64,000 nucleotides of DNA, taken from the NCBI RefSeq assembly GCF_964019385.1, contig NC_088645.1, positions 6,833,175-6,897,174 of the forward strand, in the 5' to 3' direction. The position numbers and the translations under genes are program-made. A model generated the notes under the pieces. It saw nothing but the letters and a program-made list of their open reading frames with translations, had not been told where the DNA came from and ran no database searches. Source of the DNA: Sycon ciliatum. Taxonomy: Eukaryota > Porifera > Calcarea > Leucosolenida > Sycettidae. Below are positions 1-64,000 of the stretch, piece by piece; position 1 is the first letter of the stretch, and each line of letters starts with the position of its first letter.

Positions 1-3000
1 GCTGCTGCATATGCATCCTTGGATGCATCTGTGAAGATATGTAGACTCATCGGTTGACTTGCACTCGCAGGACCAATGAACCTTGGAATGGTGACGGTCG
101 TCGTCTGCCGGAGTGCTGATTGGATGTTGTCCCACTCCAGGAGCATTGGTGCGGACAATGGGGCATCCCACTCCAGACCTTCCTCCCATAGCCGACGAAG
201 GTACCGCTTCCCTTGCAGTGTAGATGGTGTCATCAATCCGAGTGGGTCAAACACGCTTGCCACTTTGTTCAGCACGCTGCGCTTTGTGACTGGACCGACT
301 GATTTCTCATTGATGCTGTTGGACACGGCGATGTTATCTGCTTTGCTATCCCACTTGAGCCCAAGGACTTTGGTAGATGCTGATGGCAATCGGTCGATTT
401 CCTGAATCTTGTCCAACACTTTGTCGGAGTTGGAGGTCCAGTCCCGTAGGTTCATGGATGCATCTGAGAACAGCTGCTTGGCTTCCTTGTAGAGATGAAT
501 ACCTTCTTCTGGGGAGTAGACCGTGGTTATTAGGTTGTCCACATACAGATCACGTGCAATAGCACCAGACACATCGGTCTGGGCCTGTGTGAGGTGCAGC
601 TGAATGGTAGCAGCGAGCAGAAATGGGCTCGAGACTACACCGAACGGCACTCGACAGAAACGGTACGCTGTGACATTGCCGTTAACCTTCTCAGGTGTGG
701 TACAGTCCTTGTACCAGATGAATCGGGTGACGTCCCTGTCTCTTGGCTGAATAGAAATTTGAAGAAATGCTTTCTCTACGTCAGCGCTAATCACAATTGG
801 CTTGAGACGGAAACGCATTAGCAGGCCGCAGAGGTCAGGGAGTAGCACTGGGCCACGGTAGAGGCAGTCGTTCAGGCTTGGAGATGTTGCACTCGCTTTG
901 GCTGATGCATCATACACTATCCTGACCTTTGTTGACTTCGCTGGTGTCACAACGGGGTGGTGTGGCAAATAGTGTTGTTTACCACTGGTTCCGGAAAGTT
1001 GAACTTCTTCAATGATTCCCTTAGCGAGCTGCTGTCGGATCACCTTGTCATAACTCTCGAGCAGCTGTCCGTCTGTAGCGAGTCGTTTGGCCGGTGATTT
1101 CATTCGGCCAAGGGCTAAGCCGTAGTTGCTAGGAAGTTGATCTTTGGTGTCATCAGGCTTCCATGGCCATTGGATGGAATACCTGCCATCGGAATATTCC
1201 GTTGTCTTGCGAAATTGCGCCAGTGCGATTTCGTCATCATTCGCGTAGGGTGAATCCTTGATTCCGATATTCTCCAGTTGCCAGAATTGAGACAGTACAC
1301 TGTCCTCTGTGTTACGGTTGGAGACGCTTGCAGCTCCTGAGAAAATCGAACCGCTGCTGGTAACCACCAGGGAGGTCGTGTCATCATTGCTGCATTCATC
1401 CGGTAGTGAACTGCAGCCGGTGAGCAGGTATCCAAATTCGGAGGAGACTAGCTTGAGTCCTGATGGCAGTGCGATAACATTATTGCCCACCAGTTGCCAA
1501 AAGTAGTCAGCACCAATTAGAAAGTCGATGTTGACAGTTTCCATTGCGTGAGGCACAGAATCTGCTAGCGCTGTTGGAGACAGCTGTTCAAGAAACGCCA
1601 AGTCGGTCTGTTGCACGGCTTGTTTCACAATTGGGTTGGTTATGGTAGGCAGAGTATTCACCATTATCTGTGCCATGTTACCGTCTCGGAGGTTGACAGC
1701 GAGTTGGAACGATTGCGAATTGAAGCTCTTGGACTTAGTTGCTGCCATGGTGTTCAGGTAGAGCCTCTCTTCATTCTCGACTGGTAGCTGGAGTCGTTTA
1801 GCTAGAGCTGCAGTGATGAACGATCGTTGGCTGCCACTGTCCAGTAGTGCGTTGACCGTGACCTTCTTCCCACAATGGTCAGTCACGTTACACTTAGCGG
1901 TTTGCAGCATGGCTGACTGAATAACTGCTTTCAGTGTTGAGACGCTCGTGGTGGCTAGTTCCGTGGTTTCATCTGGAATTGCCGTCGGCTCTTGGCTTGG
2001 CATCTCTGCCGGTGACAAAGCTGCGATTGCTGCTGTCTGTGGACTGCCATTGGCCAGTGAATTTGTTTGCTGGTGTTTCGGAACTTCGACTGCTGGATTA
2101 TATTGTTGACCCTTCTTGGGACAAATAGCACGACTGTGGCCTGTTCCGCTACAGTGGTAGCAATTTCTACTACGGTGTGCACAATTCCTTGCGATATGGC
2201 CTTCTTTGAGGCACACAAAGCACCTACGTAGGGACAACAGTTGATCCTTCCTGGAATCCAGTGTTGAGTAGTTGGTACACTCATCACTGAAATGGCTTGA
2301 CCGACAGAAGACGCAGGACGGTTCTCTTCTGGGGCTTGCCTGGCTGGATACAAATCCCATTGTTGGTGGACGATGGTGTTGTTGCTGGTGTCCATGTATC
2401 TTAGGCTGAGGTGTCTGGCTGATGTTGTCGGTGAACTGACGAACTGTGTTCTGCATTGCTACATACTTCGCTAGCATCTCCCGTACTGTTTTGACCGTCC
2501 ATGGCACAGTATGGTCGGATCTCTGCTCCTCCAGTTTGCTGATGAGCTGGAACGGGAACTTCGAGAAGAGTTGCTGAATGAGGACGCGCTGAGTATCCAG
2601 GTTCTCTCCCTGAGCTTCCAATTGACGAAGGAGTTTCTCCATTTGGTCAATGGTAGCCTTCACTTCAGTAAACCTGTTGTTACATTGTGGCAGCTGTGCC
2701 AGTTTACGATACAGTGTTGCCACTATCAGCTCAGGCTGTCCAAATTTGTCCTTCAGCATTGTAACTGCGATAGGATAGTTAGCTGCTGTTATTGGAATGC
2801 CTTCGATGGCTGCTGCGGCGACACCCGTCAGGACGCTTTTGAGGTACGTGAATTTTGATACATCCGGCAACGATTGACGAAGACCAACAGAGGACTCAAA
2901 TGTCTGCCAGAATTCTGGCCAGTCCATGATGTCTCCATTGAACTGAGACAGTTTCAGCTGAGGAAGTTTCACCACTGGACTGGAGCGTGCAGCTTGCATG

Positions 3001-3734
3001 GCTGCTACTGCTGCCTGTGCCGCCACCTCAATGGTGGACAGCGTTGTTGGTGTACTGTGTATGCTGACACTTGACGATGCTCGTCGGATGCCATCTACAT
3101 TGATCATAGCTGGAGACTCGTTCTGGTCTCTAGGATCTTCTTCCAGCTGCACTGCTGTTTGTTGATGCGCCTCCTCGTCAACTACTGGTATGTCCTCAGT
3201 GGCACTGGCACTATTGGTGGTGGCATCCACTGAAGTCACTGAGGCTTTCTGGTGCTGTTGCTGAGCAGCCAGAATGGCGGATTGGGACTGACGCTTCAAT
3301 TTCTCCTCTTCAAATACGACTTGGTCGACAGCTATCTGGGCATCTTCAAAAATGCGTCAAGACACATTAAATTCACGCTCCCACTCCTCTTCTTCGTCGT
3401 GTACACTACATCTTTCTAAGTCGTCCAGAACATTGAAAATCTCATCCTGGGTGAGTAGTATTTCTCGTTTCAACTGTACAGCATCGTCAATCTGGGGCTG
3501 AAGCCTCTTTGGATCGATCCATACTTCCACATAGCTTTCTGTTGTTTTTTCCAAAATGTACGCAGTACATGCCCTGATGCGCTCGTATCTTCGCATGCAC
3601 CGGCGTCGACGCTTCTGCGCGTCCTTGATGGCCTGCAGGCCTTTCTTCTGGGAGTCATCTTCCTGACATGTTGTGGCTGTAGCACAACCTTCAGTGGCTT
3701 CACTAGTACGATTAGAGTCTTCACTTGACATCAT
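1..3734 (-). pseudogene. BEL/Pao Gag-Pol polyprotein reading frame with one in-frame stop, incomplete
   Basis: One frame starts at the ATG at 3734 and was followed to position 1. It contains one stop, TGA at 3359-3357 (codon 126). After an acidic/basic N-terminal part comes the DUF1759-like Gag region (about 3000-2400). Two CCHC-type zinc knuckles follow around 2340-2120; the frame was checked at the Cys codon at 2222. A protease-like DSGSQRSF motif lies near 1830, and LIGADYFW, usual in Pao polyproteins, near 1500. The RT domain runs about 1000-250, with the catalytic box as YVDN at 545-534. The frame reaches the start of RNase H (HIFTDAS) at about 30-10. The stop would cut Gag short, so this copy is scored as broken, although the rest of the frame is intact. 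Confidence 0.88.
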
Positions 3735-3739
3735 ATCCT

Positions 3740-3757
3740 ATCCTGGTCACAGCACCA
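3740..3757 (-). other. Primer-binding site of the BEL/Pao element
   Basis: Eighteen bases directly inside the LTR (minus strand) begin TGG and would pair with a tRNA 3' end ending in CCA. The Gag start codon follows at 3734. The tRNA identity was not determined. Confidence 0.55.
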
Positions 3758-4203
3758 TGTCACGAACGGACATAAACGAGGGAAAATAAGGGGGTCTAAA
3801 ATACTATTACTACTGCACTCCAGGGCAGTTCAACGGTGGCTGTGATCACAGTCCCTCGTCTCCGTCGTGAGAACATCAAAAACTCATCATATCAAGTGCT
3901 ATTTATCGAAAACACTGTAACGAGAAGAAGGTCTAACCGGACACAACTTCCATACCAAAAAACCAGAAAACTAGACCAAGAAGAAAAACTGTTCTCCGCT
4001 CTAAAAACACGGTAAACGATTATGACGTAAGGCGTCCAAAAGGAGCGAGAGTTTGAACTCCCGTTTGAACTTACAACAGATATGGCTGTAACTAAGTGTA
4101 AGAGATAGTAGGGGTCAAAGCATGCATACGCGAAATGTGTACAATAATGCACGACGTGGGAAATAGTAAGTTCATGACTGCGCAGTCATGACACTCTCCC
4201 ACA
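3758..4203 (-). repeat. 5' LTR of the BEL/Pao element (446 bp)
   Basis: On the minus strand the segment starts TGTGGGAGAG and ends GTGACA, so it has the TG...CA termini of an LTR. It is followed at once by TGGTGCTGTGACC, a plausible tRNA primer-binding site. A perfect 20-nt palindrome, TCATGACTGCGCAGTCATGA, lies at 4172-4191 near the LTR start. The boundaries are inferred from TG/CA plus the binding site, because the partner LTR is not in the window. Confidence 0.7.
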
Positions 4204-4332
4204 TTTATCAACCCGACACTTCCATTACGCCACTCCACCTTCTACGCACACCAACACCTTCTACCAACCTACACTTCTACCCGAAGGGTGTACCCCTTCC
4301 CACCTGTATCGACCCGCACCTAACCTTCACCA
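4204..4332. other. Short C-rich spacer between the BEL/Pao and piggyBac elements
   Basis: About 130 bp rich in CACC/CTTC. It resembles the sequence beyond the other side of the piggyBac element (6863-6960, also CCCACCTTCACC-like). This fits piggyBac having inserted into one older C-rich sequence. No gene is seen. Confidence 0.5.
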
Positions 4333-6862
4333 TTAACCCTTTGTGAGTCCACTGGTTTCGGAGAAAATGACCAAATTTTCCATTCCGACAATAATCCCCT
4401 GTAACTCCACAGTTTTTGAGAATATGTAATTAGAAGTTGTGTTTTTCTGAATGGAATCGTTCGGCTGAATCCAAAAAACTATGTTAGAATGTTGCCATGG
4501 TTACCAATGTTGCCATATTAGGCACATATTGTCATAATCAAGTGTATAGCCGCGTTATTTACAGAGCGCACCATAGGAAGGAAATGAAACCATACTTTTA
4601 TGTACAAATATACAGTAGACAAGATAGAAACTCACAGCACTGAGATAAGATATCCTTCACAAGAAGTGGCGTGCATGGTAAGCGGCGTAGCAGTCGTGGT
4701 CGCTCGTGATGTGGAGGTGAACATCGCACGTAGTGCAGTAGGTTACACACTGGTGCTGCTTGTTACCCACTTCTGTGCAGTTTCTGCAGTTCTTCCTTTT
4801 CCTCACTCCAGGTATGTGAAGCTGAGCAACAGGAACCTGGACATCCTGCGGAACAGGCACTGGGCGATACGAGCGCTTCGGTGGCGGTGCATGCTCATCA
4901 ATCGATGACAGCTGCCGGATGAGGTTACAGCGGAAATCCGAGTGCTGCAAGTTGCATCGTCGACTTATCACCCCTGGATGCTGGCTCTGCCACAAGTGAA
5001 AGAGGCGGTATGCATTGACAGCGCACACGTCGACCATATCCAAGAAGAGACTCTTCCAGTATTTCTTCGTTTTGCGAAGCACACGGTGCGTTTCGATCAG
5101 CTGATCGAACGTGTCGACTCCACCCATGCTGCTGTTGTAGTCTCTGATGCACATTGGCCTCTGCACTTCCATTTGCTGGTGTGCACCATCAATCTTGACA
5201 TTTCTTGTTACTGTGTCATGCTCATGGCCCTGATGTATGTTGCTGTACATTGACACACACCGCTTGTCCTTCCATTGCTGGTACAGGTGATCTCCGTTGC
5301 GAACATAGCGTGTTGCACCTCGCTCTGCATGTTTCTCGAACTGTTTCATGTCGGTCCGCAATACGGCTGGAAATCCAGTGCGGTTCGCGCGGACGGTGCC
5401 AACCAACAATATTTGCTTGGTACGAAGAGATGTGGCCAGGGTTTCGGAAGTGTAAAAATTGTCCGTGTAGATCACACTTCCGGCGCGCACGTCACTGACC
5501 AGCCGCATCACCACAGCATGAGTCAGGCCATTTTCACCTCCAGGTTGCTGGCCTGTGTAAACTTCAAAGTTTATAACAATGGAGCTTTGGGCGTCGCAGG
5601 CAGCGAAGACCTTGAAGCCCCATTTGACGGGCTTTTTGGGCATATACTGCGTAAAAGGAGCGCGTCCCTTGCACTTGACCATGCGCTCGTCAACACTAAC
5701 GCACTTGCCAGGGATGAACAAACGCTTGCAGGCCGCCTGCAGATGGTCGTGAAGGTATCGCACCTTACGAAGTCGATCATTTATATCCTCTGCCCTGAAG
5801 TCCACAATCTTGATGAAGCACATCAGCGCTAAGTACCTCCGGTAGGTTCGAATCATGCAGCGTGCATAGTTTCCGTTGTACAACGACGTAACGCGCCAGT
5901 AGTCCCTCGTCGCAGGCAGAGGATGAAATCCCTGGAAGAAGAGAAATGCAAGGAGGCCGTAAAACTCATTACGGTTGGTCTCCTTCCACACACCATCCGT
6001 CTGGTACGTCTTTTTTTCAGCGATATGCTCGTGCGCATACAAATTTGTAAACTTGACAATTGAATCCACAACTTCGTCCGGGAAATATAGTTTGAAGAAA
6101 TCAAGTTCACATGTTGGAGCGAAATTATCAGGTAGGTTCAAACCAGTGCCAGTTATGTTGAACTCAGGTGTATTGGTTTGCAGCTGGTCAACATCATCAT
6201 AGCCACTACAATTTTCGTACTGTATACCACGTCCTCGTCCTTGCCCTCTTGCAGCTCCGCGTCCTCGCCCTCTTGCAGCTCCACGTCCTCGCCCTGTCGC
6301 AACTCAATGTCCTCGCCCTGTCGCAGCTCCACGTCCTCGCCCTCTTCCACGCGCGGGGACACCTACTGCTTGGCCTCTGCCTCGTCCAGCGCCACGTCCA
6401 CGAGCAGCGACGGGAACAGGAATAGCGATATCGTCAGCCGAATCGGATCCTATTTGCTCCAAGTCGGAAAAGAGATCGTCATTCAGGCGATCTTCCTCGT
6501 CAGACGAAATAAAATCGTTGTCCGAGTCGCCTACCTCGTCGCCTGAAGAGCAAGCGATATCCTCTACTGGGAGATCTGCTTGGTCCGCGTCTTGTATTAG
6601 GCGAAGCGCCTCGTCTGCATCCATCGCTGGATAAGTCCAAATTCTAATTTTGACATAATTGCAAAGGCTCTTTCAAAGCGTGCTATCAAAAAAAATTTAG
6701 TGGCGACCTACATCATGTTTAGTACCTACGTCACGGAAATTTTCTCAGGTACGCGGTGGTGAAGTCTCGGCGCGATGCGGTAAACCAGTCAAGCGCGACG
6801 ATCAAAAATGTGACGCGCATTTGAAACGAGCGAAATCGCTCGTTGAGCGCACAAAGGGTTAA
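4333..6862 (-). mobile_element. piggyBac DNA transposon, nearly intact, with TTAA target duplication
   Basis: TTAA at 4333-4336 is followed by CCCTTTGTG. At the other end CACAAAGGG is followed by TTAA at 6859-6862. This gives a 2522-bp element (4337-6858) with a perfect 9-bp terminal inverted repeat and the TTAA duplication that defines piggyBac. The right subterminal region (about 6826-6848) holds a hairpin-forming CGAGCG/CGCTCG pair. The only gene is the minus-strand transposase. The exact TTAA flanks and intact catalytic residues indicate a young copy. Confidence 0.95.
4657..6624 (-). pseudogene. piggyBac transposase with one premature stop in an RG-repeat linker
   Basis: A single frame runs from ATG 6624 to the stop at 4657, 656 codons, with one in-frame TGA at 6306-6304. 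The N-terminal ~105 residues are acidic (Asp/Glu/Ser-rich) and then Arg-Gly repetitive. The stop lies inside a repeated GRGRGAA unit; comparison with neighbouring units shows a Gly codon changed to TGA. Downstream is a DDE_Tnp_1_7 domain. Counting from codon 6141, the likely catalytic Asp residues are D151 (SVDERM), D227 (YTDNFY) and D343 (GGVDTF), all present. The C-terminus is a Cys/His-rich ribbon (CRNC...CTTC...H...YHARH), as in PGBD4-like proteins. An alternative reading is a functional 494-aa protein starting below the stop, but no good ATG context was seen there. Confidence 0.9.
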
Positions 6863-6965
6863 CTTAGATACATGTATGTCCCACCTTCACCTTCCCACCT
6901 CACCTCATCTCACCACCATCACTCCCTATTAACCCGTGCCACCACCCAAAGCCCTCCATTCTTTA

Positions 6966-7004
6966 TCCACTGACGATGTTGTTCAGAACAACGAAACGTC
7001 TGGA
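6966..7004 (+). ncRNA. Hammerhead-like motif, probably degenerate
   Basis: CTGACGA (6970-6976) is followed by a 7-bp stem II (6978-6992), GAAA (6993-6996), CGTC and TGGA. TGGA pairs with TCCA at 6966-6969 as a 4-bp stem I. The conserved core CUGANGA...GAAA is present. However, one extra T (6977) sits between the core and stem II, and stem III reduces to self-complementary ACGT, so it could pair only between two molecules. Similar motifs are known from Penelope-like elements. Cleavage activity is doubtful. Confidence 0.3.
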
Positions 7005-7358
7005 GAAGTATCGTAAAAATTTCTATCGTTATTAAATGTTATCAAATATACCACTCTTTGGTCTAGAAAGAATACTTTTTGATATTACAATGAGAGTGAA
7101 TAATCAACGGCTTGTCCACCAACTCTTTGACTCACATTTGTGTACAACGTCTACATAGCATATGGAGAGGAGAACCAACATTTCTGACGTCATGTGACCC
7201 GTTTTAAATATAGGGATTGGCTGGTGTTAGAACCAGTGTGCCTGCCGTCATGTGACCCAAAGATGCAGGGATTGACTGGGGCTGTAACACAACATGGCTG
7301 TACCGTATGGGGCCATGTGATCGATATGCAACAGCTTTATTCCAGAGGAGTCTCTCAC

Positions 7359-17536
<10,178 letters not shown>

Positions 17537-17970
17537 CTTTCGGTGCGCCAGTTTTTCTGCCGGTTGTCAGCTCCACAAAGGAGCACCAAGAGCTATTCAA
17601 ATATTCTTTCCACCTTTCCAAGGCGTTGGAGCAAAAAGCTTATCTCGCCAAATAACGGGTTGTGGCGAATACTAGTAATACTCCTTAGCCACCTTCAGGC
17701 ACGATGGAACATGAATGCTAGTAGTTGAGTAATCCTGTGATGAGAGTATGTTGCGTCCTGTCCAGTACATTACAAGAAGATAGGAGTACACTACGGTGAG
17801 GCTCTCGAAGATCCATTTGTTACAACTAACTTCAAATAGCCCCTGACTGCTGAAGATCAGAGAAGAAGCAAATCCTTGTTTTTTGTGTTTCAAGACAAGC
17901 AAGTCAAGAGCACAAAAAAAACGAGGAAAAACAGTGCCAAGCTAGCTACTGCACTGGTACCTTGCAGGCT
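17537..17970 (-). promoter_or_regulatory. Upstream/5'UTR region of MLST8
   Basis: This is the stretch just upstream of the MLST8 start codon. No TATA box or second divergent gene was recognised. The transcription start cannot be placed from sequence alone. Confidence 0.3.
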
Positions 17971-17974
17971 AGGC

Positions 17975-18026
17975 GGCCCCGCGGCCCGGCCCCGCGGCCC
18001 GGCCCCGCGGCCCGGCCCCGCGGCCC
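17975..18026. repeat. All-GC 13-bp tandem repeat
   Basis: Four exact copies of GGCCCCGCGGCCC at one end of a dispersed repeat (18030-18715). The unit is entirely G/C. Confidence 0.95.
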
Positions 18027-18029
18027 GGG

Positions 18030-18715
18030 AGGTATATTATGGCACCGCAGGCCGCGCACCTGAGGGCCTTTCTGGAAGCCTTACTCGATCGGATAGAGCG
18101 AAACTGAGCACCCTGGGATGCGAGCAGTTTTTAGTACTCCCGGGTCCGAAATCTCACCACCAGGCCGGGCTGATCAAAACGTCTGCCGGGTCTGCAGCCT
18201 ACAAACGTGGATCTGCCGACACTGTGCTGTCGACGACATGTCCGGCAAGGCACCTTGCGTGAAAGCAAGGAACGCTTTTTTTTAGAAAGGAAGCTCCTTC
18301 TCCAAAATTTATAAAAATTTGAAAATTATTCCTTCTGAAAAGCTTGACCTCGAAGCTGACTGCTGAATGCGATTAGGAAAGAAGATTCCTGAAGATGCAC
18401 CAGACTGATTCTGGCAAGCCGTCTGTCGTCTGGATATGCACTGTTGTTCGTCATGGTCAACAATCTTCTACGTTCGTCCTTTCGTTTTCCTGACCACGAT
18501 GATGACAAGCGGCTCTCATGCTCAGGTTAGTGCTACTTGTATGTCTGGGCACACAACACATCTGAGATGCACCCACTGACGTTATCGAACTGAAGAATGC
18601 AGCAAGGGTTCCTCGGATTCTCTTGATTTCGGAACAAATTTCCTTCACTTTCACCCTCTCCGTATCTTCCCCATGCCCTCCATGCATACACAATCGAGTT
18701 TGCACTTCAAATGTT
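18030..18715 (-). repeat. Dispersed ~0.67-kb repeat, copy A
   Basis: It matches 25590-26265 in inverted orientation over its whole length, with small differences (GGAAGATACGGAGAGGG against GGAAGAGACGGAGAGGG). Short open frames are shared, but no protein domain is recognised. It may be a non-autonomous element; no clear terminal repeats or target duplication were found. Confidence 0.75.
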
Positions 18716-18719
18716 GTTT

Positions 18720-19670
18720 TTACTTTGGCAGTGCGTTCGATAACGTTAGGACAGTCTAAGTTAGGTGTTCTTCTCTGGCTTCAGGCTTATTGGACGTGTA
18801 AAAATTCTAAAAAATAGCTTCCAAATGCTAAACGCAGGTCCCTATGAATACGGTTCTGCTGGGCAATGATGTTTGCACCAATCTACACTCTATGCAGCTG
18901 TCACAGCAGCCACAACTGATCCTCTCTCTCTCTCTCTCTGATCACTATTTGATAAAGCCAATCTTTAAATCACTGTTGCACAGGATCTCGGGTGGGAAGA
19001 AGCGATGAATCGATACATGGCAGTGTGAATAAAAGAAGAACAAATTCCCAGTGCACGTGAGACTCGGTTAGAAAGACTGATTTCTGCATTCGTAAGAACG
19101 TCACACCCCGGGGATCATGATAAAGAAAAAATAGGTCGTGAAAATGACTGAAAGAACCAAAAAAGTATTTGATCTTCCAGCCAGCTTAGCCTGGCACTAC
19201 CATACTAGCAGTGCTACCAAGTACCAGCCCCCCATATTTTTCTGTATTTGTACGGAAAATCACTCCTTGTCCGCACTACAGAATTTGAGCAAATGGTATA
19301 GAAAATCGAAGAGGATCAATCAGCTGTGTAGAAGCATTGCAAGTGTAAGCTGAGCGATGAATAGTCTTGTACCAAAGCGAGTGCATGCCGTACCACGACA
19401 ACATGTACATGTAGCACAAAAAATAATGTCGTGAGTGCAAGTCACACATGTTTTACACTACTAAATGCAGCCACCGACATGCATGTGCGTGTCCAAAAAC
19501 TTTGTAGTGCAACTTGCATGCAATGTACACGGCAGTACGCAACACACTGCAAGATACGGAAAATCAGAAGTCTGAGTGCGCAAAACAGACTCAATTGGTG
19601 GGCAGCTCTGTACTGGCCTGTACGGAGGGAGTGAATCTCAATGTGTGCAATGCACGCACTTCGGCCGACA
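18720..19670. other. No gene recognised
   Basis: AT-rich sequence with a short (CT)n at about 18922-18940. No exon-like or domain-bearing frame was seen on either strand. Confidence 0.5.
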
Positions 19671-19678
19671 GTGAAAAC

Positions 19679-20066
19679 TAGGGGTGAAACGGTTCCATGT
19701 TTTTCATGTTCGGGTACCCGAATGCCAGCATTGTTTCCCACGGTTCGGGTATCGGTTCCATGCACTCTTTTCTCCAGACCGACAAAATGCATTCGCGACA
19801 ATTATTTTTTAGAAAAAACCATTTTTACGAGCAAGAATGAGACATCGGAGAGTCCAAGTGCGAAGAAGATAATGACCAGAGAACTCTTTGGAAGAGTGGG
19901 GACCGTTAGGTAAGACATTTAAAATCTTGAGTAGACGACGTGTACATGTATTTGTACAAGAACGAGATTTTTCGAGTTTCGGTTCGAAATTTGACGGAAC
20001 GGGTACCCGATTCTTTTCAGCTGGCGGTTCCAAAACCGGTTCCTTACCCGAACCGTTTCACCCCTA
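19679..20066. mobile_element. hAT-type MITE, 388 bp, 8-bp target duplication GTGAAAAC
   Basis: Termini TAGGGGTGAAACGGTT and AACCGTTTCACCCCTA are flanked by exact GTGAAAAC copies at 19671-19678 and 20067-20074. An 8-bp duplication with TAGGGGTG-type ends is characteristic of hAT elements. The interior carries GGGTACCCG motifs. No transposase. Confidence 0.95.
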
Positions 20067-20351
20067 GTGAAAACTATGCAAGTCGTGTAGGTTTGTAGGA
20101 TGAATGTGAGTCGTTTAAGACAAGCGCCTGAGTGGAGTAGCCCACCGAAAGAAGAGTACTTGACACCGCGAAGTGGAGTCTGCGCATACAACAGTGAGGG
20201 GGTAAAATTAGCTATGACTGATTCTGCATGTGTGTCACATTACTCTAGCAGATAGGCACACGTGTTGTTCCAAAAAGATGCTTATGTCAGTGTCTGAATA
20301 TGTCATGTACCAGGTAATATTGTTGCCAGGATCTCAGGATATGGTATCAAT

Positions 20352-20810
20352 TAGGGGTGAAACGATTACACTTTTCAACTATCGGTTAACCTACCCTTGC
20401 ATAGATTCGATTATCGATTATGATTATCAATTACTGTGTCCTAGAAATTGTCGCGCCGGACCAGCACAAAGTATGCCGTGTTGACATATACACATATACA
20501 TGTACATACACACATGCAGATAAACCGGGTACTCTACACAATGCAGTGGCACATCACGTGCAGGTGCAGACAGTCAGTTTTTTATTTTTTTTTATTTTTT
20601 CACGGCCCCTACTGGAAAACATTTGGACAAGAAAAGAAACGAGGAAAAGGACAAAGTACAGTATCTAGTAGTGCTGTACATGACATCTTTTGATTCTTGC
20701 AGGCGTTTCTTTTTTTTTAGAATCGCGTAATCGAAAAAGACAGCATGAGCGAAATCGTTTCCTTGTAATGATCAATTAGACGGATAACCGATATAATCGT
20801 TTCAGCCCTA
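20352..20810. mobile_element. hAT-type MITE, 459 bp, 8-bp target duplication GTATCAAT
   Basis: Termini TAGGGGTGAAACGATT and AATCGTTTCAGCCCTA lie between exact GTATCAAT copies (20344-20351, 20811-20818). It is related in its ends, but not in its interior, to the element at 19679. No transposase. Confidence 0.95.
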
Positions 20811-21689
20811 GTATCAATAGATTATCAATATCATACATCACCACCCAAAGTATAATAGCCGAAGGGCCCGTTTGTGTGGTGGTGTATGATTTCGTGAGCA
20901 AGATGAAGTGGCTCCAGATGTGTTTTATATAACACCCTAAGAAAAGATCATCAATACTGGGGAAAGTGATTCTGGTAGCATGTTGTATCCAGTGTGGCAT
21001 GACAGAGACTCCCTCGATTTAGGCTAAGGCCTGTGGAGAATACATAAATACAATACACACAGGCATCGCAACCTTCGGATTATATGCACTTTTGCTTGCC
21101 TCCTGGAGTGTGGTTGTGCCTTGGTTCAGTAGACTTTGTTTTTCGAATTCGTTTCTATAACATTAGGTTTCTTTGTGTTGCTGCTATGTCTTTTCATGTG
21201 TTTTACAGGATTGCCATCTGTTGATTAATACCACTCTGAGGCACACTCACGAGCGAAGGTGTTTGAGAATCCATGTCGGAATGATGGTCGTGTTGGCCTA
21301 AAGGTGCCATTGCCGATACTCGCCACCTCCACCCTGGAACATGTTCAATTTCTGTTTCTCGTATGGAAGGACCGAACAGGTTGTTTTCCTGCCTCAGTGG
21401 ACCACTCAAGACTAAACAGCACTGATGGAAGAAGATTTGCCGTGAATCTCGTTCACATAATCAGCCTGTTTAATTGCTGTACTGAGGTGACTGCTTCATA
21501 ACAATGACCAAGCAGCATTAATTTTTGCATAGTACTGCAGTGCCCCTAAAATTGGAGAATATCGAAGTTCTCTGATAGCATTGTGATTCATTTGTGAATA
21601 AACATCACTACTCTTTTTGAGTAGCATAGCAATGACAGAGTTGGTTTGATGTATGACAAAAATGGAGCCGCTTTTTAAACCTGTACTAT

Positions 21690-21840
21690 AATCAGTACCG
21701 CCGGAAGCAGTTTTTGATTGGTCCATGGCCTTTTATACTTTGTGTGTGATATGGCTGGTACACACGTCCTCCACAGCAGGAAACATTTGTTGGTGGCCAA
21801 CCAGACCGGTTCCAGCGGGCCTGATAATTGTGGGGGTCAT
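21690..21840 (+). repeat. Dispersed repeat fragment shared with 44925-45360
   Basis: Shared blocks include CGGAAGCAGTTTT, CCTTT-ATAC-TTTGTGT, ATATGGC, and CCAACC-GAC-GGTTCC-GCGGGCCTG. Family unknown. Confidence 0.5.
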
Positions 21841-22129
21841 GAGCAGCTCAAGTACTTTGCATGGTTTTGGACATGTCCTCAGTTGAAACCGACTTCCCCA
21901 AGCGTTCTCTGAGGGGACCTCAGTCTACTCTATCAGTTCATGTATTCTGTGAAGTGACATGACCATTCGTGGGGACCTTGCTCATAACTGCAAAAGTCCT
22001 CGTCTGATTTTTCCGAATCAATTGAACGTTGTACATGTGCATGTAGTGAAAGCCACATGCAAAATGCTGTTCCATGACACTCATCTGCCACCAAGCACTG
22101 GGTTCATTGGCTGAAAATATTCTTCGGCA

Positions 22130-22260
22130 CAGTAAAGTCGTGCGCCCAAGAGCGTGGAAGCCTAGAACATCCAGCCTGAAATACTAAGAACACCACAGCC
22201 CAAAATTAAGAATTGCGGTGCTGGGTTTGTGCTGTTGTAAAACACGGGGATTGTTATTGA
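22130..22260 (+). repeat. Partial copy of the CAGTAGAGTCGCGCGC MITE
   Basis: It begins CAGTAAAGTCGTGCGCCCAA and shares CCAGCCTGAAAT-CTAAGAAC with the complete copy at 62488-62698. The right end was not found. Confidence 0.6.
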
Positions 22261-24299
22261 TTGTTCTGTTGTACATGTATTTGAGCTTTACCACTACATA
22301 CACGTCTGTCATACACAATACTCAATCTGAGGACAAAATGCTGTTTCGCTCATCAATGCAGCACAGAGAAAAGGAGGCAGATGAATGTCCTGCTAGAGAG
22401 CATCGAATACTGTAAGACATGTTATTATAACGATTGTCCAAAATTCATAGGTTAACGAGAAGATATGTTTAACGACCTCGAGGTATTCCGGCATATCCAC
22501 ACACAACATATATGAAGCAGTATGGCCTCAACGGATCTTATTATAACGAAGAAATGTCATCCGTTAAAGCGTTAGATTTACTTCCTCGTTATAATTATAT
22601 ACATATCTTACAGTACAGGTATAGAATCATGCCTTGCAGATCTCGTTACGGCCCCTTCGATGCATGTTTGAACATTAGACGGCTGTGTAGCTTCAGTTAT
22701 CTCGGAATATGTTATCCAGCAGCAACAACGTTGAGCAACGATTAACTGACATACACCTATTCACTATAATGAGTATGCGTTGGAACACTTTACCCCGAGT
22801 CATACTATAGCAGTGAATGCCATGCATGGGTTTACCTCACACACTGAATTTCATAATTTGACATCCAAATCACAGAAGAGTGGTGTTCGAAACTTTACGT
22901 AATTGCACTCCATGTCCTGCGAGCTACAGTAGAATACTTTAGTTATAGCACGTTCTCAGAAACAAATCGTATAGGTTCGAGGCTGTCAACCCAGAAGTTT
23001 GTGATTTCACAGCCATAGATGTTACCAGTCACGTCACTGTATACAGTAGGTATGCAGAAGAAATACTAGTAACTCTTTGCGGAAGAGCTGTGCCTAAATG
23101 TGTACAGTACAATAAATTAATAAAAAGTGGGAAAAGCAGTGACAAGGCTGTGCATGATGTAGATCTACCAGTAAGTACAGTGCACCAGTGAAACTGTTGG
23201 CGTAGTACCGGTATACTACTATAATTATGGCATGACCCATGCCACTACAATCTATTTGCAGTGGGCCGCAGTAGGCCAGTGCAACAGAACGCAATTCAGT
23301 AGCTGAGTGCAATGTGAACATCTATGACATGCAAGTAAACTGCCATACAGCACAATCGATTACTCTCAGCCCACATAAGTACAATGTAGGCCAATCAGTA
23401 GTATAGATACATAGAGCACACTCTACATCATACATAGTTAGCACCAAATCTATATTGTCGATGTACTTTGTAATGACGAAAATTAATGATGGCAAGCGTG
23501 CTTGATTCATCATAATACTGCCTTGAACTTGGTTGGAAGTTAGTTGGAAGTTCAGTGGTCGAGGTAAGCAGAGCTGCTCCAGCTTTCAGAATCCTGCATG
23601 AAAAAGGCAGAAAGCAAATGTAGGTATAATAGTAGCAAGGTGACGTAAAGAGCCTGTCTTTCAATACAATAATTCTATCCACTGCATGGACAGACCTGGT
23701 GCTTCATTCACATCTGTTTCTTGCTTTAAAACCTACTTCCTCCTTCTGCCATGTAGCTCATGACATACATTTTCTTTACGCCTTTTCAGCCGTGGTCGAC
23801 TTTCGCCCCTCCTGTTTGATTGGCAATTGCAGTCAACCTGGGGAATATTGACCCTCGATTGTGAATGAGAAAAGTGTCGATATTGGTGTATTGTTGTTAC
23901 TCGTGAGGTTGGAAGTATGCAATCAAATGGTCACTAACGTTAGATCTGAAGATTGTGTCGTTATTTGTGAGTTGTTTTGTAAACCCGAGGTACATTATTC
24001 ACAAGGTGGATTGTACATGCTATGGGATGTAGGATAACTAACCAAACAAGAATGGTGTAACAATGATTTGAGTCCATATCCAATTGGATGAACCTAGAGC
24101 GCATGATCCATTCCAGAAAGGCGACTTCAGTGAGTCTTGAATTGTCAGCAGCATCATACTTCCATTGAGCTTTTTTTCTTTTTCGAAACGACCCTCTCTT
24201 TTCAATTCGAACGAAGGTCAACATACGATTACGGCAGGCATGCACGCACTGATCTTCACTGTATACATGTGCATGTATACTGTACTGTAGTCTGTACAG

Positions 24300-25585
24300 T
24301 CAACTAGGCGTGTTCCACTTGGCTTCCATAGGTGCAACTTGGCTTACGGTAAGTGTCACTACAAGTGCATAGTAGCCCCCCTCCGGGAGTGCGCGTGAAC
24401 AGGAACTGTGAACTGGTAAAAGAATCATTCGACACCTTCGTTCGTTTCGATGGAGAAAGTTCATTTGGCAAATTGAGGCCTTCGTTTCACCCCTAGCCAC
24501 AGGAGTGAAATTTTCACTCCTTGGCTGCCTGTTTGAGCCGTCCTTGTGGAAGGGTTTATTTATGTATGTCTGCATATAGACCTTATTCAATAAACGTCAC
24601 AATCACGTGAACCGGGGTCCCGGGAACCAGGGAGCGGCAAGAGACCTGCACTCAGTGCACAGAAGACTTGGCGTGGGAAAATAGGAGTAGAAAAATACCG
24701 GTATTTTACTACTCCCTTGTACGAACTGGGCCTTTCTTGCCACTTGTTTCACGTACGCGTGCCCCAGCTTACGACAAATCCCTGGAGGCGAGTCCAAAAA
24801 TCATGTTATCGAATAAGGTCTATAGAATAGTTGATCTAGACGTTTGGGTTTAACAGAGCAAGCCTGTGATTAAGAGCTGCACAGAACACAGATCACGTAG
24901 AACTACCCATATGGGGTCAAAACTCACAACGCGTTGGGTACTTTGGTCTCATGTCGTCTCCCCAGGTGCTATGAATCCCTGATGCACATGTATCTACATA
25001 TACAATGTAACCGTAACTCTACCAATGTTGCGGACGATGACCCCCCCCCCCCCCCCCCCCGGCATACAGAAAGTTGCTATGTCCTGGCCCTCATACAGCA
25101 TTGGGGAGGCACTGAATCACTTTTGCAAAAGGACAAGCCGAAAGTGGCATTACACATTTTCTATTCCCAGAAAAGCGGCGTTCCAGCCGAGTTTATCTTT
25201 TAATTTAATGGTTTTCTCGGTTGCGATTTCATACTTGACAACCATCCCGATTTGGCCGGGATCGTCCCGACATCGAGGGTGGTAATAGGCACCCAAAAGT
25301 GCATTAGCTCCATGCCTCACCGCGAGCTACATTTGTATACATTTTCATGCCTAGGTATGTCATTCGATCTCAGGTTTGCAAAGGTTGGCAGGTATGGGAT
25401 TTGTAGAGTGACCAGTTCTGACTATTGCCACCTGCTGCGCAGAAGTCTCATTCCTACATCCTGGCTGCAAACCTACCTCCCCCCCCCCCCCCCCACACAC
25501 ACACACCACCAACAATGTTGGATCCTATTTACAGGACCTCACTCTCTATGAAAGTGTAGCAGAGGCACTGCCAAAGTATAAAAAC
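24300..25585. other. No gene recognised; hairpin motif and homopolymers
   Basis: It holds a hAT-like end (CGTTTCACCCCTA near 24487) without a partner, a palindromic GGAGTAG...CTACTCC hairpin at 24684-24715, and C runs at 25041-25060 and 25479-25494. No exon-like frame was seen. Confidence 0.5.
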
Positions 25586-25589
25586 AACA

Positions 25590-26265
25590 TTTGAAATGCA
25601 AGCTCCATTGTGCATGCATGGAGGGCATGGGGAAGAGACGGAGAGGGTTAAAGTGAAGGAAATTTGTTCCGAAATCAAGAGAATCCGAGGAACCCTTGCT
25701 GCATTCTTCAGTACGATAACGTCAGTGAGTGCATCTCAGATGTGTTGTGTGCCCAGACATACAAGTAGCACTAACCTGAGCATGAGAGCTGCTTGTCATC
25801 GTGGTCAGGAAAACGAAAGGACGAACGAAGAATATTGCTGACCATGACGAACAACAGTGCATATCCAGACGACAGACGGCTTGCCAGAATCAGTCTGGTG
25901 CATCTTCAGGAATCTTCTTTCTTAATCGCATTCAGCAGTCAGCTTCGAGGTCAAGAGCGCGATGATATTTTCAGAAGGAATAATTTTCAATTCTTTTTAA
26001 ATTTTGGAGAAGAAGCTTCCTTTCTAAAAAAAAGCGTTCCTTGCTTTCACGCAAGGTGCCTTGCCGGACATGTCGTCGACAGCACAGTGTCGGCAGATCC
26101 ACGTTTGTAGGCTGCAGCGGCCTGGTGGTGAGATTTCGGGCCCGGGAGTACTAAAAACTGCTCGCATCCCAGGGTGCTCAGTTTCGCTCTATCCGATCGA
26201 GTAAGGCTTCCAGAAAGGCCCTCAGGTGCGCGGCCTGCGGTGCCATAATATACCTCGGCCCGGCT
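25590..26265 (+). repeat. Dispersed ~0.67-kb repeat, copy B
   Basis: Inverted partner of 18030-18715, ending in CTCGGCCCGGC. This corresponds to the all-GC 13-bp repeat in copy A but is not expanded here. The Tigger-like element starts at 26283 just after it. Confidence 0.75.
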
Positions 26266-26344
26266 CTAGACAAGTACCGGTACAGGTAGACTCCCTCTAA
26301 TTCGAATACTGTATAATTCGAACATTCCGTTTAATTCGAACTTT

Positions 26345-27331
26345 TTCGTCGTACCGATCTTCTGCAAGTCACTTCAAGCGCTCACCACCAACATCCTCGA
26401 CCAAGACTTCAGTGTGACGGAAGCTCTTGCCAGCATTGCCTCAGCCAAAGCGTCACAGCGTGCAGATCACCGCCAGAAAGCGAAGACCGACATCCGTGGC
26501 TTCGCTGCCGACGCATCGCCCACTTTGCAGCACACAATTCAGTTGGCAAGTGAGCCTGGCGCCTCCAGCTGGCTTACTTGTCGTCCGCTATCCCGTCATG
26601 GATTTGTGCTATCCAAAAGCGAGTTCCGCGATGGTTTGGCACTGCGCTATGGCTGGCGGCCTTCTCGCTTACCGTCAACCTGTGTCTGTGGAGCCAGCTT
26701 CACAGTAGCCCATGCCCTGACATGCAGCACCGGAGGTTTCCCGTCACTTCGACACAATGAGGTGCGGGACATCACTGCCTCGCTATTGAAACGTGTCGCC
26801 AATAGTGTCGCTATCGAGCCACACTTACAACCGCTCTCTGGTGAGCAGCTCCGCTACAAGACTGCCTCCACAGAGGACCAGGCTCGACTTGATGTTGCGG
26901 CGAGTGGTGTTTGGGGAGGTCGGTTTGAGAGAGTCTTTCTCGATATTCGGGTTTTCAACCCCTTTGCTCCCTCAAATCGATCCTCTTCCATCACCGCTTG
27001 CTACCAGCGTCATGAACGTGAAAAACGGAGGCGATACGAACAGCGCGTCAAGGAGGTCGAGCGTGGAACCTTCATCCCTGTGGTTTTCGCTGCAACTGGT
27101 GGTACTGGTCGAGCTGCTGCCGCTCTCCTCAAGAGAATAGCTGCAATGGTCTCCGACAAATCTGGTGAGCCATACTCTGCAGTGATGGCATGGATCCGCT
27201 GCAGGTTCAGCTTCGCCCTTCTCCGTGCAGGCGTGGCTTGCCTGCGTGGTGCACGACGGCTGTATTCGCACCCGGAGGTGGCTGAGTCATCCGCTCGACT
27301 CGCTGTCTCGGAAGCTGCCATACAGCACTAG
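26345..27331 (+). pseudogene. C-terminal domain of a LINE polyprotein (truncated)
   Basis: The frame is open from about 26347, without a real ATG, to the stop at 27331. It contains SWLTCRPLSRHGF and a CVCGASFTVAHALTC zinc cluster (C-x-C-x7-H-x3-C). It then has RHNEVRD, ARLDVAASGVWGGRF, FLDIRVFNPFA and CYQRHEREKRR. The D...D-x-R spacing resembles a PD-(D/E)xK nuclease core, as in restriction-like-endonuclease LINEs; that reading is inference. The RT part is missing. Confidence 0.8.
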
Positions 27332-27420
27332 ACACTTGTTTATGCTTCGTCATCATTGCTTTTTCTCGTATGGTCCATGTATGTAACTACTGGTACTTGT
27401 TAAAAAAAAAAAAAAAAAAA
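26345..27420 (+). mobile_element. 3' fragment of an RT/zinc/nuclease-type LINE with poly-A tail
   Basis: Only the C-terminal coding part and a short 3'UTR remain, ending in 19 A at 27402-27420. Its protein is homologous to that encoded at 39690-40601 and, inverted, at 58289-59345. The 5' truncation and poly-A indicate target-primed insertion. Confidence 0.85.
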
Positions 27421-27475
27421 GTCAAAATCGAATGCATAATTCGAAGTACGTGACTTGTGAAGTCCAGAGTGTGCA

Positions 27476-28600
27476 ATGAAAAAGTTTGTCCGGAAGATAA
27501 CCACCCCCAGTAACGCTGGCCGTGAAAAGGGTGGCTCTTCACGCAGTTCATGCAGTAGTGATGTCTCCGGGGAACCGTCTCCCCCTGCCCCAGGAGCTCA
27601 TAAACGTAGAGCTGAGAGCCCAACGGAGAGTCTCGCCCCAAGCGAAATTGACAACCCGTCCCAAAGCCGACGAGCTGGAGCTGAGAAGACAGCTCGCAAA
27701 CCACTGACCAGCCTGACACCAGATCGTCAAGCCCAGTGCGCCGGAGTGTCAGAAGGTCCTGGCGATAGTGATGCTGTAAGGCAGATCAAGGGCCTCTTCG
27801 AGACGTTTCAAGGGCAATTTCGATCGGAATTCAAGAACATCATCGAAGAGACCCTGGGACCACGACTGGACAGCCTTGAAAAGAGGCTTGACGAGCAGCG
27901 CCAAGACATCAACCGCTTGTCAGCGGAGAACCGTAGGCTGAAGGCAGCAGTAGAGAAATGTAATGACGATGTTGGCAAGGCGGACAATGGCGCCAAGTCC
28001 GCCATTGTCGAGATGAAGAAAACATTTGCCGACATCACTGCCAGACATCCTGCCGCCAGTCCAAATTCTGCTGCAACCTCCAAATACGGACTGTCTGAGG
28101 ACACACTGCGTGACCTTGTTGCGGAGGCCAGTGAGCAGCAGAACAGAGTAAACAATGTCATCCTTCGCGGCGTACAGGAGCTCCCATCGGAGAACCTGTC
28201 TGCCATAATCGGCACCCTCGCCCCACAACTCGCTCCAGAGGACATCAAATCTGCAGCCCGGCTTGGCCCCAGCCATTCATCACGGCCACGGGATGAAACA
28301 TCTAGCTCACGTGCTGGGGCAAAACCAGCGCCTCGTCTCGTGCGAGTGGTGTTGTCCCCACAGGGGAAGAATTTACTTCTACGCAACAAAACGTCAGCAC
28401 AATACAAAGGAGACAACGTCTACATCCAACACGACCTCACCCGACAAGAACAACGACGACGAAAGGACTTAGTCCCGAAGTTTCGAGCTCTTCGCGACAA
28501 AGGTGTACGATGCCACCTCCCCCGTGACAAGATTATAAATAATGGTGCACCGCTGTCATCAGACGACATCACCCGTCTCCTCAACACAGTCACCCAATAG
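27476..28600 (+). CDS. LINE ORF1 protein, coiled coil plus RRM-like domain
   Basis: A 374-residue protein with a Ser/Pro-rich basic N-terminus (1-90). A coiled-coil helix lies around residues 100-185 (ETFQGQFRSEF...LEKRLDEQRQDINRLSAENRRL). A domain follows with VNNVILRGVQEL and a basic C-terminal part (RLVRVVLSPQGKNLLLRNK, DLTRQEQRRRKDLVPK). This layout matches L1-type ORF1p RNA-binding proteins: trimerising coil, RRM, C-terminal domain. It ends at TAG 28598-28600. The ORF2 frame continues immediately in the same register, so readthrough could make a fusion. Confidence 0.85.
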   Translation: MKKFVRKITTPSNAGREKGGSSRSSCSSDVSGEPSPPAPGAHKRRAESPTESLAPSEIDNPSQSRRAGAEKTARKPLTSLTPDRQAQCAGVSEGPGDSDAVRQIKGLFETFQGQFRSEFKNIIEETLGPRLDSLEKRLDEQRQDINRLSAENRRLKAAVEKCNDDVGKADNGAKSAIVEMKKTFADITARHPAASPNSAATSKYGLSEDTLRDLVAEASEQQNRVNNVILRGVQELPSENLSAIIGTLAPQLAPEDIKSAARLGPSHSSRPRDETSSSRAGAKPAPRLVRVVLSPQGKNLLLRNKTSAQYKGDNVYIQHDLTRQEQRRRKDLVPKFRALRDKGVRCHLPRDKIINNGAPLSSDDITRLLNTVTQ

Positions 28601-31519
28601 GATACTGCCAGGGCATCCCCTCAAACGTCAGCACGAAAGCTAAGTATCGCTCACCTTAATGTATGTAGCCTGTATAATAAATTACATGAAATTGAAGCAC
28701 TCATGCATGCTCACGATTTAGACATATTAACGTTAACGGAAACGTGGCTATCCGACAGTGTACCTGACATATGTATTACAGTACCTGGATACACCATGCA
28801 TAGACTTGATCGGAACTCAAAGAGAGGAGGTGGTGTCAGTATATACGTAAGAGAATGCTTCGGTAATCGAGCACTACATCACTCCTCTCCCATTGAAGCC
28901 CTTGCAGTACACGTGAACATTCACCCCCAGCCTCTCACTATCCTCTGTGCATATCGAGCTCCAACAGTACCTGTAGCATTTTGGCAAACCTTATCTAGCC
29001 TAACTGATGACATACTGGATTGTACACCGGCCTCCTCTGCGTGCATAATTCTAGGCGATTTCAATGTCAATGTCCAAGACCCTAGTCACGCACATTACCC
29101 TCACCTACGAACATTCTGCCATGATTTTGATCTCCGAAACGTTGTCACGTCACCAACTAGATTCCCTAGTGCAACAACCATAGACCTAGCACTGATCTCA
29201 AGCTCTTCCTCCACCACGTCTACTTCAAGACCAGGCAGGGATGAACTGATTTACAAAGACTGCAATGTTATTCCATGTGATATTTCCGATCACCAACTTG
29301 TTTGTGTGAACTACAATATCCATGCTACCACCAGCACGCTCAAGACAAACAGACAGGTACAAGTACGAAAGCCACCGCTGCGTACGTTGAAGATTAAGCA
29401 ATTCCAAGAGACAGCTGCTAAACATATGTCTACTCTCCACCAGCAGATCACATGCAGTTCATCACAGATGTCTCTAGATAGTTATACTGAACACTGGCAG
29501 GATGCAGTCAGTAATGCATTGAATGAGTACTGCCCACTAAAGACTGTTAACGCCAAGAAGAGCTATACTCCATCGCCTTGGGTAGACGATGAGCTCCGGC
29601 AGACTTTATTCAAGCGTAAACGAGCACACCGTGCAATGATAAAACGTCCTGATCGCTCAGACCTGCTGCAACAATTCCGAACTCTACGAAGACAATGTAA
29701 ACTTTTAACTAGGAAGAAACGGTCTACATACTTCCAGCAACAACTAATCTATCATCGAAACCACCCAAGAGAGCAATGGAGTGTCATGAACAATCTACTG
29801 GGTAGAATTAAAATCAACCAGGAACCTGCTGCCGAAGTAGCCGACATCACAAAGACATTTACAGACGTTGTCAACGATACATCACTTTCTGGCAGTACAC
29901 TACGCACTCCTAATGGCCCTGTATCGGAATACTCCCTGACACAGTTCACACCAGTCACTGTTCCACAAGTCCAACTCCATATCCAGAGAATGAACAGTCG
30001 TAAAGCCACAGGACCTGATAACATCCCCGCCCAGGCCTACAAGCTCATCAAAGATGAGATCGCCCCATCTTTAGCCAAACTATTTACCAAGTCTCTTACG
30101 TCTGGCGATTTTCCATCGACATACAAACTAGCAAACGTGCGGCCTATCTACAAGCGTGGAGATAAGTCAGTCCCATCCAACTATAGACCAATATCACTCC
30201 TGTCCCACATGTCTAAGCTACTGGAACATATTGTACACGACCAACTAATGTACTATATCTATAATGCACCACCACCACTGTTACCCCTACCTGCTGAGCA
30301 ATTTGCCTACCGCAGAGGCCACTCCTGCGAGGACTTGCTCACTCCCGTGATCAACGACTGGATGCTCTCCTTGGACAATGGTGATTATGTCGTAGCTGCC
30401 TTTCTAGACATGTCTAAGGCATTCGACACAGTTAGTCATGAAGTTCTACTGAGTGAACTTCTGGAGATCGGTGTCGGTGGTACTGCCTTGCAGTGGTTCT
30501 GTAGCTACCTTACCCACAGGAAGCAACGTGTGGTCACCAAGACACAGCAAGGCCTTACATATAGCAGCAACAGGGGGGTTCCGCAAGGCTCCGTCTTGGG
30601 GCCCTCTCTCTTCAATCTGTCAGTCAGAAAGCTCCCATCTGTACCCCAGCACTGCAAGGCTCGACAGTACGCGGACGACGTCTCCCTGTACAAAGCTGGC
30701 AAGAACGTCAAACAATTGTGCAAGGAGTTGACAGAAGACATTGTGAAAGTGAAAGAGTTCTTGGCGGCCAGAGGCTTACTGCTGAATCCTTCCAAGACGC
30801 AGTTTGTCGTGTTCAGGTCAAAGTGCAAGCCCCTTGACCCTAGCGTGGCTCTACAGCTGGGTGAGGTCACAATCAACCCTAGTGCACACATTCGATACCT
30901 TGGCATTATACTCGACGAACATCTCTCCTTTGGAGAGCACGTTAGGCAACTAGAGCGGAAAGTTGGAAGTAAGTTAGCCATGTTCAGAAAGGTCCGAGAT
31001 CACATGACGGTAACTGCAAAGCGTGCATTTTACATTTGTTCCATTCAGACAGTACTCGAGTATGGGAGCAACTCATTTGCTCACTGCTTGTCAGTAACTC
31101 TGCATGACCGTCTAGTCCGTCTTAGTAATAGAGCTCTACGCATTGTGTTCAGTATGCCTCGTTTTTCTGACGTATCCCTTATTAATGCACGCCATCACAT
31201 TCTCCCTTTGTCTGTGCGCTATCAGTTCAAACTCTATATCTTAGTGTTTCGTGTCCTGAATCAGGTAACTACTACTCTCCTTACTGATTGCTTTTGCCTT
31301 CGTTCTACTTCTACTCGTACCAATTCCTGCACTCGCTCCCAGGTATCTTCGTCTGTGACTCTACCCAAGGCTAAAACTCGTTTCGGTCTCTTTTCAGTTT
31401 CTTTCATCGGTTCCGACCGTTGGAATGCCCTCCCTGCTGCAGTCCGCTTATGCTCTTCCCTGCATCTATTCCGTAATTCAGTACTTTCATTTCTAGGGTA
31501 CCCTGTAAGAAGGCCTTAA
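28601..31519 (+). CDS. LINE ORF2: apurinic-type endonuclease and reverse transcriptase
   Basis: An open frame of 973 codons including the stop, in the same frame as ORF1. The first ATG is at 28703, but the conserved endonuclease start (KLSIAHLNVCSLYNK) lies upstream of it at about 28637. Initiation by an ATG inside the window is therefore unlikely, and readthrough or reinitiation at the ORF1 TAG is the simpler model. The endonuclease shows LTETWL, GDFNVN and SDHQLV. The RT shows FLDMSKAFDTV (motif A), GVPQGSVLGPSLFNL (B) and QYADDVSLY (C). The C-terminus has LEYGSNSFAHC and ends GYPVRRP, which is also the ending of the decayed copy. Confidence 0.92.
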   Translation, partial: DTARASPQTSARKLSIAHLNVCSLYNKLHEIEALMHAHDLDILTLTETWLSDSVPDICITVPGYTMHRLDRNSKRGGGVSIYVRECFGNRALHHSSPIEALAVHVNIHPQPLTILCAYRAPTVPVAFWQTLSSLTDDILDCTPASSACIILGDFNVNVQDPSHAHYPHLRTFCHDFDLRNVVTSPTRFPSATTIDLALISSSSSTTSTSRPGRDELIYKDCNVIPCDISDHQLVCVNYNIHATTSTLKTNRQVQVRKPPLRTLKIKQFQETAAKHMSTLHQQITCSSSQMSLDSYTEHWQDAVSNALNEYCPLKTVNAKKSYTPSPWVDDELRQTLFKRKRAHRAMIKRPDRSDLLQQFRTLRRQCKLLTRKKRSTYFQQQLIYHRNHPREQWSVMNNLLGRIKINQEPAAEVADITKTFTDVVNDTSLSGSTLRTPNGPVSEYSLTQFTPVTVPQVQLHIQRMNSRKATGPDNIPAQAYKLIKDEIAPSLAKLFTKSLTSGDFPSTYKLANVRPIYKRGDKSVPSNYRPISLLSHMSKLLEHIVHDQLMYYIYNAPPPLLPLPAEQFAYRRGHSCEDLLTPVINDWMLSLDNGDYVVAAFLDMSKAFDTVSHEVLLSELLEIGVGGTALQWFCSYLTHRKQRVVTKTQQGLTYSSNRGVPQGSVLGPSLFNLSVRKLPSVPQHCKARQYADDVSLYKAGKNVKQLCKELTEDIVKVKEFLAARGLLLNPSKTQFVVFRSKCKPLDPSVALQLGEVTINPSAHIRYLGIILDEHLSFGEHVRQLERKVGSKLAMFRKVRDHMTVTAKRAFYICSIQTVLEYGSNSFAHCLSVTLHDRLVRLSNRALRIVFSMPRFSDVSLINARHHILPLSVRYQFKLYILVFRVLNQVTTTLLTDCFCLRSTSTRTNSCTRSQVSSSVTLPKAKTRFGLFSVSFIGSDRWNALPAAVRLCSSLHLFRNSVLSFLGYPVRRP

Positions 31520-31628
31520 GCCTGTGGGGATTGCCCTATCAAAAATTTGATAATAATAATAATAATAAGTACGAAAAGTGCGCCGGTTGGATAATTCGAA
31601 CCCAGTCTTCGTACAGAATTGCTGTTTA

Positions 31629-32024
31629 GGCCAAGTAAAAAAAAAAAAAGCTAGATGATCGTCCCCGTCCGCCCCAGTTTTTGTCAGCGCCCCAAGAAAT
31701 ATTTTATTTTTTAAATCGTGAGTTTTTGCCGAAATCGTTGGTTTTTTTACCGATCGCGGATGCAGGAAACATGTGCAATACTTTCTTTACTACAGTATAT
31801 GGACCACATACTACTAGTATATCACAACGTCAGTATCGATCTGCTGAAGAAAGAAAAAGAAAAAAAGAAAAAAAAGAAAAAAAGAGAAAAAAAACCTTGA
31901 TGTTGTTGTGTACACTGTGTGCATGAGAGGGTAAAAAGTAAAAAAATAAAAATAAAATCCTCCCGCCCTCCCCGATTTTTCCAAAAAAAAGGACGATCAT
32001 CTAGTAATTTTTTTTTACTCGGCC
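31629..32024. mobile_element. PIF/Harbinger-like MITE, 396 bp
   Basis: Inverted termini share GGCC(A/G)AGTAAAAAA and CTAGATGATCGTCC. They are flanked by TTA at 31626-31628 and 32025-32027, the 3-bp duplication of Harbinger elements. The interior is A/T-homopolymer rich and non-coding. Confidence 0.75.
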
Positions 32025-32029
32025 TTACA

Positions 32030-32782
32030 TTGGCTTTTTTTTTTTTTTTTTTTTTTTTTTTAACTTTGTTTTACTTCGCAAGCTATGTCCTTTGAACGCT
32101 TATTTCGAAGTGAGATTGAGTTGCTATCCTTGTAATTCGAAGTTCATTCTTTTCTCCTTCTCTAGCCAAGAGTAGCTCAAAAATCGATCGATGGTCCGCT
32201 GCAGGATCGACTATAGCGTTCAAGAAACCCACCTTCTCTCGAAATTTGATTCAAGCCCGTGCGAGGCAAATTGCAAAGGTTTGATTGAAGACGACTTCTT
32301 CCTGGTGGCTGACTCTCTTCGCGGATCTCGATGGCCTTTCTTACCGCGCCAGCTCGTGCGCGGAGATGTTGGCGCACAACAACACTATTGTCGTAAATAT
32401 TGTCTATGCCTTTGCTCCACTTCCGTTCTTCAGAACGACGTGCTGCTGTCCAACGGCCTTTCATGACGCCGATTGGGCAGCGCAGTTCTTTTCCGTTGAA
32501 ATTGTTTCAGGAAAGCTGCAGTGACTGACAACTTCTTCACTAGAAGATGTCAAAATGGTTTTGTTTCGATCCAGTGTTTTGATGATCCGTTGTACATGAC
32601 CCGTACCTAGTACCTATGTTTCGTTGATGCAAGTAAAAATATGCAAAAAATATTCAGCAAGCGATTTCAAGCATTTTGACATACATATCAGTGCATGGGG
32701 CTGCATTTGGATAATTAGAAGTTCTGGATAATTCGAAGTCAGGGCCTGGCAATTTGAGGTTCGAATTAAAGGGAGTCTACCT
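32030..32782. other. Remaining right part of the Tigger-like element
   Basis: It contains a T22-type run at about 32035-32060, several TAATTCGAA motifs and short frames at 32177-32524 with no recognised domain. A decayed transposase cannot be excluded, but no DDE motif was seen. Confidence 0.4.
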
Positions 32783-32827
32783 GTACATGTAGCGTGGCCC
32801 TCGGCCCTCGACGCCGACGGTCCCATG

Positions 32828-33024
32828 CAGGAGTTGTAAAATACCGGTATTTTACTACTCCTGGTCCCGCGGCTGCCTGTAGAACCAAGACTTGGCAAGA
32901 GTTCATAACCCCCCGTGCCCCGTACCGTATGAACTCTTTTTTTTGCATTACGTCATACCCTTGCTATGAAGCCTGTTACTTCCAAGCAGGGAGTCGTAAA
33001 ATACGGTATTTTACGACTCCCTGC
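32828..33024. repeat. Two palindromic hairpins with GTAAAATAC(C)GGTATTTTAC core
   Basis: 32828-32863 is a 36-nt near-perfect palindrome around ACCGGT. 32986-33024 is a 39-nt palindrome with 19-bp arms. A third relative lies at 24684-24715. All have outer arms GGAGT/ACTCC. Function unknown. Confidence 0.8.
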
Positions 33025-33039
33025 TTCCAAGCCTCTTGA

Positions 33040-33542
33040 TCTTGTCACTGTCAGGGCAAAATACATTAGAGGGGAAGTCTAGTGAGTCAGGATCAGAAGT
33101 GTCCTGTGGGTCTAGCCCTCACTGCCTCAGCCCCTCTGCGGCAAGTGTAAGCCTGAAAGTCCGACGGAAAGTCTCCACTGCATTGCGGACGCGAGCACTG
33201 ATAACACCTGTAGTCAGTCAGGCGCGCCGAAAGTGGTCCGCAAATTGGGCAGCGCTCCTGTAACAGCTAGCGCAAACGACTGTGCGCACCAGGATCTGGT
33301 GGCGAACCTTCAAGTGCTCTTCGCGGACTTCAAAAAAGAAATTCGTGCCGACCTCACGACGATCGGGAAAGAACTGGTCCAAGCTCTAGACAAACGCCTC
33401 ACAGCTGCCGAGAAGCTCATCGCGGAGCACGCTATCGAGCTCAACCGTCTCAATGCCGAGGCACGCAAACTAAAAGGCCTTGTTGAGAGACAGGTCCAGA
33501 ATGTATCAAAATTTAGGTACCATTGCCTTTGGGTTATCCGTC

Positions 33543-33576
<34 letters not shown>

Positions 33577-34189
33577 TAGATGATGGAGCTCGTTCCGCCA
33601 TTACGGAACTTGAGAAGAAGCTGGAGTGACGTGACGTCTAGACAGCCAGACGCCACCACTGTTACCCAACAGCAACAAATGATTAATGGCAGGTACTGCC
33701 AAAATCGGCACCGCGAATGTCTCCCTCATACGGGACCTGGTGGAAGAGGCCAGTGAACAGCGAAGACGTGCTGATAATGTGATCCTGCGCGGGATCACGG
33801 AGAACACAGGTGAAGACCTGAAAGTGAAACGCACTGTTGCTCAACTGGTGCCGGATTTGGACACCAGTGATATCCTCTCAGCGGAGCGCATCACTCCAAG
33901 ACGCCAAACGGAGCAGTCGCGCCTGGTGCGCGCCACCCTCACCAGCCAGGGCAAAACTAAACTGATGCGCAACAAGACAAGGGCCAAGCATCATGATGTA
34001 AATGTGTACGTGTCACACGACTCGACCAGGGGAAAACAGGAACGCCGATGTGCTTTGGTACTACCCCAGTACAAGGCCCTGCGCTCTAAAGGCATTGTAT
34101 GCCATCTACCAAAGGACACAATAACCCATAACGGTAAGAGCCTCACCCCCAGTGATGTTGAAGGTCTCCTAAAAGTAAAAGACCAATAG
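33040..34189 (+). pseudogene. ORF1 of the decayed LINE copy
   Basis: Pieces in two frames are recognisable. The N-terminal KPESPTESL region is near 33150, and the coiled coil (LVQALDKRLTAAEKLIAEH) lies in the frame 33233-33583. The C-terminal RRM-like part is at 33686-34189 (DNVILRGITEN, LVRATLTSQGKTKLMRNK). A ~60-bp insertion ending in (AAT)n at about 33510-33575 interrupts the coil region. The terminal stop is TAG at 34187-34189, in the same context as in the intact copy. Confidence 0.8.
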
Positions 34190-37069
34190 GATATTGCCAG
34201 GGTACCCCAGCCTCCCAACTCATGCATTGTAACTGCTCCAACCTCATGCATTGTAATTGCCCACATCAACATTTGTAGTCTTTTTAGTAAATTGAATTAC
34301 GTCTCCTCCCTATTGCATAAGTATAACATTGATGTCCTTGGTGTTACGGAGACGTGGCTATCTGATGCTGTAACTGACAATTGTGTACACCTGCCGGGAT
34401 ATGACCTCCATCGCTTAGACCAATCATGCAAGAAAGGCGGAGGAGTATGCATTTATGTTCGTGACGAATTCAAGAGCAGAATGATTAGTCTTACCCATGA
34501 CACTGAAGCACTGTCTGTCCACATTTCCCTACCACAACATCCACTGACAGTCATCTGTGCATATCGCCCTCCTACACAGACAGTCAATTTCTGGCAGAAG
34601 CTCACCGAAATGACAGATGACACACTTCAGTCTTCACCACCAAAGTCTACTCTCATTGTCGTTGGTGATTTCAATGTCAATGTACAAGACAGTCACCATC
34701 CACATTACCACCATCTGGAAACATATTGTCATGATCTAGGCCTCCGTAACATAGTCAATACACCAACGAGATTTCCCAGCCAATCCACTCTAGACTTAGT
34801 CCACTCCTAGTACCGAATACACTGCAATACATCTCACCTAATAGTCAAGCACATGCCGACCTCTATCTCCATACCTGCTCAGTAGAACCGTGCGACGTGT
34901 CCGACCACCAACTTGTAACTGTACAACTATGCACCTCCTCACTACCAATCGTACGCTCCCAACATCACTTCTACCCTCGCAAACCACCCATTCGTACGCT
35001 ACCTATTTGTGAATTCCAGACAAGTGTAGCTCAACAAATGGCCAATCTACAAACTCACAACGATGACCTCCAGAGCTTGCAGGACAAGATCACTTCTTCT
35101 CTAGACCAATACTGCCCGCTGGTACAAGTACGTGCTACCAGGAAACAGATGCCGCAACCCTGGGTCGATGATGAACTCCGTCAACTGCTTTTCCGAAGAA
35201 AACGTGCCCACCGTGCCATGACCAAACACCCAGACTGTGCACGGCTTGTCCAGAACTTCAGAGGCCTTAGACGGCAATGTAAATTGCTTACTAAGAAAAA
35301 GCGCTCTGCGTTCTTCCAGCAACAACTGCATGACCATCGACGCAATCCATGTGCCCAGTGGTTCATTCTCAACACTTTACTTGGAAGGAAGAAGATCTCG
35401 CAAAATCCTGCTGCAAGTCTGCATGATATCACAACTACGTTTGCCAAGATCATTACAGATCCTTCACTCAACTCACAAATCCCTCTGACAAGTCCACATG
35501 GGCCACTGCCTCAACACTCTTTCTTGGAGTTCACCGCTGTGACAGCCGATGACATCCTGGCTCTCCTACGACGTCTTGACAACCGCAAGGCCACAGGTCC
35601 TGAGTTGATCCCTCCCACCATCTACAAGATACTTGGAGAGCAAATATCAGCACCACTTGCACGGCTCTTCTCGTCCTCACTCTCCACCGGTGAGTTTCCC
35701 GAATGCTACAAATTTGCACATGTACGTCCCATCTACAAGAGAGGTGACAAGTCCCGATGATTGCTAGCAACTACAGGCCGATATCACTGTTGCCCCAGAT
35801 GGCTAAGCTTCTGGAGACACTGGCACATGAACAACTCATGGACCACATCTACACTGCTCCGAATGCGACACCACTACTCCCTCCGGAGCAATTTGCGTAT
35901 CGGAAACACCACTCCTGTGAAGACCTACTGGCGTGTGTAGTGAATGACTGGCACACATCCCTTGATCAGCCGGGACACTTTGTTGTTGCCGCATTCCTGG
36001 ACATGTCCAAGGCATTTGACTCGGTAAACCATAGCATGCTCCTACAAGAATTGACAGACATTGGCGTGGGAGGTACAGCTTTGCACTGGTTCCTTACATA
36101 CCTACAGAACCGGGAACAGCGCGTCGTCACGAAGACAGCTCAGGGGGACACATATGCAGGAAACAGAGGTGTGCCGCAAGGCTCTGTCCTTGGGCCCTCT
36201 TTATTCAATTTTATCAGTTCGTAATCTTCCCTCGGCAACGAAGCACTGCAAGGCACGGCAATATGCAGATGATGTTTCCCTCTACAAAGCTGGCAAGGAC
36301 CTAAACCAAATCACACTCGATCTCGCTGAGGATATTACCATTGTTCGTGATTTCCTGGCTGCACGAGGTCTCTGCCTCAATCCTGACAAGACTCAGTTCA
36401 TAATCTTCAGGTCGAAGTTCACACCTTTGACCCCTGACGTCAGCCTTCAACTGAACAACACCTCAATTGCCCCTTTGCCTGAAGTGAAGTACCTTGGCAT
36501 CGTTTTGGATGAACACCTTACTTTCTGTGCCCACATCGCCCACCTTGGCTTGAGCGCAAGATTGGAAACAAGATCGCCGTGTTCAGGAAGATACGACACC
36601 AACTCACGGAGCACGCCAAGAAAACATTCTACATATCGTCCATCCAATCAGTTCTCGAGTAGATCTACGGGTCGAATGCGTTTGCTCACTGCCTTCGTGA
36701 GGGTCAATATGAGCGCCTGGTTCGCTTGACTCGGTAGACGTGCCTTGCGCACGGTGTTCAACCTCACTCGCTTCAACAGCATCAGTGCACTACAAAAACG
36801 CAACCATTTACTCCCACTCGCCGCTCGGTATCAGCTCAGACTTTTTGTTGCGCAGTGCATCGTCACATACAAACTCCTGTACACGCTCTCAAGTTTCTGC
36901 AGCCCTTACTCTTCCCCCTGCTTCAAATCGGTATGGTCTTTTTTCTCTTAGTTTTCTAGGCTCAGATCGTTGGAACTCTCTACCTGCTGACATTCGCCTA
37001 TGCACATCTGTTTCTCGCTTCCGTAACCTTGTATTGGCACATTTAGGGTACCCTGTAAGAAGGCCTTAG
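34190..37069 (+). pseudogene. ORF2 of the decayed LINE copy
   Basis: The frame continues in register from the ORF1 TAG and is open to 34810 (endonuclease: VTETWLSD, GDFNVN). It is disrupted at 34805-34896, open 34897-35760, and shifted at about 35757. It is open again to 36224 (FLDMSKAFDSV, GVPQGSVLGPSLF), shifted once more (QYADDVSLYKAGKD at about 36255), and has further stops near 36660-36740. It ends GYPVRRP at 37069. It has at least three frameshifts and several nonsense codons, so it is clearly non-functional. Confidence 0.85.
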
Positions 37070-37288
37070 GCCTGTGGGGATTGCCCTATCAAAATAATAA
37101 TAATAATACGAAGTAGTGGTTGCGACTTCGGCGATAATTTGTAAGAAAGGGTTTGCTCCCCACACCGGAGCTCGCGCTATTCCGCCGACTTTACTTGACA
37201 CTTGACTGACTCACGACTGCCATCCAGAGCACACGAGAAGTCCATCGAACCTTCGACTCGGCAAACCTGCAAGAAAGCACCACTCCCT

Positions 37289-37334
37289 GCTCAATACACA
37301 GTGTTTCGGGGAATTCACCCCTCATCAGTTGAGC
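37289..37334 (-). ncRNA. Type-I hammerhead ribozyme motif (left arm)
   Basis: Exact inverted copy of the motif at 37665-37710. Stem I is at 37334-37329 / 37294-37289, the core at 37328-37322, GAAA at 37307-37304, and the predicted cut follows the base at 37295. Both ribozymes would be transcribed outward from the palindrome centre. Confidence 0.85.
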
Positions 37335-37603
37335 TTGAGTAGGCTGAGGAAGATTGTGCCTGAAGAGCACCACTTATATAGTGCTCTCCAGGCACAAACA
37401 TCACCAGGGATACAAACTTACAGAGACGCTCCGCTTCCAGCGCGACAAACACCTCGTGAACACCAGATAGCAGCGTGAGTCAGTGTCGCTCCTGGACGGT
37501 GAGACAGACGTCGAGGACCCTGGTGCTGCTATCTGGTGTTCACGAGGTGTTTGTCGCGCTGGAAGCGGAGCGTCTCTGTAAGTTTGTATCCCTGGTGATG
37601 TTT

Positions 37604-37643
37604 GTGCCTGGAGAGCACTATATAAGTGGTGCTCTTCAGGCAC
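37604..37643 (+). promoter_or_regulatory. TATA-like sequence in the loop of a 15-bp hairpin (right arm)
   Basis: GTGCCTGGAGAGCAC (37604-37618) pairs with GTGCTCTTCAGGCAC (37629-37643) with one mismatch, and the loop is TATATAAGTG. TATATAA (37619-37625) would place a Pol II start about 30 nt downstream, just before the hammerhead at 37665. The mirror copy is at 37356-37395 on the minus strand. The promoter role is inferred. Confidence 0.45.
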
Positions 37644-37664
37644 AATCTTCCTCAGCCTACTCAA

Positions 37665-37710
37665 GCTCAACTGATGAGGGGTGAATTCCCCGAAACACTG
37701 TGTATTGAGC
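37665..37710 (+). ncRNA. Type-I hammerhead ribozyme motif (right arm)
   Basis: Stem I GCTCAA (37665-37670) pairs perfectly with TTGAGC (37705-37710). The core CTGATGA is at 37671-37677. Stem II is GGGG/CCCC with a TGAATT loop (37678-37691), and GAAA is at 37692-37695. Stem III ACA-CTG-TGT (37695-37703) leads to a GTA cleavage triplet, so the predicted cut is after A37704. All conserved core bases are present. The very short stem III is like that of metazoan retroelement hammerheads and may favour dimeric cleavage. Confidence 0.85.
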
Positions 37711-37872
37711 AGGGAGTGGTGCTTTCTTGCAGGTTTGCCGAGTCGAAGGTTCAATGGACTTCTCGTGTGCTCTGGATGGCAGTCGTGAGTCAGTCAAGTG
37801 TCAAGTAAAGTCGGCGGAATAGCGCGAGCTCCGGTGTGGGGAGCAAACCCTTTCTTAATAATAATAATAATA

Positions 37873-38158
37873 CTGACAGTTAGTTTAGACCATTGTCGCG
37901 TCGAGGAAGACATGAACTCCAAGGAGCTAGAGGTGCGTCACTACCTCATTCCAAACAATCGCTGCAAATCGCTTAAATAAAACGTCGCTAAACTTGACAA
38001 TGGGAAAACGCCAAAATTAATAATTTCAAACTTGGACTTCACGGAGAATTTCAAAGTTTTTAGGAAATTAGAGGCCACATGCCACGTCAGATATGACGGA
38101 GTTGACAGCCCAGAAATTGCGTAGAGGATCTACGCGTTCGACAGCCTGCGAAAGTGTA
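37873..38158. other. No gene recognised
   Basis: Unassigned sequence between the palindrome tail and the TA-flanked MITE. No open frame of note. Confidence 0.5.
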
Positions 38159-38160
38159 TA

Positions 38161-38370
38161 CTGTAAATATACAAAATTTCGGCGCTGCAAAATTTCGGCA
38201 CTTCACGATTTTTGACATTTCGGCGGCGATGTATTTTCGGCGTGGGGTAGAGGGCATGGTATTACGACAGATGCTGTGAAAAATTTCACCGGCGTTTTAA
38301 TTTAGGCGTTTTGGGTCGGTGCCGAATATAGCCGAAATTAAATAGCTGCCGAAAATTTGTATATTTACAG
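38161..38370 (-). mobile_element. Tc1/mariner-type MITE, 210 bp (copy 2, inverted)
   Basis: It has the same TIR and TA flanks as the copy at 16131-16340, in the opposite orientation and with few differences. Part of an older hAT-type terminus (AACCGTTTGAGCCCTA, about 38475-38490) follows it; its partner end was not found. Confidence 0.85.
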
Positions 38371-38689
38371 TACTTTGCAACGACCTGATACTTGAAAAAT
38401 TGACTGAAAAGTTACTTATACCGTTATCTTTATCGGTTAGTTAATTCTTCGTAACCGGTCTGCAACTGATCGGACTAACCGTTTGAGCCCTAATTAATTA
38501 TTTATATTCCACACTTTTATTATCCGATGATCTTGTTTTGTTTGCTATGAGTATGATTCCGTGATTTTCTGTTGGTTGCTTTTCTGCTGTGCGAATAAAT
38601 GCAGTGTCCACACGCGTGTGAACTAAAAAATTAAAAAGGTGCAGAATCCTGAGACCTGGTGTAGATCTACCCGTACTTCCGTAGTCATA

Positions 38690-40601
38690 TCATGCCATGG
38701 TATAGTATTCAAGAGGCAGCTGGCACCCTTCAACTCTGTGCAGGCCAGGACTGCGGGATCGAGGCGGCGATACATGCCATGCAGCAGGCGTTCGACCAGG
38801 AGGATACCGAAGCAGTCTTAATGGCAGATGCCACGAATGCGTTTAACACGCTGAACAGGGAAGCGTGCCTGCGCAACATGCGTCACCTATGCCCATCCCT
38901 GGCGGCAGTCGTTATTAACAGCTACCGACAACCCGCAAAGCTGTTTGTTGGGGGCAGCGTCATCATGTCGGCAGAGAGCACCACCCAAGGCGATCCCATC
39001 GCGATGCCGATGTATGCGCTGGGCATTCTACCCCTCATTCGTGCTCTCTCGGCTGAGGGAACGATCCAGATGTGGTTTGCAGACGACTCCTCCGCGGGCG
39101 GCAGAGTCCAACGACTACGCGCTTGGTGGGATATTCTGCGACAGAAAGGACCGGCATATGGGTACGCAGCAAATGCTGAGAAATCAGTCCTGGTTGTCAA
39201 GGCCGGTCACCTGACGGAAGCTGAGGACGCCTTTGCAGGGACCGGTGTGCACATTACCACCGACGGCCACCGGTTTCTAGGTGCTGCACTCGGATCGACG
39301 GAGTTCGTCCAGAGCTATGTTTCCCAGAAGGCAAACGGGTGGAAACACGAGATCGTGTCCTTGGCCAAGATTGCCGAAACCCAGCCACAGGCTGCCTATG
39401 CAGCATTCACGCAAGGCCTGAAGCATCGCTGGTCCTTCCTGTGCAGAGTCATGGAGTGTGCTGCTGAAAATCTTGGCCCTCTGGAAGCCACCATCACCAA
39501 TGTCCTTATTCCTGCCCTGTGCGGTAAGCCAGTAAACTCACGTGAGCGAAGGGTCCTTGCTTTCCCATGCCGTGAAGGAGGCCTCGGCTTAGTCGACCCC
39601 ACCACCTTGGGCGACCAGTTCGGGCATCGGCAGCGATAACCTCGGCGCTCGTCCGCAAGATTCTGGACCAGGACACCCAGATTGGCCATGTGCTGGACCT
39701 GGCACGGTCCACTAAGAGGGAGGTGGCAAGTCGTACCCGCACTTCAACGGCCCAAGCAGCCAAAGAGTTCATCCTTACGCAGAACACTGATATCCAGCTC
39801 TGTGTCGGTCTGGCGGCGGAGAAGGGTGCGTCGGCTTGGCTGACCTGTAGACCCCTGAAGGCCCATGGCTTTGCCCTCTCGAAGGGTGAGTTCCGGGATG
39901 GCATTGCGCTCCGCTATGGCTGGCCGCCAGCTCACCTTCCATCGATCTGCCCGTGTGGTGCATCGTTCACCGTCGCCCACGCCTTGTCGTGCTCTCTGGG
40001 TGGGTTTCCCTCACTGAGGCACAACGAGGTACGAGATGTTACGGCTGGTCTCCTCAAACGGGTCGCCAACAACGTCACCACTGAACCACACCTGCATCCG
40101 GTAACTGGGGAAGCATTCCGCTACCGCTCTGCCATAACGGACCCCCAGGCTAGGCTGGATATAGCAGCGAGTGGTGTCTGGGGTGGGCGTTTTGACCGCA
40201 CTTTCTTCGACGTACGGGTTTTCAACCCTTTCGCGGCTTCAAATCGCTCCACCTCAGTACCCTCCTGCTACCAGCGCCACGAACGGGAGAAACGCCGCTG
40301 CTATGAGGAGCGTGTTCGAGAGGTCGAACATGCAACTTTTTCACCTCTCGTTTTCTCCTCAACAGGCGGCATGGGCAAGTCGGCAACAGCCTGCTATAAG
40401 CGGATTGCCGGGCTCTTGTCCGACAAGACGAAGGAGCCGTACAACCGTGTAATGGCGTGGATTCGCTGCCGACTTGGCTTTGCTCTGGTTCGCTCCAGCA
40501 TGGTTTGTTTGCGTGGTGCTCGGCGACGCCCCATGCGCGTCAGCGATGTGGCGGATGCATCTGCTACCTTGGCCGTTGCCGAGGCCCGCTGCCCTGTGTA
40601 A
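38690..40601 (+). mobile_element. 5'-truncated LINE with unusual RT and C-terminal zinc/nuclease-like region
   Basis: Coding homology begins abruptly at about 38690 and runs to the stop at 40601 with one frameshift. It is the most complete of three copies in the window (others at 26345-27420 and 58289-59345). No poly-A tail was found after 40601. Confidence 0.85.
38692..40601 (+). pseudogene. LINE polyprotein: reverse transcriptase plus zinc/PD-(D/E)xK-like region, one frameshift
   Basis: First part 38692-39639 (315 codons): MADATNAFNTLNR (motif A, residues ~44-56), TTQGDPIAMPMYAL (motif B, 97-110) and WFADDSSAGG (motif C, 128-137). It ends GDQF followed by an off-frame tail. A one-base change near 39622 shifts to the frame of 39690-40601, where the protein resumes (RASAAITSALVRKILDQDTQ). 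The second part has SAWLTCRPLKAHGF and a CPCGASFTVAHALSC zinc cluster (C87, C89, H97, C101 counted from 39690). RHNEVRD follows, then ARLD (D157) and FFDVRVF (D174, R176), spaced like a PD-(D/E)xK nuclease. Known restriction-like-endonuclease LINEs (R2, NeSL) share this order of RT, zinc cluster and nuclease; the family assignment is inference. Confidence 0.8.
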
Positions 40602-41382
40602 CTGACTGCAAGTGGTTCCTAAATCAGTTCCTATTCCTCATTGTTGCTTCTTTTTTCCCCTCTAGTTTTCTTTTACGGTATTATAATTTCACGGAGAAGG
40701 CGGAGAGCCCGAACGTGTGCAGTTTTATGTTTATTATTTGCCATGGCGACCCCCATACGTCCAAATAACTGGCAGGGCAGGGTTGGGCCTTTTTCTTTCT
40801 TCTCGGATTTATTTTCATGACATGCTCACTGATTTTACTCATAAACAGACTCAGGACAGTAGTACTACTACTAGTACTATGTAGACTACATGTACGATCG
40901 TACGAGTACATCATAATATCGATCCAAAAAAAAAAAAAAAGTATAGTGGCCGTAGACGCTTGTGCCAAAAAATACTTTGCGGCCAGGATATATCGATAGC
41001 GCTATGCATATGGCATGCACAGACCTGACAGACACGTAGACCCTCTCTCTACGACTCGTACTGAGTACATGTACAGTATACACCACATGCACAGGCACGC
41101 AAGAGTTGGCAAGAGTCTCCTCAGCTCACCGTACCAAAAATGACGTAAGTACAGTGTTGTAGCTTGTGCAGTTTTGGTCAAAAGCAGCTGCCAGTGTTTC
41201 GAAAGGTTTGTTTTGCTTGCACATCGTCCAGTGTAGATAGCCTTTATGTTCTCTCTCCGTCATTGCATTTTTAGGTTTGTTGTTCCTCGACTTCTAGCTC
41301 TTCGTTCCTGTGTATGTATATCGTCTTTTGAGGAAGTTTTTGTGACAGTCGTAGATAACCTATAATAAGCTCCTGAAGAGAA
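40602..41382 (+). promoter_or_regulatory. Upstream region/5'UTR of the BTG/Tob gene
   Basis: AT-rich sequence with a palindromic GTACTACTACTAGTACTA stretch (about 40860-40880). No TATA box clearly positioned. The 5'UTR extent is unknown. Confidence 0.35.
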
Positions 41383-42351
41383 ATGGATCAAGAAATTGCC
41401 GTCGCCTGTCGGTTCATTCGAGAACGCCTGCCGAATGACCTTCCGAAGTCACAGACGAGTAGGTTTGAAGTCGAACTGCGTGAAGTGTTGAAACGGCTGT
41501 ACACCGGCCATTGGTACCCCGAAGAACCAAGCCGTGGCAGCGGGTATCGATGTCTAGCTAGTCGTAATGGGGTCTTGGATCGGAGCATTCTTCAAGCGGC
41601 AGAAACAGCCAGCATAGATCTGGCTCTTTTTGTGTCGGCTTTTCCTGTTGAGCACTCTTCGATCTGGGTTGATCCGGCGGATGTCAGTTATCGTCTATAC
41701 GAGAGGGCTCCGATTATTTGCTTATGGCAAAGAGGCAAGTACTGCGACAGTCAGCAGGCTAATCTCGCACCGCCGGTTGGACCACCCCGTCGCACTGCTC
41801 ATCAAGATGTCGGCAGAGCTTTCACGAGACGCGACTTCAACTCACAACTCACCAACGCGACTCCTTTCAAAGGTCCAGAGCCCAAAAAAGCATCATGCTG
41901 GTCTTCCAACTACTTTCCCTCCGGCGGTTCGGCTACTGTCTTCTCCATCGATAGCGAAGTTGACCATGGCATGGAATTGCCCCGAATGGATGCTTATCCG
42001 TCTTCCTTGGACAGCCCGTACAGCAGCAGATCAAGCTCTCCACCATCTTCAATGAGCCCGGACACGTCCGAAGAGGAGGACTTGCTGTCACGCGAGGATA
42101 CTCTTCAGCGCAATAATGGACTGGCTTTCGGTGTGCACTGGACCCAGGCTGAGCAGCGCAGGGCGTTCGCCAAGAAGTCCTCCGGTCTGTCCGGCACTGC
42201 TCCTGTGTTTGCTCCACGTACTGTATATAACAACAACAATGCCAATAATCATCATCATCACCACCATCATCAACCTCATTCCAGCCATCCTCACTGGCAT
42301 CATAGTTCTCGTCTTGGGGCTGAGCGTCCGTTGCAGCAAGCCCGGGCTTAG
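41383..42351 (+). CDS. BTG/Tob-family antiproliferative protein, intronless
   Basis: A 322-codon single-exon frame. Residues 1-115 form a BTG (APRO) domain. Box A is YTGHWYPEEPSRGSGYRCL (40-58) and box B has SSIWVDPADVSYRL (92-105), both close to the family consensus. BTG/Tob proteins bind the CAF1 (CNOT7/8) deadenylase of CCR4-NOT and restrain proliferation. The C-terminal two thirds are low-complexity: Ser/Pro-rich (about 205-230), then Asn and His runs (NNNNANNHHHHHHH) before the stop. No PAM2 motif of the Tob type was recognised. The intronless frame and length resemble Tob1/2 more than BTG1/2, which normally have an intron inside the domain. Absence of poly-A or direct repeats argues against a processed copy. 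Confidence 0.88.
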   Translation: MDQEIAVACRFIRERLPNDLPKSQTSRFEVELREVLKRLYTGHWYPEEPSRGSGYRCLASRNGVLDRSILQAAETASIDLALFVSAFPVEHSSIWVDPADVSYRLYERAPIICLWQRGKYCDSQQANLAPPVGPPRRTAHQDVGRAFTRRDFNSQLTNATPFKGPEPKKASCWSSNYFPSGGSATVFSIDSEVDHGMELPRMDAYPSSLDSPYSSRSSSPPSSMSPDTSEEEDLLSREDTLQRNNGLAFGVHWTQAEQRRAFAKKSSGLSGTAPVFAPRTVYNNNNANNHHHHHHHQPHSSHPHWHHSSRLGAERPLQQARA

Positions 42352-45300
42352 TTCAGTCCAATCCCCGCATGGCGTCACCAGGAGTCTTGGGGCGTGAATC
42401 CACCAAGTAAGAATTTATTCTGTACAGTTAGTTTTGTGTTGTATTCGTTTGTGGCTGCCATTGTCATCGTACCCGTTCCTGTACTAGCTGTCACCTCTGA
42501 GCACTGCGTGTTTCCCTTCTTTAGCCCCTGCCCCTTGTCCCATGTACAAATTCCCTTTCCCCTGGCACCTAGTAGTATTCAATATTTTAATTGTGTGTGC
42601 AACTCAACGGAGTGTAACTCGTTTAGCAATTAGTTAGTTTGTTAGTCTCGTACGCTTCTATAGGAACGTACATCATACCCGGCAATTCCCCGATAGTCGA
42701 GCACCAGTACCGTCAGGACACTGTTACCGTCTTATCCCATGTGTATGTGTATCTGTGTGCGCACCTGGCTTGTGCACCGGAACTTGTACCGAGTCCCACG
42801 GCCCTACATCCGCTCATGCGGTGCAGTGGCATAATATTACTACTACTACTCCCCCATTACGTATCTGTACCTGATAAGAGCTACTACCTGGCCTATCTAA
42901 ACCCCCATCGTACCACTGCTTCCCCTTGGCATCATATCCTGTCCTAAGTGTTTTATACTGTGTGACTATCCCAACAGACTAGCCTGCACTATATGCAGCT
43001 AGATCCCCTTGGTTTTTTTCTGACTCCCTCAAACTGACCAATCAACTATAAGTCCTATTTACCCGTCGTATTTGAACCCATTCAGCAGCAGCCGCCACAG
43101 CAGCATCTTTCTCACTAGTTAGTTTCAACTCATGTTCTTACATTGTAGTTATTATTTTGCATCAGTAGGGAGGGACATGCTCGCTGAACATGCTCCGCTG
43201 CCGTGGCGTTTATTATTTTGCCCGTCCCTGGGGCCCTTTGTCCCATTTCGTCAATTTCCGCCTTTGTAGAGAGCAGTTGTGTACTAAGTGCTGAGTTTGC
43301 TGGCCGGACTCACTTGCTACTAGTCGCTAGCTTTGGAACTCTTTGACGGGTTCATAGAGCTGGTGTATATGTGTATGTGTACACTTTAGCTGTGCAGCTG
43401 TTGCTGCTGCTGCCTACGCCGTATTTCTTTGTTTTTATTTGGCTCTGTGTGCCGTTCATTGCCTGGCTGTGCTATTTGAGCGGGTGTTGGTGGTGCTTGT
43501 ACCGCTACTGCGCTTACTCACTTGATTCCTCGTCACATGTTCTCCACTAGTTCTACCATACAATACAAAATCACACACACAATATCTACGGCTGCTACCG
43601 TACCATTCATTTTTTTTCTATCATGACCCTTGCTCGCGGCATAAGCGGACCTGGGTTAATGAGAATAGCAATCATAATTGTTTGGACGTAGTGCCCCCCC
43701 CCCCCCCATCTATCTATCTCACTTGCTTTTACTTCTCCACCCATTCTAGCGCACGTAATAATATTCTGCAATATCAGCATACAGCCATACGTGCAAGTAC
43801 ATGTTGACGATACGCCGTAGTAATATTTCTTGCAGCCATGCCTGCATGACTGATCATAGCACACAAATCCCAATTATATACGACAATTCTTTTAGTCCTA
43901 AGCGTTCTTGACTAGCCTTCTCGTTTTCCCTTCACCATTTCTTCTTGCCGTTGAGTTGTTCTTGTTCGTTTGCTTTGCCTCTCGCTGTGTGTGTGGCTCC
44001 GCTCTCTGTCCGTGGATTTTTTCCGCGTTTCGTTGTCATTCTGTGCTGTGAAGACATGATAATCTTCTTTGGTGGATGCTCCGCACAGGCGCGCTTCCGT
44101 ACAACTAACTGTGTTGCACTTGGCTGGTGATGTGTGTGTGTGAGCGGAGAGGGTGTGTGGCTTACAAATGTTGAGACACTACGAAGGAGACACGGTTGCC
44201 GTGTAATGCAGCATGCACATGCATAAAAGGTAGTCCTCTGTGTGGCAACGTGTCCCATATTGGGGAGGTGCAACTATTTTGTTTTAATACTACATTTTGT
44301 GAGTATAATGGTAGATCTGCACAGCTCATGGCTTTTCGCCTTTAGGCACTGATCCTGGCATATCCGCACTACGGGCAAGCTGTGTTCAGTTGAACCGTAT
44401 TAATTTTTGTCTGGCCCCGCCAAAGCAAGGGCAGGCATGGTGATGGATCCACTTCATAGACCTTATGCCTTCTCCGAAATAGGCCATTGCCTACGATACT
44501 AGCAGTTGCACATACCCCGGTACTGTTGACAATGAACCAAGAGTACATAACCCCATGTACTCTTGAATGAACTGATAGCGGTGGTGGTGAGAAAGAGAGC
44601 TCTGTACCAGGGCGTAACTACTACCTACCAGCTTAGAGAGCGTGTATGCCGGCAGGCATGTGTTGGCCGCCATTTTTTCCAGGTGTGCCCTTACCACCCA
44701 GGGGCGTCGGAAGGTATTTTAGTGTGCCACGGTCAGCCATCTGAAGTACAACTTACTCGTGGGGGAGTGGTGGCTGAGCAGAAAGTTTTGGAAATTTAGG
44801 CCCAGATCAAGTGTATTTTATTGATTCGCGGGGCACCAGGGGCAAAAAGTTGTACGGTCAATACCGTAGTGACCGTACCGTGTCCGACGCCCCTGACACC
44901 ATATTATTGGATTATGTGACCCAGGACAGGCGGAAGCAGTTTTCATTCGGTTCGGTCGTACCATAGCCTTTCATACAGTTTGTGTATAATATGGCAGGGA
45001 CATTATTAAGTCATACATCCCTCCTCAGCAGTACACATGCATTGGCAGTTACTACCGTACTTACCCACACGCATGCGCTTATAAGCGAAAATTTGCTGCA
45101 AAAAAGATCTTTGGCTATGTAAACATGTTCGGGTAGAAGCCCATGCGCAATACAGGTTTGTCTGTGTCCTAAACAATGGTGTCATCACACTACTTAGTGG
45201 TATATTTCGCTCCCGCCTTTTCACCAATAGTGTTCACATATAAGCACATGCGCTTATATCCGGACATAAGCACATGGGCTTATATGTGCGGAAGTACGCT

Positions 45301-46714
45301 AAGTTGGTCCGGTATTAACCTGACCAACCGGACGGGTTCCGGCGGGCCTGTGTACTCTAGGCGTTACTAAGTCTATACTTGTGCGTGGAGACCTGCATTC
45401 CCTGACATAGGCCCTGGCCACCTATTACACCATACCGTGACGTGTTCTAAACTGAATCTGCAGAGAGCTAGAAGTAGCTGCATGATCTGACCTTGTCTGG
45501 TCAGACCGGCAGTGGACGCCTGTTACATTGTATACAGGTAAACTGGTAACACAATGCTGTAACTAGACGAGAGTCCAATGCATGCGACTAACTTGTGCAA
45601 CCTACTCGCGAGGTGTGACGCAGAGTCCAAGACTCGGGGTCACTGGTAATCGGTACGACTCCCTGCTGGTAATGTATAATCTCCTGACGTCATGCTCTTC
45701 AGCCTGATTCAATCAGCATGCACTGATGAGCGCTGGGACCTTGTCTTGCTACCGTGATCAGGGCGTCTTGACAACAACACATGACCAACTTACATTTTAT
45801 TTACTTACTTTAGTACTGAAGTGTTTTTTTTTTTACAAAGACCACTTTAAACGCAAAACATGAGCTGCAGCTAGGGAAGCATGCATGACATGAATCGTGG
45901 CAGACTGGCCTGGCACGAGCGAAACTTCCTAAGCTGGTTGTGTTTCTCAACGCAATTGTACAGCAGGTTGTAACGCGGACGTGCGAACTATACTTAAATA
46001 CGACCAACCAAATATATGCACCGCCCGTGCTCATTCCGTGCCCTGCGGTACAGGCACCAATATGAACAAGCAACAAAGCAAGCAACCAGGTGCAATGCTG
46101 GACACAGGACACTGGACACGTGCAGGGACCAAGCTTCCTTCCTCCATCACAACAGAGAACAAACACTTCAGCATCCGGTCAGGTGGTGATGTCCTTGTGT
46201 TTCAAAACGAGAAACATAACGTGTATTTCAAAGTACATGTACACGCTGAGTCATCCTAGCTTATGATACACAGCGTAGTACATGACCGTACAGAGAGAGC
46301 AGATAGGCAGAGCAGTACATATGTAAGTACATCACAAGTACAAAATCAGCACAAAAAGTCAAGAAGGGAACCTATCATGGAAAACCGATAAAAAACGCGC
46401 TATTACTTAAAAACAGAACACACGCACACAAAATTTGTATGGTAGTAAAAACGACATGATCGCGACTATACAAACACACACATATAAATCGGAGGAGCCT
46501 CGGCGAACTCCAATCGGAGTTCTACGAACCTCTTTGTAGCATGCGAGTACACACATACTGAAGTGCAGGTATGTGTCCAGTCACTGTAGCTGACAAATAC
46601 GGATATCTGGTGCACTGCAGCACCGAGATTCTACTATGCAAACACATCTACCATATACCCACGTACACACCCACGTGCACCCCCCCCCCCACACACACAC
46701 ACCATGTACACACA

Positions 46715-46716
<2 letters not shown>
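42352..46716. other. BTG/Tob 3'UTR and intergenic/3'UTR sequence; no further gene recognised
   Basis: The BTG/Tob 3'UTR probably occupies the first part; no clear AATAAA was found. A C14 run lies at 43694-43707 and a dispersed repeat at 44925-45360. On the minus strand AATAAA occurs at 45801-45796, a possible distal poly-A signal for the TMEM179-like gene. Short frames (e.g. 45810-46166 minus) show no domain. Confidence 0.45.
44925..45360 (+). repeat. Dispersed repeat, longer copy of 21690-21840, with internal extra sequence
   Basis: The same flanking blocks as the 21.7-kb copy are interrupted by about 280 bp holding repeated ATAAGC(A/C)CATG(C/G)GCTTAT palindromes (about 45240-45280). The extra piece may be a nested short element. 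Confidence 0.45.

Positions 46717-46752
<36 letters not shown>
46717..46752. repeat. (CT)n microsatellite in the TMEM179-like 3'UTR region
   Basis: An 18-unit CT tract about 35 bp beyond the stop codon (minus-strand gene). It follows a CA tract and a C11 run (46680-46690). Confidence 0.9.
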
Positions 46753-46756
<4 letters not shown>

Positions 46757-46785
46757 TAAGTTACTATAACTGAGAAGGGCTAACT

Positions 46786-47896
46786 TTAACTTGGCTCTGG
46801 TTCGTCGAGTATTGCAACTCGATCTCCACTTTGTCTGTTTAGTTCTCGAGCGGCAGAACTGCGCTGCTTGCGGTATATACAATAGTCTACAACGGCTAGT
46901 ATCATGTGCACAAACCAGCCCAGTGACACTATCCATGATCCAATCTAGACACAAGCAAAAACACACACCATGTACACACACACACACACACATATTATAC
47001 ACGCGAACACACACACACACACACGCACTTGTACTTTTTTACTTGCTCACTGCCAAAACTGGTCACATGGGTCTCCCCGGGAGAGGGGAGAGAGACTCAA
47101 AAGGAATCGTGGAAAGATGACTCAATTGGCCATTGAACCACCCAGCGGCCGACACCCTCTGAAATCCCCAAACTAGGGTGGACTTGAAATGATCCCACTT
47201 ATGGGCTCACCACGCCTCAGTAATTGGGTGAGGACAAGGTGCAGAAAAAGGATTGACGGCATCAGGGTATCCGTCCCGGGATCCAACTGCAGTTACCCCT
47301 GCCCCCAGTGAAGGTAATACTTGCTACTAGTGTGAGTGGCTAAATCAGAGTGGATCTGATACAAGCTTCACTAGCACCATGATTACACAAGAGTTAATCT
47401 AGCCAGAAGACACACACACACACACACACAGAAGACATCCAGCCAGGATTTCAGCGGCAGCGAAGCACAAGCCCAATAACAGAACCTGATGCTGCATTTC
47501 CTGCAGCTGTTCGTTCACGTCTTGTTGCTCCTCTGAGCTGAGAGATGCAGAGGATATGGAATGGTGCGATGTACATGTACCGGTGTGGAATGCTGTGATG
47601 TACCGGTGTGGAATGCTGTGATGTACCAGTGTGGAATACTGTGATGTACCGGTGTGAAATGGAGTGGCACTTGGTATTCCACAGCGCTGTCGAGCGCATA
47701 TGGGTGCAGTCCCTACCCTAGTGAGCAGCAGTGAAGTCGGTCAAGTCAAGTCCATACCAACAAACAGTGTATCAGCTGACGTACCTGTGCCACGGAGAGC
47801 GAGTTGTGCCACGCATAGTGACCAGCCACGTCACCAGATTTCTTCGTCAGGTAGATGTCTTTGCAGTTACTAAGAAAAAAAGACAGAGACAGAGAC

Positions 47897-47984
<88 letters not shown>

Positions 47985-50900
47985 AAGCCGGCTTTGAGGG
48001 ATCATAATAAAGCAATGCGAACATCAGGCCATCGTCAGTGATATCAGTTCAGTAAATTTTATCCCGTAGCTATGGAACAGACTTTATGTTAGTAACTAAC
48101 GTCTGGCGCTAGCCAGGGTCCACACAGCTTTAAAGGGGAAGTTAAGCCTAAAATCAATTTTTCACCAGTGGTAGTCTTTGGGGTGCTGAGTCGAATGGTC
48201 TTGGTCCGAGAAAGCTGAGACGGTCCCTTCCTCCTTTATTCTAGTGGTGTGCACGGGTAGTCGGGTACCCGTGCTACCCGTGAGGACCTCGGGTAGACGG
48301 GTACCGAATAGTACCCGAAAACCCGAAGTCGCAGATGACATCATGTACAATGCACGTGTACAAATAATTCACGCATATCTACCCAGTGCGAAAGGGAAGG
48401 GGCCAGTGTGCCTTGTGGTCTTACCATGGAAACATTACCCGATCGGGTACCTATGCTACCCGTGGAAAACTACCCGGACCCGATACCCGAAGAAAATGCT
48501 ACCCGACTCACCTCTACTTTATTCCCAATCGAACTCGCGCACTTCCACCAAAACTGGGTGACTGCGCCCTACTAGATGGGGATTTGTATGCAAAATGTCA
48601 CTAAAAGTGCCATTCCGTTCTTATAAAAGCATGGATGACCGCGATTGGCCCATATGTTGTAGTCTTTTGGACGCTGAGTCGACTGGTTTTGGTTCGAAAA
48701 GGCTGCGATGCAGCGTTCGGCCCTTATTCCCAATCGAACATGGCTGAACAAGCGGTCACGTGCTCCTGCGCACACTAGTCACCCGGTCACCGCGCCAGCA
48801 GACAACAACTTTCACACCAAGGTTCAACTCAAAGATTCAAAGGTTCAACTCGAGTGACAGAAATTCGCTCAAACATGCTGTAAGTTGTAGCCTGCAGGCA
48901 CGGTGACCAGGTGACTGGTGTACGCAGGAGCACGTGACTGCTTGTTTAGCCATGTTTGATTGGGAATAAGGGCCGAACGCTGCATCGCAGCCTTTTCGAA
49001 CCAAAACCAGTTGACTCAGCGTCCAAAGGACTACAACATATGGGCCAATCGCGGTCATCCATGCTTTTATAAGAACAAAATGGCGCTTTTAGTGACATTT
49101 TGCATACAATTCCCATCTAGTAGGGCGCAGTCACCCAGTTTCGGTGGAAGTGCGCGAGTTCGATTGGGAATAAAGGAGGAAGGGAGCGTCTCAGCTTCCT
49201 CCCTCGGACCAAGACCATTCGACTCAGCACCCCGAAGACTACCACTGGTGAAAATTTGATTTTAGGCTTAACTTCCCCTTTAATATTTACTGCGAAAATG
49301 ACATACGTTTTGTGTAAGACGGCCTTGGAGAGGTTCTTGCAGAAGACGAGAAGACCGGCTGATATGACAATAGTCGTGACAATAGCGACGATCAACATGC
49401 AGATCATGAAGAAGACGTCGCATAGAACAGTCCACGAGTGACTAAAGAAGATAGTGTCATGTGCCCATAAGTGTTCACACATACACACACGCACACACAC
49501 ACACGCACACACACACACACACGCATACACACACGCACGCACACACGCACACACACATGCATGTACAGACAGAGAGCAGTCAGCCATGATAATTTGCACA
49601 CTACTTTCCAAAGCATGGGACTGTTGCGTTTACACACAGCGGATCAAATCACAAGCCGAGGTCAGGTGCAACAGTGGGTATAGCTCACACATTGTACTGG
49701 TTTTCAATGGCATGGCAATTTACAATGGGTCCGTGGAGCTTACAGCGGTGACTAATTTCAGTGGGTGTTGTCTCGCAGGCCTGGATTTCATGACTGGCGG
49801 AGGACTGAAATTGTATCAGTGTGTGGTCCTGCCATGCTGCAATGCCATGTTGAACTGCATGAATTAGTAGTTGAAAGTGAACTACAGTCGACTCCACTTG
49901 TAACGAACTCGCATATAGCGAATTTCGTGATATAGCGAACCCTGGTCCATGTCCTTGTTTGAACCCATACAAAATTGACCCTGTATAGGGAACAATTTTC
50001 ATTTGTAACGAACCAAAGCTTGTAGTGCCCCGTGTAAATCAAGCCCATTCATACTGTCACCGACCACTTGCCAGTGTGAGTGCATTTCTGTTATAACGAA
50101 CTTTGGCTAAAAAGAACTAATTCTCCTGCACAATGGTGTTCGTTATATCAAGAGTCGACTGTATATTCATAACCCGCGACTCTTTGAGCAGGCGATGTGG
50201 AGACAACAATCGTAAAAGAGCAATGAAAAAAATAAATAATGTGCACGCTCCCGTCACAAACACGGCAGCAAAGGTTAGGGTAGCTCATGCCGGAATACGT
50301 TTTCCGAAAATTCACTAGTTTTACACCGTCTTCGCAATGCTAGGGGTATCCAGACTGAGACCATCAATAGGATTATATTGATTATAAGGCATTCGAGCCG
50401 ACAAGCTCGTTCCCATACCGTATTATCTCTGTTACAAGCGCAGTCTCTTGTAGAAGCCCAGTCTCTGCTATAAGCGCACTCCAAGAGGTCTTGGAAGATA
50501 TACAAGCCCAGTCTCCAGTATAAGCGCACTCCAAGAGGTCTTGGAAGATATACAAGCCCAGTCTCCAGTATAAGCGCAGAGCTTATGATGGAGAACTACA
50601 GTGGAACCTGTCTAAGACGACCGCTCAAGGGAGCTGCAAAGTGTGGTCTCTGTTACCAGGTGGTCTCCTTATCCAGGGTCATTTGACTGGAAACAGCATC
50701 CCTTGGTCCTGGCTGCAGTGGTCCCCAGGGACAGGTGGTCGCCTTATCCGAGTGGTCGCCTACACAGGTTTTACTGCATACGGATATGTCCATGCATGTT
50801 TGACGTCACACAGTATCACGTACACACATTGCGGCGCTAGTCCGTGATCCCGCCGCGTACACACATTGTGGCGCTAGTCCGTGATCCCGCCGCGTACACA

Positions 50901-51407
50901 CATTGTGGCGCTAGTCCGTGATCCCGCCGCGTACAGACTCAGTACACCAGCAAGTACAAAACTACCATTCATGGTACCTGCTGGTGGGAAACTTTGTGCT
51001 GCTGGTAAAACAAAAAATATTAACCAGTGTACACGTACCAGATGGATGAAATTACAAGCCCAGTCTCTAGTAGAAGCCCAGGGTCCGGACTAGTTGGAAA
51101 ATGTAAGCCCTGGCCTTATAATGGAGATAATACGGTAACTCTGCAAAACACTGAACATCGTTTTCACATGAATTTCTTTATTCCAGTACTGTTCAGGCTT
51201 ACCGATCTGGTGTTCCTTGCTTTGCCCTGTAGATGAACCTAATGCTGGTGAGCAGGGCCATGAGTGTGGATACGATTGCAGCACCCACGGCGTAGCGGCA
51301 GTTTGACGAAGGTCCAGTGAGAAAGTGCTGCGAGCCCTCCGTGGTGGTGCCCCACAGCAGGCAGTCTCCGTCGGTTGTCAGTTTGTAAACGTGAGACCTG
51401 CGTTACG

Positions 51408-51479
<72 letters not shown>

Positions 51480-54400
51480 CAGGACAGGACAGGTGTGTGT
51501 GTGTGTGTGTGTGTCGCATCACATAATACACACAAAAAAACGGTAAAACACAGACTAAGCGGATGGGCGCATGGATACACGTGTGGATAGATGGGTAGAT
51601 GTGTGGGTATGTGGATGAATGGGTTGACAGATGGATAGGTAGATGGATGGATAGGTAGATGGATGGATGGGTAGATGGATGGATAGGTAGATGGATGGAT
51701 GGGTAGATGGATGGATGGGTAGAGGATAAAATTAGTTTGATTGATGAGGTTTGTATTGATAGCGGTCTAGGTGTGTACTTTCCAGATTCATAAGTTGGTA
51801 TTCAAGTGTTATTGACATTTTCATTAGAGACCAGAACAGTGAAAGCTGACAATGGCTGATGGTGTTAGTGAAATGGATACTGATATTGCGGCTAGGTTAT
51901 TGCGGCTAGGTTTACCATATAAACTTGAGCCTCCCGAGTTGGGTGATCTGTTGCTTTGCATCGTCGAGTTGTAGCAAGACCGGTATGTCCAATTGTCTTA
52001 CTATTACTACAACAATTGCAGTCTCGTCATCATCCAGTAACAGTCGGCATTCTTTGTTGCCGTGGGACATATCTCGTGCTCATTTTCGCTGCGCTTTCCT
52101 TCCCCTCTTTGGAGCTTTCCTAACCTGAGCCACCCAAGTTGGAAGGTTATTGGTTTGCAACTCGTAGAAGTGTTTGAGCTACAATGTAGGTGTCAGGTCG
52201 TTGAATGTCTCACTACTCCTTGTCTTTGTGTCCTGTTGTCGCGCAAGCTGACTGTATAGTATCTGGTTACATTGGTGGACAGTTGGTCACAACTGGTAAC
52301 GTTTCGTCCTTGAGAAGGGAACGAAAACGTTCGGTTACTAAATTGGCTTTACTTGACTGTGTGGATTGCGTCGGTGCTGACACTTCTTTCCACATTGTAG
52401 CGGATTAGCACTTTGTTAGTCACCCGGCTTGATTTGTATTTCTCACTTTATGTGCGAAAGTTGTCACTGTTTTGTCATTGTACAGTGGTCCCTCTATAAT
52501 CCGGCACCATTTGTGCCACGAAAATCTGCTGGATTAGGGAGGGTGCTGGATTAACAAATCTGATTTACTGCTGCAATGTGCATGAAGAGGACATTTTGGC
52601 TACTGAAAATTGTGCTGGTTTATCGAGGGTGCTGGATTATAAAGTGCCGGATTAGAGAGGGACGACTGTAGTACCGTGCTCCCAACTGTAGTAATATTCA
52701 TAGTTTCACTGTGTAGTTGGCGCCACTAGCACTATCTTTTTTTAAAGTGCTATTTTGGTCAATGCTCTGACTGCCAAAGTGCCTGTTATAAGGACATGCT
52801 TGCAACTTTGTTAATCCCTATTGTATTCGACTTGAAAAGTAATGGTACGAAAGGCCTAGTCGAAACTATAATGGCTTCTGTGCTTCGTGTGCTGGTTTGC
52901 ATCCCCTCAACCAAAAATCTATTTCTCACTTTCATTCTCACAGTCATAGTAATGTCGCGTATTAAAGGGGAACTCCGGTCCAAAATCACCCCCATTTTTT
53001 ATTGCGGAATCCATTAGAGTATGTCGTAAGTGGTAGAATGGCGAAAACCGGAAGCTTCTACGACAAGGATAACATACCTAAATTACCAATTGCAATTTTC
53101 CATATTTGGCACGAGGGGGCCCCCTCCCACCCTGTGACGTAAAACGTTCTCAGCCCGGTCCACTCAGATGAAATTTTCAAATAATTCAAGCAAGAATGAA
53201 AAGTCCTTGGCCATTGTTGAAGTGCTTGTTGTTCTGTGCCATGCCCGATTTATTGTCACGACTCGCTGCTGCGTCTCTGGATGCAACAATGTCACGAAGA
53301 AAGAGGCGCCTGCGGGCTGTCGTAGCACGGCTTTCCTCTGGCTGACGCGAACCTGACGACAGCTTGGCTATGGAGAGTATGTTGGAAGGATTTTTCTCCG
53401 ACGAAAAATAATCGTGTCTGCACTGAGCATTTCACTGAGATATGCTATGAAAGAGATTTCCAACAAGAGTTTGCACAAAGCATTGGTGGCTATAAGCAGA
53501 AGCAGCAGCGACGCTTGAAGCCAGGGTCTCTGCCATCCTGAAACTTGGCGGTGCATGTCATACTAATAGTTAGTAGCTCCTCTACCTCTGCTGCCAGCAA
53601 AAGCAGACCATCTTCGATTTACTTCCAGGAACGTGAGCACGATGAGGTAAGTGAACGGCATGATTTTGTGCCGTCCAGAACGTAGCTCTAAACGACTACA
53701 GTCCTACTCAAAGTCCTCTACTCAAAATCCTAGTCAGTGAAGTCGAGAATTGATGTAATGTACATGGAACGTTATCATGTGTGTTATTTCGGTTCTCTTT
53801 ATCTGTAAGTTTCCATTGCGTTACTTTCCGGTTGCAGCTACACTGCCACAAATACAAGGTACAGTATGATTTGTAGTCTGGAAAATTTCCATGCTGTCAT
53901 ACTGAAGTGGGCACCAAGACGTGTCCACTTTTCGTACAATGGCATGAGAGCACGGGTACAGTCGGCATGTCTGTCCCACAATGCCAATATAGGGAGAGCG
54001 CACGCCAAAACCAAGGAGGGTGTGCTCAGGTACAGGCTGGAATACACCAAGAGCACAAAGTGGCCAAGAAGCTGCACGACAATGTCCTGCAACTTCTTGA
54101 AGGACCTGTTGAACGATGTGCATACAACCATTCTCGGCATTCGCCACGGCACCGGCACAACCCCATGCTCCCGAACACAGTATAGTCTTGTGCCATTGTA
54201 TCTGTCAACTTTACCAGATTGTTCATGCAGCTGCATTGGTGCAAAGCATGCGCCCACCCGAAAACACAAATATTGCCCGAGTCAAGAATAGTTATAAATC
54301 GTGTCTGTCAACTGTTTTCTACATTCTGCATGCACATGTACCAATGATTATGTGAACGTCAACCAGGCCAAGAAGCATTATCATCATCATCATCATCATG

Positions 54401-56921
54401 TCCAACTGCTTCCTCAAAGCCCCAGTGCGCATCTGCATTGGCTTCTGGTACAGCTGCTTTATCTTCGATACCACGCAAGACGGTATCACACGCCGCTGCT
54501 TGCGTCCAAAGTATCCATGGGTGAACCATGTGTATTGTCTATACGCCACATGTCTCCAAATCCTGCACAAAACAGTTGGAGAGATGTAGATACACATACC
54601 ACGAGTGTCTTCATGATTGTGTAAAAGTAAATAGTTTCAGTGTAAATAGTTTCGGATTCGAATTAATATTTCTATGGGCTACTATACTAAAGACACTTTG
54701 GCCTTTTTTCAAATTTACATCACTTTTACACACAGTTGAAACACTTACAGTGCTAGGAATAGTATGAATGAAAGACATCGTTGTACCAGTATAATTATAT
54801 TGGCATGGGTGCAATAGAACTTCATGATTGTGTGATGGAAGTAACACGTTAGTTGGTGAATTTGAATACTGTACACAAAATCATTGCACAACACTTCCCA
54901 TCTACTTTGTACCGGTACATGAAACATGGAAAGAAAGGAAATAATGAAACCGATTCAGTGTATCCTCACCTGTTTGACCACGGTCCACACCTTGCCCGAA
55001 ATTCTTCGAAGGAAAGCAATGCCACCTCGAGCACTGATTTTTGCAGGCAAACAACAGCAAACTCTGAGTGCTGCGTGACGCACTGCAGCCCTTCCTGCTC
55101 GCCGCGTTTACTGAAAGCTGCAGGAACCTCCCAGCAACAAGTCGACTCGACCTCGCTCCACATCATGCTGCATTGTCCGCAACGGCATCAAGCAGTGCTT
55201 CTCACGCGAGCACTTGCAACCAAAGCGTTCTCTTCACGTTCATCTGTTTTGTAGTCTCAGAAATATTACTTGTAGACAGTTTCGCAGACGCTGATGCGCG
55301 CTTCTGCTCGAACCTAAAAGGCCTCGGTGTTGTTGAATCCGAAGTGGCGTCCACCTCCACACCTCCCGTGGTCTCCTCTTCCTCCAACATGATGATCGAA
55401 TGAATACTAGTACAAGGGTTATTGATTGAAGAAAAACAGTGAATACCTTTTTCAAAATTTCTGCAGGTCTACCATTTGAATAAAAAAATTTGGAGGTCAC
55501 TGAGAACGTTTTACGTCACAGGGTGGGCGGGGGCCCCCTCGTGCCAAATATGGAAAATTGCAATTGGTAATTTAGGTATGTTATCCTTGTCGTAGAAGCT
55601 TCCGGTTTTCGCCATTCTACCACTTACGACATACTCTAATGGATTCCGCAATAAAAAATGGGGGTGATTTTGGACCGGAGTTCCCCTTTAAAGCCTGGCT
55701 TATTCATGTAGAAGCCGATGTCAGGGCTAGCCTTCTATTCACATCAGGCTTCTTGTCAAACCAGGTATTTCTATGTGTGTCAATACTAAAACCAGGTATT
55801 TCTATGTGTGTCAACAGTAAAACCAGGTATTTCTAATGTGTATCAATACTAAAACCAGGTATTTCTATGTGTATCAATACTAAAACCAGGTATTTCTATG
55901 TGTATCAATACTAAAACCAGGTATTTCTATGTGTATCAATACTAAAACCAGGTATTTCTATGTGTGTCAACAGTAAAAACCAGGCTTATGTGCCAACAGT
56001 GTACATGTATCTTGAAAATCAGGCTTCTATTCAAAACAGGCTTCTGTACGAGATAGGCTTTAGTACACTGTACTATAGTGGACATGGAAATCCAGTCGAA
56101 TGACCGGGGCCGGCGCCCTCAGCGCGTACAGAACAGCGCATGCATGCAGTGCACATGTTGATCCGATGCGACCAGCGAGTTGCAGCGCGTAAATGCATGC
56201 GTATGCCGCTAACCCATGGCTGCACGGCCAGCGCCCTGGGGCCGCTGGACGTGCGACCGGATTTCCATGTCCACGACAGTACAAGATACTACGGTATCAC
56301 ATTTGTAACCTTCAGCATTGTCACTAAGACAGTGTTACTTTTCTTTGGTTGTTGAAACTTATTATCGGGTTATTATGGTACTAGATTTGGGTTTCGCATG
56401 TGACATAATCAGCGGCAAATGGCGACACCGAGTTCCTTCCTTTTCCGGTATGGTTGGCAAGTAGGGACTCGGGTTGATTGATTTCCACCCCCAGGGGGTT
56501 GAAATCAAGAAAACATACTGCCGGAAGCATGTGCTTGTCTCGTGCCCGGATTGCGCACCGCATGCGAAATTCTCACCAAAGTAATCACGCGAACATTCAG
56601 ATCTAGAGAAATGGACTTCAGCCCGGATATCAGCTATCAACCCACCTTTCTTTTTTTCTTCATCCGGTACCGCTATTGTACCGACTTTCAACCGGGTTGA
56701 AAACAAAATTAATTCTCGTGTAAAACACGAACTGGACGTCAGGCATGCACGTCACTCGTACGAGTACTCTTCAGTCCCCGGCCCCCGAGCCAAAACATTT
56801 TGAATCTTCCTACTCCACTTGCACTGTACCTTGAGTCAAGAATGCCGTATAATATCATAGACGAGCCGACCAGGACTGCCATGTTCGTCACCAGTCGAGC
56901 AGACAGCGACAGGATACCCAT
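46786..56921 (-). CDS. TMEM179/TMEM179B-like four-transmembrane protein, five exons, complete
   Basis: Exons (minus): 56921-56830, 51397-51203, 49441-49307, 47869-47785, 46944-46786. Every junction is GT/AG and the phases fit (2, 2, 2, 0), giving 221 codons plus TAA. Four hydrophobic helices lie at about residues 11-29, 65-88, 101-127 and 171-193. Between helices 1 and 2 is a loop with two cysteines (GDCLLWG..., SNCRY), matching the GRC(P/L)L(Y/F) and ...C(Y/R)F pattern recalled for TMEM179/179B. The last helix begins [12 protein letters not shown], as in the family's AQFG-WASW block. The tail is cytosolic-like ([12 protein letters not shown]). The family's function is not established. The introns carry a THAP transposon and MITEs (intron 1) and a foldback element (intron 3). 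Assignment rests on remembered family sequences, so orthology is less certain than the gene model. Confidence 0.8.
46972..47028. repeat. (CA)n tract upstream of the TMEM179-like exon 5 acceptor
   Basis: Interrupted CA repeat. In the transcript it is TG-rich and lies within about 80 nt of the GTCTAG acceptor at 46945. Confidence 0.9.
47066..47410 (+). repeat. SINE-like dispersed repeat, ~340 bp (copy 1)
   Basis: It aligns over its full length with 59366-59728 in the same orientation. Shared blocks include GAAAGATGACTCAATTGGC, GGTGCAGAAAAAGGATTGAC and GAGTGGATCTGATACAAGCT. Pol III boxes are not convincing, so the SINE label is tentative. It is in intron 4 of the TMEM179-like gene. Confidence 0.65.
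47888..47981. repeat. (GA)n microsatellite upstream of TMEM179-like exon 4
   Basis: On the transcribed strand this is a (CT)n tract ending about 20 nt before the TTCTTAG acceptor, so it doubles as a polypyrimidine tract. Confidence 0.9.
48130..49283. mobile_element. Foldback-type element with ~385-bp inverted arms, TTAAAGGGGAAG termini
   Basis: The left arm starts TTAAAGGGGAAGTTAAGCC and the right arm is its complement, ending at 49283. Arms are about 48130-48793 (minus the insert below) and 48899-49283. Each arm also holds an internal direct repeat (GTAGTCTTT-GG-GCTGAGTCGA). TTAA could be target duplication or part of the terminus. Non-coding. The right end lies only 24 bp from the 5' splice site of TMEM179-like exon 3. 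Confidence 0.85.
48242..48516. mobile_element. hAT-type MITE, 275 bp, nested in the foldback element
   Basis: Termini TAGTGGTG and CACCTCTA are flanked by exact 8-bp duplications CTTTATTC (48234-48241, 48517-48524). The uninterrupted right arm of the host foldback element has a single copy at the matching place, which proves the insertion. The interior is full of CGGGTACCCG-like motifs. Confidence 0.95.
49485..49560. repeat. CA-rich microsatellite upstream of TMEM179-like exon 3
   Basis: Interrupted CA/CACG tract. TG-rich in the transcript, about 45-120 nt before the CTTTAG acceptor. Confidence 0.9.
49885..50161. mobile_element. Tigger-type MITE, 277 bp
   Basis: CAGTCGACTC...GAGTCGACTG termini lie between TA dinucleotides (49883-49884, 50162-50163). 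Subterminal TAACGAA/TATAGCGAA motifs are typical of Tigger/pogo non-autonomous elements. Confidence 0.9.
50471..50570. repeat. Two identical 50-bp tandem units
   Basis: Unit TAAGCGCACTCCAAGAGGTC plus 30 further bases, repeated exactly, with partial copies on both sides. It contains the palindrome CCAAGA-GGTCTTGG. Confidence 0.9.
50599..50776. mobile_element. Tigger-like MITE, 178 bp, imperfect ends
   Basis: Left CAGTGGAACCTGTCTAAG and right complement CAGTAAAACCTGTGTAGG. TA on the left (50597-50598) but CA on the right, so one duplication base has changed. Confidence 0.65.
50820..50930. repeat. 37-bp unit x 3 tandem repeat
   Basis: Three copies of GTACACACATTG(C/T)GGCGCTAG plus 16 bases, differing at one position. 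GC-rich. Confidence 0.95.
51408..51514. repeat. (GT)n microsatellite beside TMEM179-like exon 2
   Basis: About 70 bp of GT plus a second block after GACAGGACAGGACAG. In the transcript it is (CA)n ending about 13 nt before the GCAG acceptor at 51398. Confidence 0.95.
51600..51723. repeat. (GGAT/GGTA)n minisatellite
   Basis: Irregular TGGATGGATGGGTAGA-type units, about 120 bp. Confidence 0.9.
52483..52668. mobile_element. Tigger-type MITE, 186 bp
   Basis: CAGTGGTCCCTCTATAATCC and its near-complement at the right end, TA on both sides (52481-52482, 52669-52670). Repeated CTGGATTA motifs inside. Confidence 0.9.
53240..53548 (+). pseudogene. THAP DNA-binding domain, frame-disrupted
   Basis: The first half (RCCVSGCNN, about 53269-53295) gives the first Cys pair and ends at a stop at 53356. 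The second half, in another frame (about 53391-53543), reads [11 protein letters not shown] (C-x2-H) and ends LKPGSLPS, matching the C2CH and terminal motif of THAP domains. At least one frameshift separates them. Confidence 0.7.
53866..54291 (+). pseudogene. Transposase C-terminal block of ISL2EU type
   Basis: The frame contains [20 protein letters not shown] followed by [17 protein letters not shown] and [10 protein letters not shown]. This resembles a block recalled from THAP/ISL2EU-type transposases near their C-terminus. The upstream catalytic core is not found. The frame then continues to an unrelated end. Confidence 0.6.
55758..55975. repeat. 30-bp tandem repeat, about 7 copies
   Basis: Unit AAACCAGGTATTTCTATGTG plus TATCAATACT, with small variants. 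It lies just outside the THAP transposon. Confidence 0.93.
56073..56279. mobile_element. MITE of the CTGTCGTGGACATGG family, 207 bp
   Basis: TA target duplication (56071-56072, 56280-56281). The TIR is CTATAGTGGACATGGAAATC on the left and the complement of CTGTCGTGGACATGGAAATC on the right. The interior is GC-rich. It is in intron 1 of the TMEM179-like gene. Confidence 0.85.
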
Positions 56922-58280
56922 CGTGCTTGTTGAGTGTTGTTGCGGCACGATTCCACGACAAAACAACTCAGGTTAGTTTCAAATTGTACGCACGTTGTAA
57001 GGTTCAAACAATGTTCGGAAGAACAAGATAAGAAGAGGAGAAAGCCCTTTCTCTTTCTCTCTCCCTCTTTTGATTGCTCAGCGCCCCGCAACGACAAGCA
57101 GCATGTCAGGAAAGTGTCATATCAGTCACTCGCATTTTTCGTTTGTTGCTCACTCAAATGCACCTGCAACACTGCTGGCCAACAGGTGCGCAACGTGCAA
57201 GCATCCTTTTAATATTTTAAAATAATAATAATAATTCGCGGGATTCGCGTTGGCATCAGCCTTTTAGTTTTAGCTTTCTGAAATTTTGAGTGACGATTCA
57301 CCTTGCACCTGTGACCTGGCACCTCGCAGTAGATCTACGACTCGCACACCAGGTAGAGGGGACGGCTCGATACCGGGACGTTTGACAGCCAAATTTGTAT
57401 AGACCCAAACCGATCATCAGCGTTGATTTTTCACTCGAAATATGTTTGTGGCAGGAAACTGGCATGTTGAAGTTTGCTCTGGGGCCAGAGTCAATCGAAC
57501 TGAGCCACTTCTTTGTGTTGACCCATTGCCTCCAAGTTGCCCAATTTTTCGCTTCAAAAAAGTTCAAATCAGAGGTGGCTCCAAACCGGACACGTTTTAG
57601 AGTGCACGTCAAATTCACTCTGGGTCTGAAATTAGGTAATTGCTATCGCTCCACGACGGCCAGTACAGAGTAACAATAAGCCTTGTGTGTGCTTCCATTA
57701 GTTTTGATTGGTATGCGGTGCTTTATTGGCGAGAGGCGAGCCGCTGTTTACCTGCGACAAGAAGTTGATTTTTCGAAAGTCGTAAAACTCAAGTCGCAGT
57801 GCGAAGCAACACGTCAAAAACTCACCTGCTTGATATGGCGCTTCTGGTCATCGCAGAGCCATGAAATTTTGGCTCGGAGAATAACTCATCGTAGTCTCAC
57901 TGTGACATGTTTTCTAATCAAAATACCAAGAGAGAAAGTGAATATTGAGTCCGTTCCGGTTTGCAACCGGTGTCCTATTTGAAACCGTCCCCTCTACACA
58001 GACAGTCCTCTACATACAGCTACATGACAGTGAGTGGGGTTTGAACTGCGAAAAACTTTTTTAGGGTCCAGTATCAAGAGGTCATAACCCCGGCCCCGGG
58101 TTATGAACTCTTGCCAGTATGCATTATATCAAGAGTACTCTTGATATAATGGATCATCTCATGAGTATTAACAAGACGGTACCCCCAGGGCCTAGGGCCT
58201 AGGGGTTACCGGTTATGAACAGAAAACAATGCCTGAGAAATGAAAATCAATCACAAACAGGAAGCTGTCTCAGGGCAAGT
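56922..58280. other. Upstream of the TMEM179-like gene; no other gene recognised
   Basis: It includes the presumed TMEM179-like promoter/5'UTR (directly right of 56921), an (AAT)n patch at 57220-57235 and a palindromic stretch at 58080-58150 (CCCCGGCCCCGGG; ATATCAAGAGTACTCTTGATAT). No exon-like frame was seen. Confidence 0.4.
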
Positions 58281-58288
58281 TTATGAGG

Positions 58289-59345
58289 TCAGATGACCGC
58301 TAGAGCCAACGATTCCGCTACCGTTGCATTACGAGCACGTTGATCCACAGATCGACCACAGTGACCTCGGAGGCTGGCATTAGCTGAACGCACCAGCGAG
58401 AAGGAGAGTTTGGATCGGATCAAGGCCATCGTAACGGAGAAGGGCTCCTTTCGCTTGTCGAACAGGAAGACTGCAAGCCGTTTCAGGACTCGATGATGCT
58501 GATGCAGCTTTTCCGCAACCTCCGGTGGCACTGTCGGAAGACGAGGGGCAAGAAGGAGGCCTGCTCAACCTCTCGCACCCTCTCCTCATATGCCCGCCTC
58601 TTCTCTTGCTCAGCCTGGAGTAGGTCGACGCGGCTAGGGATAAGGCTTGGTTCGAACGAGCATGTGGGTTGAACACTCGGACATCAGGGAGTGTCCGCTC
58701 GAACCTACTACCCCAAACCCCCGACACCGCTATGTCCAGGCAGGCTCCATCAGTGCATATGGTTGACCGTCACCGAAGTTGTTCACCACTCATTGGCACT
58801 CAGCGGTTGTAGAGGGGGTTCAACAATTTTATACGTCGGAGGCAACCTCGCGAAGCATTGCAATGTGGCGTTGACGTCACGAATCTCGTTGTGGCGTAGT
58901 GCAGGATAGCCGTCGGTGGGACATGACACGGCATGCGCAGCATCAAAGTTCTTGCCACACACACGATGTAGGGAGGCAGAGCGGAGTCCAGTCTTACCGA
59001 AGGTGTAACGCATCCTGGAAGGCGCCTTTGTGGAGGGTGAATCCATGCTGGCGGAGTGGGCGACAGGTGAGCCAGCTGGAGGCACCTCTTTCCGCAGCAA
59101 GCTCGACGGTCCGCTTCAATGATGGGCTGTAGTTACCCAGAATATTCTCTTGCTCTGCGCTTCCTCTGCCTTGTTGTACATGTCGCAGCACGGATCCCTT
59201 CCATGGAATGACGTTGGTGCAAAATCTGTTTCACAAGAGGGTCCGAGATGCGTGCAGAGGCGGCGAACTGACAGGAGAGAATGCACCGGTTGAGAAGGCC
59301 CAAACCTCCGTCACGGCAAGGCAATGCCAGGATGTCTCGCCCCAG
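58289..59345 (-). pseudogene. Relic of the RT/zinc/nuclease LINE (C-terminal part)
   Basis: Minus-strand pieces in several frames match 39540-40601: LALPCRDGGLGLLNRC (about 59330-59280), SSWLTCRPLRQHGF (about 59080), CGKNFDAAHAVSC with RHNEIRDV (about 58950-58870), SGVWGSRFERTL with DVRVFNP (about 58715-58670) and ALIRSKLSFSLVRSA (about 58420-58380). Multiple frameshifts. It ends against a G14 run and the SINE-like repeat. Confidence 0.8.
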
Positions 59346-59365
59346 ATCCCGGGGGGGGGGGGGGC

Positions 59366-59728
59366 AGATCTCCCCGGTAGAGGGGAGAGAGGAACTCAAA
59401 AGGAATCTTGGAAAGATGACTCAATTGGCTATTGAACCCTCCAACGGCCGACACCCCCTGAATTACCCAAACTATATGGGTGGATTGGAAATGATCCCAC
59501 TTACGGGCTCACCACACCTCAGTAAGTGGGCGAGGACAAGGTGCAGAAAAAGGATTGACGGCATCAGGTATCCGTAATGGAATCCAACTGCAGTTACCCC
59601 CGCCCCCAGCGAGGGTAATATAATATTATGTACTTGCTACCAGTGTGGGTGGTAAAATTAGAGTGGATCTGATACAAGCTTTATTAGCGCTATAGCTATA
59701 GCACCAGTGATTACAGAAGAGCCAGAAG
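59366..59728 (+). repeat. SINE-like dispersed repeat (copy 2)
   Basis: Homologous to 47066-47410. It begins beside a G14 run (59351-59364) that separates it from a LINE relic. Confidence 0.65.
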
Positions 59729-59960
59729 CAGTCCATGGTTAACAGGTACGTATACTTCAAATAGAAAGTACAAAAACAGTCAGGTATTGAACCCTGAAAC
59801 CAACAAAGGTGGCAGATACAACAATACACCTTCAAGCAGCCGAGCCTGTTGGCAACAGACCCAATGATGTATGATACTGTGATACATGTAGTTTTTTTTG
59901 TTGTACATTTCAACACAATCATCGGTTGTTTTTGTTTGCACTGTGGTATTCAGCAATGTA

Positions 59961-60174
59961 CTATCGTGGACATGGAAATCCGGTCGCACGTCTACTCGGT
60001 CTAGCGGCCCCAGGCTGCATGGCCTGGGCATGGGGCCGCTGACACACATGCATTTTATGCGCTGCGTGCAGCGCGCTAGTCGCATCGGATCAACATGTGC
60101 CCTGCACTCGGCGTTCTGTATGCGCTGAGGGCGCCGGCCCCGGTCAATCCACCGGATTTCCATGTCCACGACAG
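59961..60174. mobile_element. MITE of the CTGTCGTGGACATGG family, 214 bp
   Basis: TA flanks at 59959-59960 and 60175-60176, both TIRs present. The interior is GC-rich with internal inverted repeats (AGCGGCCCCA / TGGGGCCGCT). Confidence 0.85.
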
Positions 60175-60289
60175 TACTTCTCACTTCCTTGGTACTTTTC
60201 ACACGCACAATGTTGGTGTCAGCGTATAGAGGACTTTCCAATGAGTCATACCATGCGGCCTATGAGGATTCGGGCCAAAGATCATCGAG

Positions 60290-61340
60290 TTCACCACCGA
60301 TCACCGGACTTGAAACGGAGCTTGGGTGGCAAAAAAGAAGACTGCACTGGAAGGAAACAGTGTTTTTCGAAAGCAGTTCCATTTTGCATACTGTAGTTTG
60401 AGAATACCAAAGGGCTGCTCGCGATCGGATGTTCCCACACCTGGATCGTCTTTGAGTTGTTATCGTTTTCCCTACGATGGAGAACGACGGAACCAGTGGA
60501 TGACGGACACACGACTCGAGAACTTCGCTCCTGATGCAAATACTTCGAAGTACACGAATATTGTTCCATCGCTTCGTTGGCGAAGAGAAAAGTCATGATC
60601 ATCCCGTCACCCCAGTACGTATCGAACTAACTAACCAACTTGTTCAGCTCATTTGTGGCAGCACCAGTAAAGGCGGAACCACGAAGATGATTCCGAACAC
60701 TATCAACTTACTTAGTTTGTTGGGGTGCAAGGTATAGCTGGAGTTTGATGATTGATAGTGCTGATGCTGATGGTAATGACTAATGTACCCAGCTCTATGC
60801 ACGTACCTCTACATGACTGGTACGTGGTGGTGCTAGCTATTCTAGTACTGGCCCTGGGTGCAACTCATCATCTCTTCCATGCCAGTGTGTATGCCTCATG
60901 TTCTGCACAACGTGTATTTCCTTTGTCATGGATAAATACTCTGATCGACCTACTTGCGCAATCTTCTTCTGCTTCCCACTTGGTTGCTGCGCTGTGCAGT
61001 TCTTCAACTGCTGCGGCACATACTAGTATACCTCATATTCTGTCTTTCTGGTCAATTAGGTACATGTATTCATGTATTCAGCTTCTTGATCTTCTTGTGG
61101 TGAGGATCATCTTGATCTTACTTCTTGTGTAACTCTTGCAAAGGCAGTAATGGAGGACACTCTGCCAGTAATCAGCAACTGCTTATGGAGAATGCCAGGT
61201 CGAGGGACGACCAGGAAAAAACAATTGCTGTATTGGATGTGCATTCATCAGCGTGTTTTAAGATCAGGACAACTAAGTTCGCCACTACACCAACTTTTTG
61301 GCTACATAGGAGCAATGATGATGATGGCCGTGTTTGACTT
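60290..61340 (+). pseudogene. Decayed THAP-domain transposase
   Basis: PGSSLSCYRFPYDGERRNQW (about 60440-60500) looks like the middle of a THAP domain. In a shifted frame HRFVGEEKSHDHPVTP (about 60555-60615) matches the end of such domains. Around 61200-61350 two overlapping frames carry RDDQEKTIAVLDV and GYIGAMMMMAVFDFVSF, recalling the helical segment of THAP-linked DDE transposases. Heavily disrupted, no inverted repeats found. Confidence 0.45.
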
Positions 61341-61407
61341 TGTCAGCTTTCGTGCTACCAGCCACCGCATGTCAACATTGTCATACTCGTACTGATAAGG
61401 GAGAAAA

Positions 61408-61460
61408 ACCCACACACGCACGCACACACATGCACACACATACACACACACACACACATG
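61408..61460. repeat. (CA)n microsatellite
   Basis: Interrupted CA tract of about 50 bp. Confidence 0.9.
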
Positions 61461-61554
61461 GATACACTGACAGGCATGCAAAGCAAGAGAGACAGAGAGA
61501 GAGTCAGGCAGCGAAAGAGAAGTGAGACTACTTGCAGGTTATGGGCACGGTGCA

Positions 61555-61650
61555 CCAATTTCTGCCCAGCTGAAGTAAAATCCATGTACACTATTTTCGT
61601 GTAGTGTTCATTGACGGTGCCAGCCACTGGTGAGTGACCCAGTGGTGTAG
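61555..61650 (-). other. Candidate exon, unassigned
   Basis: A minus-strand stretch between an acceptor-like CTCACCAG and a donor-like CAAGTAGT encodes VNEHYTKIVYMDFTSAGQKL. It looks protein-like but matches no family I recognise. It may belong to the neighbouring transposon relic. Confidence 0.25.
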
Positions 61651-61689
61651 GTGTTGACATTCAGCACACATCACATTTCAGTCTCCAAC

Positions 61690-62165
61690 GTAAATTCAGT
61701 CAAAACAACACTGCACTGCAGCAACATGGGAACATGCTTCTCCCAGGCCCACCATGCAAGTGCAGTGTGCGCCAACAACAATTCCAGGTAATTCAGCAGC
61801 TACCCAAGGATGGACAGGTTCGGCAAAAACACTCCGCGAGTGCCTGACGTTTCCAAACGTATTTTGTTGACAGTTGTTGTTTCTTCCTTCGATTGGGCAA
61901 GACACGATAAAGTGCCAACCCAGCCAGCAATGAGGCACATGCATTTGTATCCATCAGGGCTATTGTAAGACTTTAGAGAGTCCTTTGCATATGTGCTGGG
62001 GACATTCACTAAATATTTAGAGAGGCCTGGATACCCAACGCAGGGGGATTGGCTGAAAGGTCTTCGTCCATAGGTAAATATGGATCAATGTACTGGGCCC
62101 ACGGATTCTGTCAATCTTCTCGCGGCAACGCCTCTTCAAGGCTGGAATAAACAGTAGAGTAACTA
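61690..62165 (-). pseudogene. SWIM zinc-finger protein relic of transposon type
   Basis: The minus-strand frame gives REKIDRIRG and YLPMDEDLSANPPALGYPG, then YLVNVPSTYAKDSLKSYNS. A shifted frame follows with HPWVAAELPGIVVGAHCTCM and GLGEACSHVAAV: the C-x-C...C-x-H SWIM cluster (61790-61710). This arrangement is familiar from animal SWIM/YqaJ-type transposon-associated proteins. No YqaJ nuclease part is seen. One frameshift at about 61870. Confidence 0.6.
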
Positions 62166-62487
62166 CGGCTAGTAATCCTCGCGACTTACCGAAACTATTC
62201 ACCACATCAAAGAAAAGCAAAAGTGCTTCACCACTGCGACGGCCTGCAACATCATTTTCAACCGTACACCGAACACAAATTTGATTCTCTTTTTGCCACC
62301 CAAGCACATTTTACCGTAGGACACGGACTTGTCTTATGGGTGATCTTTGGGTGGACACCGGGAAGGCGCCAAAAAGGTGATGTAATGGAAAGTCCTCTAT
62401 AAGCCCACCGAAATGTCCTTGTGAAACAGATAAGCCCATGGGCTTATACGCGGGATTGTACGGTATGTGTACCCACCAACCGGACTA

Positions 62488-62698
62488 CAGTAGTCGCGCG
62501 CTGAAGAACGTGGAGCCCAAGAACGTCCAGCCTGAAATTCTAAGAACGCCACAGCCTAAAGCTAAGAACGGCGGTGTTGGTTTTCTGGCAGCTTGTGGGA
62601 TACATATGATCCAGTACGGATTGTTTCTAAGGACGTGCTATAAGAACGTCCCAGGCTAACCTCTTGGAAACAACGTTCTTGGGCGCGCGACTCTACTG
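62488..62698. mobile_element. MITE, 211 bp, CAGTAG(AG)TCGCGCGC termini
   Basis: TA flanks at 62486-62487 and 62699-62700. Ends CAGTAGTCGCGCGC and the complement of CAGTAGAGTCGCGCGC. The interior has repeated AAGAACG(T/C)C motifs on both strands. A partial copy is at 22130. Confidence 0.85.
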
Positions 62699-63063
62699 TA
62701 GCTGGCAGAAATACACACGCACACACACACCATTGATCATTTCATTTGACGCCCATCATGGGAGGCGATGATAGCAATGCTACAGCGGAAGCTATAGCAA
62801 CTTGTGCTGGGATTGCACCATGCAACACCTTGCAAGGCTGAAGAATTGACCGCCACTATTCAGCCTGGTCTACACCACACAGCTATGAAGTGGCTTTTTC
62901 TGGCCAGTGAATCCCTACTTTTTGGTATTTTCATTTTTTTTCCCGCACACACATCACACCACATACTCCGGCATGCACTGGCTATTGGTAACCACCCAGG
63001 AGAATGAAAGAAAAGTCAGGAGGAGTCTGAGAAGAAGAAGAAAAACATGTGTGACCATAATGA

Positions 63064-63140
<77 letters not shown>

Positions 63141-63150
63141 CACACACAAC
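63064..63150. repeat. (CA)n microsatellite
   Basis: About 85 bp of CA with one CG interruption. Confidence 0.95.
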
Positions 63151-63500
63151 GCAGGCACACACGTCACACTCCGGGAGAGCTGCATCTGCACCGACTCCGG
63201 AGTAGTTTTCGCACAACTCCCACGGAAACAAAAAAAACCCGGATGTGGACAAGCTCGTCTTGAAGAGCACCTCCACGCCACATTACTATATTAACGAGTA
63301 CTAACGACAAAACAAGCTGTCCAAGCAGAGGGGTTTAATACCATGACTACATAGCACTGGACAGCAAAGCTATATCACTGTACACTGTAGCACAAATTCA
63401 AACCAAGATAAAAAAAACCTAGCAGGTAACTACAGAGATAAAAAATAAAATAAAAATACAAGCAAAGAGAGACAAGGGCCGGCGCAGGGGTGGCAGTACC

Positions 63501-63672
63501 TGGTCCTGCCTCCCCGCCAGTGAGTGAGTGAGCGGCAGTGGTACGGATGAGCATGCGACATCTTCCAACATTGTACCGAAAGCGAGTGCCGTGCACGGCA
63601 AGACCTGGACGTTGGCAGGCCGCGGGCCCACTCGTTCAACCACCACCGCTCCCGTTTCCCGGCCTGCGGGAC
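63501..63672 (-). other. Candidate exon of an unrecognised gene
   Basis: A GC-rich segment bounded on the minus strand by CCCGCAG (acceptor) and CAG|GTACTG (donor), open in one frame encoding VVVERVGPRPANVQVLPC and onward, without internal stops. Composition differs from the AT-rich surroundings. No family recognised. Neighbouring exons would lie outside or in unsearched sequence. Confidence 0.3.
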
Positions 63673-64000
63673 ACGTGCAAGGGTGAGCAGCCTACACGTA
63701 GCTTATTTCATTATACTGAAAGAAAAATCACGGAGGGGGGGGGGGGGGAGCATTGCATACATGTACATACACCAAAGAATAAAAACACGGTCGGCTGCAA
63801 GTCTCCAGCACAAAGCAGAATACACCTGTTGGCTATTGGACAGAGAGGAACAGTGGTGCAAGGCACACAGCTGTACAATGTCCGTAATACTGCACAAGTG
63901 TACATGGTCTGCACATAGCACTCCTTACACACCAGGTGTGTATCCCTCGTGCTCTGTACATATGCTGGCATACACTTGGAAAGAAAATCAATAAAAAAAG

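Follow-up and report, generated by a model that had tools for sequence, protein, structure and literature searches.

A 747-bp stretch in the genome of the calcareous sponge Sycon ciliatum is probably one insertion of a non-autonomous hammerhead retroelement, an animal-type retrozyme, made by the integration machinery of Penelope-like elements (PLEs). The stretch lies within 64,000 nucleotides of contig NC_088645.1 (assembly GCF_964019385.1), which were analysed as a whole and are called the window here. The family to which this locus belongs has a unit of about 479 bp and a copy number of several thousand, occurs in tandem and head-to-head form, and has two preferred ends 34 bp apart that are paired asymmetrically. 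Its insertions lie in AT-rich targets between target duplications, the arms within one locus are nearly identical, and a PLE with a matching layout is present in the same genome.

Structure of the insertion in the window

The first-pass annotation of this DNA described a giant palindrome with two outward-facing hammerhead ribozymes. Comparison of the arms confirmed the palindrome: they are reverse complements across 332 bp, enclose a spacer of 50 bp, and are identical at 331 of the 332 positions without indels, the sole difference being at 37246 (C versus T). TA is found at both arm ends. Mapping of a 479-bp family unit, named M, identified the 33 bp to the left of the left arm and also the "spacer" as element sequence and placed the left limit of the element at 37110 (Table 1). 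On this mapping, the locus is a single insertion of a hammerhead retrozyme family with a unit of about 479 bp, and the palindrome is no unit of its own. The annotation had suspected an undescribed non-autonomous unit; the non-autonomous, hammerhead-bearing nature stands, but the palindrome as a defined unit does not, as its junction differs at every locus. The longest frame across the arms is 130 aa from stop to stop, in agreement with the absence of protein-coding capacity that had been noted. The outward promoters of the annotation are putative and go back to a TATA-like string (37619-37625).

Table 1. Coordinates of the insertion, its parts and its target in the window
Feature	Position	Strand	Basis or remark
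Whole insertion, head-to-head retrozyme array, 747 bp	37110..37856		Mapping of the 479-bp unit M and flanking duplication
Tail-bearing block, unit M66-479, outer end at site A	37110..37524	- (sense)	Mapping of M
One-sided tail, from site A (M479) to site B (M445)	37110..37142	-	Mapping of M
Left arm	37143..37474	-	Arm comparison
Annotated "spacer", the 5' part (inner end) by which the left block exceeds the right block	37475..37524	-	Mapping of M
Tail-less block, unit M114-445, identical with the right arm, outer end at site B	37525..37856	+	Arm comparison and mapping of M
Left hammerhead with extended stem I, cut expected at 37295/37294 (by arithmetic)	37277..37344	-	
Right hammerhead with extended stem I, cut expected at 37704/37705	37655..37722	+	
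TATATAA, TATA-like string (putative promoter) 5' of the right hammerhead, inside a strong hairpin	37619..37625	+	Mirror copy in left arm
Target duplication, left copy, (AAT)5AC; the repeat blurs its length, and AC is possibly element-derived	37093..37109		
Target duplication, right copy, (AAT)5AC	37857..37873		
Decayed LINE (LINE-B), whose (AAT)n 3' tail is the target; 5' limit approximate, by eye	33067..37107	+	

Other repeats and coding frames were also observed in the window. A 215-bp MITE-like repeat is present at 38159-38373 and 16128-16342 in opposite orientation (98% identical, 25-bp inverted ends), and a 192-bp inverted repeat pair at 52962-53153 and 55500-55691 is 99.5% identical and 2.3 kb apart. 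A 548-aa frame at 4657-6303 (minus strand) matches DDE_Tnp_1_7, a piggyBac-type transposase, with 252.7 bits, and a CACA repeat of 1.46 kb (9871-11326, 364 copies) is in frame with a reverse-transcriptase ORF (8347-11361, minus strand).

The hammerhead ribozymes

Each arm contains the core CTGATGA...GAAA...TA with a stem I of 6 bp, a stem II of 4 bp and a stem III of 3 bp, and in both hammerheads stem I extends past an AA/AGG internal loop. Using a strict descriptor (all core bases and 6/4/3-bp stems), two matches were found in the 64 kb, both at the arm sites; 200 dinucleotide shuffles yielded none. With two less stringent, nested descriptors, the window sites were the same two, and each descriptor matched once across 200 shuffles. 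The annotated type-I motifs, outward-facing and with full core and 6-bp stem I, were thereby recovered in each arm.

The annotation had named an Rfam covariance model scoring below threshold as a refutation of the motif. Taken literally, that test goes against it, since Rfam listed no hammerhead for the window at gathering score, or at E<=10 for subsequences of 1,201 and 121 bases. In addition, the minimum-energy fold (-21.9 kcal/mol, compared with -18.1 kcal/mol when the hammerhead pairs; z -1.51) does not contain the complete core. The Rfam result is outweighed by the genome census, in which a 40-nt hammerhead string with up to 3 mismatches gave 4,964 matches (2,511 forward and 2,453 reverse) and the reversed control gave none. 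The core is intact in 126 of 130 units, a sample that was partly picked for the exact hammerhead and in which variation is too low for covariation. Both type-I hammerhead cores can be regarded as real despite the Rfam result. The exact 39-nt hammerhead string was absent from the viral contigs.

Copy number and array form in the genome

The genome search covered 538,412,230 bases in 313 contigs. A search with one arm, as the annotation had proposed, resulted in tandem, single-orientation and inverted copies: at least 46 matches, including the two of the window, were obtained from the 40 of 867 candidates that were scored. Of these, 42 cover at least 330 of the 332 bases at 99-100% identity, and many are spaced 478-479 bp apart, which is the unit period; tandem arrays reach up to 6 units per side. 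The unit M (479 bp, GC 53%) is one real unit taken from the tandem locus L030. It was mapped on the window and on 70 further loci out of several thousand, 30 of them reached via arm similarity and 40 via the exact hammerhead, the latter being the first 40 of 59 clusters (our own grouping) on contig C1.

Counting arrays of at least 150 bp, 76 were present in these 71 sequences. The majority, 53, are head-to-head (minus block followed by plus block), 22 have a single orientation (14 minus, 8 plus) and one, at a locus edge, reads minus-plus-minus-plus, while simple tail-to-tail arrays were not found among the 76. The same picture was obtained for 100 exact hammerhead sites, whose neighbours within 1 kb form 16 head-to-head, 25 same-strand and no tail-to-tail pairs.

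Inverted arms of the same locus are 99.5% identical (median 100%, 73 comparisons) and tandem units of the same locus 99.55% (82 comparisons), compared with 98.0% for blocks of different loci (7,502 comparisons). All junctions differ among the 37 non-redundant head-to-head arrays, indicating that the inverted form arises anew at each insertion and is not inherited. The likeness of the arms had been attributed to recent duplication or gene conversion, an explanation that is not supported; head-to-head copies are the commonest form of the family (53 of 76 mapped arrays). Both arms of a locus instead appear to have been copied from one RNA at insertion, which would account for their identity.

Arms that are identical at 331 of 332 positions could suggest a misassembly or a genomic inverted duplication unique to this locus. 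This is hardly credible given that 52 other head-to-head arrays were mapped, which differ in their junctions and have flanking duplications, and the census refutes it, barring a fault in the whole assembly. A DNA transposon of the foldback or MITE type, with long inverted repeats and flanking TA, has an equally negligible probability. The long inverted repeats and the TA at both arm ends of the window copy would suit such an element, but the family has tandem units, variable junctions, asymmetric ends and duplications of 10-14 bp. The constant inverted-repeat ends and constant structure of such an element are absent, as both ends and junctions vary, and the census refutes it for the family.

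Outer ends, tail and inner ends

The outer ends of the arrays prefer two sites. Site A is unit position 479 (sense ...CTACTTCG), where CTTCGT is found in 36 of 47 scored ends, and site B is unit position 445 (sense ...CCCTTTCTT), for which ends at 436-455 were accepted. The 53 head-to-head arrays comprise 39 A/B, 3 A/A and 2 B/B pairs and 9 arrays with at least one other end, several of which are diverged subfamilies in which the match to M stops early. A/B pairing is therefore seen in 39 of the 44 arrays with both outer ends at a preferred site. Seven arrays that share both 20-bp flanks with another were dropped, a step that also removes unrelated arrays in identical microsatellites, and the 37 non-redundant arrays comprise 32 A/B, 3 A/A and 2 B/B pairs (P=4e-6 against independent choice). 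The C1 sample alone (n=24) contains 17 A/B, 1 B/B and 6 other arrays. The window array also obeys this pairing, as its left block covers M66-479 and its right block M114-445.

As a result of the A/B pairing, a tail of about 34 bp (M446-479) is present on one side only. An AC-rich stem-loop at the start site is a feature of PLEs; the retrozyme tail has a GAAGT...ACTTC hairpin with an AC-rich loop, the stability of which is not above that of shuffled sequences (230 of 1,000 shuffles). When the tail is subtracted, the tail-bearing block is the shorter of the two in 19 of the 32 A/B arrays, which excludes for those arrays that either block was copied from its partner.

This asymmetry bears on self-priming, in which the end of the template or cDNA folds back and one arm is copied from the other. 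Palindromic junctions of rotifer Penelope elements have been read as self-priming on an antisense template (Arkhipova et al. 2013, PMC3846280, in the text available), and near-identical arms within a locus are what this published inference predicts. The block lengths in the window (413 bp for the A block and 332 bp for the B block) are compatible with it, although length alone does not decide the matter there. On the other hand, copying in either direction does not fit the 19 of 32 A/B arrays, and the position of the tail-less end is constant (445) and corresponds to one of the two adjacent start sites that PLE biochemistry predicts. Self-priming is thus rather improbable as the origin of these arrays, and two priming events on one RNA are preferred because of this poor fit.

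In the 37 non-redundant arrays, the inner ends of B blocks cluster at M82-99 (13 of 36) and those of A blocks at M398-438 (14 of 38). The two clusters differ in place and neither coincides with the hammerhead cut. This clustering is not accounted for by the PLE reading and counts against it. Near the cut at M294/295, only one of 74 inner ends was found (at 289, 5-6 nt away), with a further one at 296 in the redundant array L062. Since inner ends almost never lie near the cut, hammerhead-cut linear monomers seem unlikely as the usual templates, leaving circles or uncut multimers.

Target sites and duplications

A target duplication was scored when at least 7 bp long and located at, or not more than 6 bp from, both array ends. 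Such duplications flank 30 of the 37 non-redundant arrays, compared with 161 of 715 re-paired control flanks; the control value is raised by the large number of targets that consist of the same microsatellite, (AAT)n or (ATT)n. Seven of the 37 arrays (L013, L037, L039, L050, L060, L064 and L077) have no duplication of at least 7 bp, which also counts against the PLE reading. In ten arrays picked by eye because microsatellite sequence is scarce or absent in their flanks (L006, L012, L019, L021, L022, L029, L030, L033, L035 and L056), the duplications measure 10-14 bp. Array flanks are 86-88% AT.

The annotation had placed an (AAT)n tail on one side of the palindrome. In fact, (AAT)5AC is present on both sides, and the (AAT)n is the 3' tail of the neighbouring decayed LINE and thus target sequence rather than a tail of the element itself. 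The window contains two related LINEs (27451-31570 and about 33067-37107), which are 72% alike in their last 254 bp and both have (AAT)n tails. The first of these has a 7-bp duplication, AAGTACG, identified by eye.

A SINE-like element mobilised by a LINE, with (AAT)n as its own tail as in these two LINEs, is very improbable. Both LINEs end in (AAT)n and have TGTGGGGA near their end in common with the arm; however, the repeat belongs to the target, and other copies of the retrozyme are found in non-repeat targets. Without (AAT)n, the similarity to the LINEs is not above that of shuffles, either for the right arm (36 of 500 and 43 of 500) or for the unit end (44 of 500 and 64 of 500), and no 3' end common to the retrozyme unit and a partner LINE was found. 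Moreover, a head-to-head form with a one-sided tail is atypical of LINEs and not the usual outcome of their insertion. An early idea, a SINE-LINE pair with a common 3' tail, was ruled out, as CCCTTTCTT is internal to the unit and (AAT)n stands on both flanks.

Coding capacity and accidental protein frames

No ORF with a telomerase-like reverse transcriptase and a GIY-YIG endonuclease is present in 37110-37856, and the insertion is therefore classified as non-autonomous and not as a PLE. Protein-database matches to frames across the arms (37 and 149, with 120 listed) are accidental frames through other retrozyme copies, and these frames gave the first sign of inverted and tandem copies. Of the 149 distinct matching proteins, 14 match both unit strands, 8 wrap round the unit, 123 are single and 4 are unassigned. 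A few of the 14 (P0232, P0252 and P0268) run from sense to antisense, corresponding to tail-to-tail or neighbouring insertions, which did not occur as simple arrays in the genome sample. The entries P0121-P0269 are accidental retrozyme frames stored as predicted proteins, one cluster having 38 member sequences. A search of the genome_contigs collection with P0134 gave no confirmed match, and its match in a viral contig (L001, 27% identity) was taken as chance. Inspection by eye for Pol III A and B boxes revealed nothing convincing.

A Penelope-like element in the same genome

With the PF01541 (GIY-YIG) profile, at least 13 genome matches over the cut-off were found among the 150 of 944 candidates scored. 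One of them is L078 on contig C1, in which the GIY-YIG domain lies over the Pfam cut-off inside an 807-aa ORF. The motifs GLYPSIP and YIDDV in this ORF are taken by us to mark a reverse transcriptase, which Pfam did not report, and a PDB search with the protein gave no match. The element is flanked by inverted terminal repeats that are 96% alike and by a target duplication of 12 bp (GTTGTCTTCCTA/GTTGTCTTCCCA, 11 of 12 identical); an adjoining tandem copy of the target has the duplicated stretch once and resembles an empty site, as judged by eye. Only one outer end of L078 carries a tail, and its repeat contains a hammerhead-like core; Rfam reported no hammerhead at E<=1 on this locus.

The 36-nt tail of L078 ends in CTACTTCGT, a terminus of 9 nt that it has in common with the retrozyme tail. 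Beyond these 9 nt, the two tails are weakly alike (35 of 2,000 shuffles were as good), which counts against a shared machinery, as does the lack of any long match of the L078 repeats to M. A relative about 97% identical, L079 (C13:218800-222300), has the same tail end. L079 also has its own coding region repeated internally in inverted orientation over 847 bp (99.3%), a head-to-head form in an autonomous element.

These two elements resemble the retrozyme in their 12-bp duplication, one-sided tail, inverted repeats and tail end; they differ in that an 807-aa protein is coded and the terminal repeats are unrelated in sequence to the retrozyme. From this layout, an L078-type PLE is a candidate for the mobiliser of the retrozyme.

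Comparison with known retrozymes and Penelope-like elements

The annotation had pointed to PLEs and retrozymes as closest relatives, and this is supported. Judged by sequence, the family resembles a retrozyme in its parts and a PLE in its manner of insertion. Metazoan non-LTR retrozymes, as far as the accessible text of Cervera and de la Pena 2020 (PMC7229834) describes them, are likewise non-coding tandem repeats; their type-I hammerhead has helices of canonical size, they occur in thousands of copies, and their duplications exceed 4 bp. The sponge family has this type-I hammerhead with full core and three helices, forms tandem dimers to multimers and lacks coding capacity. Its length of 479 bp and GC content of 53% lie outside the published range (about 170-400 bp, GC below 50%), and it is therefore classified as a variant. 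It also differs in that most arrays are head-to-head, while the word "inverted" is absent from the text available of that paper. Plant LTR retrozymes (PMC4918200, in the part available) are also non-autonomous hammerhead retroelements, but their LTRs, 4-bp duplications (as given in PMC7229834) and type III hammerheads are absent here.

GIY-YIG PLEs, according to the available portions of PMC3846280 and PMC11167929, have head-to-head inverted repeats, tandem copies, a one-sided tail of 30-40 bp, short target duplications, AT/ATT-rich targets, a TATA string and a hammerhead. Rotifer Penelope elements have been described with head-to-head inverted pLTRs, one of which may carry a 31-bp tail, and with duplications of 8-10 bp (PMC3846280). 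In the sponge family, head-to-head and tandem copies, a tail in the 30-40-bp range at one end and between two start sites, duplications and AT-rich targets are all found. Differences from these PLEs are the lack of an ORF and the canonical hammerhead helices instead of the minimal PLE form, and the A/B end pairing is quantified here.

Proposed mechanism and implications

The lizard PLE protein has been reported to cleave and extend both target strands, with a preference for ATT, and its cDNA starts at two neighbouring positions inside the RNA, which delimit the genomic "tail" (PMC11167929, 2024, in the sections available). In the mechanism proposed here, the hammerhead may cut multimeric retrozyme transcripts to unit length, and the pieces are possibly circularised. 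A PLE endonuclease would make a staggered cut of about 12 bp in the target. Each of the two 3' ends would serve as a primer for reverse transcription within the retrozyme RNA, with one start at site A (about 479-482) and one at site B (445). The cDNAs would converge, sometimes through several units, and be joined at a variable point, giving a head-to-head array with the tail on one side.

A more specific version can be put forward tentatively, with the odds somewhat against it. Each insertion would be a twin-primed rolling-circle event, in which the two strands are cut about 12 bp apart by a dimeric PLE protein. A single circular hammerhead RNA would be the template for both 3' ends, one priming at A and the other at B, and the one-sided tail would record a fixed division of labour between the two protein subunits. 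If this is true, a PLE would be the mobiliser of an animal retrozyme, and self-priming would be replaced as the origin of inverted Penelope copies.

The mobiliser of animal retrozymes has been left open in the literature: the available text of PMC7229834 names "LINEs or PLEs among others", with PLEs as "a strong candidate", and the mobilising enzyme was still open in a December 2024 review (PMC11722881, as far as available). No earlier report of a PLE insertion signature on a retrozyme was found among titles and the beginnings of abstracts, in a literature largely outside the subscription journals. The presence of such a signature on a retrozyme points structurally to the mobiliser of animal retrozymes. 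In addition, the pairing of start sites A and B, one at each outer end, bears on the origin of inverted copies and one-sided tails in Penelope elements.
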